Below, in pieces: positions 1 to 64,000 of a stretch of 64,000 nt of DNA. Below the pieces are notes generated by a model. It was given only the letters and a program-made list of their open reading frames with translations. It ran no database searches and was not told where the DNA came from. The DNA is from Nakaseomyces glabratus. Its lineage: Eukaryota; Ascomycota; Saccharomycetes; Saccharomycetales; Saccharomycetaceae. A program made the translations under genes and the position numbers. Every line of letters starts with the position of its first letter. The first letter of the stretch is position 1. Location: positions 434,001 through 498,000 of the forward strand of contig NC_088953.1 in the NCBI RefSeq assembly GCF_010111755.1, written 5' to 3'.

Positions 1-1288
1 CCACCAGACCACTGTCAACATGGTGCAGATACATCTTCTGGAAAAACTCATACAGGGCTCTCCCTTCAGAATCCTTAGCATCCTTGAGCCCCGAATCTGT
101 TAGTCTGTAGCTCAAGGTTGTGCCTATGAGATTGTGTTCTTCAAGAGTTGGTTCAAAGTATGGTGCCATCTCTACACAGAAGTGTAACGTACGTTCATGT
201 GTAATATCCCTGTCTCTCCATAATCTCAAACCCGTCTTTTTGTATGACTTTGATTTCAGGAAATCTTCAGCAGGCACGTATGGGATAGCATCGGCATCTA
301 TCAGAATTAATTCTTCGAAAGTATTGAAGATGGCAGCGTACCACTTGTTATGAAAGTTCTGGATAGAGTTTTCAGCAAAATCTGGATCGATAACTGGGCT
401 CAAATCAACCACATAAACATCTTGCTCCATCTCTATAGCATATTCTTTGATCTTTTGCTCCAACTCGGCATTAATTTCTGTACCTTTGTGCACAACCTGA
501 ATAGGCAATTTGTTACCGAGTTCCTTCCAAACTCTGAACTGTTGACGTAAAAGAGGGACATCCGATTGGCTTACAGTTAAAACGATACCTTTCCCGCGGG
601 ATAGCTTACGCCAATTCCCAATGATGTTTGCGTTATATTCTTGAGGTGTTAGCTTGGTCTTAGGTTTGGAGACAACCTCACCACTTTTCACGTTCTTTAT
701 GGCTGGGTGGAAGTAGTCGGTGTTGCTAGCAGTGATATCTCTGAAGAAATAGAACATCCTCTTTTGAAAATCATATGCGTCAACGTCAGGTATACTCAGT
801 CTTTTGAAAAATTCTATAGGTTCAATGTCGTTATCCAGGAAGCACTGCTTGTAGATTTTTATCCTTTCTCCCGCTAGTTGTAGATTCAGATCTTCTACAC
901 TTTCGTTATCATATGCAGTCATGATATCACGGTTACTCCAATGAGGGTGTGCCTTATACATGCTCTTCACCAACAGTAGACACTTTTGATACTTGGAACT
1001 GCTGTTCCAATCGACAAGACCATCCTTTGGCTTATTCAGAAATGGCAGCAGTTTCTTCACGGTGCTAGAACGGGTCTTCTCTGAGTTCAGAAGATAGTTG
1101 TTCACATAGCTGAAAGGCGAAACTGGAGAAGCGTGCTTCAATCCGGAAGTGTAATCTTGGGTATCGGCCACATTCACAGTACTTACAACAGTTGTGAGAG
1201 TATTGCTGTAGAAGACAAACGTCAGTGACAAGATCACTATAATCGCTAAAATGTACCTTCTCAGCAGACTCTTAGTCCTGCGATTCAT
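1..1288 (-). CDS. MNN1-family alpha-1,3-mannosyltransferase, 3' end beyond window
   Basis: Type II Golgi membrane glycosyltransferase of the Mnn1/Mnt2/Mnt3 family (GT71), which adds terminal alpha-1,3-mannose to N- and O-glycans. The gene runs off the left edge, so only the first 429 codons are seen. The start is the ATG at 1288. The N-terminus is a short basic tail (MNRRTKSLLRRY) followed by one hydrophobic anchor at about residues 13-30, then a lumenal stem. The metal-binding DxD motif appears as DADA at residues 331-334, and the last visible residues read HHVDSGLV, a family-typical stretch. Which paralogue of the family it is cannot be told from this part. Family assignment is firm. Confidence 0.88.
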   Translation of the reverse strand, partial: MNRRTKSLLRRYILAIIVILSLTFVFYSNTLTTVVSTVNVADTQDYTSGLKHASPVSPFSYVNNYLLNSEKTRSSTVKKLLPFLNKPKDGLVDWNSSSKYQKCLLLVKSMYKAHPHWSNRDIMTAYDNESVEDLNLQLAGERIKIYKQCFLDNDIEPIEFFKRLSIPDVDAYDFQKRMFYFFRDITASNTDYFHPAIKNVKSGEVVSKPKTKLTPQEYNANIIGNWRKLSRGKGIVLTVSQSDVPLLRQQFRVWKELGNKLPIQVVHKGTEINAELEQKIKEYAIEMEQDVYVVDLSPVIDPDFAENSIQNFHNKWYAAIFNTFEELILIDADAIPYVPAEDFLKSKSYKKTGLRLWRDRDITHERTLHFCVEMAPYFEPTLEEHNLIGTTLSYRLTDSGLKDAKDSEGRALYEFFQKMYLHHVDSGLV

Positions 1289-1815
1289 GCCTAAATGGTC
1301 GTTAATGTGTTTCGTTGGGCCCTTGTACTTGCCCAGGACATAAAAGATAATTAGCAGAGGTAGTGAATAATGGCAGATGTTTTTATATTATTTTAATTAA
1401 CTTCTGTGCTTTCCGGATGGTACGCTGCAACACGAAATAAAAAAAATTAATGAGCAACAGGGATGACTAGGAAAAACTTTTCAAAACATGTAGTGCTAGG
1501 GAATGCAGGCTGGTGCAGCTTGCTTCGCAGATTAATTTGAACAGAAAATTGGTTGAAACTCCTTCGTGATTCCAGATTACCGTGAATGGGTTCATCAACT
1601 GTACATCAAACTCCCAAATAGGAGAGTAAACATGGGATTGGAGTGGGCAATAACAGGGAGAACCTTTTTTGTGCTCCTTGCATCAAGTGTAGAAATCCCA
1701 TGTTGTCTTGTGTTGCTTTGGCATGTGTATAATATTATGAGGACCGTAGGGGGCCTTCCATTATCTGGGAAAAAGAAATGCAGGGAAACGGCACAAAGAA
1801 TGGAAAAAGAATAAA
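1289..1815. other. intergenic, promoter of MNN1-like gene
   Basis: Upstream region of the MNN1-like gene. It contains A-rich tracts near 1438-1450. No convincing ORF or RNA gene was seen. Confidence 0.5.
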
Positions 1816-1888
1816 TGCTTCCAACCAGATTTGAACTGATGATCTCCACATTACTAGTGTGGCGCCTTACCAACTTGGCCATAGAAGC
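1816..1888 (-). tRNA. tRNA-Thr (anticodon AGU)
   Basis: Read on the minus strand, 73 nt fold into a complete cloverleaf. The acceptor pairs GCTTCTA with TGGAAGC, with discriminator A. The D arm is GCC...GGC. The anticodon arm is CCACA/TGTGG around loop CTAGTAA (anticodon AGT), and the T arm is ATCAG-TTCAAAT-CTGGT. There is no intron. Overlapping reading frames on both strands here are by-products of the tRNA gene. Confidence 0.96.
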
Positions 1889-3420
1889 TTAATAATTTAA
1901 CGATGGCTCACTTTCAAGTTTGGCGTCTCATGGCATTGCTCAGAGCAGTTGTATAAGCATGAAGGTTGTGCTTGATAAACCTGCAGTGCTCAACTAGAAG
2001 TGGGATAATAATGGCTGAGTACAGTGCCAGTAGTACTTTAAAGCCGCTAGATGGAGTGGGACGGTTTGATCCCATTTATAAAGCGCGATATTCGACAGTT
2101 AAGGTTGTCAAATTGATGAAATGGGTTAAAACTGTAAGCCCCCTCCCCATTGGCATTTCTACAGTACCATCTTTATATAATTAACAAGAACTTGGTAAAT
2201 AGTTCCTGCAAAGGTCAAATAACTGAAATAATAATGAAAAGGGAAGCAGTTACATGTTCTTGGGGATCGTAGAATAATGGTCCAAAATCAATAACCTCCC
2301 GATTGAAATTAATGTATGGAATAATACTTGAAGAGTTAGACAAATGTATATAGTAGAAAAATGAAAAGAAGAATAACTGAAAATATATATCTTACTTTGA
2401 GATTGAGTTCTTTGTTTAGTGCCAATAAAACCCATATTAGTACACTTGAAATTAACAAGGATAACTTAAGAGAGCAATTCAATAGATGACGATGACAGAG
2501 AAGCAGATGGTGACTCGTCTCGCTGTAGCACTTGCTTGGTAGCCATGATTTTCCCAATATCCCAATTGATGAAAGTAATATTGGTTGGGACTAAATTTTG
2601 TATGAGAATCTCTATTGTTGAATCGATATCTTAGTAGCACTTATACCGCTTCAGAAAATCAAGACTAGAGCATACCTAATTTCCTCATTAATAAAATATT
2701 TAGACAGCAGTATCAAATTAACCAGCTAATGCCAAAGAATAGAATATCTGGATGTCGGTCTATATCAAGTATTCGGTTTATGTAGACTATACATCTCTAC
2801 TGAGGCAAATAGCACATTTTCTTACTGCCGTGAATGAGAGGCTATTTGGATGTGAAGATTCGAATCGCATATGTTGCTCCTGAAATACTATTTAACAATT
2901 ACATCCACTTATATTAATTGACTAAATTTGGTGAAGATACTTCTGTGGTAATATGTGTAAGACAGTCACTGAACTTGGCATGCTTTGCAAGACTTTTTAC
3001 TGAAACTCCAATTGTTCCTCAGTATTGACAGATTTTTATGCATTGAATGAATTCCGACTTATCGAATGTTTTGATTAATAAACAGATGTTATCAATATTG
3101 ATATTATATAAGAAGTTTACGAATTCGACTGACGATTTAAAAAGAGGGTGAATAACGCAACGCATGATAACAAGTACGCATAATATAAACGGTACCCGGA
3201 AGTTGGCTGATTAGTTATCACATTTTATCCCTATGTGTATCTTACATGAACAAAATGGAAATTATAGCATGAATTCATAGCTAACCTGTATGAATATTTT
3301 TGAGAAACTACAATTAAAGAATATAATGAGTCAGTATATTCAGTATTCAAAGTATATCTAAGTGGCATATATGTATTATAGGATTGTTTGTAAAACCTCA
3401 TTGAGACTTCTCTTCGTAAT
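1889..3420. other. 1.5-kb intergenic region beside tRNA-Thr
   Basis: No credible protein gene. The part next to the tRNA (about 1890-2170) is less AT-rich than the rest and carries a stem-loop at 2055-2076 (AGTGGGA paired with TCCCATT). The remainder is AT-rich. A TGAGTCA motif (Gcn4/AP-1 type) lies near 3328, downstream of TRP1. Regions beside tRNA genes often hold decayed LTRs, but no clear TG...CA element with a target duplication was found. Confidence 0.4.
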
Positions 3421-4074
3421 TCATTGTTTCTTTGCATTTTGTACATATTTAATTATCTTGTCATTGTCTTTGACGCCGTCAGTCTCTACACCACCTGAGA
3501 CGTCAACACCAATTACACCAGGCAACCCCACCGCCTCCATGACGTTTTCTGCAGTTAGTCCACCCGCTAGTATATAAAATACGTTATTCTGTTCGCTTGC
3601 CCAGGAGGAAATACTGGACCAGTCCAGCTTTTCACCTGTACCGCCTGCCTCGGAGTCGAACAATGGTAGACATACCAAGGGTTTTCTTTGACACACTTGT
3701 GTTACAACATCGACATCTCTAGGGAATATGACTCTTTTGATTATTGGTTTCTTAATGACGTTATAGTACTCTGGCCATGATTCATCACCATGTAATTGGA
3801 TTATGTCAAGGTCATATTCCTCAGAAAGCCGATGTACGTCCTCAACAGATTGATTCCTGAACACCCCCACCAGCTTTGTAGTACCTGATTTGTGAATCAA
3901 TTTGGATATTTCACGAGCCACAGCGCTCTCGATAGTCCGCTTCCTGTTGGGGACACATATGATCCCTATCAAATCAGCGCCTGCTTGAAGCGCAGTTTCG
4001 GCAGCCTCGACGGTTTGAATCCCGCAAACTTTTACCAGCTTATCATTCTTGTCGAGTAACGAATCAAATGACAT
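3421..4074 (-). CDS. TRP1: phosphoribosylanthranilate isomerase
   Basis: Converts N-(5-phosphoribosyl)-anthranilate to CdRP, the third step of tryptophan synthesis. It is 217 aa, a single (beta/alpha)8 barrel of the usual fungal monofunctional size (224 aa in S. cerevisiae). Landmarks are KVCGIQT near the N-terminus with the catalytic Cys, [10 protein letters not shown], and the C-terminal phosphate-binding stretch [15 protein letters not shown]. It lies downstream of H3 in the same orientation, with 357 bp between them. In S. cerevisiae TRP1 is YDR007W close to CEN4, which fits the pericentromeric setting here. Confidence 0.97.
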
Positions 4075-4431
4075 CTTGTTGGTGTGTTGGTTATGTTTCC
4101 AAGACTCTGTACAGCTCTATAAGACTAGTAGGTCTGATATAGCTCGTTACCATAACATCATTTTCTGTACAAAAACGCTGGAACAATTCCGATAAGGATG
4201 TGAACAAGCTTGAAAATATAGATATAGATATGGAAATAATATACAGGATAGAAAGTAGAAACTTTAAAAGATTATGTTATTAAAATTTAATATAAAAACC
4301 CCACCCGATGTGAAATATACAAAAAGAATGATTAATAAAACATGAAACGAAAATAAATGAAAGGTAATCGTAGAAAAGATTTGTGTGTATCTAAAATCAT
4401 AAAAAGTAATTGTACAACAATCCCTGTGTGC
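4075..4431. other. intergenic, TRP1 promoter and H3 3' region
   Basis: AT-rich region that must hold the TRP1 promoter and the H3 transcription end. It contains a (GATATA) stretch near 4217-4230. No ORF or RNA gene was seen. Confidence 0.5.
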
Positions 4432-4878
<447 letters not shown>

Positions 4879-5180
4879 TTACAGTTTCTGTACAAGTAAG
4901 AAATCTAATCAGGAGATAAAGAAATACATCCTTTAAATACCTTTTTTTTCTTCCTCTTTGGCTCTTATCGTTTGTTGAGCCAGTTAATACCGAGACTAGT
5001 TATGGTAGTGTGTGTGGCAAAGGAAATGCCTTTGCACTGCAGCCAGTTCTGCGTTGTGTCATCTGTTTCTCATCAGGCCCCCCCCCCTTACGCAACGCCT
5101 CCTCTCCAGGCTGTTTTGTGGTCACAGAAGCAACGAAACAATTCACAAAAATTTCATCGAAGCGTCCGGCACGTACATGT

Positions 5181-5196
5181 GAGAAAGAATGGGAAC
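5181..5196 (-). promoter_or_regulatory. Spt10-type histone UAS
   Basis: Sequence GAGAA-N6-GGAAC is the reverse complement of the histone UAS pattern (A/G)TTCC-N6-TTCNC, bound in S. cerevisiae by the dimeric activator Spt10. The match is exact at every fixed position and lies between the divergent H3 and H4 genes. Confidence 0.7.
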
Positions 5197-5379
5197 GGCT
5201 TAACTATGGTTATTTGCCCTCGAACCACCTGAGGCGCGCGAAAATCTCGGTCTACCCACGACGCACGGCACACGACAAACACTAATTTGGAGAATAGTAA
5301 CTTGCTACGGGTAGACCAGTTTCTTCGCGCGTTTTTGATGGTTTGAGCTTCTTAGTAGCCGCCTGGTCATAATAAATCC

Positions 5380-5395
5380 GTTCCCGCAACTTCGC
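5380..5395 (+). promoter_or_regulatory. Spt10-type histone UAS
   Basis: GTTCC-CGCAAC-TTCGC is an exact match to (A/G)TTCC-N6-TTCNC. It lies about 310 bp upstream of the H4 start and 184 bp from the oppositely oriented copy at 5181. Confidence 0.72.
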
Positions 5396-5696
5396 ACTGG
5401 AATTCAGATCCGTAGTGGGTCGACCGTTCTGGAGTGTGCACACCTCAAGTTACTATGGCCAGGTGAAGGGTGGAAGGTGGAAGGGAAGACACGATGGGGG
5501 TGGGAGAGAGGGGGGGTAGGGTTCCTGTGGTGGCTTCTTTTTGTTTATCTTGTTGACAATCATTTCGGGATAAGAAATTTTGTATATAAAGCCAGGGTGT
5601 TCGTTCTGTTTGGGAGAGTTTGTGGTTTACATTTTGTTGTGTATTAGTAGCTTTTTAAAAAAAAATACAATAAAATAACAACAAATAAATAAATAA

Positions 5697-6017
<321 letters not shown>

Positions 6018-6956
6018 GCATCGCTGCACTATTTACAAATTTCTTTCACATTCTTCAGTTCATACATTATATTATTTTACTTTTTTTTTCTCCCCCCTTA
6101 TAGAAAGGGTTGTATATTATTATTTAATTTTTAATGAGGGATATAGAAGCTTTTGACTTCAATCAATTTTCTTTTTGCTATCTTCAATATAATTTATTGA
6201 TCTATTGATCTATTGATCTATTGATCTATTGATTTGTTAATCTATTGATTTGTTAATCTGTTAATTATTGATCTATAAATTATTGGTTTATTTATTATTT
6301 CACATACCAATTTATGTTTTGGTAGTATACTGGACAGTATGCTACAACGATAGACACACAATATCGACATAAACAAAACTCAAGAACGATACTTTTATAT
6401 GGAAAATCTATAGACAAAATAGGAGTGTTAACATATACCAACACTTGTTTGGCGCTTGCGCAAAGTTACCTTATACCTTCACCTTGTTGCTACTACCATA
6501 CCCAATATGTATTCATCACATGACTCTACTCCATCCCCCACCAACTTGCCCTTCTCGAAGATTCCTAATCGGGAAATTCGAAGCTTCGTTGTTACACTCA
6601 GAAAAAAACAGCACTCTCCGCGCAGAACACGCCGCACGGCCTCGCCGATTGCTGCCTGGAAACAGAGCAAGATGCCATGCAACCTGGGTCCTCGAGGCAG
6701 AGACAGGCCAGAGACAGGCCCGTAGGAGAGGCCCTCGGAAGGACCCTTGCAGGTGCTAAGACCACTTCCGCAATGCGCAACATCAGAAGGGGGGGGGGGG
6801 CACGGAAAATGAAAATGACGTCATTTTCATCGAAACGTGAAAAATCAAAAATAAAAAAAATTTGATCCAGCAATAAACAATGCATATTACCAGCTGGTTA
6901 AGTACTTCTTTGGTTCAGGCAGAGAGGAATCAAGAGCTGGAACAGGAAAGCAAGCT
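6018..6956. other. intergenic, H4 terminator and DSF2 promoter
   Basis: Holds an 8-bp tandem repeat downstream of H4 (entered separately). A GC-richer segment (about 6590-6800) precedes DSF2, with a direct repeat AGAGACAGGCC near 6699-6720 and a run of 12 G at 6789-6800. An ATCACATG box lies near 6518. Open frames across this stretch lack protein-like features. Confidence 0.5.
6197..6275. repeat. 8-bp tandem repeat TTGATCTA downstream of H4
   Basis: Four perfect TTGATCTA units (6197-6228) are followed by degenerate copies in the same 8-bp register (TTGATTTG, TTAATCTA, TTGATTTG, TTAATCTG). One slipped unit and a last perfect copy end at 6275. The repeat is a simple AT-rich minisatellite starting 180 bp past the H4 stop codon. 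Confidence 0.9.
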
Positions 6957-9035
6957 ATGCCTTTGTTATCAGGGAAGCCGTCCCCGCTGGAACGGGTTGG
7001 CGGAGACTATTTCAAGGAGTCATTTCGGTTGTCTAATCATAGCGCGTTGTCGCTGGAGTCTACGCAGACTGCTGAGCGGTTGCTTGACAGGCTGGAGCTG
7101 AGCGATGGCGACGAGCAGTTGATCAAGCAGGCGATGGAGGCAGATGATAAGGTGCGTGTGGAGAATACGCAGAGTGGTCCCGTGGTGTGTCTGCCTGCTA
7201 ACGCGTTTCCCTCGCTGCGCAGCAGCCGGATACACCAGCGGCACGGCAGCGAGAGCACAATGAGAGATACTCTGGGGCTCGAAAAGGCATCCATGTCTGC
7301 ATCGGTGGGTGAACCGCTGCGTGGAAATACCTGCGCGACTGCTGTGGAAAGACATATCCCAGAACACTATAGGTACTCCTACATTGTGGAAGAAGATACG
7401 GATATCGAGTCTCTATTGAGCATGAGTACCACAGAGAATACTTCTACGGAGCAACAGAAGAATAGACATCATTTTCACAACTTGATGGCTAAGACAAACG
7501 ACACTAAGTACCATTTCCCAAGAAAAGAAACTGCACTGAGAACCGAATCGAACAATGTAAGGTCTAACGCGAGAGAGAAAGAGAAGAATGCGCTCAATTT
7601 CGAAAGATACAGGATAGATAACTCAACATTAATGACCGACTTCCCACATCTCGCGAATAAACAACGAAAACTACACTATTACCATGAACTGTTAGCTAAA
7701 CCCCAGAATGGTGTCAGGAATGATAAGGACAGACAGAAGAGTAATGACAGTCAGCAATCAATTGAGGGAAAACATCAGGATTCGTCGAACCTGTACAAAC
7801 CAAAGACTTCGTCATCCGGTGAGAGCATGTTATCTGACAGAAGAGACAAGTACCCTCCTACGCCCAAGAAGTCTAGTTCGAACTCCACTCTAGATTTGTC
7901 AATGGATACTGAGTTGAGTCAACCTCCAACACCTTCATACAAGGACCACCAGAAAAAATCTTCACTATCCTCATTAAAGAGTTTCTTCAAGTCTCCCAAA
8001 TCGTATAAGAGCAAAAATCGTTCAGAAGATAAACTGGATGCCACATCAACAAATCCAAAAAGTAAAAAGTTTAGCCACATGTCTTCCAATGATAGTCTCA
8101 CAAAAAGCTTCAAAATTTATCCTTCATCAAGACCTTCGAAGAAAGAGGAATATACGTATCCAAATAAGACTCAAAAGGACTACATTAGCACCCCAATTAG
8201 GAAACCTTCACATAACCGATCATATTCAGATTATAGCACAATCAAATCTTTACAAAAAGGAATGACTGATGCAGATAATAGTTTAAAAACATTAAGATTG
8301 CAAAACTTATTAGGGAAACCACCAATGAGACAGTTGACTCACAGAAGAGCTAAATCAGATGATTTTTTATCCATTACAAGTCATTCAGACAGTACTGTTA
8401 ACGAAAATTTGCACACTTATGCTTCTAGTTATGCTCAATATGACAGGTTAACCAGCTCACACAACTTGGATCAAGCTTCAGCGTTGATTAACGAGGCTCT
8501 CTCACTAAGATCACAAGAGAAGTATTATGAAGCATCCAAAAAACTTCAACAAGCTTGTATTGAAGGTAGTAAGACTGCTTATTTATTATATGGCATAGCA
8601 TTGAGAAAAGGTGAAGGGGTCAAATGTAATTATACGGAATCATTACGATATTTAAATAGAGCAACAGGAATTCATAATTGTAATGAATTCGTAATGCGTT
8701 GCAATATTGATCCACTAACCTTAGAGAAAAGTGGATCTATACCTATCATCCCTCCACAACCCCTAGCCCCAGCATTATATGAATGCGGTCTATCATATTT
8801 GAAAGGTTATGGCGTACCGTCTGCTAACAGTCCTTTAGGTTTAAAATATCTAGAATATGCAGGCTCTTTGGGACACGTAGATGCTATGTGCTTAAGTGGC
8901 ATAATTTTATCAAAAAATAAAGATAAGAGCCCGGAAGATGTCATTAGAGCTGCTAGCTGGTTTAGGATTGCTGAAAAGAGAGGTGCCAACCTTATCGGTT
9001 CAGAATGGATACATAAACAAGATTATCAAATGTAG
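6957..9035 (+). CDS. DSF2: DSF2-like protein with Sel1 repeats
   Basis: A 692-aa protein matching S. cerevisiae Dsf2 (YBR007C) by position next to UGA2 and the histone pair and by architecture. About 500 residues of Ser/Thr/Lys-rich, probably disordered sequence are followed by a C-terminal helical region with Sel1/TPR-like repeats. The clearest repeats are near residues 530-560 (YGIALRKGEGVKCNYTESL), 615-640 (ECGLSYLKGYGVPSANSPLG) and 650-680. Sel1-repeat proteins of this kind include the Skt5/Chs4 chitin synthase activators, but Dsf2 itself has no settled biochemical role; it was named as a suppressor of mpt5 loss. The start is the first ATG of the frame. Confidence 0.82.
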   Translation: MPLLSGKPSPLERVGGDYFKESFRLSNHSALSLESTQTAERLLDRLELSDGDEQLIKQAMEADDKVRVENTQSGPVVCLPANAFPSLRSSRIHQRHGSESTMRDTLGLEKASMSASVGEPLRGNTCATAVERHIPEHYRYSYIVEEDTDIESLLSMSTTENTSTEQQKNRHHFHNLMAKTNDTKYHFPRKETALRTESNNVRSNAREKEKNALNFERYRIDNSTLMTDFPHLANKQRKLHYYHELLAKPQNGVRNDKDRQKSNDSQQSIEGKHQDSSNLYKPKTSSSGESMLSDRRDKYPPTPKKSSSNSTLDLSMDTELSQPPTPSYKDHQKKSSLSSLKSFFKSPKSYKSKNRSEDKLDATSTNPKSKKFSHMSSNDSLTKSFKIYPSSRPSKKEEYTYPNKTQKDYISTPIRKPSHNRSYSDYSTIKSLQKGMTDADNSLKTLRLQNLLGKPPMRQLTHRRAKSDDFLSITSHSDSTVNENLHTYASSYAQYDRLTSSHNLDQASALINEALSLRSQEKYYEASKKLQQACIEGSKTAYLLYGIALRKGEGVKCNYTESLRYLNRATGIHNCNEFVMRCNIDPLTLEKSGSIPIIPPQPLAPALYECGLSYLKGYGVPSANSPLGLKYLEYAGSLGHVDAMCLSGIILSKNKDKSPEDVIRAASWFRIAEKRGANLIGSEWIHKQDYQM

Positions 9036-9235
9036 GATCTGCTAAAAGAAACGGTGTTGTTAGACGTTGTACTATGAGGCTCCATTTTAAGATGAGCGTG
9101 TAAAAATTCTTTTGATAAAATAAATTGAACCTAATTTTAATTGAAGACCGTAAAGATCTATTTTGTAATCTAAAAAACCATATAATGAAAAATGATATGT
9201 ATCTTGCATAAAAAAATAATATCCCATCTATATGA

Positions 9236-10711
9236 CTATAAACTATCTGGTAAATTTCCAATTATTATACTTTTAACCGTAGTATAATCGTCAATACCAT
9301 AAAGTGAACCCTCTCTACCAAACCCTGATTCTTTAACACCACCGAATGGAACTGAGCTGTCAGAAAACAATCCTGTATTACATGAAACCATACCTGCTTC
9401 AAGAGCTTCACTAACGGTGAATAACGTATTGACATTCTTAGTAAAAACGTATGAAGCAAGTCCTAATTCAGTATCGTTAGCATAACCAAGAACTTCTTCA
9501 ACGGTTTTAAATGTAAAGATTGGACACAAAGGACCAAAAGTTTCTTCCTTAGCCACCATAGCTGATTGTGGGACATTCTTTAACACCACGGGAGCGTAGA
9601 AGTTCTTACCTAAATCTGGCATACGACCTCCCTCGAGCAAAACCTTAGCTCCTTTTTCAATTGCATCCTTTTTGTGTTCGTCGACTTTATCAGCTTGCTT
9701 TGCATTAGTTAAACAGCCATGAGTAACACCTTCCTTCATACCATCTCCTATCTTAAACTGTTTAACTTTAGTAACCAACTTCTCGGCAAATTCGTCAGCT
9801 ATTGTATCCTGAACATAAAACCTGTTAGTACAAACACAAGTTTGACCCATACCCCTGAACTTTGATGCAATTGCTTGATCAACCGCCAAGTCGAGGTCAG
9901 CATCATCAAAAACTATAAAAGGTGCGTTACCCCCTAGCTCAAAGGAGCACTTTTTCAAGGTTGAAGAGGCTTGCTCCATTAATGTTTTACCGATTCTAGT
10001 CGAACCAGTAAAGGTCACCTTTTTAACCTTAGGATGCTCACATAATCTTTTCCCCAATTTTGGGGTATTGTGTTGAGATAAAACAACATTGAATACTCCT
10101 TTAGGGAATCCGGCCTTTTCAACCAATACTGTCATTGCAAGAGCGGAAAGTGGTGTGTGTGAATCAGGTTTAACAACAACAGTACAGCCAGCAGCTAGAG
10201 CAGCACCAACTTTTCTCGTAATCATGGCACTTGGGAAATTCCAAGGACAAATTATACCACAAACTCCAACTGGTTGCCTTTTGGTAATAACTCTATTATT
10301 TGGGATTGAAGGTTGAATAGTTGCCCCATATATTCTAGGAGCCTCTTCTGCGTACCACTCGTAATAAGAAGCAGCGTACTTAATTTCAGCGCGGGAATCA
10401 GGAAGTGACTTACCGTTTTCCCAAGTAATAATCTTAGCTAGATCCTCAGCATTTTCAGTCATTAAATTGAATAAGTTTCTTAGCCAAGTAGCACGCTGTC
10501 TGGGTAGAGTGTTCTTGTACTTCTGAAAGGCATCATATGCGGCATCGACAGCTCTATCTACAACTGCAATATCATGTTCTGGCAATTTAGCAATGATCTC
10601 ACCAGTGGATGGATCATCAACTTCAAAGAATTCATTACTATCCTTTACCCATTCACCGTTAATGTAACCGAGGCCTTTGATTAGGTCTGGATTTTTCAAT
10701 TCTGGTTTCAT
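9236..10711 (-). CDS. UGA2: succinate-semialdehyde dehydrogenase, NAD(P)+
   Basis: Oxidises succinate semialdehyde to succinate, the last step of the GABA shunt, in the cytoplasm. It is 491 aa, the size of the aldehyde dehydrogenase superfamily (497 aa in S. cerevisiae). The nucleotide-binding FTGSTRIG is at 234-241, the catalytic Glu of ELGGN at 258 and the nucleophile Cys in GQTCVC at 292. The C-terminus PFGGVKESGFGREG is typical of SSADH. It converges with DSF2 across 200 bp, the same pair order as YBR006W-YBR007C. Confidence 0.95.
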   Translation of the reverse strand: MKPELKNPDLIKGLGYINGEWVKDSNEFFEVDDPSTGEIIAKLPEHDIAVVDRAVDAAYDAFQKYKNTLPRQRATWLRNLFNLMTENAEDLAKIITWENGKSLPDSRAEIKYAASYYEWYAEEAPRIYGATIQPSIPNNRVITKRQPVGVCGIICPWNFPSAMITRKVGAALAAGCTVVVKPDSHTPLSALAMTVLVEKAGFPKGVFNVVLSQHNTPKLGKRLCEHPKVKKVTFTGSTRIGKTLMEQASSTLKKCSFELGGNAPFIVFDDADLDLAVDQAIASKFRGMGQTCVCTNRFYVQDTIADEFAEKLVTKVKQFKIGDGMKEGVTHGCLTNAKQADKVDEHKKDAIEKGAKVLLEGGRMPDLGKNFYAPVVLKNVPQSAMVAKEETFGPLCPIFTFKTVEEVLGYANDTELGLASYVFTKNVNTLFTVSEALEAGMVSCNTGLFSDSSVPFGGVKESGFGREGSLYGIDDYTTVKSIIIGNLPDSL

Positions 10712-11100
10712 TTTGGTGCTTACTTGAAATGCTTAGTCCTGCTTAGATTATTTTAAGTAAATAACATAATGGGCTTCTCTTCAGTAAAGTAAATATCTAT
10801 TTTATATCAGACCGAATACCCCCCTGACCAGTTTACCGTTGTATTAATTAATTTGCGATGAGCTGTGACTATTGAGCCCTATTGGCTTCCCTTAAAATGG
10901 ACCATGATATATCACATGACTAACGATGACAGCAATATTAGCAATTATTGTCTATTAATAACGTATATGAATTTAAAGCTTAGGAACTGTATTTGTTAAA
11001 TGGACTCTAATTGATTACCATTTATTATTATCGAGACTGTATTGTAATTGCTTGAACTATTAATTGAAAAAAATAGTTCAAATAAGCATTTGAAACTAAA
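10712..11100. other. intergenic, UGA2 promoter
   Basis: 389 bp upstream of UGA2 that also take the 3' end of the RCR gene. One ATCACATGAC box (CDEI/Cbf1 type) lies near 10912-10921. Nothing else was recognised. Confidence 0.45.
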
Positions 11101-11796
11101 CTAAACGCTACTTAACTGATAAGTTGGTTGATAAGTTGGTGGCGGTGCATGTAGATATACTTCCACTTCATTGTCATTCAGTGGACCGTAATTTGGTATG
11201 GCTATGTTCCTTCTGAGAATACCTGGTATGCTATCGTCAGGCCTATTTTGTCTACCTTGCTTAAAGTGGAACATACCATTACTGTCATAGTACCCCAAAT
11301 CGTTGGAGTTTTCGCCGGCAGTTCTGGTGTATTGAGGAACAGGTTGGTTTTCCATAGATTCTCTGTATCTTTCTCTTAGAGGTAAGCTTTCAGGATCATC
11401 TCTAGTAATAATAGATATATCACCTGACCCTCTGAAATGCTTTATTCTCTGCCTTTCCATATTTAATTTTATGGCTAGAGCAATAATGAACCCTAATAAT
11501 AATATTCCCGCAAAAGTACCTGAAATTTTGACCCATGTAATTGGTTTACTCAGCTCAATATTTTGTTTTGGATATTTTCTGTCCTCACAAGTACCTAATT
11601 GGTAACAATCTGTGCTTGCATTAAGAAACATGAGACCACTATTAGAAATTATTAATTTCTCGGGCTCCTGTGCTACTATTATGTTTTCTTCAGCGAGAGT
11701 TATATTACTCATATCGCTACTATTACCGCCTAAGCCTTTGGACTCTGCACCGAAAAGAGCATCACACAATTGTTGATGCCCCCTTTTAATAAGCAT
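11101..11796 (-). CDS. RCR1/RCR2-like membrane protein
   Basis: A single-pass membrane protein of 231 aa matching the Rcr1/Rcr2 family, which in S. cerevisiae affects chitin deposition and plasma-membrane protein sorting through Rsp5. From the first ATG (11796), a lumenal N-terminus with several N-glycosylation sequons (NSS, NIT, NAS) leads to one membrane segment at about 89-110. A cytosolic tail follows with the family stretch NDLGYYDSNGMFH and a PPTY motif at 219-222 that should bind Rsp5 WW domains. The frame is open to about 11840 but has no earlier ATG. It could equal RCR1 (YBR005W) or RCR2 (YDR003W), so no symbol is given. Confidence 0.82.
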   Translation of the reverse strand: MLIKRGHQQLCDALFGAESKGLGGNSSDMSNITLAEENIIVAQEPEKLIISNSGLMFLNASTDCYQLGTCEDRKYPKQNIELSKPITWVKISGTFAGILLLGFIIALAIKLNMERQRIKHFRGSGDISIITRDDPESLPLRERYRESMENQPVPQYTRTAGENSNDLGYYDSNGMFHFKQGRQNRPDDSIPGILRRNIAIPNYGPLNDNEVEVYLHAPPPTYQPTYQLSSV

Positions 11797-12389
11797 AAAA
11801 GTACACAATTGATAATTAATAACTGGTGGTAATAACACGATCCTTGATAACTAATTTGCTATAGTAATTTAGCTGACTAGAGATGACTTAGCCTTAATTT
11901 ACAGCTATTCAAAATAATTAGGAGATCGCAAACATTAAGGACAAAATAATCTCAATATTAGTGCTTATATACTCCACAAGATATATTCAATTTTTTGTTA
12001 TAAGAAGACGAGGTTAATATTCAAATGATCTTATTACTATCTTGCTAAAAATCTCGGATTGCTATCTCTCAAACATAACATTAAGTAGGAGCAAAGCCAA
12101 AATCAAATACCTCAAGGAAAGAACCACATTCTAAGTGGATGACATTGAAAGGTATACCGAAAGCTAATATCGCACCCTATCTTGTTACCTCCAGCATGAC
12201 TTGCCTTGCAATACTACAGTTTATAAATGTCACTCTGTAGGCAATTTTCACAGATAATTGATTTTGCAAGATAGCTTTTGCGATGAGCTCAATAAAATTG
12301 ACAAAAATAGTTGCTAAAATACTTAAAAGAACGGTTAATAATATAAGAATAAAATCGCAAATAGATCAATTGGCAACGAGATAAAAAGT
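11797..12389. promoter_or_regulatory. divergent promoter RCR / GPI18
   Basis: About 590 bp, AT-rich, between two divergent genes. There is a small hairpin CCAC...GTGG near 12125-12140. No ORF was found, and no consensus site was identified with confidence. Confidence 0.5.
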
Positions 12390-13691
12390 ATGCACTCATT
12401 AGTGAAACCTGTGCTATTTTTTGTTGTTGTGCGAATTGTTCAATATGCAATAATCTCGTTATCCCCCAACAAGCAATTTGATCTCTCCACTAATCTGCTA
12501 CTTGCTAAATATTGTTCGGAGCAGGAGACACAACAATTCTGGCACAGGCATCTATTTAACAAGTTACTATCATGGGATTCTGTATTTTTCATTAAAACAG
12601 CTATGACTATGGATGGATATCCCGAATATGAACATGAGTGGGCTTTTTCAGTAATATGGTCCAGCCTTATTAGATCCGTCAGCCCATCAAACAATTTTTA
12701 TACAGTTCTAAAGACGGCAGTGATACTGGAGAACCTGATTTATTTCATGGCGATGATTACACTGTTTTATTTAACCAGAATCACATTTGGAAAGCTAGAC
12801 AAATCCAAGACGCATTTAAGTGACAAGCTTGCAACATTTACAGCAATTTTATTCTCTTGCAATAGTGGATCTGGTTTCTTTACTGGTCCCTATTCGGAAC
12901 CATTATCCTTTCTATTCAGCTTTTTAGGTATACTGGCAAGGGAATTTTCAGTGACACCAATAATTCCATATGGGTTAGAATTTAAAAGCTCAAAAATCTT
13001 TTACTATACTATAGTTTCATCGTTTTGCTTTACAATTGCAACGTTAAACAGATCAAACTGTATCTTGTTGGGATTTTATTACGTTTTTGATTCCATTTAC
13101 CTAATTAGAAGGCAGAAATACAAAAAAGCGCTGTTATTTCCTGTTCTAGCTGGTTGTATAGTAGCCCTCTTTTTTGTCAGACAGCAATTTTATATCCCAT
13201 ACAAAAACTTCTGCGAATTGAGAGGCGAATGGTGCAATGAATCGTTGATCAATTTTAAACCTTTACATTTCTTGACGAGAAAGAGTTTGTACTCTTATAT
13301 TCAAAGTGAGCACTGGAACTTAGGGTTGTTCAACTACTGGACTCCAAACAACATACCTAATTTCCTATTTGGTTTGCCAACCTTCGTGATTCTTTTCTCC
13401 TCAACATTCTACTTCTCTAGAGTATATCCAAACTATAAATTAAAACCACTTATCTTTATCACGAGGGCTTTTACAATTATAATATTGCTGTTTGCACATG
13501 TTCAGATTATTAACCGTATTTCAACATTTATACCTTTACACCTGTGGTATATATCTGACAGATTTGTCAAATTTGAAGCAAACAAAAAAATGACAGGTGA
13601 TGACTGGATTGTCAAGGGCTATATATATTGGCTAATTTTTTGGGTACCCATTCAAACATCTCTCTTCGTATTTTTTTTACCCCCAGCATAA
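12390..13691 (+). CDS. GPI18: GPI mannosyltransferase II (PIG-V family)
   Basis: An ER membrane mannosyltransferase that adds the second mannose to the GPI-anchor precursor. The 433-aa protein is strongly hydrophobic, with several membrane-spanning segments from residue 5 onward and a first lumenal loop carrying KLLSWDSVFFIK, the conserved Trp-Asp motif of the PIG-V family. The C-terminus is a membrane segment ending FFLPPA. S. cerevisiae GPI18 (YBR004C, 433 aa) lies in the same place between RCR1 and COQ1. Confidence 0.92.
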   Translation: MHSLVKPVLFFVVVRIVQYAIISLSPNKQFDLSTNLLLAKYCSEQETQQFWHRHLFNKLLSWDSVFFIKTAMTMDGYPEYEHEWAFSVIWSSLIRSVSPSNNFYTVLKTAVILENLIYFMAMITLFYLTRITFGKLDKSKTHLSDKLATFTAILFSCNSGSGFFTGPYSEPLSFLFSFLGILAREFSVTPIIPYGLEFKSSKIFYYTIVSSFCFTIATLNRSNCILLGFYYVFDSIYLIRRQKYKKALLFPVLAGCIVALFFVRQQFYIPYKNFCELRGEWCNESLINFKPLHFLTRKSLYSYIQSEHWNLGLFNYWTPNNIPNFLFGLPTFVILFSSTFYFSRVYPNYKLKPLIFITRAFTIIILLFAHVQIINRISTFIPLHLWYISDRFVKFEANKKMTGDDWIVKGYIYWLIFWVPIQTSLFVFFLPPA

Positions 13692-13878
13692 ATTCTAGCA
13701 TATTACAAAAAAATTGTGTATTAGTTTTATTCGTAATGTAACTTTTATATACAAGTAAATACGTTAATATAAAGACAATAAATTCACTTTATTGCGTGAA
13801 CAAATGCAACGAAATGACATAAAAATGTAGAGTCATGAAACGATAAAATAATAGAATAAAAGTCAATAATAAATAGGC

Positions 13879-15294
13879 CTATTTCTTTCTTGTCACAATA
13901 CTGTTGGTCAAAAATTCCAATGCTGACCTACAATCTGATTCTGGAAGGGCATTCTTCAAATTCTGGAGAGCCTTATTTCTGTATTCTTTGGCAAATTCCA
14001 TGGTTTTACCTACACCATCGTGATCTTGAACCGACTTAACAGTCTTTTCTACATCACCAGGTTCAGAAAAATTTCTCTTAATGAGTGGTCCAAGTGATGG
14101 GTCTTCTTTCCAAGCAAATAGCACTGGAGCAGTTGCAATTCCTAACTTTAGGTCTGCACCTGCTGGTTTACCCAAGTCTTTTGCAGAAACAGAAAAATCT
14201 AATAAATCATCAACAAGTTGAAAGCAAATACCAATATTTCTTCCAAAACTGTAACATTCTTCTATCACTGGATCTCTGGCTCCAGATAATATCGCTGCTG
14301 CACGAGAGGATTTAGATATTAGTGCAGCTGTTTTCAAGTAGGTTTTGTGTAGGTAGTACTCAAAAGCAATATTAATCACTTCCTCATGTGAAAAAGAACC
14401 AGTTGCTTCTGGTGTTGCTACCCTATAATCATGCTCTTTCAGTTCGAGTTTTTTACTAGGTGGAGGCAGGATCTTATCATTTTTACTACCCACTAAAGGT
14501 TGGTCTTCAACTGCCATATTCTTCAGTTGCATAAATTCACCCTCTACCAAGTTTGCGATACTGTTTGACATTAGTTCAACAACTTCAGGATTTTTAAGCC
14601 TTGAGATAGCCACCGTAGCTCTACCCAAAAGGAAATCACCAGCTAAAACAGCCATCTTGTTTGAGAAAGCGACGTTACCACTAGGTCTTCCTCTTCTAGT
14701 ATCTGAGTAGTCTATAACATCATCGTGTAGTAAAGATGCCGTGTGAATCATTTCTACAATTTCTGCCAATCTCCTTTGCTTAGGTAAAATTCCTCTTTCC
14801 TGATCAAATTCAGGTTGTGTTATCGGTTCAGGTCCTTTAGTTAATGGATTCAAAGGTTTAATTCCATGAAGTATATGTAACGGAGAGATACTTTTAACGG
14901 GGACATCAAAGAGGGACGAATTAGATGAGAGCTTGGAATACATTGGATCTTCTGGGACATCTGTGGTATCTATTGGTATATTATCTCTTTCTTTAAGTGG
15001 TATCTCTGATAAAGCACGAGACAGAAGAAGAACAAGCAAGGGTCTTACTTTCTTGCCTTCAGTTTCGAAATAGTAACTAGTAACACGATTAAGGGTTGGG
15101 TGGCCAGAACCTATTAAGGCCATAATGTTCTTAGCTAGTGTGTTCATCTCATTAGATACCAAAGAGATAGGATTGTTCCATAATAGTCTCGGCGATACAA
15201 GCTTACTTGCAGTCTCTAGCGCAACCGCAAATGAGGACTTATATCTCACGGTGCGACACTTCAACGTCACACATCTTGTAGTACTTGCAAACAT
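13879..15294 (-). CDS. COQ1: hexaprenyl pyrophosphate synthase, mitochondrial
   Basis: Makes the polyprenyl tail of ubiquinone by condensing isopentenyl diphosphate units in the mitochondrion. It is 471 aa. The N-terminus is basic and Ser/Thr-rich without acidic residues (MFASTTRCVTLKCRTVRYKS), as expected for a matrix-targeting signal. The two Asp-rich motifs of trans-prenyltransferases are DDVID at 191-195, followed by YSDTRRGRPSGN, and VDDLLD at 361-366. A family-specific insert of about 65 residues lies between positions 100 and 165. It converges with GPI18 over 187 bp, as YBR003W and YBR004C do. Confidence 0.95.
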   Translation of the reverse strand: MFASTTRCVTLKCRTVRYKSSFAVALETASKLVSPRLLWNNPISLVSNEMNTLAKNIMALIGSGHPTLNRVTSYYFETEGKKVRPLLVLLLSRALSEIPLKERDNIPIDTTDVPEDPMYSKLSSNSSLFDVPVKSISPLHILHGIKPLNPLTKGPEPITQPEFDQERGILPKQRRLAEIVEMIHTASLLHDDVIDYSDTRRGRPSGNVAFSNKMAVLAGDFLLGRATVAISRLKNPEVVELMSNSIANLVEGEFMQLKNMAVEDQPLVGSKNDKILPPPSKKLELKEHDYRVATPEATGSFSHEEVINIAFEYYLHKTYLKTAALISKSSRAAAILSGARDPVIEECYSFGRNIGICFQLVDDLLDFSVSAKDLGKPAGADLKLGIATAPVLFAWKEDPSLGPLIKRNFSEPGDVEKTVKSVQDHDGVGKTMEFAKEYRNKALQNLKNALPESDCRSALEFLTNSIVTRKK

Positions 15295-15791
15295 ATATTA
15301 TGGTATGCTGTATAAATATTGGTAGTAATCGTTGGGTCGGTTAGATATCGTAACCCCCCTGATATTAAATAACGTGGAAATTAAGCCTTGTCTACTACCT
15401 CTTTCGTCCACTACAAGCTCTTCTTGGAACTTTAAAATGAATGTAAGTTATGCAAATATCCCGGGATGTGTTTTCTACAGATATAACCATGGCACAATTG
15501 TCAAAACCGTGTCTTCCAACTTTTAAATCGAATTGGAAATCATCGGACTCAGTATTATCATCCTTGGCCATTCACCGTACTGATCCTCGAGGATTTTTTT
15601 CCAGTTTGGCAGTGAAAAAAAAATTCAAATTCTGAAAAATTGGCAGGTCATCGAAGTCATCTCAGCATACGCCAGTAATAGCAACATAGAGTTGCACAGT
15701 AGCATGGCTAATAAAGCAGAAGTCCCATGGGAAATATTACGCTGGGTATTTTAATCAAGAATATAGCACACAGTAAAGAATACAGATCGAC
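15295..15791. promoter_or_regulatory. divergent promoter COQ1 / RER2
   Basis: 497 bp between COQ1 and RER2. Short frames on the plus strand (15332-15635) have no protein-like features. A T8/A9 rich stretch lies at 15594-15625. No regulatory motif was assigned. Confidence 0.5.
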
Positions 15792-16616
15792 ATGGCGGAA
15801 GATGGCTATAACTATATGGCAGTGCTAGCCAAAAACTTAATCTCGAGAACACTGAGTGTGTCCAATTGTGTTCCGCGACACATTGGTTTTATCATGGATG
15901 GTAACAGAAGATATGCCAAGAAAAAGCAAATGGAAAGTAAAGAGGGTCACGAAGCAGGTTTCAGAAGTATGAGTAAGATCCTGGAGCTATGTTACGAGGC
16001 TGGAGTAGATACAGCAACAGTATTTGCGTTCTCGATTGAAAACTTCAAAAGAAGTGCATACGAAGTTGACGCCATTATGAGCCTTGCACGGGAACGGATA
16101 CGACAAATAAGAGAGCATGGTGAACTGGCACAAAAGTATGGTGTCAGGATCAGAGTTATTGGCGATATATCGTTACTGGATAAAGATCTGTTGAAGGAAA
16201 TCAAAAATACAATGGAACTAACTAGAAACAATACCCGTGCTACACTAAATATATGTATGCCATACACAGGGCGTGAAGAAATTTATCACTCTATGAAGAC
16301 AGTTTTGGATGATGATTCGTATTCTAGCAAAAACATATCTGAAGAAATTATTGATGAACATCTGTATACTGCTGGCCAGCCTCCATTGGACTTACTAATT
16401 AGAACTAGTGGTGTAACTAGGCTAAGTGACTTTATGCTATGGCAAACATGCAGTAATGATGTGATGATCGAGTTTATCGATTGTCTATGGCCAGAATTTG
16501 GCCCTTTTAGGATGGCGTGGATCCTTTTGAAGTTTGCTTTCCATAAAAACTTTTCTAGTGGAAGGAAACCTTCTGAAGATGATGAGTTCGAGAATAAGAA
16601 TAAGAAAGCGGATTAG
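15792..16616 (+). CDS. RER2: cis-prenyltransferase (dehydrodolichyl diphosphate synthase)
   Basis: Makes the long-chain polyprenyl diphosphate that becomes dolichol in the ER, needed for N-glycosylation, O-mannosylation and GPI anchors. It is 274 aa (286 in S. cerevisiae). The undecaprenyl-diphosphate-synthase fold is marked by [16 protein letters not shown] at about 32-47, with the catalytic Asp, and [15 protein letters not shown] near the C-terminus. The position beside COQ1 matches YBR002C. The paralogue SRT1 is a less likely identity because of synteny. Confidence 0.95.
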
Positions 16617-16961
16617 TATATAATTAGTTAAACAGATCTCGTGATATTTATAGACTAATGCTTGATGCATTAAAAAGATTAACCTTAGGCATTATTATTT
16701 GTAGATTAATTGTTATCACTGATATTGGGTTGAACTCTAATGAGCAACACTTTTAATCACATTTATTTATACTACACATGGATTTGCTTGTTATTATTTT
16801 TTCTACAATCAAATAGAGGCGTTACTGTGACCTATGTAATGGGCTTTTAATGATAATTGTGGTTCTCATGATATTTCTTTGGAATTTTAATTTTTTATTC
16901 GTTTTATTTTATAGTATTTTGATGTGCTATTTAATTATTACATAGTGGATAAAAGAACGGA
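16617..16961. other. convergent terminator region RER2 / YRB1
   Basis: 345 bp, very AT-rich, between the 3' ends of two convergent genes. No ORF or RNA gene was seen. Confidence 0.5.
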
Positions 16962-17549
16962 TTATTTCTTGTTGATTTCTTGAGCCTTTTCGAATTCTTC
17001 CTTGAACTTGTCAGCATTTTCTTTGTTACCGAATCTGATAGCAAAAGTGAAAGCTTCGGCTTCACCCTCAGCAATGTCTGCTGTACAAGCGTAAACCCAA
17101 GATCTATCAGAACCAACATTTGGCTTTAGGACGTATTCTGGAGCAATCAAGTGGTTTGCACAGACCTTCAAGGTTTTGTCTCTTCTCATTAATAGTCTGA
17201 CCTTCTTGGTCTCCTTGTTTTGCAGGAATTTACAGTCACCAGTACCTCTTTCTTTCCATTCCTTGGCATCAGCATCGAATCTGAAAAGCTTGGCTCTAAC
17301 TTTGAACAAGACATCTTCGTTCTCCTCGTTGGTCTTCACATCAACTTTTTCCAAGTGGACAATAGGTTCGAAGTGGACTTCTGGGGATTCTGGCTCCTCC
17401 TCGTCATCTTTCTTCTCCTCTTTCTTCTCCTCCTCCTCTTTCTTCTCTACTGCTTCTTCCTTCTTTGGCTCTTCAGCTTTCTTACCTCCAAACATGGAGA
17501 AAACAGAGGAAGAAGGTGGCTTTTGCTCAGTGGCGCTCTTGTCAGACAT
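16962..17549 (-). CDS. YRB1: Ran-binding protein 1
   Basis: A cytosolic cofactor that stimulates GTP hydrolysis on Ran (Gsp1) together with RanGAP, completing nuclear export cycles. It is 195 aa. A Lys/Glu-rich acidic N-terminal region (about 25-55) precedes one RanBD1 domain from about 55 to 190. Typical RanBD features are [17 protein letters not shown], the [12 protein letters not shown] core, RGTGDCKFL and the [13 protein letters not shown] stretch. S. cerevisiae YRB1 is YDR002W beside NTH1; the same neighbour is found here. Confidence 0.96.
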
Positions 17550-18076
17550 TGCTCTATAAAAATGCGTTTGTGGTTATGATCCCTGTTCCAACAAATGCAA
17601 CAGACTACCAATTACAAGCTAATACCAGGGCCTTACAGTTTTATATTATTTTTTTTTCTTCCTTCTGCTGGCCGGTGCTCTCGCCAACCTCATCGCGCGA
17701 CCAAAAAATTTTTGGCAGTGAGCGATCCTCTTTGCTGAGATCCTATTGTTTACCCGGCTATGGAATAGCAGAGTTTCGATGAGGGAATAGAAGTTTACCC
17801 GGACTAACCTGTAAGAGGTTCTAAGTACGGGAGCCACCTTGGTCATATGATTTGCTCGTGGCAGTGAACACTGCTGTCGCTCGGCATATGCATATCTCAG
17901 AGGTACTTACGTCTCCCGTTCCCTACGTTGTCTACTACATCAGCAAAGCAGATCGTATATACTATTTATAGCAATTCTCTCCGATGTTAAAGATAACACC
18001 AACAAAGATAAAAAAGCTGCCATGTGGTGGCTTGAACTATCTCGTATCTATACTTTTTCTAGAGACCCAATAGGTA

Positions 18077-18102
18077 TGCAGATCCCCCTTGGGGGATCTG
18101 CA
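18077..18102. repeat. perfect inverted repeat upstream of NTH1
   Basis: Arm TGCAGATCCCCC, a TT spacer, then the exact reverse complement GGGGGATCTGCA. The left arm plus spacer contains CCCCT, the core of a Msn2/Msn4 stress-response element. It is located about 850 bp upstream of NTH1 and 530 bp upstream of YRB1. Confidence 0.9.
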
Positions 18103-18251
18103 GTCCTCTGGGTCCACGGTGTCCTTGGTAAATTCCTCGAAACGACCCGTGGTCCTAGAGGGATTTACAGCCGCATCGATGAAAAGAATTAACTCAATCT
18201 GCTGGCATTCGCTTTCCCTCATTGCACAAAATACCTCGCCATGCCAGCCGA

Positions 18252-18294
18252 GGTAAACCAACTGGTAACCGAATCGGTAACCGAACTGGTAACC
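18252..18294. repeat. 12-bp periodic GGTAACC repeat
   Basis: GGTAAACC at 18252, then GGTAACC at 18264, 18276 and 18288, are spaced exactly 12 bp apart and followed by the palindrome AACCGGTT at about 18296. Units are joined by GAAT or GAACT. It is a short tandem repeat of near-palindromic units in the NTH1 upstream region. Confidence 0.85.
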
Positions 18295-18954
18295 CAACCG
18301 GTTTAGCGCAACTAGGCTGGCTCATTCTGAGTTCGACTTGTACACAGCAAGCACTTCCCGCATCGCCCAAACTGCTGCCTCATTCTAGAGATAATGGCCC
18401 GTACAAGATACAAAGTGCCTTTGAGAATGTTGCTCTCTACGGATATTTGTCTGGTTTACAACAGAAACACCCGCAGATGCATAATTAAGGGTCCCTCTCT
18501 CTCCAAGAAATTAAACTTTTCTTATTAGCCGCAGCAAAACTTGCGTAGCACACGCGAAGCAATTCCCTCACCGCCGATCATTCCGGAAATTGCTTTTCTC
18601 CCGGCTGGGCTGGGAAGATAATTATAGTAGTCATCTAATCGTTGTCCAACGGCAACAACTTCCCCCACTCCCACCGGGTGAATGGGGGCCTAACCCTGCT
18701 TATAAGGGAAACTATGACGTTTATTGCCCGCAAGCTCATCGGGTCCGCATTACTTCAGAATAAAAATGCTGATCCTCTGGATCGGCATATACTGGCAAGT
18801 CCAAAGCCAAGCTATGGGATATAAATACCTGGTATTTCAAAATACTTGTGAGTACAGGCAAAACTTGAAAATAATAACCGAAACTAAATTAAATAATTTA
18901 ACTTACATCAAAATAACATAATAACAAAAGTACACATTACACATTACACTCGCG

Positions 18955-21207
18955 ATGCCTACGCTTACATTTTATTTAGGTGCGGATGACGCTGTGGATG
19001 GCGGGGTGAAGAGCAAAAGCATGGCCTTCAGCGACCCCTTCCATAAGAACGTCAAGGTACAGTCACCTGAGCCGGAGCCTGTGGACGCAAAGGAGAAGAA
19101 GAAGCTCAATAGAACCAGAACTATGAGTGTGTTCTACAACGTGGCTGACTTCAAGGATGACGAAGAGATAAGGAAGCACAAACTCAAGAGAAGGGCCTCA
19201 GAGGATGACACTTACATCAGCAGCAAAGGTACCAGAAGACTATTTGTGAAGGATGTCGACTGGACTTTGAAAGAGTTGCTGCAAAACGAGGACACAGACC
19301 AGAATTTCCAGATTACAGTAGAGGACACAGGTCCTAAAGTTATCAAACTGGGTACTGCCAACTCTGCGGGTTATAACCACATCGACATACGAGGGACGTA
19401 TATGTTGTCTAATTTGCTACAGGAGTTGACCATCGCCCATAACTTCGGACAGAGGCAACTGTACTTGCCAGAATCAAGGCTAAACGAAAACCCAGTACAC
19501 CGCCTGAAAAGGGTAATAGAGACTCACTTCTGGGATGGGCTCACCAGGCGGCTCGATTTAAACACCATTGGTGAGGCCGCCCAGGAGAAAAAAATTGATA
19601 CTCCAGAGGCTAAGAATCCAAGAGTTTATGTACCATATGACTGTCCCGAGATGTATGAATACTTCATTCAGGCTTCCCAAATGAATCCCTCAGTAAAGCT
19701 AGAAGTAGAATATTTGCCAAAAGACATTACACCCGAATACGTACAATCACTGAACGAAACCCCAGGCTTACTCGCAATCGCTATGGATAAGCATGTGAAC
19801 CCAACCACAGGTGAAACTTCATTAGTTGGATTCCCATATGTCTTCCCAGGTGGCAGATTTAATGAACTTTACGGTTGGGATTCTTACTTGATAACCTTGG
19901 GACTTCTCGCTAGTAAGCGCACCGATTTAGCCAGAGGAATGGTAGAGCATTTCATATTCGAAATAGAACATTATGGCAAGATTTTGAATGCAAACAGGAC
20001 CTACTATCTGTGCCGCTCTCAACCGCCTTTCCTTACTGATATGGCTAATGTTACATTTAATGGAATGGGCGGCAATAAGAATCCAATTGCAGTAGATTTA
20101 CTAAGGAGGGCCTTTAGAGCCGCAATTAAGGAGTATAAAACGGTATGGATGGCAAAACCAAGATTAGACGAAAAGACAGGGCTATCGTGTTACCACCCTG
20201 ATGGTGTTGGTATACCACCCGAGACTGAACCAGAGCACTTCGATACAAAACTAAGGCCATACGCAAAAAAATACAATGTGACAATTCCAGAATTTAGAAG
20301 AATGTACAATGCCAAAGAGGTTCATGAACCAGAATTAGATGAATTCTTCCTTCATGACCGAGGTGTGCGTGAATCCGGTCACGATACGACATATCGACTA
20401 GAAGGAGTCTGCGCCTACCTTGCTACAATAGATCTAAATTCTTTATTATACAAATATGAGGTTGATATTGCAAACTTCATTAAAGAATTTTGCAATGACA
20501 AGTATGTCGATCCATATGATAAAAGTGTAACTACCTCTGAAGATTGGATGAATTTGGCTAACAAGCGCAAAGAAAGGATAAAGTTTTATATGTGGGATGA
20601 AGAGGCCGGCTTTTTCTTTGACTATAACGTGAAGACTGAAAAGCGTACGTCTTATGAGTCCGCAACCACATTTTGGGCTATGTGGGCAGGCGTTGCAAGC
20701 CCTCAGGAGGCTGAAATTATGGTCAAGAAGGCCGTTCCAAAACTAGAAACGTTAGGTGGTATTGTTGCTTGTACAGAAAGCTCGAGAGGGCCTATAGCAA
20801 TTGATAGGCCATATAGACAATGGGATTATCCATTTGGTTGGGCTCCTCATCAAATATTGGCCTGGAAAGGATTTTCGAACTATGGGTACGACAACATTGC
20901 TAGACGCTTAGTGTACAGGTGGCTTTACATGATGACTAAAGCGTTTGTTGACTATAATGGGATTGTGGTAGAGAAATATGATGTTACCAAAGTCACTGAT
21001 CCTCATAAAATTACAGCTGAATATGGAAATCAAGGAGTTGATTTCAAAGGATATGCCAGAGAAGGATTTGGTTGGGTGAACTCATCCTTTTTACTTGGTC
21101 TGCAATATCTGGATAACCATGCCATAAGAGCTCTAGGTGCCTGTATACCTCCAAAACCTTTCTTGAACGGATTACGTGCGAAAGAAAAAGCACGTTATGG
21201 CCTATAA
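18955..21207 (+). CDS. NTH1: neutral trehalase
   Basis: Cytosolic hydrolase that splits trehalose to two glucoses when cells leave stationary phase or stress. It is 750 aa (751 in S. cerevisiae Nth1). In the regulatory N-terminus, Ser58 (RTRTMS) and Ser82 (KRRAS) match the PKA sites that recruit 14-3-3 proteins. An EF-hand-like calcium loop DTDQNFQITVED lies at 113-124. Both GH37 signatures are present: PGGRFNELYGWDSY at 298 and QWDYPFGWAPHQ at 622. S. cerevisiae carries two copies, NTH1 next to CEN4 and NTH2 next to CEN2; here the gene borders the centromere and YRB1, the NTH1 arrangement. Confidence 0.96.
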   Translation: MPTLTFYLGADDAVDGGVKSKSMAFSDPFHKNVKVQSPEPEPVDAKEKKKLNRTRTMSVFYNVADFKDDEEIRKHKLKRRASEDDTYISSKGTRRLFVKDVDWTLKELLQNEDTDQNFQITVEDTGPKVIKLGTANSAGYNHIDIRGTYMLSNLLQELTIAHNFGQRQLYLPESRLNENPVHRLKRVIETHFWDGLTRRLDLNTIGEAAQEKKIDTPEAKNPRVYVPYDCPEMYEYFIQASQMNPSVKLEVEYLPKDITPEYVQSLNETPGLLAIAMDKHVNPTTGETSLVGFPYVFPGGRFNELYGWDSYLITLGLLASKRTDLARGMVEHFIFEIEHYGKILNANRTYYLCRSQPPFLTDMANVTFNGMGGNKNPIAVDLLRRAFRAAIKEYKTVWMAKPRLDEKTGLSCYHPDGVGIPPETEPEHFDTKLRPYAKKYNVTIPEFRRMYNAKEVHEPELDEFFLHDRGVRESGHDTTYRLEGVCAYLATIDLNSLLYKYEVDIANFIKEFCNDKYVDPYDKSVTTSEDWMNLANKRKERIKFYMWDEEAGFFFDYNVKTEKRTSYESATTFWAMWAGVASPQEAEIMVKKAVPKLETLGGIVACTESSRGPIAIDRPYRQWDYPFGWAPHQILAWKGFSNYGYDNIARRLVYRWLYMMTKAFVDYNGIVVEKYDVTKVTDPHKITAEYGNQGVDFKGYAREGFGWVNSSFLLGLQYLDNHAIRALGACIPPKPFLNGLRAKEKARYGL

Positions 21208-23368
21208 ATTGCTCGACGTTTTTAGATATTAATCATCTCGTAAGGCATTTGAAATTTTTGGCACGTCAATTACATATTTAAAGATGACTCTACGGACTGT
21301 TCGATTTTTAACATCTAAAGCAATAAATGATCTCTAAGGATTTGCATATAGCACAGCCTATCAATTTGTGATCATGAGAATAACTGCAATTACCATAATG
21401 AGCATTGTATACTAGACACGATATTGTACATTAGATTTGCATTAGTTCACTGAAAAAAATTGAACTCAATTAAAAAGTTACACCAAAAGTAAATTTGCAT
21501 AAGTTTAGATATTTCATAAAATATAATGATAAATACAAATACAATTTTAACATCAACATATTTCCTTATTTGATGCAAAACAACTCCATTGTACCTTGAA
21601 CTGAGTGAAGTATGCATTAAAGGTAGCAATAGTATTTCATATAAATTATAAGCAAATATTTGAAAAGCTCAATGTTCAACAAATGTGTAGTAGATATTAG
21701 ATTCGATTGAAGGCAAATCAAATATATCCTGATTATTTACTGATTCATCATATCAAGGGAGAAACAATAACACAAAGCAATTCATTTTATCACATGACTA
21801 TAATAAACATATTATATTTATTTAATTTTATTTTTCATTTATTGTCGTGTTCTACTATATTAAAAATACTTTATGGTTATGATTTCCGAACCAGGATGTG
21901 CTGTTGTAAAATATCATTTTAATCAAACTTTTAAACATACGGCTTTTTATGTAGAGGTAATGCGTTCTGATTATTCTGTAAAAATGGGTTAGATCTTCGT
22001 CTATAGCGTTTCACACTTTCATGCTGTGTATTAAGAAATAGTATGTATGAATTGTATCTTTGTTGTAGATAGGGTCAAATAATGTTTGTATGCCTTTTAA
22101 GTAAATATTTATGATATGTAAAGTGAACTGTCGGACCTCACCACAGATTATTTATCTGTTTTGATACTAGGAATATAACTAGCTAATCGAGAAAGGAATA
22201 AGAATGACGATCTTGAAGAATCAACTGACAATCTTAATAACACCAAGAAGAAATTGTAGTACTTGATACTTAAAGATTAAAGACAATAAATAAGATAGGA
22301 ATTACCATATCTTTAGTTTGTATTGGTGTTCTTCGATCATTTTGCTTCTGACTATGTGTGACTGAAATCGGAATATTGGGTACTGGTTGATTGATAGTTA
22401 ATTTATTTATTGACACCTGAACCGCGGCACCCAGGTGAAAGCCTAATTTTACTTTTTTCAATATTCAATCAGTTATCTAGTATCAATTGGAATTAGCAGT
22501 GTTCCATATTCCTCTGCTAAGAACATATCCGTATTGAAAGCATTTGAAAATAAGACGTCCATTTGTTGAAGGTGGTACTATTATTTATGTTAAATACCTT
22601 AGTGAAAGAGGAACACATTGCCACTAGTAGCTAGAAAATAATTCGAGCTATTAGACAGACATGACAATTGAGAGATCTAACAGTCTAGTAGTTTAAAATA
22701 TAAGGACCTTGGAAAAGGTAGAAAGATAATGATTTGGAAAGTAATGTCTAGAAGAAGAGACAATATATAAAGTCATTTTAATGCTTTAATGATATAGTGT
22801 GCAAATTATTCTATTCATAATGAACAAATTGCTTTAGCTACATGCAAAGTTTCGCATACTGCTTATGAGTTGAGACATTTTTATAGTATGTCATATAAAA
22901 TAAGGATATTCCAATAGTTACAATGCAAATAACATTGGAATACTAGATGTAAGTATTGGTTTTAGCATGTGTGTTGATTATTTTTATGTTGCAGTGGTTC
23001 TTTCACTTCCTATTTTAAAGTACCAAAACATAAAAATTGTGATATATATAGCAATTACTAAAACAATTTTATAAAATCAATCAAAGTTATCCAATGCAAT
23101 AAATAAGTTTTTAAGAAGTAATTTAGTATGGCAGCCCACAATGTTTATCTTATATTCAATTAATTTGTTATCTCTATTTAACATGCACATGCTGGCTAAG
23201 TTAACTTTCACTTCCAGTTGCAGGGACAAATAATGGAAAGATCACTTTTTAGCTGGAAAATCATTGTGGGGGAAACTTGCAAATAGAAAAGGTCAAGTTA
23301 AAGAATTGCATGTCAATGTAGCTATATAATTTAGCGGAAGAAGCCAAAGAAGAAGATACTATTCCAAG
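21208..23368. other. 2.1-kb AT-rich centromeric interval
   Basis: Long AT-rich stretch between NTH1 and ECM15 containing the point centromere (21789-21892, entered separately). No protein gene is credible. A small hairpin, CACCTG (22414-22419) pairing with CAGGTG (22432-22437) around a GC-rich loop, stands out from the AT-rich background. Confidence 0.7.
21789..21892 (+). other. point centromere (CDEI-CDEII-CDEIII)
   Basis: CDEI is ATCACATG at 21789-21796, the Cbf1 site RTCACRTG. CDEII is the next 77 bp (21797-21873), about 87% A+T by my count. CDEIII is TGGTTATGATTTCCGAA from 21874, carrying the invariant CCG of the CBF3 site (TGTTTATGNTTTCCGAA consensus) with one substitution in its left part. 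Length and order match point centromeres of Saccharomycetaceae. The flanking genes NTH1 and ECM15 are the genes that border CEN4/CEN2 in S. cerevisiae, so position supports the call independently. Confidence 0.94.
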
Positions 23369-23689
23369 ATGCCAAAGGTTTTCTGTCTAGCTGATGTCTG
23401 CATGGTTCCAATTGGTACTGGTTCTGCCAGTATCTCTGACTTCGTTGCTGCCATTGAGTCCAAAATCAGGGAGAGCCACTTGAAGTCTACTTTGCACAGT
23501 GCAGGTACTACCATCGAGGGCCCATGGGATGAAGTTATGGGTTTGATCGGTGAGATCCACGAGTATGCCCATGAACTGGGCTATGTCCGTTTGCAAACTA
23601 CCATGAGAGTTGGTACCAGAACTGACAAGCACCAGACTGCTCAGGACAAAGTCGATGTTGTATTGAAGAAAATGGGCAACGACAACTAA
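23369..23689 (+). CDS. ECM15: ECM15, UPF0045/MTH1187-family protein
   Basis: A 106-aa cytosolic protein of the MTH1187/YkoF-like (thiamine-binding fold) family. The sequence runs [20 protein letters not shown], then the family core around [19 protein letters not shown] and a C-terminal [15 protein letters not shown]. The family forms small tetrameric ferredoxin-like folds, and thiamine or a related ligand has been proposed. The yeast gene was named for a cell-wall phenotype. In S. cerevisiae it is YBL001C, the first gene on one side of CEN2; here it is the first gene right of the centromere. Confidence 0.93.
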
Positions 23690-24198
23690 ATATCGATCCA
23701 CTCTATAAATATTTAATCTACCCAAAGAAATATCATGTTATTATTCATATCTCTTGATTGATTTTTTTTTTGATAATGATTAAAATTATATCTTAGAATT
23801 AAATAAGATGCCCTAATGTTACAAACAAATATAAAGAAAAATACCCGAAGTAAATAAAAATTTCTAGTATATATGGAGGATTTTTTTTATTGTTGAATAA
23901 TCAAAGATTTCAAGCCATCAATATCGTATAGCAACCACCTAGAGCGGGAACTCCTGAAGCGATGGTACCATATTGCACTGACGAACCGTAAACTTGATAT
24001 TTTTTCCGAGTGATCATGAAGAGACGTGCTTTCAGAAACTAGACTATAAACGCCCGGTCCATAATCCAATTAAGAGAGCAGTTTCTCGATATAAATCAAC
24101 TCCCAAATTGTATTTTTTTGGTCATTGTTAAAAAAGAATAGATTTGCGTGGATAAAAAAAAACTTAATACAGTTTTAAGTTCATCGATTCAGCAAGAT
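23690..24198. other. intergenic between ECM15 and H2B
   Basis: Both flanking genes end here. Most is AT-rich, but 23890-24062 has clearly higher G+C and can be folded as two hairpins (see the candidate RNA entry). A short frame on the minus strand over the same interval is not protein-like. Confidence 0.5.
23888..24062 (-). ncRNA. candidate H/ACA-like structured RNA
   Basis: Tentative. On the minus strand the 5' hairpin closes with CCGGG (24053-24057) paired to CTCGG (24006-24010). An A-rich hinge follows that satisfies ANANNA. The 3' hairpin has a lower stem TCAAG (23993-23997) with CTTGA (23910-23914) and an inner stem CAATAT (23970-23975) with ATATTG (23919-23924), followed by ACA at 23891-23893, three bases from the proposed end. 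Size (175 nt) and order fit H/ACA snoRNAs, but the stems are short, the hinge is low-complexity, and no rRNA guide match was worked out. Confidence 0.3.
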
Positions 24199-24588
24199 CT
24201 AAGCTTGAGTGGAAGAAGAGTACTTGGTGACAGCTCTAGTACCTTCAGAGACGGCGTGCTTAGCCAACTCACCTGGCAAAATCAATCTGACGGCGGTTTG
24301 GATTTCTCTAGCGGAGATGGTAGACTTCTTGTTGTAAGCAGCCAACTTGGAAGCTTCAGAAGCGATTCTTTCGAAGATATCGTTGACGAAAGAGTTTAGA
24401 ATAGACATGGACTTTTGAGAAATACCGGTGTCTGGGTGAGTTTGCTTCAAGACCTTGTAGATGTATGAGGAGTAAGTCTCCTTTCTGGCCTTGGTTCTCT
24501 TCTTACCGTCAGCAGATGGAGCGGTCTTCTTGGCAGCTGGCTTCTTCTCAGCTGGGGCTTTGGAGGCAGGCTTCTTTTCAGCAGACAT
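24199..24588 (-). CDS. HTB2: histone H2B
   Basis: Core histone H2B, 129 aa. The Lys/Ala/Pro-rich tail begins [20 protein letters not shown]. The histone fold runs from about 38 ([19 protein letters not shown]) to the C-terminal helix. The C-terminus [11 protein letters not shown] carries the lysine that Bre1 ubiquitinates (K122 counting Met). It is divergent to H2A across a 1.1-kb promoter. The symbol follows the pair next to ECM15 in S. cerevisiae (YBL002W/YBL003C). Confidence 0.97.
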
Positions 24589-25706
24589 TATGTATATTGA
24601 TTTGTGTTTTTATTTGATGTTTACGGTTTTGTTCCTGAAACCTAACAAGAAACTTTCCAAGAACTAAAAGGAAAACCTTCCCAAACCAGTCTCCAGTTTA
24701 TATATGTTTTCCGAGAGCACAAGCTTTGGAACAATACTACGTGCCAGAACAGTCAGAACGGTTCAGAACGGTTCAGCAGCTATAGGACCACCCATGAGTG
24801 CACAGTCTTGCATGTTGTACTGGCCATGCATCGCGTCAACCTGCTCGCAAGTGGTGTTTGCAGACTCCCTAGTTGGCACCTGGTGACCGCCCCATCAACA
24901 CCAGTAACAAATCCCGCAGAGAAACGAGCGCACCCAGCCTGAATCCAGGAAAGTCACGAAAAGTTTTTTTTGTTTCTGAAATTTGTCTTTTCGCGTTATT
25001 ATCGTCACTGTACACGTCAGAACTGGCTGTCTTTCCCTTCGCCTTTCAGTTCTTTTGGGTCACTCAGACTGGAGTGAAGGAAACTGGCAAGCGAAGTTCC
25101 TGGAACGGGCGAACTACCCGGAGAGGCGGTGGTTGCCTGCGAGTATTCTCTGCTGGCCTCTCTCATCAAGGCGACGCGGGCAGTTGGGTGGGGGACAAGG
25201 AGGAGGCGAAACTCTCAGCACGTCTGGTCATAGTAAGTGTCGGGCACTCTGGTGCACCGAGGGGTACCGTGTCATCGGTGCTGTTTCAGTTACGAGCGGG
25301 TCGTTGTCAAGTGTGAAAATCGTGGTACGGGTAGAGCCCGTTTTGTATGGTTAAGCGTTCCAGTTATTACTCCCCTCCAAGCCCTACCCAGTGCCTTTCC
25401 TAGTACTAATACCCAACCACCAACACACACAGACACACATACACATACACTCACATGCTGGAACTTGTGTTCTCTCAGTGGATACGCGATCCATTCTGCT
25501 TGTTGATCCAACTATTTGATGTTTGGTGTTTTGAAGTAAACGTACTGACGTGTCGCACTATCCTTCTACCTCCTACTCTTGCTCGCCATATATAAACTAG
25601 CCATGTAAACTAGTTCTTGTATTTGCTTGTCACTGGCATCCTTTTGTGCTGGTTTCTCAAGATCATATACACAATAAAAAACATAACATACATAACATAA
25701 CACATA
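24589..25706. promoter_or_regulatory. divergent H2B/H2A histone promoter
   Basis: Shared control region with one exact Spt10-type UAS (25091-25106) and one 4-of-5 match near 25357-25372. It also has a (CA)-rich tract at 25424-25455 and TATA-like elements near 24697-24705 (H2B side) and 25588-25597 (ATATATAAAC, H2A side). The reading frames in the middle are GC-rich by-products. Confidence 0.75.
25091..25106 (-). promoter_or_regulatory. Spt10-type histone UAS
   Basis: GCGAA-GTTCCT-GGAAC is an exact reverse-strand match to (A/G)TTCC-N6-TTCNC. Its last 11 bases form the perfect palindrome GTTCCTGGAAC. Confidence 0.65.
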
Positions 25707-26102
25707 ATGTCCGGTGGTAAAGGTGGTAAAGCTGGTTCAGCTGCTAAGGCTTCTCAAACTAGATCTGCTAAGGCTGGTCTAACATTCCCAGTCGGTAGAG
25801 TTCACAGACTTTTGAGACGTGGTAACTACGCTCAAAGAATTGGTTCTGGTGCTCCAGTCTACTTGACCGCTGTTCTAGAATATCTAGCTGCTGAAATCTT
25901 GGAATTGGCTGGTAACGCTGCCAGAGACAACAAGAAGAGCAGAATCATCCCAAGACATTTGCAATTGGCCATCAGAAACGATGACGAATTGAACAAGTTG
26001 TTGGGTAACGTCACCATCGCTCAAGGTGGTGTCTTGCCAAACATTCACCAAAACTTGTTGCCAAAGAAGTCTGCCAAGCCTTCTGCTTCTCAAGAATTAT
26101 AA
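25707..26102 (+). CDS. HTA2: histone H2A (H2A.X-type C-terminus)
   Basis: Core histone H2A, 131 aa. The tail starts [20 protein letters not shown] and the fold core is [20 protein letters not shown]. The C-terminus ends SQEL, the ATM/ATR (Mec1/Tel1) phosphorylation motif, so this major H2A also serves as the damage-marked form, as usual in yeasts. The spacer before SQEL is one residue shorter than in S. cerevisiae. Codon bias is extreme. Confidence 0.98.
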
Positions 26103-26597
26103 AGAGATTAACGGATTTCTTTTTAACTTCCACAAAAAAATAATATGATCATTTGGATGAACAAACTGTTCTAATGGCCGTCTATTTTTTTCTTTTTATT
26201 TCTACCTCTTTTTGTTTATTGCATTGTATATTCATACAATTCTGGGAATTGGGAATTTTATTTTCAAAATTTAAAGATTAACAACATATAAATATATATT
26301 GATTCAGTTAGTTTCAATAATTGTAATTTTAATACAATAATTCACACGATTTTTAACTTATATTAACCGCAAACTTATCTAGTTTAGTCATTGGCTATGT
26401 TATATTACCCTCTAGTCTATTATTTCGACAGAACTTAGCTCGCTTAAATTACTGTCTTAATACATATTCCACATACAATTCCAGATGGCTTATATATGAC
26501 TAAATGCCAATATTGTTCATACATTAATTATACCTAAAGCGATTATAGAAAAAGAAGTTATTATAGAATAGAAAAAAAAATTGTCCCTTATTAACAT
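26103..26597. other. convergent terminator region H2A / MCD1
   Basis: 495 bp of AT-rich sequence between two 3' ends. No ORF, RNA gene or notable repeat was found. Confidence 0.5.
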
Positions 26598-28349
26598 TTA
26601 TGCAGTGATTCCGTCTTGGAATAGATTGTCCTTAGTAATGATATTAATCTCACCGTATGCTTCCTCTTGTTGTAGATCTACACAGTCCGCAGATGCCAAA
26701 GACAACATACTGAAGAATACCGCGCTTGCATCTTTTCTTGTGACTGGTTCCTGATCACCTTCTTCATGCTTGTGATATTCTTGGAGAAGAGTGGAAAAAT
26801 CTGATTGACCGTCCGTAACCGTCTCTTTAAGAATTTTGGCTGTTGTAGCTGTGGCAATGGAAGCCAACTTCTGAGTCACACTTTCCACGGATGATACGCT
26901 ACTGTAACTGCTACTAGTCTGTGTTTGCATAACATCCAGCGTACCTTCAGCATTTTGTGTTGATGTTTGTTCTGGAAGCTCCCCAATATTACCAGCAATC
27001 TCAAGATCAGGCTCATTAATTTCGTGGTCCATAGGCACTTCAGCATCATTGTCGCTAATCAAGTCGTCATTCATACCGAGTGAAATGTCCATCTCGGGCG
27101 TGACATCACCCTGATTGTCATCCTCGGTTCTCTGCTTCTTGGAAGGTTGTAGTTTCATAAAATCATTAAAGATTGAATGAGGTAGATAAGCCATGGATTG
27201 CGCCATTTCGGACCACAATCTCTTTGCCGTTAGCTTCTCTTCATTTGACCTAGTCTGGAGATTACCTGTCTCAACAAGGTTTCTATCAGGATTGGATTTA
27301 ATGACTTCATCAGATAGTTCAGTTTCCCTGTCGGTTTGCAGTGGATGAGTGTTTACTAATGAAGGGTTCTTACTTGAGGCAGCCTTTCTCAAAGGCTCAT
27401 TGTCTGCCTGAAGTCCTTCAAGTTCTAATTCTTCTGCTGATTCGTTGTCTTCTTCCATATTAATTGGATCCTTGCCAATGTCAAGATCGAATCCAAAATC
27501 AGTGGTTTCATGCGCATCTTCAACTGGTTCAGCTCTTCTACCCAATTCAATCGATCTGTCAGCATCTGCTGTGTCAAGTCCCAGGTCAAGGTGAAGTTCT
27601 TCTGGTTCACCTTCGGCTAGGAACTCGTCGTCCTCCATATTTATGTAGTTTGATTGAGCAGTAACATCGCCACTTTGTCTCGTGCCCTCGTCCCAACTCT
27701 TCGAGCTAGAGAGTGGAGCCTTGGAATCATTAGGATGCCCTAGATCGAAATCCAAGTTAAGGGTAGAGTCCTCATTATATTGCAGTTCTTCATCTCCAGC
27801 AAATCTTCTACCAACTTCTATCGATAAGTCGTAACTCTTTGCGCCTGTCATCCTCCTGTCCATGGAGTCGTTCATTATTGAGTGATTTCTGAGGCTGCTG
27901 GTTTCATTTAGAAAATCTAAGCTAGGCACAGATAGCACATCCCTCTCGGTAACTGTGTCATCCAGCACCAGAAACTCGAGTCTTGTGATCGTGCTGTACT
28001 TGGAGATGGTGGCACCCAGCCTCTGGTTTGTCCTGAACAAAGAGCTGATCTTCGTCAGTGTGTCCTTAATGTCGGTAAGCAAGAACGCCGCTTGCTTAGA
28101 GTAGACCCTCACTATACCGTGCAGCAGCTCACCCGACGTCCTCAGTGTAATATGCTCCACTGGGTACTGCGAACCGTCTTCGGCACACCCAGTGACTTTA
28201 GCGACTTCCTCGGCGGTGTCCGCGATATTGGTCTGCAAAACTGTGTTTCTGGTCAGATTCCCCATGTTGGACGCCAGCCATATCTGCGCCAGCGGGCCGT
28301 TCTTGGTCGACAACCCCAGGACCGCGTTCAAATTCTGCCTCTGCTCCAT
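26598..28349 (-). CDS. MCD1: cohesin alpha-kleisin Mcd1/Scc1
   Basis: The kleisin subunit that closes the Smc1-Smc3 cohesin ring and is cut by separase at anaphase. It is 583 aa. The N-terminal Rad21/Rec8 domain spans about 15-110 (KNGPLAQIWLASNMGN, LRTSGELLHGIVRVYSKQ). The middle is acidic, and the C-terminal winged-helix domain covers about 500-580 (TRKDASAVFFSMLSLASAD). Two separase-type sites are visible, SIEVGRR at 176-182 and SIELGRR at 266-272, matching both sites of S. cerevisiae Mcd1. The upstream region carries two ACGCGA boxes. YDL003W synteny supports MCD1 over meiotic REC8. Confidence 0.96.
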   Translation of the reverse strand: MEQRQNLNAVLGLSTKNGPLAQIWLASNMGNLTRNTVLQTNIADTAEEVAKVTGCAEDGSQYPVEHITLRTSGELLHGIVRVYSKQAAFLLTDIKDTLTKISSLFRTNQRLGATISKYSTITRLEFLVLDDTVTERDVLSVPSLDFLNETSSLRNHSIMNDSMDRRMTGAKSYDLSIEVGRRFAGDEELQYNEDSTLNLDFDLGHPNDSKAPLSSSKSWDEGTRQSGDVTAQSNYINMEDDEFLAEGEPEELHLDLGLDTADADRSIELGRRAEPVEDAHETTDFGFDLDIGKDPINMEEDNESAEELELEGLQADNEPLRKAASSKNPSLVNTHPLQTDRETELSDEVIKSNPDRNLVETGNLQTRSNEEKLTAKRLWSEMAQSMAYLPHSIFNDFMKLQPSKKQRTEDDNQGDVTPEMDISLGMNDDLISDNDAEVPMDHEINEPDLEIAGNIGELPEQTSTQNAEGTLDVMQTQTSSSYSSVSSVESVTQKLASIATATTAKILKETVTDGQSDFSTLLQEYHKHEEGDQEPVTRKDASAVFFSMLSLASADCVDLQQEEAYGEINIITKDNLFQDGITA

Positions 28350-28556
28350 GCTCAGCTCTAGACTCCTTTTTTGTATTCCTCTGCGGCAACAAAACTCTGC
28401 TTTCTCCTATACCGTATCAGCTGTCACGTACTGGTGCGAGTGTCAGTGGTTAGCGCTATACCCGGGGAGGTCTGGAAGTCCAACTGAGTAACTTTGAACA
28501 GCCCATTTGTTTATATAGTCCTCGAGAAGCTGCAGGGCAGCAAATTCAGCATTTTT

Positions 28557-28562
28557 TCGCGT
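28557..28562 (-). promoter_or_regulatory. MBF-type ACGCGA box
   Basis: TCGCGT on the plus strand reads ACGCGA towards MCD1, within AAAACGCGAAAA. It is about 210 bp upstream of the MCD1 start. MBF (Mbp1-Swi6) drives G1/S transcription of cohesin genes in S. cerevisiae. Confidence 0.55.
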
Positions 28563-28637
28563 TTTCCACTAGCCATTATATTTGCATGTTGTACGCCACT
28601 TTCTAAGCAAAAAATCGAAATTTTCTGCCCTTCCTTT

Positions 28638-28643
28638 TCGCGT
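28638..28643 (-). promoter_or_regulatory. MBF-type ACGCGA box
   Basis: Second TCGCGT (ACGCGA towards MCD1), within TACGCGAAAAGG. It is about 290 bp upstream of MCD1 and 81 bp from the first copy, in the same orientation. Confidence 0.55.
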
Positions 28644-29255
28644 ACTGCTGGGTTACCCTGATGTAACATGTGACTTGGATTGTATTAAGTGACAAGTATA
28701 AGCAGCAGCAGCCGGTTTTGAAGCTTCTGGGGCACTCTGACGCAGCGGCAGTGGCAGATATCGGTCCCCAGACGCATCTGCCAGATGTCCCCGAGCTGGG
28801 GGTTCTTTATGGTACTATTTATTATAGCGTTTGAATATTTAGTAATGATCCTTAGGAGGTAATATATACGGTTTAAGTTAAAAAAAAAGAAAATAATGAT
28901 TCTGTGCGTCTGTGCTGTCGAAGGTTAAAACAAATAGGAGTGTCTGTGGCCCAATCGTATGGTGCTGGAAAGTGTAAGCAGGCTGCTGTGGATGTGCATT
29001 GCCTACAGCTTCAAATCCTCAGTTGAAAGGTGGAATTGTAGTGCTTTGGAGAGTATGCAGATAAATTGTTTGTTCTTCTTACCACCGGACTTACTATCTT
29101 AACATCATTAGAATGGTAAAATGGAATATTGTCATCGTTCTGTAGGCAGAGAAATTGTACAAGGGATTTTATTTTTATCTTTCTTTTTTGGTTCGGTTCT
29201 AAAGTTGTATTAACACGAGTCAATCAGATAGGGAGGAAAGTATAATGTGGGAACT

Positions 29256-29720
29256 CTATTTCAATGCGGCTTGCAGTTTCTCTAGGACTTCCAGTTGGAT
29301 GGAAGCGACACCGGCGGTCTTTTCGTCCTGGGACTTGCTGTTCTTCTCAGCCTCGGCCAGCAGCGATCTGACGCTGTCCTGGGAGAAGGAGTCCAGTGGG
29401 AAGGCCTCGACGGCGGTGACACACAGCGTGGAGTCTGGCTGGACGGCGGCGAATCCCCCGGAAACGAAGTACTTCTTGGTCTCGTTGGCCTTGACGACCT
29501 CGACAACACCGGGTGTCAATTGCTCGACTGTGGGTACGTGGTTGGCAAGAATACCGATGGAGCCCGACTTGGCGGGCAAGTTGACCTGGACGACCTCTTC
29601 CCCGTTGAACAGGGTCTCGTGTGGCAGCGCAAAGCGCAATTTCAGCCCGGAGGCCGCGCTCTTCGCAGCGTCCGCGTAACAACGTCTGGCAATAACCGAT
29701 CTAGTCACCAATCTGAACAT
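29256..29720 (-). CDS. ATP16: F1 ATP synthase delta subunit, mitochondrial
   Basis: Central-stalk subunit of mitochondrial F1 ATP synthase (bacterial epsilon homologue) that couples rotation of the gamma subunit to the c-ring. From the ATG at 29720 the protein is 154 aa (160 in S. cerevisiae). A basic presequence (MFRLVTRSVIARRCYADAA) is followed by the beta-sandwich domain with LPAKSGSIGILANHVPTVEQ and a C-terminal helical hairpin. The frame is open for a further 84 codons upstream, but that part is not conserved-looking and lacks a targeting signal. The neighbour order MCD1-ATP16-MED2-PTC1 equals YDL003W-YDL006W. Confidence 0.95.
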   Translation of the reverse strand: MFRLVTRSVIARRCYADAAKSAASGLKLRFALPHETLFNGEEVVQVNLPAKSGSIGILANHVPTVEQLTPGVVEVVKANETKKYFVSGGFAAVQPDSTLCVTAVEAFPLDSFSQDSVRSLLAEAEKNSKSQDEKTAGVASIQLEVLEKLQAALK

Positions 29721-30583
29721 CTTTAGCTCTACTATTTCTTGGCTTTTGTGGGTACTCTGTTGTTCAAGACACATGCACAATGTGCCTTCAATCTTATAAC
29801 TATTCTTGGTGAAATACCAGGCTAGCTCTATGGGGGAGGAGGGAAAGGATGAGGCGAGACCCGGTCGCTTGGTATTCACGTACATTGTGATACCCGGGTA
29901 CCCATATTTCGATGTTTTCTCCGGTCTGATTGGTGGGATGGTGGACGAGTGCATCGCTGTGTTTGGGATCAAGCCTGGGGGGAGGGCGGGGAGCTGGAAG
30001 AGGAAGGAGAACCGGAGGCTACGGGTATAAGATGGCGGTTGGTTACGAAATATTGTGTTTGTAGCTGGAGCGTAGTATCATCGGGGGTTGTGACAATGCA
30101 GGAAGGTGGGGTGTTAAGGTGATATGTCATATGACTTGACCCGTATGACATGCATATAACATACCTATATACGTAAACGCATCACATGATAATACACAAA
30201 ACACGAAATATCACATGACTAAACATCCATATGCACGTAGAATCACATGACCTCCACTATCATATTAGACGTATGATGTATCACGTGAATACGTACACCA
30301 AGACTCATGATCACGTGCACATTTGAGAAATAATGATAATGGTGGTGATATATCGTGGTAGACGGGACCCAAACTCGCTCTGCGAAAGCCATCCGCTAAC
30401 TCAACAGGCTCGGTGGATGTGGAGGGGGGAAGCTCTTTATAGTAATAGTAGTATGTAGTACTTTGACGGGCAGAGCGGGTATTTTGGGAGCCTTGCTATA
30501 AAGGAAGTCAGGGACCAGGAGGTTGAGACACTAGAGACACTAGAGACAGAGGCCACTGCGAACACTGGGTCTTTTTTTGCGCG
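29721..30583. promoter_or_regulatory. divergent promoter ATP16 / MED2 with ATCACRTG cluster
   Basis: 863 bp of control region. Its most distinctive part is a row of five Cbf1/CDEI-type boxes at 30181-30317 (entered separately). The palindrome GTCATATGAC near 30125-30134 lies just before them. Frames crossing the region are not protein-like. Confidence 0.7.
30181..30317 (+). promoter_or_regulatory. cluster of five ATCACRTG (Cbf1/CDEI-type) boxes
   Basis: ATCACATG occurs at 30181, 30210 and 30242, and ATCACGTG at 30280 and 30310. All are in the same orientation, with start-to-start distances of 29, 32, 38 and 30 bp. RTCACRTG is the site of the bHLH protein Cbf1, which acts at centromeres and at methionine and respiratory gene promoters in yeasts. 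The cluster lies 460-590 bp from the ATP16 start and 270-400 bp from the MED2 start. Confidence 0.8.
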
Positions 30584-31690
30584 ATGAGTTACAAGAACAG
30601 GCTTACGGCGTGTTTTGATGATATTCTGAAGGTGTCGGCGGAGATGATGATGCAGCAGCAGTTGAAGAATGTGCAGCTGGATCCGTACATGGTCAATGGG
30701 TTCAGTGCGCAGCAGCAGAATACGCTGAAGGAGAAGATACACATGTTTCACGGGATTCTGGACGACCTGGAGAACATGCTGAGCAAGAGCACGTACTATG
30801 TGGACACCTTGGCGAACCTAGGGAAGGAGAGCAAGCGGCAGAAGGAGCTGGAGCTCGAGAAGCAGCGGGAGCAGGAGGAAGAGGAGAAGAAGCAGAAGCT
30901 GCTGGAGCTTGAGCGGAAGAAGAAAGAGCAAGAGGAAGAGGAAGAGAAGAAGAAGAAGCAGAAGGAGGAAGAGGAGAAGCGCAAGAAAGAGCTGGAAGAG
31001 CAAGAGCGAAAGAAGAAAGAACAGGAGGAAGAGGAGAAGAGGAGGCGACAACAGGAGCAGGACGGCGACAAACAGCAGTCGATGTTCGACGGCCTCGACT
31101 TCACTAACGCCGACCTCGATACAAGTCAGCCAGGAACCAGCGGCCAGAACGATATCAAATCACCAACGATGGGTGCTGGCCCACAGACCGCTGGTACTGA
31201 TAAGCCTAACACCGCCGATGGCCCCGACAAAACGAACCCACCAATCGCAGCGTTTGGCCTGGGCGACTCACAATCTGGTGGACTATATAACGACCTCAAT
31301 ACCATGGACTTGTCCATGTTTTCAGAGCTTGATGGTGGGGGATTCGACGCGTCAGGGTTCGACACCGCAAATACATCGAATGCCAACGCTACCACCAACT
31401 CTGTACCCAACAATAATAACCCAGCAACAAATGATAGCAATATGAACAACGATCCTACAGCAGCCATAAATGCATTCGATGGCACAGCTGCTGGCAACAA
31501 CGAGACTTTGGGACAAGGCGAAAAACTAGAATTTGACCAATCTAATCCATCTGCCATGCTAGGTAATGACATAAACATGGGGGATAACGGCGAGGACTAT
31601 TTAACATTGAATGACTTCAACGACCTAAACATCGACTGGTCCGCAGCAGGTGAAGGCGGTGACCTAGACCTAAATGGCTTTAATATCTAA
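30584..31690 (+). CDS. MED2: Mediator tail subunit Med2
   Basis: Subunit of the Mediator tail module (with Med3 and Med15), which relays activator signals to RNA polymerase II. It is 368 aa (431 in S. cerevisiae). The conserved N-terminal helical domain spans about 1-75 (YKNRLTACFDDILKVSAEMM, LDDLENMLSKSTYYVDTL). Then comes an unusually long Glu/Lys/Arg/Gln-rich stretch at about 83-166 that should form one continuous charged helix. The rest is Asn/Asp/Gly-rich and disordered, ending in an acidic patch (LNDFNDLNIDWS). Position next to ATP16 and PTC1 matches YDL005C. Confidence 0.9.
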   Translation: MSYKNRLTACFDDILKVSAEMMMQQQLKNVQLDPYMVNGFSAQQQNTLKEKIHMFHGILDDLENMLSKSTYYVDTLANLGKESKRQKELELEKQREQEEEEKKQKLLELERKKKEQEEEEEKKKKQKEEEEKRKKELEEQERKKKEQEEEEKRRRQQEQDGDKQQSMFDGLDFTNADLDTSQPGTSGQNDIKSPTMGAGPQTAGTDKPNTADGPDKTNPPIAAFGLGDSQSGGLYNDLNTMDLSMFSELDGGGFDASGFDTANTSNANATTNSVPNNNNPATNDSNMNNDPTAAINAFDGTAAGNNETLGQGEKLEFDQSNPSAMLGNDINMGDNGEDYLTLNDFNDLNIDWSAAGEGGDLDLNGFNI

Positions 31691-32097
31691 ATGCCAATGT
31701 AATTGTAATAATATTTTTTCTATAGAATTTAACAGGTATAAAGTTTGAAAGTGTTTTACCTTGTGATGGTTAGTTTGGGAAAAATGATGACACGCATATG
31801 TCACTGCTTGTTATCCCATTTCCGGTTAGTTAGTATGTGGTAAGTACCAGCTTTATATTATTATCTATACATGTTATTGACATATTAAAAGTACAATGTA
31901 ACCAAGTATTCGTGATGCAAAAAATGGCGACCCTTCAGAGCTTCATAGATAATTCTGAAAGGCCAATTCAAGAAAACGCAGTGTGAAAAGTACAAAGACT
32001 CTTGTAACGAGGCATTTCAAGAATGAAGCTAACGTGAATCTTTGATATTAGCCAATCAATGACAATAATATGTGACCCACCTGGCATTTTTTCAACC
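31691..32097. other. convergent region MED2 / PTC1
   Basis: 407 bp between two 3' ends. An ATGATGA near 31784 resembles a box C, but no box D lies at a suitable distance. No gene is supported. Confidence 0.45.
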
Positions 32098-32928
32098 TCA
32101 TAATGTAACTACCATCACAGTGACATTATCAGTCGTCCCTCTTTCTAAAGCATTTCTTACCAGAGCTCGGGCTGCTTCGTGTGGATCTTCTATATCTTGG
32201 ATCATCTCACATGCTTCTTGATCGTCTATGACATCCCATAACCCATCACATGCTATAATCAGAAATTGATCTGCTGGTGTAATCTCTACACTGGTTGTGA
32301 AAGGGCTCCCCACTACTAGGCTGTCAAAAAACTTATCTCCCAGCGATCTAGTAACCGCGAGCATGCCGTTTACTCTGCTCTTCATGATAAGCCCGCCTGC
32401 TTTCTCGACTCTTTGCATTTCCAAGGGGTCCGAGGCCTTGTGGTCGTAGGTCAGCCGTATACTCTGTCCGTTTCTGAAGAGCACTATTCTCGAGTCTCCC
32501 ACGTTGGCTGTGTATAGTTTCCTTTTGTGTTTCGTGAGGTCCATCTCCTCCTGCTCTGTGCAGCCGTCCGGGAGTTCCCAGCGCAGCACGCATACTGCCG
32601 CTGTACAGCCACTATTTCCTTGCAGGTCCTTGTTAATCTGCTTGTCTATCATAACAAAGGACTCGTTGAGCACGTCCCGGACGTCCTTGGTCTCGTCCGC
32701 CATCAGCTTGTTCTCTATGATCGTGTGCAGGTTGGAGCCGCACCACTTAGACGCCTGGATCCCCGCATGCCCGTCGAATATCGCGAAATAGCCCCAGTCT
32801 AGCCGGGACGCAAAGTTCTTGACATACGTGTGCACATCCTCCATGGTCCGCCTGAACTTGGCATTCTTATTCTCCGCAACACCAACTTTGTAACTCAGCT
32901 TGTACGCATCCGCAGCTGCTTCCTCCAT
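32098..32928 (-). CDS. PTC1: type 2C protein phosphatase Ptc1
   Basis: A Mg/Mn-dependent Ser/Thr phosphatase that dampens the Hog1 and cell-wall MAPK pathways and acts in organelle inheritance. From the first ATG (32928) it is 276 aa (281 in S. cerevisiae). It is essentially one PP2C domain: ENKNAKFRRTMEDVH, the metal-binding FAIFDGHAG, NSGCTAAVCVL, ANVGDSRIVLFRNG, LAVTRSLGDKFFD and IACDGLWDVIDD. The start at 32928 is preferred because the frame upstream has no ATG. It matches YDL006W in sequence and neighbourhood. Confidence 0.96.
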   Translation of the reverse strand: MEEAAADAYKLSYKVGVAENKNAKFRRTMEDVHTYVKNFASRLDWGYFAIFDGHAGIQASKWCGSNLHTIIENKLMADETKDVRDVLNESFVMIDKQINKDLQGNSGCTAAVCVLRWELPDGCTEQEEMDLTKHKRKLYTANVGDSRIVLFRNGQSIRLTYDHKASDPLEMQRVEKAGGLIMKSRVNGMLAVTRSLGDKFFDSLVVGSPFTTSVEITPADQFLIIACDGLWDVIDDQEACEMIQDIEDPHEAARALVRNALERGTTDNVTVMVVTL

Positions 32929-33390
32929 GCTTTTGATAACCCTACAAGACAACCCCAGCTATCTTTATCCAGACCCTCGAAACGCCAGCCCGTATTTTCC
33001 AGGTTCCAATACAAATTTCAACTCTGAAAGCTATGAAATCGCAGGTAAAAAAACAACCAAAACAAAGCACTGTATCTCCCACAATACCCACAACTTTGCC
33101 ACCGCTTAGCCTCGAGAATCCCTGAAGGACCCAAACGCAGCCACCAGACTTCTTATGGGTTGTTATAGTTGCTTGTGCTCATTATGGAGGAAAGTTGCCA
33201 GAACGGTTTTTCCGACGGCGAAAGCTCAGAGAGAATGCCAAGCTTTCACACTCCACAGAAAGGCCCGCAGAGAGCACGGTTTTTAAAAATAAAGAAACTA
33301 CAAGTTCTACGGCACTTTCTGTGCAACTTCTCGATGATCACCTCTTTTTATGAAATTTTTCTAATTAAAAAACCCAAAAAAATAAATAAA
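32929..33390. other. intergenic, PTC1 promoter
   Basis: 462 bp between PTC1 and tRNA-Ser, containing A/T runs near the tRNA. It has a 90-codon open frame (from 33169) without protein-like features that runs into the tRNA gene. Confidence 0.45.
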
Positions 33391-33472
33391 CGACAACTGC
33401 AGGATTCGAACCTGCGCGGGCAGAGCCCAAAAGATTTCTAATCTTTCGCCTTAACCACTCGGCCAAGTTGCC
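33391..33472 (-). tRNA. tRNA-Ser (anticodon AGA)
   Basis: An 82-nt class II tRNA on the minus strand. The acceptor pairs GGCAACT with AGTTGTC, with discriminator G. The D arm is GCCGAGTGGTTAAGGC. The anticodon stem AAAGA/TCTTT carries loop TTAGAAA (anticodon AGA). A long variable arm TGGGCTCTGCCCGC is followed by T arm GCAGG-TTCGAAT-CCTGC. It marks the junction between the YDL and YJR synteny blocks. Confidence 0.97.
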
Positions 33473-33828
33473 ATTGTAATTGTATGGTGAATCTGGAGCG
33501 GTAGGCACTCAACCGTGAGCGTTATAATAGTTCAGGTCATCACGTGATACCTTTTTCATCCCTGTCCGTTTCACCACTTCTGTGGCCCAGAAGGCAATAG
33601 CAGCAGACACCAGCACCATAGTCACCCACAAGCTTGAAATAGCTGGGGGGCCAGCAAGCAATAAGTTCAGTCCTAAGGTAGCTGGATACTATGGTCTCAT
33701 ATGATCTATGTGGCCGGTGTGACCTACAGTTATAAATTGGATTGAACTGGGGGGGAGGGAGGAAGGCAACACACTTTATATAATTTGTGTAGATTATCTG
33801 TAAAGAAATACCAACAACTGCAACAAAC
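33473..33828. promoter_or_regulatory. promoter of YJR096W-like aldo-keto reductase
   Basis: 356 bp with an ATCACGTGAT box at 33539-33548 and a G-run at 33750-33760. A TATA-like TTATATAA lies at about 33775, roughly 50 bp before the start codon. Confidence 0.55.
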
Positions 33829-34692
33829 ATGTCTGTAACTGTAGATGTGCCAAAATACTACGAGCTGCAAGACGGCCGCAAGATTCCCAGCTTGGCTCTG
33901 GGGACCTATGACATCCCCAACAGTGTCACTGCCAAAGTGGTCACCGAGGCATTGAAGTGTGGGTATAGGCACTTCGATACCGCGGTGCTGTACGGGAATG
34001 AGCGTGAAGTTGGCCAAGGTATTGTGAACTGGATCAACGAGGATAAGGCGCACAACAAGAGGGAGGATGTGTTCTACACTACCAAGTTGTGGAACTCCCA
34101 AAATGGGTACAACGAGGCCAAGAGGGCCATCAAGGAGTGCATGCAGAAGGTCTCGGGCCTCGGCTACATTGATATGCTGCTGATTCACTCGCCCCTCTCA
34201 GGCCAAAGACGCAGGCTGGAGACGTGGAAAGCAATGCAGGAGGCTGTCGACGAAGGCATTGTGAAGAGCATCGGTGTTTCCAACTATGGGAAGCACCACA
34301 TCGAGGAATTGCTGGGTTGGGACGAGTTGAAATACAAGCCCGTCGTAAACCAAATTGAGATATCCCCCTGGGTCATGAGACAAGAGCTTGCTGATTATTG
34401 CAAATCTGTCAACCTTGTGGTCGAGGCGTATGCCCCAATGGCCCATGGGTATAAGATGAATGACCCCGGTTTAAGAGAGATTTCCAAGGAAACGGGGATG
34501 AACCCGGGCCAGTTGCTGATCAGGTGGTCTTTACAACATGGCTATTTGCCATTGCCTAAAACCAAGACAGTTGCAAGACTGGCCAGCAACCTCGATGTAT
34601 ACAACCACAAATTGACTTTGGATCAGGTCAAGAGAATGGACCATCCAGAAGCCTACGATCCTACCGACTGGGAATGCACTGATGCTCCATAG
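33829..34692 (+). CDS. aldo-keto reductase (YJR096W-like)
   Basis: A cytosolic NADPH-dependent aldo-keto reductase, 287 aa, highly similar to S. cerevisiae YJR096W, which reduces xylose and arabinose in vitro. The family tetrad is visible: Asp and Tyr in HFDTAVLYGNE, Lys in YTTKLWNS and His in LLIHSPLSG. Coenzyme-binding SIGVSNYGKHHIEELL and the C-terminal PLPKTKTVARLASN are present, and it ends DPTDWECTDAP as in yeast. It starts the block syntenic to chromosome X (YJR096W, YJR097W, YJR098C in the same order). Confidence 0.94.
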   Translation: MSVTVDVPKYYELQDGRKIPSLALGTYDIPNSVTAKVVTEALKCGYRHFDTAVLYGNEREVGQGIVNWINEDKAHNKREDVFYTTKLWNSQNGYNEAKRAIKECMQKVSGLGYIDMLLIHSPLSGQRRRLETWKAMQEAVDEGIVKSIGVSNYGKHHIEELLGWDELKYKPVVNQIEISPWVMRQELADYCKSVNLVVEAYAPMAHGYKMNDPGLREISKETGMNPGQLLIRWSLQHGYLPLPKTKTVARLASNLDVYNHKLTLDQVKRMDHPEAYDPTDWECTDAP

Positions 34693-35064
34693 TCTTCCTT
34701 GAAACACCTTATCTCAGAGGTGACAACTGCTTTATAGAAATTATAGGTTAAGTACTGTTAATCAAAATACTTAAGCGATTCAGATATCGGAGTAGCATAT
34801 AGAACTTTAGTAATCATTGCTTTGCCATTTCCATTGCGATGAGCACAATTGGATTAAACTTTAAAAGTATTTCACAGAAAGTAGCGCACCATCACAAATA
34901 TTTGTCCCTGCGAATTGAAAAATTTCATCTCATCGCTGATATTTTTGCAATAGTAAGCATGATGCCTAGACATAGCATGTGTTTTAAAATAGATCCACTA
35001 CGCAACGTCTAATCGCATATACCCCCGGCTCACTAGTCATACATACAAATAACTAACTGTGATC
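34693..35064. other. intergenic, JJJ3 promoter
   Basis: 372 bp between two genes on the plus strand, AT-rich. No consensus motif was recognised. Confidence 0.45.
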
Positions 35065-35592
35065 ATGACTGTGAAATCAAAATCCAGAATTTCGCATTAC
35101 GAAGTGCTCGGCGTACCCGTAGATGCCTCGACCGATGAAATTAAGCTGACATACAGGAAAATGCTGTTAACTCTACATCCTGACAAGAGCAAGACAGTGC
35201 CTATAGACTCTACCATTAAGATACGAAGCGGAGTGTCAATCAACCAAATTCAGGAGGCGTACAGAGTTCTTTCAAATGATCAACTGAGAGCTGCATACAA
35301 TAGAGCGTTAAATGATTCAAATAAATTGGCTGGTTTTAATAATTTCGGCGATGGGCTAGATGAATTCAATCTTGACGAGTTCGAATTTAATGAAGAGAAG
35401 CTGGAATACGTCATGACTTGCCCTCGTTGCCAGTCCGGTGGTGGTTTTGTTCTGTCAGAAGATATGCTTGAAGAATGCATCGAGGACGGTCTGACGGAAT
35501 CAGAAGAGCAAGGTTACCAAGTTTTAACACAGTGTACAGCTTGTAGCCTTTGGTTAAAGGTCAACTTTTTCATAAACGATGAAGAAGAATAA
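35065..35592 (+). CDS. JJJ3: DPH4/JJJ3, J-domain protein of diphthamide synthesis
   Basis: Needed for the first step of diphthamide formation on eEF2, acting as an electron carrier/co-chaperone with Dph3. It is 175 aa (172 in S. cerevisiae). The N-terminal J domain spans about 10-80 with HPD at 38-40. The C-terminal CSL zinc/iron-binding domain has Cys119 and Cys122 (CPRC) and Cys157 and Cys160 (CTAC). The ATG at 35065 is the start; the frame has only a GTG before it. Order equals YJR097W. Confidence 0.95.
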   Translation: MTVKSKSRISHYEVLGVPVDASTDEIKLTYRKMLLTLHPDKSKTVPIDSTIKIRSGVSINQIQEAYRVLSNDQLRAAYNRALNDSNKLAGFNNFGDGLDEFNLDEFEFNEEKLEYVMTCPRCQSGGGFVLSEDMLEECIEDGLTESEEQGYQVLTQCTACSLWLKVNFFINDEEE

Positions 35593-35946
35593 ATTTGATG
35601 ACATGAAATCATCATCACGGAACATTTATTAAAAAATGCTTCATTACATGTAGTTTGCCAAAATTTGTGCCAACTCCCATGAACATAAGAATATACCACT
35701 CAATTCATGAACTACTTCTATTAACGGCATCTTTAGAACATTATTATTAATTAATTAAACAGTTAAGCGATACAATTGCATTATATATTTTAGATTATTA
35801 TATCATAGAAAAATAATTGTAAAGGAACACTTGGAAATACAAGATTAAAACATCTGACCTAGCGAGATCCACAACAACCCAGATAAGGAGATACCATTAT
35901 AATATTACAGTACTTGTATAACATTAGATTGCATCTAGTTCCAAGA
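35593..35946. other. convergent region JJJ3 / YJR098C
   Basis: 354 bp of AT-rich sequence between two 3' ends. It contains TTAATTAATTAA near 35745. No gene was seen. Confidence 0.45.
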
Positions 35947-38073
35947 TTACGCAGTGGTCTTACCCTTTGCACTAGCTCTCTCTTTCTCAGCGTCAACCAA
36001 TGAGACGAATGCCTTTGCCATAGCTTTGAAATCAGTCATTAGCGCAACATGACCACAATCGGTAGCGACCTTAGCTACAACTGGGAAACCTCTCTTTTCT
36101 GGAAGCAGCCATTTATGATGAACGACACCATCACCTGGGCCATAGTAGAATTCACCAAATTCACCATCCTTGATACCTTGCAAACCATTAACCTTAGCAC
36201 CACGAATAGTTGGAACTCTATTACCATAAACGATGACTAATGGTGGGTATTCCTTGCCTGGAATGTATTCAAGAGATTCCAAGTTCTTCTTGGTTCTCTT
36301 CAAAGTTCTCTCCAAGTAATCCAAGGAATCTTCATAAGAAGTTTGGAAAACTTCATCTGGGATTTCATCTCTTTCTGAAATAACCTTCTTCTTTGTGTTG
36401 ACACCTGGAATGGTGTTAACCAAGAATTTAGCAGTACCTCCTACAGTTCCAGTAACTGCACCAACAACTGCATTATTAGTAAAGGAGGATTCCTTTTCTT
36501 TTTGGACAGCTTCTGCAAGCTTACGTCTCTTTTCGTTAACTAACGGAGACAAACCGTATTCCTTCCATGTGTTAACATCGAAGAAATCCAAATCATATCT
36601 CTCCAACGTGTTCTTGTCAACAAAACATCTACCGTCAAAAGGCAAGAAATGCATAGAAGATCTCATAAAGAAGTTAGCCTCCTTACTTAATAAGGTCTTA
36701 TTCCACATTAACTCGTCACCGTAACGAATTGGACCCAAAATGTTAGCACATTGACTTGGCGAGCCCACATAAACAAGACCTCTAATCAAATGAGTGTGTT
36801 GTTGTAGGACTCTATGGGCAACAAGACCACCCATAGAGTGTGCAATAACATAGATACCCTTCTTTTCCTTTTGTCTGTCATATATCTTTTGTAGGAATTT
36901 AGCAAGATGCTCTGATGTGATATCGTGGGATAATCTCCAGTCGTAACCAAAATCTCTGATTCTAACCTTTGGATTTTGGGCAAACTTCTGGATCAGTTTC
37001 TTGGAAATATCAACTGGACCAACATGGGTCAACATACCATCAGGCTTTAGGACCTTCTGAGCTTCAATTTCATCTTCATCCTTTGGTCCAATAACAAGAC
37101 TTGCCTTGGTCATATTTAGACCTGCCTTCAATGGGACCCAGACACGCTTACCAGTCTTGGCATCACGTAAGTTACTACCACGGTAACCACCAAGAATAAC
37201 AATATCACCCTCCAATTCGTCATAGATACTTAGAAGACGAGAGTAGGAGTAACCGTCGTGTGTCTTCTTGTCTCCATCCATGGTCATCTTGGCAAAAGAG
37301 GTTTTCAAACCATCAACTTGGAATGACTTCATGACGGCTTCAGTTCTTGTGTTGGTCATACCCTTTTCGTCCTTGTATAGTTCATACTCTTCCAAAGAGG
37401 TAATAGATTCGTTTCTCTTTAGCTTCTCTCTTAATTCATTCTTGCGCTCTTCACTAACTGAATTAACCACAGTCATTGGGGCAGCGTTAGTGTTGGCACC
37501 TAATGGCAGAGAGAAAGCAAAAACCTTCTGTGAACTGTTGTAATGGTGAGCTTGACCATACTCCTTGACTTTGTCAATTTCCTCATCGTCGTTGTCGAAG
37601 GAAATAACACGCTTGGCAGCGTATTCTTTTTGAGATTCCAAGACCCTCTCTTTTTCTTCTGGAGACAATTGGTCAGAAAGCTCAGTGTCAGCAATGTTGT
37701 TACCACCAATCAACGCGTCGGCTTCCATAATGTCGAAATCCCAGTCGGTTTCGACACCTTGGTACACATAGTTGCTGTCATCTCTGTCAAGCGAGTCTAG
37801 AGATGGCATGGAAGTGTTACTGTCCTGTCTGACTAAGCTCTCAGCAGGGTACTTGGCCCTTTGTGCCGCTAGCTCCTGGTCCCTTTTCTGCTTCTCCAAG
37901 TTAGCCTTTTCCATAGCTTCACTGGTCAAACCAGTAGAAGCTGGAGCATATTGCTGGGATGCTTTCTTCTCTTGCTGAGCTTGAGCCTTAGTGGTGGTAG
38001 TCTTACTAGTTGGGGAAATCTTCTTGTCTTGTTTCCCCTTGAAGAATCCGGAAATCTTATCCTCGATACCCAT
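35947..38073 (-). CDS. YJR098C-like putative lipase/acyltransferase
   Basis: A 708-aa protein from the ATG at 38073, similar in place and sequence type to the uncharacterised S. cerevisiae YJR098C (656 aa). The first 150 residues are Lys/Gln/Ser-rich and disordered. An alpha/beta-hydrolase domain follows, with GGYRGSNLRDAKTG and the nucleophile elbow IAHSMGGLVAH (Ser). Further C-terminal elements are GPGDGVVHHKWLL and a late DCGHVALM that could provide the catalytic His. The layout resembles LCAT/PGAP1-type lipases. Substrate and location are unknown. The upstream frame has no earlier ATG. Confidence 0.85.
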   Translation of the reverse strand: MGIEDKISGFFKGKQDKKISPTSKTTTTKAQAQQEKKASQQYAPASTGLTSEAMEKANLEKQKRDQELAAQRAKYPAESLVRQDSNTSMPSLDSLDRDDSNYVYQGVETDWDFDIMEADALIGGNNIADTELSDQLSPEEKERVLESQKEYAAKRVISFDNDDEEIDKVKEYGQAHHYNSSQKVFAFSLPLGANTNAAPMTVVNSVSEERKNELREKLKRNESITSLEEYELYKDEKGMTNTRTEAVMKSFQVDGLKTSFAKMTMDGDKKTHDGYSYSRLLSIYDELEGDIVILGGYRGSNLRDAKTGKRVWVPLKAGLNMTKASLVIGPKDEDEIEAQKVLKPDGMLTHVGPVDISKKLIQKFAQNPKVRIRDFGYDWRLSHDITSEHLAKFLQKIYDRQKEKKGIYVIAHSMGGLVAHRVLQQHTHLIRGLVYVGSPSQCANILGPIRYGDELMWNKTLLSKEANFFMRSSMHFLPFDGRCFVDKNTLERYDLDFFDVNTWKEYGLSPLVNEKRRKLAEAVQKEKESSFTNNAVVGAVTGTVGGTAKFLVNTIPGVNTKKKVISERDEIPDEVFQTSYEDSLDYLERTLKRTKKNLESLEYIPGKEYPPLVIVYGNRVPTIRGAKVNGLQGIKDGEFGEFYYGPGDGVVHHKWLLPEKRGFPVVAKVATDCGHVALMTDFKAMAKAFVSLVDAEKERASAKGKTTA

Positions 38074-38997
38074 GGTGTGATATATTAGATGGTTTTGTTT
38101 ACTGTCCTTCCAATTACTCCGAATCTGAAACGTTATGCAAGTAGAAGCTGCCAAGCGCAGAAAGACATTTTATTTTCAGGAGAAAGAGAATTTATGCAAT
38201 GCTTATATAGTTTCTACTGTAAACTCCTTCCTTCTGCATCAGCACACACTTCGGGGGGCTAGCCTGCTTTCCCCCCCTCTCAGTGATTATTTACTATTTC
38301 CCCCCCTACGCATATGTACACTTCCCAGCCAACACCTGAACTTGCAGCTGACAGTGGGAACCGTTTTGTTGACTTGGAAAGCTGGCTAGCCTGCTGCGGG
38401 ATACAGTCCTTAAACCTGGGGAGAAGGAAAACTCTATTCCCCACACATATTGTCTGTTACATAACTGGCAACTGACATAAAGGAAAACCCCGTTGGGACC
38501 AATAACCCCCCTTTCAAGAATTTCAACACCAACATCCCCCCCTATCTTCCAAAGACCAAAACCCAGTTCAAACGAAAACATCACAGATATTATCACTATA
38601 CATTTATGGGGTTCCTTCCTCGATTCATGATTCTATCCCCAGGATTTTTGAAACTATGATTACTTGTAGAAGCATGGAACACTGAGTTCTACGTAGATCC
38701 TCACCCGGAAAAACCTCAGAGATTCTCATGATTTACGTAAATTTGGTTTCTCACCGAAAGTGTACTCTGTTGTGCGGCGCTTTCTGTGCACAGACGGGAT
38801 GGGGGGTAATTCCGTTTCTCGTGCCTTTACATGTGAGTTTTTCCGTTCAAAAGCGTTGGCTCTTGCCCCACCTTATTCTTTAAGGGTATAACAGAGGGGC
38901 ATCGGGTATTGCGACTTGAAAGTGTCTGTATCAGATTGGTTTTACAGCAACTGGGAGAAACGGATATCTCTAGCCATTGCGTGTGAAGAATAGAAAG
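38074..38997. promoter_or_regulatory. divergent promoter YJR098C / YUH1
   Basis: 924 bp with an unusual number of C6-C8 runs on the plus strand (near 38270, 38301, 38507 and 38537). A 10-bp direct repeat CTAGCCTGCT is found near 38259 and 38387. These could be binding sites for a zinc-finger activator, but none was assigned. No credible ORF. Confidence 0.5.
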
Positions 38998-39738
38998 ATG
39001 GCTGCTGTAGTTCCAATGGAGTCGAGTCCCGAGGTGTTCAACCATGTGGCGCACCTGCTGGGGCTAGACAATGCGCATGCGTTTGTGGATGTGTACTCGC
39101 TGGACGACCCTGACCTGCTGGCTATGGTGCCTCGGCCCGTGAGTGCCATTGTTCTTCTGTTCCCATTGACTGAAGGACTTAGGGAGCCAATTGCGTCAGG
39201 GGACGCTGGCAAGGGCCGCGACAACGGTAGCGACAACGGTAGCGAGGCTGGCAATGGTTCGGGTGTCTCCTGGTTTAGACAATCGATCAAGAATGCCTGC
39301 GGGCTGTACGCCGTGCTGCACGCATTGAGCAACAACAAGGAAATACTAGAGCCCACTTCAGTGTTAGGTAACTTCCTCGAGTCTCACAGTGCGATGAGGT
39401 TTGATGACGAACAGACGAACAAGTTTGTTCTGGATGCCGCGGACAAATATCGTGAAACGTTCACCATGGGGTCCACCAGTTACCCACAAGATGTGGATCC
39501 ATCACAGATCGAGGTCAATTTGCATTTTGTGACTTACGTAGTACAGAACGGGCACGTATACGAGCTGGATGGTCGCAGGGCTGGACCCTTGGACTTAGGG
39601 ACAGCGGACGACAGCGCTTCAGATATACTTGCGCAACCACTCCTAAAATCTAGAATCCAGGAACTAATGAGCGCAGCACAGAACTCACAGGATAGCTTGA
39701 ACTTTTCCATTCTGGGTTTAACGGAAGCCTGGGACTAG
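38998..39738 (+). CDS. YUH1: ubiquitin C-terminal hydrolase Yuh1
   Basis: A cysteine protease of the UCH family that trims small adducts from ubiquitin and processes Rub1. It is 246 aa from the ATG at 38998 (236 in S. cerevisiae). The catalytic set is Gln95 (oxyanion), Cys101 (NACGLYAVLHAL), His186 (QNGHVYELDGR) and Asp191. A Gly/Asn/Asp/Ser-rich insert (about 70-90, including two DNGS units) sits just before the active site. The gene is divergent to YJR098C and convergent with AIM25, as YJR099W. Confidence 0.95.
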   Translation: MAAVVPMESSPEVFNHVAHLLGLDNAHAFVDVYSLDDPDLLAMVPRPVSAIVLLFPLTEGLREPIASGDAGKGRDNGSDNGSEAGNGSGVSWFRQSIKNACGLYAVLHALSNNKEILEPTSVLGNFLESHSAMRFDDEQTNKFVLDAADKYRETFTMGSTSYPQDVDPSQIEVNLHFVTYVVQNGHVYELDGRRAGPLDLGTADDSASDILAQPLLKSRIQELMSAAQNSQDSLNFSILGLTEAWD

Positions 39739-39833
39739 GTCAGTCAATTCATAATTCTCGTATTTACACAAGTAATAAATAAATGTATAGTTGGACTAAT
39801 ATAGTAACAGAGGAATTTTTGTGTTACAATTGC

Positions 39834-40832
39834 TCATTCGTAGCTACCGAAACTGACAAATCCACCATGGTTGGAATGTCTCGAGAAATAATCAAAATCG
39901 ATAGAGACAGCGTTAGCTAACAGGACAGCTCTTTGATCAAAATTCATTATTTCGTTGCTCATAATTTCAGGAGGGTATATCATAGTTCCATCATTGTTCA
40001 TGTAACTGCGTTGTGCATCAAATCTGATTATGTAGACACCTGTGTCAGTGAAGAACTCTCTGCCTAGCCCGACCCAATTACGATCAACACCGCCCATAAT
40101 CTTACCGGACTGGTCTAAAACAGGGAATTCGAAAGACAGAAAAGGTGCATTGATCTCTCCAAATTGATTTAAAACTTCATCATCTGAGGTATTTGGATCT
40201 TTTTGGAAGAGGTCATATTTACGTCTCCAGACATGCCACCTCTGTATTGTTTCACCTACCATGGTACCATTATCCTCGAGCACATTAAGATCCTGTGTGA
40301 CATCCTTCCCATTCCGTATCACCTGGGTCACTTGCGAGGGTATGATAGCTTTGATATGTGAGTTGATAAAGGAGAAAGGTCTTCTAATACTCATCAGTAT
40401 GTTCCCCCAGTTGTCAAAGACATCTACTATAAAAGGTCTGTGTAACCGGTAAAATTGTCTCATTATGGCCTTACCAATTGAAAAATCACGTTCCATCATA
40501 TATCCGATCTTGTTCCCCATTGCATCCATGATGGCGTACTTATTTGCCTGCTCATACCCTAGAAACACATTCATCAGTTCAAGTTGCCTCTCAACGATAA
40601 TAGTAGGTTCATTTAGAATAGTAGTAGCGATCGGGTGGTTTATAGTGATTATGCTGGAACCGCGGTTTAAGCTCATAGTGTCATTGTAGTCATAGCCCTG
40701 ACCAGCAACCTGGTTTCTCCTGGCGTGTCTCCTAAAGGATCCATTACGTATTACTTGTCTTGTGGCTGCTGAGGTGCTAAACAGCCTAGCAGCTCTCACT
40801 CTTGGTATTAGTCTCAGTCTCAGTGGCAGCAT
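39834..40832 (-). CDS. AIM25: mitochondrial phospholipid scramblase-family protein Aim25
   Basis: A 332-aa protein of the scramblase family (327 aa in S. cerevisiae YJR100C), located in mitochondria. The N-terminus is basic and Leu-rich without acidic residues (MLPLRLRLIPRVRAARLF), a good presequence. The scramblase domain runs from about residue 75 to 310, with EPTIIVERQLELMNVFLGYE, a conserved core GKAIMRQFYRLHRPFIVDV and GVDRNWVGLGREFFTDTGVY. The Aim25 family influences mitochondrial fitness; lipid transport activity is not proven for it. Assignment by sequence and synteny is firm. Confidence 0.93.
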   Translation of the reverse strand: MLPLRLRLIPRVRAARLFSTSAATRQVIRNGSFRRHARRNQVAGQGYDYNDTMSLNRGSSIITINHPIATTILNEPTIIVERQLELMNVFLGYEQANKYAIMDAMGNKIGYMMERDFSIGKAIMRQFYRLHRPFIVDVFDNWGNILMSIRRPFSFINSHIKAIIPSQVTQVIRNGKDVTQDLNVLEDNGTMVGETIQRWHVWRRKYDLFQKDPNTSDDEVLNQFGEINAPFLSFEFPVLDQSGKIMGGVDRNWVGLGREFFTDTGVYIIRFDAQRSYMNNDGTMIYPPEIMSNEIMNFDQRAVLLANAVSIDFDYFSRHSNHGGFVSFGSYE

Positions 40833-41184
40833 GTGTATAGTTAGTTGGACTGTGTGGATAGTTATGTTGTTTTCAATTGGAAGATTCGGTATTGATCTAC
40901 AAAAGTTATGTCTTGACTTATTAACGTTGTGGCAAGCTCATCGGGCCTTCTGCAGAAGGCCCGAATGGCCTCTATGTGGGGGTGGGGCAAATCCCATATT
41001 CTTCCAGAGGACAAGATAGCAGCCACGATCAGGAACACTAAGTGCTCGATGTTTCTAGGCTTCTTGTAACGTGCTAGAGGCCCATACACATCAATTCTTG
41101 TATCATACAACGCTCACAAGTCAAATATGTAACATGAACTATATAGCGACCCAGCCTGGAACACAGACATCAAGATCACAATAT
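40833..41184. promoter_or_regulatory. AIM25 promoter with 24-bp palindrome
   Basis: 352 bp between AIM25 and tRNA-Leu. It contains a 24-bp perfect palindrome (entered separately) 108 bp upstream of the AIM25 start. No ORF is credible. Confidence 0.55.
40941..40964. repeat. 24-bp perfect palindrome upstream of AIM25
   Basis: Half-site TCGGGCCTTCTG is followed without spacer by its exact reverse complement. It is GC-rich (16 of 24 bases) in an otherwise ordinary promoter. Confidence 0.95.
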
Positions 41185-41293
41185 GGGAGGTTGGCCGAGT
41201 GGTTTAAGGCGTCAGATTTAGGTGAGTTGAAACACTTAAAGCTTAAATTCTCTGATATCTTCGGATGCAAGGGTTCGAATCCCTTATCTCTCA
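41185..41293 (+). tRNA. tRNA-Leu (anticodon UAG) with intron
   Basis: A class II tRNA with 5' exon 41185-41222 and 3' exon 41250-41293. A 27-nt intron (41223-41249) lies one base 3' of the anticodon, the standard position. The anticodon stem is TCAGA/TCTGA, with anticodon TAG. D arm, variable arm (ATATCTTCGGAT) and T arm (CAAGG-GTTCGAATC-CCTT) are all present. The mature length is 82 nt. The exons resemble S. cerevisiae tL(UAG). Confidence 0.96.
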
Positions 41294-41459
41294 TTAATTT
41301 TTTTTTTGGCTCCCTTCTCAGTGCCAACGACGACTTCTTCACAGGATAAGTCCAATCCTGCGAAGAACCTGATATTTCAGCAAGTGTCTTGGTAATCCTA
41401 TATATTTTTGGCTTGAGCTGGATATAACAGCTGGGTAGAGTTGTAAGCAGGAGCACTAG

Positions 41460-42272
41460 ATGTTAAGAGTTGGAAAGAGGCTGATCTGGAAGGGCGTTCG
41501 TGGTATCCATGTGGTTCCCAAGCTGCCCAATGGGCAGGAGTTGAGTCGGCGAGGTATTCCCAAGGTGCTGAGCAAAGACGGGTTTGATCTAGTTTGGAGT
41601 CAGCAGCAAGGGTATGTGTGTGACAAGCTGACGCTTGCCACCGCGGGCACGAGTCTGGAGTCGTACTTGCCGTTTCATATACTGTTGAAGACGGCGAAGA
41701 ACCAGCACCAGAGCCACATCTTCAACCTCGCCTCTGCGGCGCATAATAACCACTTGTTTATAGAGAACATACTGCCTGTGACGGAGGAAGGTAGTGCGCT
41801 GAGCGAGACCAATAAGCCCTCGAGGCTTCTGGAGGCCAGGCTAGTGGATTCGTTCGGGCACGGGTGGGACCAAGTGAAGGAAGAGATGGTCAAGAGTGCT
41901 ACTGACAACGTCATTGGCGAAGGTTGGCTGTTCTTGGTTGAGAACAGCAACAAGGAGCTGCACATACTCACGATACAAAACAATGGTACCCCTTACTACT
42001 TTCCTAGGAACCAGCTGTTTGACATGAACAGCGCCATAAGACCAGAGGAGTACCAGCATACTAAGAGCGTGAAAGAGCTTGTAGACAAGGCCTCTGAGCT
42101 TGGCAAGAAGGTTGACGATTGGACCATGCCTCTGATCTGTGTGAACCTTTGGGATCACGCCTATTTGGCAGACTACGGGGTACAGAACAGAGCCAAGTAT
42201 GTCAGAAATGTGTTGGACAACTTGAACTGGTCTGTGGTCAACAACAGACTGTTCACTGACCCAGTTGCATAG
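41460..42272 (+). CDS. RSM26: mitochondrial small-subunit ribosomal protein mS42
   Basis: A component of the mitochondrial 37S ribosomal subunit, 270 aa (266 in S. cerevisiae YJR101W). It belongs to the Fe/Mn superoxide dismutase fold family but serves as a structural ribosomal protein. SOD-like elements remain: [18 protein letters not shown] in the first half, [19 protein letters not shown], and [20 protein letters not shown] near the end. The N-terminus is basic ([19 protein letters not shown]), typical of a presequence. It lies just after the tRNA-Leu gene. Confidence 0.94.
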
Positions 42273-42425
42273 AAGCTGATTGAAAGCCTAACACATGTAA
42301 ATAACAAAACAGCGTGTATATATAGTATTAAGTACATTTCAAAACAATAAAAAAAGCGTAATATAGAGAAATCATTATCTTTACTCTGTCTATGGTAATT
42401 TGAGAACCAGCTGACAGTAGTATGG

Positions 42426-43010
42426 TCATACAACTTTCAATGCCACTGGTGTTCCGTGCTCATCTTTCATCAGTGTCGCTCTGTTCCGGTTACACAGCGG
42501 TTTCAAGCAACGGTGCAGCAGGGGCAAGGGCATAGAGTGGAACTCCCAGTCCGCGGTCTCGTCGCTCTCCGTCAGCTCATAAAGAGTCACAACCTGGTTC
42601 AGCTTTCCGACGGTTTCGAACCATTGCAGGATCAAAGAGGCCCAGGAGTCCAGCGTCCGCCACAGCACGTAGTAGCTGGCGCGGCCCTCTGTGACCAGGG
42701 CCACGCCTCTGGTGGCCATCACCGACCATATCTCATCGATAAACAGCGGCGGCACTGCCCTGTTGATCTCCTCGTTCTTGAACAGGCTGCGGCCAGCTTC
42801 GTTGCCGGTAGTAGTGCCACCATCGGCACCGTCATCGGCATCGCTGGCGTCGCTCTCCCTGACGGGTACACCGTCCTTGCCGAGCTCGAAGACCCGGTGG
42901 GACTTGCACCACTCGGTGAGGATGTCTATCCAGGTGTCTATCTGCTGCTTGCGGACCAGCGAGTTGGGCTGCCGGGTGTATAGCGGCGGGAAGGCGTATA
43001 TCGAGGGCAT
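42426..43010 (-). CDS. VPS25: ESCRT-II subunit Vps25
   Basis: One of the two Vps25 copies in ESCRT-II, which links ESCRT-I cargo to Vps20 and ESCRT-III on endosomes. It is 194 aa (202 in S. cerevisiae YJR102C). The N-terminal PPXY-like stretch FPPLYTRQPN contacts Vps22/Vps36, and two winged-helix domains follow. A Gly/Asp/Ala-rich linker near 55-70 (SDASDADDGADGGTTTGNEA) is longer than expected. It converges with RSM26. Confidence 0.92.
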   Translation of the reverse strand: MPSIYAFPPLYTRQPNSLVRKQQIDTWIDILTEWCKSHRVFELGKDGVPVRESDASDADDGADGGTTTGNEAGRSLFKNEEINRAVPPLFIDEIWSVMATRGVALVTEGRASYYVLWRTLDSWASLILQWFETVGKLNQVVTLYELTESDETADWEFHSMPLPLLHRCLKPLCNRNRATLMKDEHGTPVALKVV

Positions 43011-43424
43011 CCGTGATGTGAGGGCTGTGTCTAGGGGTGGTGAAAAGGCGATGTGTTGGCAAGGCTGTGTGTAGTGGTATGCGAGTATCGGAGCTTATGT
43101 GCACTTGATATAGGGTGCAGGTTATGCAGGTTACGTGAGGGTGAGTGTGCTTCTACTGTAGAGGTTAAAATGTGCTCAAAAAAGTGAGCAAAAATAGGCC
43201 TCTCGGCAGGGGAGCTTGCGGGTGGGCAACTTGTGGGCCTGGGTTGGTAGAGTATAAAAGGGATAAAGGGTTTGCAGTATAGTTCGTTACTAAAACTTTA
43301 TGTACTTTATGTAGAATATATGGCGTCTTTAGATTGTTCGTCAAAGTCTTGGGCTGAGAGTCACAGTGGCACTTGCACTTGCGGTGGCACTTGCGCTGGC
43401 ACTTGCGCTGGCAGCTGGTGGTAG
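43011..43424. promoter_or_regulatory. VPS25 promoter and SOD1 3' region
   Basis: 414 bp with a 12-bp tandem repeat just past the SOD1 stop (entered separately). The sequence at 43040-43260 is moderately GC-rich without motifs that I recognise. Confidence 0.45.
43368..43418. repeat. 12-bp tandem repeat beside SOD1 stop codon
   Basis: Two perfect GGCACTTGCGCT units (43386-43409) are preceded by a related GGCACTTGCACTTGCGGT block (43368-43385) and followed by a partial copy. It ends 7 bp before the SOD1 stop codon, so it lies in the SOD1 3' UTR. Confidence 0.88.
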
Positions 43425-43889
43425 TTAGTTGGTTAGGCCGATGACACCGCAGGCTGGTCTTGGGCCAGCGTTACCAGTCTTCAGGGACTCCTCGTTACCG
43501 CCCTTGCCGAGGTCGTCAGTACCGGCGTGGACGACGACGGATCTGCCGACGACGGAGGTAGGGCCGATCAGCTTGACGAGGCTGTCGGTGATGACACCCT
43601 TGGCGACACCCTGGGCGTCGGTCTTGATGTTTCCCAAGTCACCGACGTGTCTGTTCTCGTCCTGTGGCGCACCGTGGGTCTTCTTGAAAGGGTTGAAGTG
43701 AGGGCCAGCGGAGACACAGCCGTTGGTAACGTCACCGAACTCGTGGATGTGGAAACCACGCTCAGCGTTAGGGTCGTTGCCTGCAATCTCGTAGGTGATA
43801 GTGGTAGGGTCCTGTTCGGAGGCTTGCTCCAAAGTAACCACACCGGAGACACCGGCACTTCCTCTCAAAACAGCAACAGCTTTAACCAT
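43425..43889 (-). CDS. SOD1: Cu/Zn superoxide dismutase
   Basis: Cytosolic homodimeric enzyme that converts superoxide to oxygen and hydrogen peroxide. It is 154 aa. All metal ligands are present (numbering with Met): His47, His49, His64 and His121 for Cu, and His64, His72, His81 and Asp84 for Zn. The intramolecular disulfide pair is Cys58-Cys147. Codon use is biased to favoured yeast codons, in line with high expression. Neighbour VPS25 (YJR102C) agrees with S. cerevisiae YJR104C, while URA8 (YJR103W) is missing between them. Confidence 0.98.
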
Positions 43890-44044
43890 TTTCTATTGTA
43901 GTAGTCTTTTTATTTGGTATGTTAGTAAAGGGTTTTGTATAACTCTGAGAGCCTTGGCGATGTAGAGTAGTGTCCCACCATTGGAACCTATTTATATTAG
44001 TAATTGCCATCCGTGCCATCCTTGCGAACCCCAGTCGGTATCGC

Positions 44045-44070
44045 TGTGAGGTGTGAGGTGTGAGGTGTGA
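44045..44070. repeat. 7-bp tandem repeat TGTGAGG
   Basis: 3.7 perfect copies of TGTGAGG upstream of SOD1. Confidence 0.9.
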
Positions 44071-44123
44071 TGGGAGGTGACCTGCCATACTGTGTGCAGT
44101 TTGGAACGTCCATTCTTGGGTGG

Positions 44124-44163
44124 GTAGACTTGTTGTAGACTTGTTGTAGAGTGTAGACTTGTT
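44124..44163. repeat. 11-bp tandem repeat GTAGACTTGTT
   Basis: Two adjacent perfect copies (44124-44145), a truncated unit GTAGA, then a third full copy (44153-44163), in the SOD1 upstream region. Confidence 0.9.
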
Positions 44164-44625
44164 GCAGAGGCATCATGAGACCCTATGTTTTGAGTTATTT
44201 GTAATCCAAGTGTGGTGCAGGGATGTCTGGTGTAAAACTCGCTGTAGTGTATGGGTTTTACCCAACAATAAAATATTTTTTTTTTCAATTTTCCACCTGT
44301 ATGGAATATAGACTCCGGCTACGTACACAGCGACCTGTAAGGGGTGTGTCTTGCAGCTGTTTCTTCAGTTGTTGTGGCAGCTGTTCGCAGTGAGAAGGAC
44401 TCGCAACACACCCCCTTTTTCCCGCCCTTTAAGGGGGGGGATCGTGTAGTGGGTTTGAGGGTTCACGTGATATGGATATATCGGGTTTGCTCACACTGCG
44501 GGTACGTATCACACTATTTCAATACAGTACAGTAACAGTACTTTCATAACTATAGAATTCAACTACAGGCAAGGATGGCACTCCATAACGCCATCCAAAG
44601 CCATTTTATCTTGTATCCATCGCAT

Positions 44626-45573
44626 CTAATCCACATGCCGATGTTGGTATGTACTGTAGCTGATCATAAGCAGGATAGCTTTTATCACACATATTACAGT
44701 CCAACATATGTCGTAAATCAATACGTAGAGACCGAAAAGGTCTGGATCATGCAAGCAATTAAATAATGATAGAACTAGAAACCACACAGTGTACTTGATG
44801 CAACTGCACCACAATATAAACTCGGGTGAATTCCTTAGATATGGACGGAATTCCCTGAACGCTTCATTCGCTTCCTGATCACTCTTGTCTTTGCATTGTT
44901 GTAAATACATATCGCGCATTCTTCTCAGATACTTAATGAACGCATCCAAAATGGAGATTCCAAGTGCATAGTAACACAATTCCCATGCGTAATGACACCT
45001 ATAAAGAAATGCAACAAAGAACAACAAGACTATCCCTGATATCCACCTCGCCATGGTATGTCGCTTGCATACGTCCAAGTAAAATTGGTGTGTAGGGTTC
45101 TCACCCTGCAAAATTACCTTAAACATATAAGCCAAGCAATATGTGCTGTGTAAAAAAAAAGCGAGAGACCCTACCCAATTTGGAAGTGGAGGTATGAGTA
45201 ATTCCCAGAGTATGTAATATACAGTGGTTCCGATACAATAGTACCAGATTCTGAACTCAGGTGGCCTACTCAAAATTGGATGGATATCATCAAGCTTCTC
45301 GCCAACGTCCAAGTTTCCTTCCTCTTGTTGTAAAAGCTTATCATATAGAAATCCCCATGTGAAACACGAAAAAATTATTAATAGGTCGTCAAATAATTTA
45401 CTATCATAAACGTAACAATCCAGCAAAGGCACAAAACGGTTTAAAAACAGCACTACCAAGCTTAGCTCTGCCACCCATCTCACTTTCGTATATGCTGTAC
45501 ACTTGTCCAAGCATAATTGGTATAAATTTTTATACTTTTGGACAAGTGTAGCGCCCGGCTTCAAAGACAACAT
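44626..45573 (-). CDS. unrecognised multipass membrane protein with internal duplication
   Basis: A 315-aa protein I cannot assign to a family. It has about 6-8 hydrophobic segments and no signal peptide. The two halves are related: DKCTAYTKVRW...LYDKLLQQ (about 20-83) parallels DVCKRHTMARW...DMYLQQ (about 167-226), and PILSRPPEFRIWYYCIGTTV (99-118) parallels PYLRNSPEFILWCSCIKYTV (244-263). Each motif is followed by further membrane segments and a KVIL or KAIL end. It sits at the junction of two chromosome X synteny blocks, where none of the S. cerevisiae neighbours I know fits. A highly diverged relative of a known membrane family remains possible. Confidence 0.75.
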   Translation of the reverse strand: MLSLKPGATLVQKYKNLYQLCLDKCTAYTKVRWVAELSLVVLFLNRFVPLLDCYVYDSKLFDDLLIIFSCFTWGFLYDKLLQQEEGNLDVGEKLDDIHPILSRPPEFRIWYYCIGTTVYYILWELLIPPLPNWVGSLAFFLHSTYCLAYMFKVILQGENPTHQFYLDVCKRHTMARWISGIVLLFFVAFLYRCHYAWELCYYALGISILDAFIKYLRRMRDMYLQQCKDKSDQEANEAFREFRPYLRNSPEFILWCSCIKYTVWFLVLSLFNCLHDPDLFGLYVLIYDICWTVICVIKAILLMISYSTYQHRHVD

Positions 45574-46720
45574 TTCACCAGGTTCAATCTTGTAATCCTC
45601 CAGTGTACAGCCAATCTGCCATCCCTTCAGTACTCGGCTGATCTGAAACCGCCATATTTAAACTTATACTACAGAATAGTCTGGCTTACAAGTGCAGTAC
45701 TCAGAAGTAACTCCAGCATTGCCCAAGAGAATGGAGGCTTGTGAAGTTTATAGGCATGCCTAACACTACAGCGTACATGGTGATTATATGATTCAGTGCG
45801 TATACTCCAGTCAGTGCTTATACTCCACCAAAACTGTGCGCACTTACTGAAGCTCCTCACGAGGTACCAGTTTATAAGTACTTAACGAAATATGTTGGGA
45901 TTGTATTGTAGTGTTAGTTCCTGCACTTGTTGTTGTCAATTCTGCACACTATAGTCAGACAGAATCTTTCATATCATAATTCTACTAACAGCATCTCATA
46001 TCAAGTTCTGCTATCAAAAAATAACATCAACCTCTTCCTCTATGAATATGTTTCAGTTCTCTGATCTATTTCAGTTCATGGTATTATGCCCAGTCAGTAC
46101 ACTGTGTCCTAATTTCACTATATTGCTTCCATTTCAGGTGCGCATACTTATCACCTGACGATACGAAATCTAGTTAAGTTGGCCATCTAGTGCTTCTCAT
46201 CTGGTTTTGATCCTATCGTTTCAAGTACATCTATGCCAGTGTTACTGGTCTTTAATCACTCCGTTGTTATATAGCTTAGCTGTTACAGCTCTGTTGCTAT
46301 GGCAATTCGCCCTATAAAGCCGTGTGGTGCGAAGGGCTTCAAACTACATGTTACTCAAAACGAAGTAGGTCAGTTGTGTATGCCTTATCACAAGTATGGG
46401 CCTTAAAACGGAACACCAGGCTTCACAACCCATACAGGCGTATTTGCACTAGTTCATTACCTATGAAGTTGATTCTAAGCTCCCATATTTTATTATGCAC
46501 AAAAAGAGGGCGATAATTGTACGTTGCACCGTTATTACTTTCAACGCTGTCGTCTTATCGTTTTTTGCTGCTTCATATACACCTGGACACAAGTTATCAC
46601 GACTGTGACCCTTATATGAGAGCTCAAAGACTTACTTGTTGCATGGGTGTATGGAGTGATATGGCATGTGAGTGAATTGTATTATATTTATACTTGCATT
46701 GTATTTCTATATTATTACTA
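45574..46720. other. 1.1-kb intergenic region at synteny breakpoint
   Basis: Upstream of the duplicated membrane protein and downstream of the next minus-strand gene. It contains a 16-bp direct repeat with one mismatch (CAGTGCGTATACTCCA and CAGTGCTTATACTCCA, near 45794 and 45812). It also has TACTAAC near 45986 followed by a pyrimidine-rich TTTCAG near 46137, but no 5' splice site or exons. No credible ORF. Confidence 0.45.
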
Positions 46721-47566
46721 TTAATTGAGTGGTCGTATGTAGGCGTCTATGTATCTTGGCTTGTACAGTTCGGTGCTGGTGTCTGCGGGGTGCTGCCACT
46801 TGTTGTAGCGCATCGACACGGGGTTAGTGTACACGACCTCCGCCAGCAGCCCGCAGCCGTCCATCTCGTCCGGCGACTCCCCGGATTCGAGCAGGTTCTC
46901 TTCGTCGTCACGTGGATCATCTCCGTAATCATCTTCTCTTTCGTTGTCAATGATGTGGTCACGTAGATCACGTGGAGTATTTTCGTCGCGCAGGGTCTGG
47001 TAGAGGAGTGGTACGCGGTTGCACGTGTGCAACTCGCCGTTCTCGTCGATAGTGGTCGTCATCGTCGTCGTCGTCACATCATCTTTGTTCTCTTCGACGG
47101 CGTTGTCGCAGTCCAGCGAGTCTCCCAGCGAGTCGCGCACAGAACCGCGCAGAGAGCCGCGCAGAGTGCCAAACTGATCGCTGTACTGCTCGTGGTACTG
47201 ATCACTGTACTGGTCGTACTGAGACTGATCGCTCAGCGAGTCCTCGTACCGCCTGCATTGACTGATCATGTTCGAGCACTCCGTCGACGTGTGGTACTCC
47301 TTGTCGTCCATGTCGAACATCAGCTCCTCGTCGTACTCGTGCGCCTGCGCACGGTATACTTGGGCCTGCGGTTCTGGCCGTTGTGTCTGTTGTGGCTGTG
47401 CGGAGGTCGGAACATCTCGCAGCAAGCTGTCGAGCATGTTGGCGTGTGCGACCATGCGTCGCAGGTCGTAGTCCTTGTTGTGCTCCTTGACCATCGCACA
47501 GTCCATGAGCTTGGTCCTGGCCCGATTGGCCAGCAATATCTGTTGTGGAATTGATACGTACTGCAT
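46721..47566 (-). CDS. hypothetical protein, possible ECM13/YJR115W relative
   Basis: 281 aa from the only sensible ATG (47566); the open frame upstream lacks an ATG, and a TATATAT lies about 85 bp before this start. The N-terminus MQYVSIPQQILLANRARTKL is the best-ordered part. The middle carries short repeats (QYDQYSDQYHEQYSDQ, then RGS/RDS/GDS units) and acidic disordered sequence. The C-terminus, around NPVSMRYNKWQHPADTSTEL, looks conserved. With the flanking block inverted, its order and strand are those expected for S. cerevisiae YJR115W, the ECM13 paralogue. That link rests on synteny and a vague N-terminal resemblance. Confidence 0.7.
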   Translation of the reverse strand: MQYVSIPQQILLANRARTKLMDCAMVKEHNKDYDLRRMVAHANMLDSLLRDVPTSAQPQQTQRPEPQAQVYRAQAHEYDEELMFDMDDKEYHTSTECSNMISQCRRYEDSLSDQSQYDQYSDQYHEQYSDQFGTLRGSLRGSVRDSLGDSLDCDNAVEENKDDVTTTTMTTTIDENGELHTCNRVPLLYQTLRDENTPRDLRDHIIDNEREDDYGDDPRDDEENLLESGESPDEMDGCGLLAEVVYTNPVSMRYNKWQHPADTSTELYKPRYIDAYIRPLN

Positions 47567-49881
47567 CGTGAGATGCCTGGTTATATAGTGTTCTCTTGTC
47601 GGCCATCCTCGAGCACTCCCATTTCGAAAGCGTTGGCGAAATACCTCGCCAATATATATGCCTTTGGGAAGGTAAATCGACTCGCCCAATGGACCCTTCG
47701 ATGCCCTGCTGATTCACAGCAACCGTCCTCAGAACCGTATCGTCCACCGTCCAAGAATGGGACATTGTACAACGCAAGGAAGCTACACCACAGAACATCA
47801 CGCAGCGCTAGAGCCCCACCCACCACCACCACCCCTCCGGTAGCACGCTATTATATGCGTTGTGCGCTACTTTCTTCGGTTTTCTTTACATAAGCTAATT
47901 TAGCAACTCTTCTGTGCGCTTGTGGGGGTCCAGCTCGGGAAAAGTTTTTCCAGACCTCAGATCCCCCAGAACACGCCGTAAAGCGAGGTCCCCCCCATCC
48001 CCCATCTCCTTCTAAAAGAATTATAATAGGGGTCCTCCTCGCGCTTCTCTGGGGAAGTCGGATTTTTCACTTTCTCAATCGAAGCTTTCTGATTTCATCT
48101 GCGCTGACGTTGCGGTGTGCAGCACGCTAACGTCTCTTTGCCAATTTAAGTAATCCACTCGAGTGGGACAAACTCTGCCCATTGGAGCAGGCAAGCGGAA
48201 GTGAAATAAGGGAAGCTTCCAATTTCCGAATTGGGAAGTATTCTGGAAGCTCTCCCTAGTCTTTAATGTCCTCCAGCTAGAAACTTCCGCAGACAGTCAT
48301 GAACTTCCCTCCCACGGAGCAGCGAATTGCATAAGCCAATTGATAAGAACATGGAACATTCTCTGCATCCCATTGTGTGGGGCACCTCCCGGAACAACTC
48401 CCAGCACAGAGCACAGTACAGTAACAAGTACAGAACAAGTACAGTAACAAGTACAAGGACAATTGCAAGACCAAGTTGCAAGACCAAGTTGCAAGAACAA
48501 CGACTACAACAAGTACTACTACAATTGGAAGATTCAAAATATGACCTTCCCCCGGGGTTCTGGTTTCTCCGGGGAGATGGATTCTCTGACCACACATTGC
48601 GTGAGTAACACGTAATACTTGTCCCAATTTGGCTATCGCTAACGTTCCGAGGTATGACATGTTCTAGTGCTCGTCGGGACTTCTTATCTGACAATTAGTA
48701 ATGCTGGCCAATGCCCGAATCGGTATACTAAAGCTTATTGTGGCTTCGTATACACATTAATCGTAAAACTCACTAAACCCTTCGAGTCATTAAGACTACC
48801 TTTCTATGACTCTATGACTCCATGAGTTCAACCCCCCCCCCCAAACTCTCAATCTTCAATTCCCGGCCCCCTTCCATCCTCCCGATCCTTGGCCTTTGGT
48901 TTCATATATAGAAAGCCACGTTTTTGGAAAGATATCCTTGGCTTAGGGAAACCTCTCATATCTCCAACTTAAATGCCTCGGACGCACAGCCCTCGCTTAT
49001 TTAGCAAATCTTTCTTACGAAACCCACTAGCGATGTAAATCATCTATCTCGAATGGGTCCACTTCTTCAATTTGAGTTGCCATCCTGTGCTCCGCCATGC
49101 TGAGTCGCATCGGAGAAGCCTATACTGTATCTACCTTCCATTGTCCCAGTTACCGACCCCGACATTTAAGAATTTGTTGAATCACAGTACCATCATACCT
49201 TCTAGAACATTGTTGAGACCGGGAATGTCTTCTCTAACCCACAACTATATTAGTACATTGTACATACAATAGATTATAAACAATACCCTACAGTACACTT
49301 AAGCAATGGCTGTGCTGTTAACGGACCAACTGTTCTTTTGCACCACCATACTCTTATTGAGAATATCCCAGTAATTACACACATAGCCACCGTGCATCCA
49401 AAAGTATAACCCTCACAGTAATACCCCGATTATTAGAGGCTATCTTGTGACTCCGCCCAGACATTTTAACAAACACTATCAAAATTCAAGAACACTGGGA
49501 GTCCTCTTGCATTATAACATGAGTTTATTTTTACGTATTGATCTATTGCACATGGCTTTACTCTTGAGTGCATATGCCAGTACTACACTGTCACATGATT
49601 TGAATGAACGTATAACAATCCCGAAGTCTCAGTGTTCGTCGCAAAGTACCTCCATCTTCCAGCGAATACCGGAACGGCCCATTCGGCCAGAGAGAAGTAC
49701 TACGCTGGTAATGGCAGTTGTATAGCGCAACCCAACTAGTAAGTGCGGACAGCTATACTATTTATCAAGCAAGGTGCCCCACATATATTGAATAGATTAT
49801 CTCTCGAAACTGTACTGTGTTAAATACTCCTGCAACGACGCTGTAACTGACGGTATAGACACTTGATCCCGTTTGGAAAAC
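47567..49881. other. 2.3-kb intergenic region before RSM7
   Basis: Divergent control region of the ECM13-like gene and RSM7, long for this genome. It holds compound tandem repeats (48415-48499), a CCACCACCACC stretch near 47820 and a C run of 11 at 48832-48842. Several frames above 60 codons exist, but those from 48263 to 48694 are translations of the repeat and begin with non-ATG codons. No RNA gene was recognised. Confidence 0.5.
48415..48499. repeat. compound tandem repeat (12/13-bp units)
   Basis: Four units of AGTACAGTAACA type (48415-48461, with variants AGTACAGAACA and AGTACAAGGACA) run directly into three units of AGTTGCAAGACCA type (48462-48499). Both unit types share the AGT...ACA frame and may derive from one ancestor. 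Confidence 0.85.
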
Positions 49882-50706
49882 ATGTTGACTAGAGTTAGAG
49901 GGAACGCTCTGGCGGTGCTGAGATCGAGGGCCGTAAGTGCTAGGCCAGTACTGCCAATGGCTTCGCAGCACAGGCTTGTGGCAATGAGAAAGCTGACGAC
50001 CAACAGAGTGCTATTACAAGAGCAAAAACAGGATAAGAGCACTAGTGCTGTTGTAGATGAAAACTTAAGTTTCACTGATGAAGAAGTGGATGAATGGTTA
50101 AAAGACATAGAGGAATTAAAGACAGAATTCTCTGAGCGTGAGTTTCTGCCCGAAGTGTCATTGGCACCCCCAGGTCAAGCCAGAATAGACTTAGTCGAAG
50201 AAGCCATCAAGTCATCTCAGGAATTCGAACCATCACAAGAACAGCTGGAAGAATGGGAGGCCTTAAAAGATCAACCTATGCCGCAATTGAAAGATCCTAC
50301 TGTACAACACGTCACAAATATGATCATGAGACATGGTAAGAAGGACAGGGCGCAGAAGATAATCTCTAGGGCCTTATATTTCCTACATTGTAAGACAAGA
50401 AAGGACCCCGTTGAGCTATTGAAGAAAGCCCTTGACGACATGGCACCATTAATGATGGTTAAAACTTTCAACACAGGTGTTGCTAAGGCCGCTGTGATTC
50501 CAGTCCCATTAAGCCAAAGACAAAGAAATAGAATTGCTTGGAAATGGATAGTCGAAGGTGCAAATAAGCGTGTGTCCAACGATTTTGCAGTAAGGTTGGG
50601 TGAAGAACTTGTGGCCGTCTATGAAGGGAAGAGTAGCGGCTTCGAAAAGAGAGATCAAATGCACAAGACTGCAATTGCACATAGATCATACATTCAATTG
50701 AGATGA
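49882..50706 (+). CDS. RSM7: mitochondrial ribosomal protein uS7m
   Basis: A component of the mitochondrial 37S subunit (bacterial S7 family), 274 aa (247 in S. cerevisiae YJR113C). From the ATG at 49882 a basic presequence ([20 protein letters not shown]) is followed by an acidic yeast-specific region to about 130. The S7 domain follows, with [37 protein letters not shown] and the end [11 protein letters not shown]. It is the first recognised gene of the inverted chromosome X block. Confidence 0.94.
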
Positions 50707-50842
50707 AAACAGATATATAAACTACGTTACGTTTATGTATTATTCATATACTTGTATATAATAACGTGTAATTAAAATTCATCATAAATTTTTTGGAATT
50801 CGTGAACCCCATTATTTGGTAAGCAAAGCACTTGAGATGAAA

Positions 50843-51350
50843 TCATCCCTCGATAGAAATTCTGTTGCTATAACTTTCATGGAGGTAAGCCGCAATTATT
50901 CCACATCCGCTTCCCATCATATCAAAATAGATGTCATAGACATCGAAACTTCTCTTGTTATGTGAAGCTATCTTTTGAAACAATTCACTTGCTATACCAG
51001 CAAACCCACAGCATATAACGGTGGCAATGATGTACTTGTTTACCTGATAGTAAGTTGTGGATTCAGCATTAGTTGTTCCATTTTCTAAAGGGATACGGTT
51101 CGTTACCATTTCAATATCGTCATTTGGAGATTGTATTGTTCTAAATCGCGGGAGATGAATATACTTCGATGCAACCATCATCACAACTAGCCACGACTCA
51201 ACGGCAAACGCAACGAAGTGAGTTATCTTATCATGATTCCTAGTTAAGAATGTAAACCTCTCATCTGTAGTCAGGCCTAAGAAATAGGAAAATGGATGTA
51301 CACATAAGCAGAGCCAGAAAATAATTCTTTCGTATTCTAATTCCTAGCAT
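50843..51350 (-). CDS. VanZ-like membrane protein, apparent +1 programmed frameshift gene
   Basis: Two overlapping minus-strand frames together encode one VanZ-like protein. Frame 0 starts at ATG 51350, gives 24 residues including the first membrane segment (KNYFLALLMCTSIFLF) and reaches CTT-AGG-C at 51281-51275. Without a shift it stops at 51261 after 29 codons. Skipping the A at 51278 continues GLTTDERFTF... for 144 codons to the stop at 50843. The shifted part contains HDKITHFVAF, a membrane segment with SELFQKI, and FDVYDIYFDMMGSGCG, the DKxxHF, Glu and D-x-x-x-N/M-xxG features of VanZ-like proteins. The total would be 168 aa with four membrane segments. Place and strand fit S. cerevisiae YJR112W-A. 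A disabling mutation or sequencing error is the alternative. Confidence 0.82.
51275..51281 (-). promoter_or_regulatory. +1 frameshift heptamer CTT-AGG-C
   Basis: On the minus strand, in frame 0, CUU-AGG-C is the exact Ty1 slippery heptamer. Peptidyl-tRNA-Leu slips from CUU to UUA while the rare AGG codon waits for its tRNA. It lies precisely where coding similarity passes from frame 0 to frame +1 of the VanZ-like gene. Confidence 0.8.
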
Positions 51351-51726
51351 TATATTGTTGTTAGATCTGTTCTGGTTGAATTGAAGATATATTAATCGAA
51401 TAGTAGGTTTATACATTAATGTTTTATATATCATATTTTTGTTTAGATTTTTGAAGGTCATCGCGACCAAAAGGTTAACTTAATCATTCAAACAATTATA
51501 AAATGCTCATGTTTAAAAAACAATAAGGTACTTAAAGTGACAAGCAATAATGAACAAAGGTATATATTGTACTCAACATCTTTCAATAAGGGTGAGCTTT
51601 ATGTAATATTACAACTTCTCAAACAGGATATTTGAGAGAGGAGGATAATTCAGAATATGAAGGTCATTAAGGTGCATGAAGTCGTCAGGAAAAGAGCGGA
51701 ACATCTGCAAATGCATAAAAATCAGA
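51351..51726. other. intergenic, promoter of VanZ-like gene
   Basis: 376 bp of AT-rich sequence. Frame 0 of the VanZ-like gene is open upstream to an ATG at 51470, which would add 40 non-hydrophobic residues; this is less likely to be the start. No other gene was seen. Confidence 0.45.
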
Positions 51727-52389
51727 TTATATCAGATTCTCTTTCAGTTCTAGTACCATGTCATGCAAACCTTGCACTAAAGTTTCATCCTGATCGCGTA
51801 AAGCTGTGGACCCCATTGTGTCATCCAGTAGACTATTAATGTTACTCTTGCTCTTTTCAATCTCTTCTTCGAGTTCCGTGATCTCATCCTTAATCTTATT
51901 ATTTAAGGCATTAACCTTTTGTAGCCTATTGTCAATTTTTGCCACTGTGTCTTTCCTCAAGGTATATAGATGTGCTGCCAGCAGTTTTTTACTGCTCAAC
52001 TGATCCACAGCTGATAGACCCTGCTCAAGGTCCCTGTTTATAGGCCTTGCATTGCCTTCTTTCCTCTTGGCAGTTACCAATGCCTGGCGTTTCCTTTCTT
52101 CCAGACGGCTCTGCGCTAGGGAGATCAGATCATCCAGTTCATCCAATTTCACCTTCACGTTCCGCTCTTCTAGGATGGCCTGGAACTCCCGCTCGCAGTA
52201 CCGCACCATAAACTCAATCAGTTGCGCCTGGCAGTTCTCCAGGTGCGAGGACCCTTCCAGCGTGCTCGAGTACCGCGGGAAACAGGACACCACCCGCTCT
52301 TTGCTCTCCAGCTTGTGCACCGTCTGGGCCAACGCCCGGTCAAACACCTGGTTCAATCGCTGGTACCGTACTCTCTCCGCAGAAACCAT
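51727..52389 (-). CDS. NNF1: MIND kinetochore complex subunit Nnf1
   Basis: A subunit of the Mtw1/MIND complex that joins centromeric CENP-C/CBF3-bound chromatin to the Ndc80 complex. It is 220 aa (201 in S. cerevisiae YJR112W). The N-terminal helical part (VRYQRLNQVFDRALAQTVHK) and the Nnf1 core region precede long C-terminal coiled coils at about 80-115 and 140-190 (NNKIKDEITELEEEIEKSK). Assignment is by pattern and by strict synteny with PXP2 and YMR1. Confidence 0.9.
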   Translation of the reverse strand: MVSAERVRYQRLNQVFDRALAQTVHKLESKERVVSCFPRYSSTLEGSSHLENCQAQLIEFMVRYCEREFQAILEERNVKVKLDELDDLISLAQSRLEERKRQALVTAKRKEGNARPINRDLEQGLSAVDQLSSKKLLAAHLYTLRKDTVAKIDNRLQKVNALNNKIKDEITELEEEIEKSKSNINSLLDDTMGSTALRDQDETLVQGLHDMVLELKENLI

Positions 52390-52988
52390 TTAATATCTCC
52401 CCCTTTTTGATAAATCACCGTCTTCTCAACCGCTCAAGGTTAGAAATCCAGCCACCAGCCACACCACAACCTATACACTGCCAAGTTTATAGCCTCGAGG
52501 ATGAGATGAGCTCGCAGCATTTGTTTATGCGATTGCAAAAATAAGATCCCTACATACGAAGACGGCGCGAAACGGAAACGCGAGAAAAACAAAAATCGAC
52601 TTTCATGAGCTGGACGGCGCATCCCACAGATGCTTGTTGTGTGGGCTATCCACCTCTGGGAGCAGTATAATAGAGGCTGGATGCAAATGCTGTAATGTCT
52701 TGCCCTTAGTGCAGTTATCATTGTATGTGCTTGGCGGTCAACGCCGAGCAATGTGCGTTCTTGTATAATTGCAGTGTATGTAGCTTGTTTGAGTTTGATG
52801 AGTCACCCTCTGAGCTGGGGCTGAGGAAGTGAAAAATTTTGGTTGAGATGACGTATTTTTTGGCAATGCCCCCATTGATCAACTGATAATATTTCACATA
52901 TTTCACATGGGTGTTTCACAAGTGTTATATATTGGGTGGGACGACTGCGAACCATTTTAGGACTTTATAACTGTAACAGAGCCCAGCG
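52390..52988. promoter_or_regulatory. divergent promoter NNF1 / PXP2
   Basis: 599 bp. It contains TGAGTCA (AP-1/Gcn4 type) near 52798 and three TTTCACA units at about 52891-52919. A TATA-like TTATATATT lies near 52925, about 65 bp upstream of PXP2. Confidence 0.55.
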
Positions 52989-53870
52989 ATGTCTATGAAG
53001 AGTGTACTTAATGCGCAGAGGCTGATCCAGCTCTCGCAGTTCCATCCGAAGCTGCAGAACATATGGTACTTGGTCGCCGCAGTGACCTTCAGCGTGTGCA
53101 ACCACCCTCAGGAGCTGCCCAAGTTGTACCACTACGCGTTGGCGTTGAGCAATGAGAATGCCGACATACATCGCATCACATTGGCTGGGAAGTGCAACGA
53201 TATGGTTGACAACTGCATGCGGAGACCTGACCTCCGAGAATCCATTATCAATGAGGGATTCCAGCAGCCCTCGATCCTGCACAGTACCATCACCCGCAAG
53301 TTTCGCGAGTCCATTCTGAAATCTGGTCCCTTAGCTGGACTTCCGAAAGCCATCAATGGTCTGCATAGCTTGAAAGAATACACTCCTTTGAGTTTACTTC
53401 CGAGTGTTTCCAGGGAGATCGACCCATGGCATGCGTCAGTGAATAACTGCAGACCGTACATGTCCAATGAAGAATCTAAAACGGGAACTGGTCGTGTTGA
53501 AGAGGACTTTGAGGACAGAGAGGTCGCCATGCAACGAGGTCTGAAACATTGGAACTCTATCTACAACAAAGTGTCCCAACGTATCATAAATAACATGAAC
53601 TCGTCATACCCTGACCTATGGTACTACACTTTGGTGCACGTCTATGGACCTCTACTTTCTAATGATGAAGTATTGTCTGCTCAGGAAACCAGTTTCATTG
53701 TGATTGCAGCGTTGGTTCCTCAGGATGTTAACCCCCAATTGAAAGGCCATCTCAGAGGTGCTTTGAATATTGGCTGCGATAGAGAAGCAATTGAAGCTGC
53801 AAGAAGCTTAGCCATCCTGGTTGCTAAATGGTGTGGTGTAACTTGGCATGCAGATATTGTTAAACTATGA
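52989..53870 (+). CDS. PXP2: peroxisomal protein Pxp2 (CMD-like fold)
   Basis: A 293-aa protein matching S. cerevisiae YJR111C (PXP2), a peroxisomal protein related to the carboxymuconolactone decarboxylase/AhpD-like group; its reaction is unknown. The similarity-bearing region is the helical C-terminal half: NEVLSAQETSFIVIAALVPQ-type sequence at about 232-255, then LKGHLRGALNIGCDREAIEAA. The last three residues are VKL, only a weak variant of the PTS1 signal (S/A/C-K/R-L). Start is the first ATG. Confidence 0.88.
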   Translation: MSMKSVLNAQRLIQLSQFHPKLQNIWYLVAAVTFSVCNHPQELPKLYHYALALSNENADIHRITLAGKCNDMVDNCMRRPDLRESIINEGFQQPSILHSTITRKFRESILKSGPLAGLPKAINGLHSLKEYTPLSLLPSVSREIDPWHASVNNCRPYMSNEESKTGTGRVEEDFEDREVAMQRGLKHWNSIYNKVSQRIINNMNSSYPDLWYYTLVHVYGPLLSNDEVLSAQETSFIVIAALVPQDVNPQLKGHLRGALNIGCDREAIEAARSLAILVAKWCGVTWHADIVKL

Positions 53871-53982
53871 TAATAATACAATCCAAGATACTGTCATCGG
53901 ATATAATTTAGGCATTAAGTATTTATATATAGAAGTGGATAAAAGACCAATATATTTATCGTTATAGATTAACAATGCAATT

Positions 53983-56052
53983 CTACTTTTTGCCAAAGAA
54001 GTCGAAGCTGAAGGCTGCAATTTTCTCTCCTAATGTCTTCACATTATCGGTACTTTCATTAGTGTCTTCATTTGAGTTCTCATCAACGGTTACTTTAGAT
54101 TCTACTTGTACCTTATCAAGATAGCCATTCATCTCACTGTTTCTTCTGCCAAATAGCTGCCACCACCACCTAACTTTACCTAGATCTGGTAAAATCCAAT
54201 CATCTGATCCTTCAGGTATGCCTTGGTATGAAACATTTGTGAATTCCAACTTTCTAGAATTGAAGTAGTCCCAAACGCTATTAGTATTATTCCTTTGAGT
54301 ATCCTCCATACGTTCTTTTTCATTATTGTATAAGAATGTACCATATTGACAAGAATAAGCATGATATAGTAATCTTCTTAGAAACCTCTCATTATATTCA
54401 AACTTTTCTGGGTTTTGGAGCAACAACTGGTATACACAATCAAGGAATTGCATAAAAACAGGTGATACAAATTTCGTGCTTGCTTTCTTCTTAGTTTTAG
54501 CATTTGCCGCTGTCCCTGAAGTATCAACTTCAGCTGAAGAATCACCATATGGTATACTTGTCTTGATTGTTTTGTTAAAGAAGTCCGTTGCGGAGTTTGA
54601 AAGCATCATCACACTTTTATTTAAGTTATCCTTAGCTGATCCATTTCCAAACAATGACGTCGAATCTTCCAAAGTTCGATCCGGCTCTTGTTCCGTGGTT
54701 CCTGTGGCAGCTTTACTCTTTCCGGTTAGTTTCTTATAACTTAATGTTACATTAGTTTTCAAACCCGAGGTATTATCATGAAATACTGCTGTAGAGCTCA
54801 GATGACCTAACCTTTCTTTAAACTTATGACCAAATGAAACCCAATCCTTTTCTATTAACACCATAAAACCTTCGAGTGTCCTGAAATATGGATCTAGACA
54901 AATCTGTACTAGAGAAGCCACTTGGGTTGTCCTATCCCAACCGTCTGAACAATGAAGCAGAATATTTGATTGGTTAAAAACCATCGATTTGACCATCATA
55001 TCAGTTGATGAAAGTAAGAGCTTGACATATTTCAACCAATTAGCCGATTTGCCGGTCGACAAATACGCATCACTGATTGGCAAATAAATATCACCATCTG
55101 CTAGGACATTATCCACAAGTGAGTTTAGTGTATCTGACATTACGTGGATGTTGTCAATACCTAAAAACAGTCTTTGTACAGTCTTGTTGAAATTGTAGTT
55201 ATCCATACTTTCTGTCCCTCCACCTAAAGCCATCTGTGCCAGCGCATTGGCAGTAGGTCTTGCATCCACTATAAGGTTCTTCTTACACTTATTTGACGCT
55301 TTGAAGAACGTCTGTATAAGTTTCTCATCCTGCAATGATCTCTGTTTAGTCACACCAGTCAACGGCTGCGAAGACCTCAGTAAGCAACATTGGGATTTCT
55401 TGTAGTAGTAGGCCAGTACTGGTAGTCTATTTTGAGACCGGAACTTCATTGCGTGCAGAAGCAAAGGGTCTGAAGCTAATGCAGGAACTACAAATTGAGC
55501 GGGATATGTCGGTATAGCCTCGTGATTGGCATTGATGTTGCTCACTCTCCAAGTAGGCTGCCCCTCTTTCGAGCCATCTAGATCGAGTCCTTGTCGCAGG
55601 AACTCACTCTTCAGGTCATAGATATCCCAGCCTTTTCGAGTTAGCTTGGTTTCCAACTCGTTAGGTTTGTAGATGTAAGCATACAGCTTGTGTGGGTCCT
55701 CCAGCACAGTCAAGTTTATCAAGGAGTCGTAGAACTCATTGGCTTCTAGCTCCATGAGAAAGTCCAAGGAGAACACGGTGAAGTCCTTACCGATGATTTT
55801 GACATTGGTCATGGACCACAGGTCCTTGTCGCCCACTGTGGCATTGATGTCATACCCTGGCACCGAGAGCAATGCACTCCCGTAGTTTTTAAATACAGAA
55901 CCAATTAGGTGGTGCGCAAACCAGAACTCTGTCTTCAAACTAGGCGACTCGAAGATCAGGTGGTGCGTAGTCAGGTGCAGTGTCCCAACAGCTGACTTCC
56001 CTCGTCTATGCAACGTAACGTCATCGACTTTACTTATTTTGATGTACTCCAT
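53983..56052 (-). CDS. YMR1: myotubularin-family PI3P phosphatase
   Basis: Removes the 3-phosphate from PI(3)P on endosomal and vacuolar membranes. It is 689 aa from the ATG at 56052 (688 in S. cerevisiae). An N-terminal PH-GRAM domain (about 10-110) is followed by the myotubularin phosphatase domain with the Cys-x5-Arg loop HCSDGWDRT (Cys368), so the enzyme should be active. A low-complexity insert (about 435-530, rich in Thr/Ser/Lys) splits the domain before YELLLQNPEKFEYN-like helices. It converges with PXP2, as YJR110W and YJR111C do. Confidence 0.95.
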   Translation of the reverse strand: MEYIKISKVDDVTLHRRGKSAVGTLHLTTHHLIFESPSLKTEFWFAHHLIGSVFKNYGSALLSVPGYDINATVGDKDLWSMTNVKIIGKDFTVFSLDFLMELEANEFYDSLINLTVLEDPHKLYAYIYKPNELETKLTRKGWDIYDLKSEFLRQGLDLDGSKEGQPTWRVSNINANHEAIPTYPAQFVVPALASDPLLLHAMKFRSQNRLPVLAYYYKKSQCCLLRSSQPLTGVTKQRSLQDEKLIQTFFKASNKCKKNLIVDARPTANALAQMALGGGTESMDNYNFNKTVQRLFLGIDNIHVMSDTLNSLVDNVLADGDIYLPISDAYLSTGKSANWLKYVKLLLSSTDMMVKSMVFNQSNILLHCSDGWDRTTQVASLVQICLDPYFRTLEGFMVLIEKDWVSFGHKFKERLGHLSSTAVFHDNTSGLKTNVTLSYKKLTGKSKAATGTTEQEPDRTLEDSTSLFGNGSAKDNLNKSVMMLSNSATDFFNKTIKTSIPYGDSSAEVDTSGTAANAKTKKKASTKFVSPVFMQFLDCVYQLLLQNPEKFEYNERFLRRLLYHAYSCQYGTFLYNNEKERMEDTQRNNTNSVWDYFNSRKLEFTNVSYQGIPEGSDDWILPDLGKVRWWWQLFGRRNSEMNGYLDKVQVESKVTVDENSNEDTNESTDNVKTLGEKIAAFSFDFFGKK

Positions 56053-57197
56053 CACCTACACCTAGCTGTAATCGAGACCGATAATAATACTTAACTATAG
56101 ACCTGATCTACAAGAATGGATTTCTTTCTAAGTTTCCATTCGACAATTGAGTAGGGACCTAGTGAGCCCCTCTCGTCACGGTTATTCTTTGACACATTCG
56201 TCTCGCTATCGCAACCTTTCAAGAGGAGACACAGAACCGAGACTGATGATCCTGATGATTCTACTGATTTCTTAAGTAGAAACAACACAGATTGTCTACT
56301 GTCCCAGGAGCATTGCGAACTGAGAGATCATTATGACTACAATCTGGATAGCATTCGGTTACAACTAGTTATGTATAACTCATTATAGCTTTGCCTTGAG
56401 GATGGGCCCGATGAGGCTAAGAAATACCCGCAGAGACTTCACAAGAAGCATAGGACCCTAGCGATAAAGGACTTCCTCGCTTCTGGTACCCATTAAAGGT
56501 CAGTTTGGACCGATTACGACTGATATGCGTATCAGTGACATAAACATGAGAGTTAAAGGCAGTTGATCGCCTGCAACTGCCAACTACAGATATAACAGTT
56601 TAAGTCCTCCAGTATTCTCTGAGGAGAACTGTGAACATTAGTCCACAATGGGGGGAGGGTGCTCGCTATATGCTTCCACTTTTTGGGCAAACATTTCTAC
56701 ACTTTCCCGCTACGTTAGGACTCTCAGCACGGACTGTGCGCCCGTTTAGCCTAAAAATGATGAAAAGGCCATTAGTGCAGAATGTAACCGAAAACGGCAA
56801 CTACAAAGGTGCGTGTCCACGCGAGAAGGCAGTCCTGGCACTTAATGGCATTGGGGCAGGTACAAGCGATAAGAAAACGGATGGTCCTAACCAAAACCTG
56901 ACTGTTAACGGAAGGTGAAAAATATTCTGCGCGCACCGCGATCCCGAGCTTTCTTATCGGTGTCAGTTAACGGCATGTGAACGCGACATCAGTCATAATG
57001 AGCTCATCGAGCACATCGAACCAGTGAGCCATTGTTCCAATTGGCAACTTTGGAAAAGTATATAAACGGGGTCATAGGATGCTAGAGTATTTCATGGATT
57101 GCTACAAACCTCACTATATTGCAATCCTCTCACAACAACTTTTCCTAAAGGAAATACAGATCAAAACTTGCAAAAGACTATCATTGCAAATAATAAA
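56053..57197. promoter_or_regulatory. divergent promoter YMR1 / CPA2
   Basis: 1.1 kb. TATA box GTATATAAAC at about 57058-57067 lies upstream of CPA2. A 35-codon upstream ORF (57094-57201) overlaps the CPA2 start. No TGACTC Gcn4 site with full consensus was found by eye, although CPA2 is expected to be under general amino acid control. Confidence 0.55.
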
Positions 57198-57201
57198 ATG
57201 A
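57094..57201 (+). other. short upstream ORF overlapping CPA2 start
   Basis: ATG at 57094 opens a 35-codon frame that ends at TGA 57199-57201. This overlaps the CPA2 ATG (57198-57200) as ATGA. It lies only about 35 bp past the TATA box, so it may precede the real transcription start. It is unlike the CPA1 arginine attenuator peptide as far as I can see. Confidence 0.35.
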
Positions 57202-60200
57202 CTATAACTGCGCAAGAAAATAGCATCTCGGCGTTTACGCTGAAGGACAAGTACAACCCACAACTGGTACAAGGCGTGAATAAAGTTCTCATAGTCGGTT
57301 CTGGTGGTTTGTCCATTGGCCAAGCGGGTGAGTTTGACTACAGTGGTTCTCAGGCAATCAAGGCTCTCAAGGAATCCAAGATAGAAACTATACTGATAAA
57401 CCCAAACATCGCTACAAACCAGACATCGCACTCTTTGGCTGACAAAATCTATTATTTACCAGTAACACCCGAATATATTACCTATATTATCGAAAAGGAT
57501 AGACCAGACGCTATCCTGCTGACTTTCGGTGGACAAACGGCTCTAAACTGTGGTATTCATCTTGATGAAACTGGTATTTTGGCCAAGTTTAACGTCAAAG
57601 TGCTGGGTACTCCAATTAAAACATTAATCACCTCTGAAGACAGAGACTTATTTGCATCAGCTTTGAAAGAAATTGACATTCCTATTGCCGAGTCCATAGC
57701 ATGTGAAAATATTGACGATGTGCTATCGGCTGCCAGCACAATCGGCTACCCTGTTATTATCAGATCTGCTTATGCTCTGGGTGGTTTGGGTTCCGGTTTT
57801 GCTAACAACCCAGAGGAGCTTAAGGAACTGGCATCCCAGTCTCTCTCTCTAGCTCCTCAAGTTCTTGTCGAAAAGTCCTTGAGAGGATGGAAAGAAGTCG
57901 AATACGAAGTTGTCAGAGATCGCGAAAATAACTGTATCACTGTTTGTAATATGGAGAATTTTGATCCGTTGGGCGTTCATACCGGTGATTCTATCGTATT
58001 TGCACCATCGCAGACTCTTTCCGATGAGGAGTTCCACATGTTGAGATCGGCCGCTATTAAGATTATTAGACATTTGGGCGTTGTAGGTGAATGTAATGTG
58101 CAATATGCACTTTCCCCTAACAGTTTGGATTACAGAGTAATTGAAGTGAATGCTCGTCTATCTCGTTCATCAGCATTGGCATCCAAGGCTACTGGTTACC
58201 CACTAGCCTATACGGCCGCAAAAATAGCACTAGGTTACACTTTACCTGAACTACCAAACCCTATCACAAAGACTACAGTCGCTAATTTTGAACCATCTCT
58301 TGATTACATTGTTGCCAAGATTCCAAAATGGGATCTAAGTAAATTCCAATATGTTAATAGATCGATTGGATCTGCAATGAAGTCAGTCGGTGAGGTGATG
58401 GCCATCGGTAGAAATTATGAGGAAGCTTTCCAAAAGGCATTAAGACAAGTTGACCCATCTATAATAGGATTCCAAGGCTCTGACGAGTTTGGCGATCAAT
58501 TAGACGACGTTTTGGCCAATCCAACCGATAGAAGAATTTTCGCTGTGGGCCAAGCGTTAATTTTTGAGAACTACTCGGTGGATAAAGTTCACGATCTATC
58601 TAAGATAGATAAGTGGTTCTTATATAAGTGTATGAATATTGTCAACATATACAAAGAGTTGATGAAGTTAGTTGACATAAGTCAATTGTTAGAGAACAGC
58701 TTATTATTGCGTGCTAAAAAATTAGGTTTCTCAGACAAGCAAATTGCTATTACATTGACCAAGTATGCAGGTATTTCATCCAAAGAGCTAGATATTAGAA
58801 CTTTGAGAAAGGCTCACAATATTACCCCATATGTTAAACGTATCGACACACTAGCCGCTGAATTCCCAGCTCAGACAAACTACTTATACACTACTTATAA
58901 CGCAACAAAACATGACATAACATTTGATGACCATGGTATGCTTGTTCTCGGCTCTGGGGTTTATCGTATCGGTTCTTCAGTCGAGTTTGATTGGTGTGCG
59001 GTGAATACAGCCAAAGCTCTGAGAGAACAAAATTACAAAACTATTATGATTAACTACAACCCCGAAACAGTTTCAACAGACTTTGATGAAGTGGATAGAT
59101 TGTATTTTGAGGAACTATCCTACGAAAGAGTATTGGATATTTACGAGTTGGAACAATCTGAAGGGTGTATTGTCTCAATGGGTGGTCAATTGCCTCAAAA
59201 TATTGCTTTATCATTATATGAGTATGGATGTAAAATATTGGGTACAAGTCCCAAAGATATTGATAATGCTGAAAATAGACACAAATTTTCTTCTATTCTA
59301 GACTCTATCAATGTCGGACAGCCAGAATGGAAAGAATTAACTTCAGTGGAAGAGGCCAAGACATTTGCCAACAAGGTGAGCTATCCAGTGTTAATCAGAC
59401 CTTCGTACGTGCTATCTGGTGCTGCTATGAGTGTTGTCAACAATGAACATGAACTAGAAGATAAACTAACATTAGCTTCAGATGTCTCACCCGATCATCC
59501 AGTCGTGATGTCCAAATTTATTCAGGGTGCTCAAGAAATTGATGTAGATGCTGTTGCATGTAATGGTGAACTACTAGTTCACGCTATTTCTGAACATGTA
59601 GAAGATGCAGGTGTTCACTCTGGTGACGCCACATTAATTCTACCTCCTCAACATCTTTCTGAGAACGTAAAGAGTCAATTGAAGACCATTGCTAAAAAGG
59701 TTGCAAAGGCATGGAACATCACAGGTCCTTTCAACATGCAAGTTATCAAAGCTGGCGAAAATGATCTGAAGGTTATTGAATGTAACATTAGGGCATCAAG
59801 ATCTTTCCCATTTGTATCTAAGGTTTTGGGCGTTAACTTTATCGAAGTTGCTGTCAAATCATACTTAGGGGGTGAACATGTTCCTGAGCCTGTAGATCTG
59901 ATGGCAAAGCACTATGATTATGTTGCAACAAAAGCTCCACAGTTTTCTTTTACAAGATTAGCTGGCGCAGACCCATATTTAGGAGTAGAGATGGCGTCCA
60001 CTGGTGAAGTTGCCTCCTTCGGAAGAAATGAGCTTGAAAGTTATTGGACTGCTATTCAAAGTACCATGAATTTCCAAGTACCACTACCACCATGTGGTAT
60101 TCTTCTTGGTGGTGATCTATCAAATGACAAACTAGGTAATGTTGCAAAAGTTATTGCTCCATTAGGCTATAATCTCTACTGCACACACAAAGAGTCACAA

Positions 60201-60539
60201 ATCTACTTCAAGAAGTTTAATGTTGACACTGCCATCATCGAATTCCCAAAGAATGATAAGAAAAGATTAGGAGAGTTGTTCCAAAAATATAAAATCAAGA
60301 CCGTTGTTAATCTTGCAGCTAAGAGAGCTGACAACACAGACGATGAGGATTACATTATGAGAAGGAATGCAATCGATTTTGGCATTCCTCTATTTAACGA
60401 ACCAAATACATCTGCTTTGTTCGCTAAAGCCTTATCTGCCAAATTATCTGAAAAAATAACAACTTTAACTTCCAAGGATATTGCTATCCCAACTGAGGTA
60501 CAATCCTGGGATGAATTTGTTGGATTCAAAGTCATGTGA
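57198..60539 (+). CDS. CPA2: carbamoyl-phosphate synthase, arginine-specific, large subunit
   Basis: The ammonia-using synthetase subunit that works with the glutaminase Cpa1 to make carbamoyl phosphate for arginine synthesis in the cytosol. It is 1113 aa from the ATG at 57198 (1118 in S. cerevisiae). It has two homologous halves, each with a preATP-grasp/ATP-grasp pair: GSGGLSIGQAGEFDYSGSQA near residue 35, then PVIIRSAYALGGLGSGFA, and in the second half GSGVYRIGSSVEFDW, then PVLIRPSYVLSGAAM. A C-terminal MGS-like allosteric domain starts near 955. A start 33 codons upstream would need a non-ATG codon. Confidence 0.97.
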   Translation: MTITAQENSISAFTLKDKYNPQLVQGVNKVLIVGSGGLSIGQAGEFDYSGSQAIKALKESKIETILINPNIATNQTSHSLADKIYYLPVTPEYITYIIEKDRPDAILLTFGGQTALNCGIHLDETGILAKFNVKVLGTPIKTLITSEDRDLFASALKEIDIPIAESIACENIDDVLSAASTIGYPVIIRSAYALGGLGSGFANNPEELKELASQSLSLAPQVLVEKSLRGWKEVEYEVVRDRENNCITVCNMENFDPLGVHTGDSIVFAPSQTLSDEEFHMLRSAAIKIIRHLGVVGECNVQYALSPNSLDYRVIEVNARLSRSSALASKATGYPLAYTAAKIALGYTLPELPNPITKTTVANFEPSLDYIVAKIPKWDLSKFQYVNRSIGSAMKSVGEVMAIGRNYEEAFQKALRQVDPSIIGFQGSDEFGDQLDDVLANPTDRRIFAVGQALIFENYSVDKVHDLSKIDKWFLYKCMNIVNIYKELMKLVDISQLLENSLLLRAKKLGFSDKQIAITLTKYAGISSKELDIRTLRKAHNITPYVKRIDTLAAEFPAQTNYLYTTYNATKHDITFDDHGMLVLGSGVYRIGSSVEFDWCAVNTAKALREQNYKTIMINYNPETVSTDFDEVDRLYFEELSYERVLDIYELEQSEGCIVSMGGQLPQNIALSLYEYGCKILGTSPKDIDNAENRHKFSSILDSINVGQPEWKELTSVEEAKTFANKVSYPVLIRPSYVLSGAAMSVVNNEHELEDKLTLASDVSPDHPVVMSKFIQGAQEIDVDAVACNGELLVHAISEHVEDAGVHSGDATLILPPQHLSENVKSQLKTIAKKVAKAWNITGPFNMQVIKAGENDLKVIECNIRASRSFPFVSKVLGVNFIEVAVKSYLGGEHVPEPVDLMAKHYDYVATKAPQFSFTRLAGADPYLGVEMASTGEVASFGRNELESYWTAIQSTMNFQVPLPPCGILLGGDLSNDKLGNVAKVIAPLGYNLYCTHKESQIYFKKFNVDTAIIEFPKNDKKRLGELFQKYKIKTVVNLAAKRADNTDDEDYIMRRNAIDFGIPLFNEPNTSALFAKALSAKLSEKITTLTSKDIAIPTEVQSWDEFVGFKVM

Positions 60540-60969
60540 ATAGTTTTACGTTAGCCATACAAATACGTGCCTACTTTATCCCTGAGGAACTGTGGATGTA
60601 CACTACAATACCTGATCATGGAAACAAAAACAATAACAAACAGACATAACTGCATTAATATATATATAAAATAAAAAATAATAATATAATTCCTAATTTA
60701 TAGAACCATTAACAACAAAACATTTGCATTCTATTAGATTCCAATTTTCCTACTGAATTTCTTTGTATCCAACTGATTTACATGTATTTAGTTTCGCTGC
60801 ATCAAATTCTCGGAAAAACAAATTGCACTATTGATCCAGTAGAAAGGTAATAGTACCAATAGAAGCCAATGTATATCATAAATTTAGTGACGGAACAAAG
60901 AGTTGTATGGCACAAGACCATCCCAAATACAAAAGTAATTATTGGTACCAATTCTTATACTAGCCTGTG
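60540..60969. other. intergenic, CPA2 terminator region
   Basis: 430 bp of AT-rich sequence with an (AT)-rich run at 60657-60690. No gene or motif was recognised. Confidence 0.45.
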
Positions 60970-61212
60970 ATGACTGCAACCAATGATTACTGTAATGATG
61001 ACCCATATGAGACGTTCTACTTAGACCAACAAGAAAACCAACCTACTGCCAATACGGTTTGTGAGGACCATGCGAGCCTTATCTATGAGAGAAGCCTACA
61101 ACCAGAGAAATATCCTGTCTTGGCACCGATTGCGAAGAATCCTAATGCTCTCAATGGTAAACGTTCAAATGCATCTGATGCCAGTGAAGACATGAAAAGA
61201 AAAAGACCATAA
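60970..61212 (+). CDS. small hypothetical protein (YJR107C-A position)
   Basis: An 80-codon frame from the ATG at 60970. The product is hydrophilic, with an acidic N-terminal part (NDYCNDDPYETFYLDQQE) and a basic end (DMKRKRP), no membrane segment and normal-looking codon use. It lies between CPA2 and LIH1 on the strand where S. cerevisiae has the small uncharacterised ORF YJR107C-A. Similarity to that protein was not checked. It may be real but could be chance. Confidence 0.45.
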   Translation: MTATNDYCNDDPYETFYLDQQENQPTANTVCEDHASLIYERSLQPEKYPVLAPIAKNPNALNGKRSNASDASEDMKRKRP

Positions 61213-61319
61213 ATATCAAGTACATGATCCACACGCCAGCTCTATTTTATATGAGATTAATTATTACCTAATCAATTTGCAAAACCATGAATCATTGAGG
61301 TGATAAATGCCATATACCT

Positions 61320-62432
61320 CTAGAATCCTGTACAACCTGTAAGAGTTATGAAGTAATTTCTATGTTCATACATATGCAGAAGTTCTTCAAGATTGCTGTT
61401 CATACCTAATCTTTCAGCTTTCTCAGTGGTAACAAGGTTGTTGTATCCAATGTATGTTAAGTGTTGAATATTGTGTGGTAATTCCCTAGTGCTGATCACA
61501 ACCTCCAGTCCTGCATGATGGAAGAAAGGAGGTATCATAGGAACATAGTCATTTTCGTGTACAACCCTAATATAACCAGTGGCACTACTTAAGCATGATC
61601 CGTACTCTGCAATAGCATTCAACAATCTGGTATTGAAAAGGTCATCAACCCATTCCTTCAAATCCCTATTAAAGATCTTTGGTTGTGCGTATGTGATAAC
61701 CGAGACCCGATATCCTCTCAGCTTCAACTCAATACCAGCCAATGCTGCTAACGCGGCACCTAGCGAATGCCCCACACTAACTATATGATAATCAGGGTAG
61801 TTAGTAATGATTTTTTGCACCTTAGCAAGGAAATGCTTACCCAAGGTCTCCAAAAACCTTGAAAAGCCTTTGTGTACTTTACAATTTGTACATTCTTTAA
61901 TAACTCCGTGACGAACTAAGTCCCAATACTCATTACTACTAACAGGATAGTATTCTTTAGGATAAGTTTCAAAATCACTTTGCCAATCCTGAGCTGTAGT
62001 GGATGCTCTAAATGCTAAGATTATTACTTTCTTTTCATGATCAACAGCCAAGTATCCTGTTCCAAGTTCATTTTCTTCTGCCTCCAACACCAAAACAATC
62101 CTAGTTTGGTTATAGGTTGGATTTTGCGAAGGATCAGAGCAAAAGTTCAAATAACTTGGACATCCTTCATCATCAAGAGTCTTGTTTTCTCGAAGTAACT
62201 TTTTGTCTATACAGTTACAAAGCCCACATGCTTTACTGAAATATACAAAGCGTTCATACACTTCTTCGCCAATGTGAATCTGTTCAGCCTCATTCTCTAA
62301 CGCTGCTGTTTTTGTAGCAACTTCTATGGGTGAGTTGTAATCATTCAATGATGAAGCTTCAACTATGATCCAAGTGCCAAACCACAAACGTTGAGCCAAT
62401 GTCAATATGTGCCACAACAAGACTGTTTTCAT
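61320..62432 (-). CDS. LIH1: LIH1-like lipase
   Basis: A 370-aa class-3 lipase matching S. cerevisiae YJR107W (LIH1, 328 aa). The N-terminus is hydrophobic (MKTVLLWHILTLAQRLWFGT), a likely signal peptide, so the enzyme is probably secreted or in the endomembrane system. The nucleophile elbow is SVGHSLGAALAAL with Ser223. The oxyanion region FRASTTAQDWQSD, an Asp in NRDLKEWVDDLF-type sequence and His in RVVHENDYVPMIPPFFHH complete the class-3 pattern. Paired Cys (CGLCNCID) near 69-75 suggest disulfides. Confidence 0.9.
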   Translation of the reverse strand: MKTVLLWHILTLAQRLWFGTWIIVEASSLNDYNSPIEVATKTAALENEAEQIHIGEEVYERFVYFSKACGLCNCIDKKLLRENKTLDDEGCPSYLNFCSDPSQNPTYNQTRIVLVLEAEENELGTGYLAVDHEKKVIILAFRASTTAQDWQSDFETYPKEYYPVSSNEYWDLVRHGVIKECTNCKVHKGFSRFLETLGKHFLAKVQKIITNYPDYHIVSVGHSLGAALAALAGIELKLRGYRVSVITYAQPKIFNRDLKEWVDDLFNTRLLNAIAEYGSCLSSATGYIRVVHENDYVPMIPPFFHHAGLEVVISTRELPHNIQHLTYIGYNNLVTTEKAERLGMNSNLEELLHMYEHRNYFITLTGCTGF

Positions 62433-62745
62433 TATCTTTCTATCAGATTATCGTCAACGTATTTATTCTTCAACTATACTGATATCAACTAGGATTAAAT
62501 GCATAGAAAACTGTAGAAACATTGCAATCAATTACCATGTTGTAAGTAAAATGTGTGTGCCGGTATGAAGTTAGTCGTAAGTTTTCATTTAGATATTTTT
62601 CACCGCCAAAGCCTTAGGCATTTTTTGAAATGTGTCACAAAATTAAAAACAAAAGAGCATACCGTCTATCAATGATTAAATATGTACAATAATATAGTAA
62701 ATATAGTGATGATATTAAGTCGTGACCCTGCACTGTAATAATAAT
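62433..62745. other. intergenic, LIH1 promoter
   Basis: 313 bp of AT-rich sequence. No motif was recognised. Confidence 0.4.
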
Positions 62746-64000
62746 TCACGCAATTTCCAAGATAGTTATCATTAAAGTAGCCAGAGCCCACAATGAACAC
62801 ATAGTAATTCCTAAATATTTCATGTTTTTAGAAAGAACTTCTCGTAGCCGACCCTTAGAAGCAAAAATGCAAACCAGAAATGCACATTGGAACTCCAATA
62901 CCAAACTGCACACCAAAAACTTTAGATTGTTAGTTTTTGTTGTATCTAGGTTTGCCTGTCTCTGGAACCACCAATTTCCTTGACCTTTGTGTACAAATAG
63001 CATAGAGATTAAACCACTAAACCCAATACCTACCATTGAATTTAGTAACACACCACCAATACAAGAAGTGCATGCTATCATAAAAAACTTGGTTGCAACG
63101 AGAGTTATATCACTGTCACCATGCGGCATTTTCTTATAAAGCTTGCACATAGCAATATTGGAGATCAGATCACTGATGGAATTTCCCCATGCAAACACAG
63201 TTAAACCAAGGATAGCAGGAGAGATACCCGATTGCTTTTGATATAGTTCAAGAATTTCTATCACTGAATTAGCAGTAGAAGATATCCACAAAATCGAATT
63301 GACTATACCAAAAGTTAGCAGAATAAATTTGAGAAGATCGCTATACGAGATCAATTCTCTTCTTTTCCTTAACTCTTCGTCATTGTTACTTCCTAGTGAC
63401 TCAGTTAGCACTAAAGAAAATCTATTGAACTGAGATAAACTTCGACTAAATTGAATCACGAGTACAGCACATGTGAAAGAAAATAATCCCGGTAAAATAA
63501 GAAAGGGGGACCACATTGACCTCTCTAATAAACTTGATATTAATAAATATGTCAACACGGGGGAGAACACTAATTGTAACAGCAATACCGACAAAGTGGA
63601 TTTTTTGTATTTAAAAGTCCCCGTTTTTTCACTATATTCAAGTATATCATCAGGCTGAGGGCAAGTTAGCCTGAACAATAAAACGAACGGGACGATCAAA
63701 GTAGATATGATTTGATCAGGAACCGTTTTCTTAGAATATGATTTCATGTGAGGTACTACCTTCAAAAAGTATTTTTCGGCTATTTTTAAAAATCTTCTCT
63801 CATCAGCAGCATCTATAATTGACTGTGCTGTACTTAGCTCCCTTTGTATTATATTCTGTGCATCACTGCGATGATCTTCTGGATTATCATAGTAGCGACC
63901 AAATTCAATTGGCGAGCTCTGTGTTTGTCTTTCTCCCATCATCTGACTGTTAACTTGAGGATTAGGATCTGAAAATGGTCTCTCATGAGAATCACTGTGA
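62746..64000 (-). CDS. ECM27: ECM27-type Na+/Ca2+ exchanger, C-terminal part
   Basis: A cation/calcium exchanger family membrane protein. The frame is open through the right edge of the window, so the N-terminal half with the first alpha-repeat lies outside; at least 417 codons are seen. A long hydrophilic loop (up to about 100 residues before the first visible membrane segment) precedes the second Na_Ca_ex domain with the alpha-2 repeat FAWGNSISDLISNIAMCKL. Several membrane segments follow to the C-terminus (LWALATLMITILEIA). S. cerevisiae YJR106W (725 aa) is the syntenic match next to LIH1. The internal ATG at 63942 is not the real start. Confidence 0.88.
   Translation of the reverse strand, partial: HSDSHERPFSDPNPQVNSQMMGERQTQSSPIEFGRYYDNPEDHRSDAQNIIQRELSTAQSIIDAADERRFLKIAEKYFLKVVPHMKSYSKKTVPDQIISTLIVPFVLLFRLTCPQPDDILEYSEKTGTFKYKKSTLSVLLLQLVFSPVLTYLLISSLLERSMWSPFLILPGLFSFTCAVLVIQFSRSLSQFNRFSLVLTESLGSNNDEELRKRRELISYSDLLKFILLTFGIVNSILWISSTANSVIEILELYQKQSGISPAILGLTVFAWGNSISDLISNIAMCKLYKKMPHGDSDITLVATKFFMIACTSCIGGVLLNSMVGIGFSGLISMLFVHKGQGNWWFQRQANLDTTKTNNLKFLVCSLVLEFQCAFLVCIFASKGRLREVLSKNMKYLGITMCSLWALATLMITILEIA

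Follow-up and report, generated by a model that had tools for sequence, protein, structure and literature searches.

The locus described here raises the question of how a small gene of Nakaseomyces glabratus, whose coding information is divided between two overlapping reading frames, is expressed. It lies in a window of 64,000 nt (NC_088953.1, positions 434,001-498,000), and the coordinates given below are window positions unless another sequence is named. On the minus strand frame 0 is open from 51479 to a TGA stop at 51263-51261, and the +1 frame, comprising 166 codons, is open from 51343 to 50843; the two share the 83 nt between 51343 and 51261. An earlier note on this DNA had proposed that the reading passes from one frame to the other at the heptamer CTT-AGG-C, and a frame scan agrees with this anatomy: the heptamer is located in frame 0 at 51281-51275, near the end of the frame, which reads CTT AGG CCT GAC TAC AGA TGA. 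Counted from CTT, frame 0 has six codons to its stop; the +1 frame, from GGC onwards, continues for 144 codons. It is highly probable that the gene is the orthologue of YJR112W-A (LLP1), that it encodes a small VanZ-like membrane protein of the lipocone superfamily and that it is expressed by +1 programmed ribosomal frameshifting.

Frame 0 contains ATG codons at 51461, 51434, 51416, 51350 and 51305. The likeliest start of the LLP1 orthologue is the ATG at 51350, because the sequence TATATAAA at 51430-51423 on the minus strand, a possible TATA box, would put the ATGs further upstream before or very near the start of the transcript. The frame-0 part of the gene then extends from 51350 to 51261 on the minus strand, with 24 codons (MLGIRIRKN...) through CTT and, at 51263-51261, the TGA at which unshifted ribosomes would end; the +1 part begins with GGC at 51277, encodes the VanZ-like domain and ends with a TGA stop at 50843. 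Reading CTT-(A)-GGC from 51350, with the A at 51278 skipped, produces a protein of 168 residues. The +1 frame has no ATG ahead of its conserved part, as had been stated before; the earliest is found at 51181, which corresponds to residue 57 of the shifted product, beyond the DKxxHF motif.

The identity of the gene is indicated by its neighbours. Upstream, on the same strand, lies the orthologue of NNF1 (52389-51727, minus strand; Pfam Nnf1, 2.4e-25), and downstream, in convergent orientation, the orthologue of RSM7 encoding mitochondrial uS7m (49882-50706, plus strand; mitochondrial S7, 2.2e-92, and Pfam Ribosomal_S7). The gene order YJR112W, YJR112W-A, YJR113C of Saccharomyces cerevisiae is, we take it, the same NNF1, LLP1, RSM7 arrangement. 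Its position between NNF1 and RSM7 identifies the gene as the probable orthologue of YJR112W-A/LLP1.

The shifted product carries the features expected of the family in the part encoded downstream of the heptamer, as had been noticed from the sequence: DKxxHF at residues 40-45, glutamate E122 in SELFQ, and RSFDVYDIYFD from residue 133. Hydropathy windows peaking at 1.4 or above cover residues 10-28, 42-60 and 106-124, and the region of the last helix stays below 1.4. The first of these windows straddles the frame switch; the earlier note had assigned the start and a first membrane helix to the upstream part. The product scores 26.6 bits with Pfam VanZ (PF04892), under the gathering cut-off of 30.1, and 21.5 bits with NCBIfam vanZ_1, above the cut-off of 20; at E <= 0.001 the LLP1 locus is the sole match of PF04892 in the genome. 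YJR112W-A has been placed in a fungal VanZ-2 group of the lipocone superfamily, for which a lipid-modifying role was suggested, with the motifs RKxxH in helix 2 and DxxxD in helix 4 (PMC12419801). In N. glabratus helix 2 has DKxxH (DKITH) instead of RKxxH, in which the K and H are kept and the R is not, and helix 4 contains D139-IYF-D143. A single-sequence structure prediction suggested long helices near residues 8-25, 39-63, 96-128 and 135-161, at a poor pLDDT of 47. The search of the PDB with this pLDDT-47 model gave 16 matches, none at E <= 0.001 (best E 2.7), and a sequence search of the PDB yielded three weak matches (E 0.85-0.93, none at E <= 0.1) to an unrelated kelch protein. Homologues from other yeasts were sought in the protein collection, which returned only the downstream ORF of the window itself.

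The heptamer alone is not rare in the window: CTTAGGC occurs four times, against 5.87 expected. Of these four sites, only the one at 51281 combines an ATG in the frame-0 run with a +1 run of at least 60 codons. When the 83-nt overlap was shuffled with its dinucleotides preserved, CTTAGGC appeared in frame 0 in 179 of 100,000 shuffles, and any of CTTAGGC, CTTAGTT and GCGAGTT in 486 of 100,000; both figures are post hoc, since the site was picked after reading the sequence. An in-frame heptamer by chance is unlikely, and a chance origin was dismissed on the former, post hoc figure.

On the preferred reading, ribosomes would initiate at an upstream ATG, most likely that at 51350, translate 24 codons of which CTT is the last, and stall at AGG, whose slow decoding is attributed in this proposal to the scarcity of its tRNA. 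The Leu-tRNA(UAG) would then move from CUU to UUA, and decoding would resume in the +1 frame with GGC and reach the 50843 stop after 144 codons. Ribosomes that do not slip would release a 29-residue peptide at the stop at 51261. That slippage takes place in N. glabratus itself, and at what rate, we infer from the sequence. The product probably acts in the membrane on a dolichol-pyrophosphate-linked substrate, to judge from the title of the LLP1 paper cited below. RNA folding around the heptamer was no better than that of shuffled sequences, either upstream (z 0.96) or downstream (z 1.37), which is in line with the reported absence of a proximal stimulator from LLP1 in Saccharomyces (PMC12661321).

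Genes for the tRNAs concerned were sought in the genome by pattern searches checked with ARAGORN, and the pattern counts are lower bounds; an Rfam tRNA search, in which 63 of 810 candidates were scored, was left out of the counts. For tRNA-Arg(CCU), one of five pattern matches was confirmed by ARAGORN (L002, 1469-1542, plus strand), the sole such gene found by pattern in the genome, and the other four are not tRNAs. All 12 matches for tRNA-Gly(GCC) were confirmed. A longer pattern found four copies of tRNA-Leu(UAG), all of which the first pattern had missed because the gene has a 27-nt intron. Leucine tRNAs with the anticodon AAG (IAG) or GAG would decode CUU efficiently; no tRNA-Leu(AAG) was present among the matches of two patterns and no tRNA-Leu(GAG) among those of one, whose scope was intronless Leu-GAG genes; such patterns can miss genes. 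This set, with few Arg-CCU and many Gly-GCC genes in addition to Leu-UAG, agrees with frameshifting at CUU-AGG-C. The same balance of Arg and Gly tRNAs is described in PMC12661321, and the part of the Leu-tRNA in +1 slippage in PMC12719033 and PMC5009743. One tRNA-Leu(UAG) gene lies in the window itself, at 41184-41294 on the plus strand; it contains the 27-nt intron, was missed by an intronless scan and found with introns allowed, and encodes the tRNA to which the slip at CUU is ascribed.

The earlier note had likened the heptamer to that of Ty1 and ABP140, and the sequence is indeed of this type and recurs in the N. glabratus orthologue of ABP140. A scan for frame switches at CTTAGGC or CTTAGTT covered 11 loci, namely 10 of the 12 methyltransferase-domain matches and the antizyme locus, and a single locus passed (L020; contig 10, heptamer from 2257, minus strand). 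From its ATG, 198 codons lead to CTTAGGC; frame 0 reaches its stop in three codons counted from CTT, and the +1 frame stays open over 336 codons. Its N-terminus, MGVADLIKKFE, we take to be that of ABP140 (Lifeact). This ABP140/TRM140 orthologue switches frame at the same CTTAGGC as LLP1. An upstream stem-loop stimulator has been reported for ABP140 of Saccharomyces (PMC12661321), whereas the fold of the 100 nt upstream of the N. glabratus heptamer, ending 3 nt before it, shows no such signal, being no better than shuffles (z 0.05). The antizyme (OAZ1-like) locus was seen to carry GCG-TGA-C ahead of the antizyme frame (L019, near 1200, plus strand); this is the frameshift site of OAZ1 (PMC12719033, PMC5009743).

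Splicing could also join the two frames, as in the annotation of YJR112W-A in S. cerevisiae, and it had been left open before whether an intron is used there. An intron is annotated for that gene, its ends were doubted in 2011 (PMC3226532) and it has since been judged wrong (PMC12661321); a survey of 2014 lists divergent orthologous introns of YJR112W-A in close relatives only (PMC4202332). At the N. glabratus locus 19 combinations of a GT-AG pair and a start codon could join the frames, in a scan of GT-AG introns of at least 30 nt with donors within 51480-51201. Neither a GTAYGT donor nor a TACTAAC or RCTAAC branch site occurs in 51726-51180; ATCTAAC is present once, at 51366. Six combinations share the top score, with 9 of 13 positions agreeing with the splice consensus. 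The first helix is lost in four of these; in the other two, residues of the +1 frame take its place and the acceptor is AAG. An intron at this locus was dismissed, as the scan found no consensus splice signals, and we regard it as very unlikely. A sequencing error or a strain-specific indel in a gene that truly has one frame would likewise yield two overlapping frames from a one-base difference. The change of frame falls on an established +1 heptamer that stands in the correct phase, an arrangement as infrequent in shuffled sequence as stated above, and orthologues divided in this way at this heptamer have been reported from other genera. Since these orthologues are divided at the same heptamer, an error or recent indel is exceedingly improbable.

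The remaining alternative is a gene in decay, or a +1 frame translated alone from a later or near-cognate start into a shorter protein. The protein collection does contain a 113-residue form of the LLP1 orthologue (P0003; window 50843-51184, minus strand), beginning at 51184 with a GTG that is apparently read as Met, and near-cognate codons such as ATT occur in the +1 frame upstream of the heptamer. A start at 51181 or 51184 would nevertheless cost the DKxxHF motif, and the frame-0 part contributes a hydrophobic stretch whose maximum spans the junction. Over its 144 codons the +1 part is free of stops, and it retains DKxxHF, the glutamate and FDxxD. The cluster of the 113-residue form, known by count alone, numbers 22 members on 62 contigs, so the downstream part is no isolated occurrence. 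We therefore give decay or separate translation, like splicing, very little credence.

Programmed +1 frameshifting of the LLP1 orthologue is thus the reading favoured by the anatomy of the locus, by its synteny with YJR112W-A and by the publication of such a shift for the same gene. The suggestion of a further case in yeasts held for the mechanism but not for its newness, since the shift was published for this gene in relatives in 2013, 2017 and 2025. N. glabratus LLP1 is one more orthologue of a known frameshift case and not a new kind. Its presence in a further genus supports the view that the LLP1 shift, established experimentally in S. cerevisiae in 2025 (PMC12661321) and recognised from sequence in Ashbya in 2013 (PMC3737163), is ancient and has been retained in several genera. 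Predictions confined to one frame, such as the 113-residue form, would be expected to lack the first helix and DKxxHF. A dependence of the shift on the scarce Arg-tRNA(CCU) could further mean that the amount of LLP1 changes with the state of translation in the cell, the frameshift acting across Saccharomycetaceae as a conserved regulatory valve on this pyrophosphatase of dolichol-linked oligosaccharides; we consider this improbable, though if true it would couple the quality control of glycosylation to tRNA supply.

Searches of the literature found no text on the N. glabratus copy of LLP1: the available parts of PMC7534453, on Candida glabrata, do not contain YJR112W, those of PMC12661321 do not contain 'glabrata', and those of PMC2876123 hold nothing further on LLP1. 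The closest known system is YJR112W-A/LLP1 of Saccharomyces, which synteny and the VanZ-like domain identify as the same gene, with the same frame-0 heptamer near the 5' end and a +1 product. Fenton et al. 2025 (PMC12661321) describe that ribosome footprints occupy the +1 frame, that reporters shift with an efficiency of about 40%, that RNA-seq coverage is uniform across the annotated intron, and that CUU_A.GG_C is conserved in aligned Saccharomyces orthologues. The shift was thus demonstrated there by ribosome profiling and reporters, whereas N. glabratus belongs to another genus and its shift is predicted from the sequence. In the title of their paper, Li et al. 2025 (J Cell Biol) describe LLP1 as a pyrophosphatase with a part in the homeostasis of dolichol-linked oligosaccharides.

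Beyond Saccharomyces, Ortiz-Merino et al. 2017 (PMC5433688) found CTT-A-GGC in both YJR112W-A homeologs of Zygosaccharomyces parabailii, which is again the same gene in another genus, requiring a +1 shift at this site. Dietrich et al. 2013 (PMC3737163) list Ashbya ABR148CA and YJR112W-A among genes translated across frameshifts, and ABR148CA of A. gossypii is likewise the same gene, in another genus, for which a +1 shift is required. The LLP1 orthologues of Saccharomyces and Z. parabailii share the heptamer with the N. glabratus gene, and so does the ABP140 orthologue of N. glabratus. ABP140/TRM140 and Ty1 use the identical heptamer for unrelated proteins, and ABP140 of S. cerevisiae possesses an upstream stem-loop stimulator (PMC12661321), while none was seen at N. 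glabratus LLP1. BIR1 of C. glabrata, a proposed +1 frameshift gene with a 7-bp site (PMC7534453), is a different gene of the Nakaseomyces clade, and its counterpart in Z. parabailii uses CTT-A-GTT (PMC5433688).
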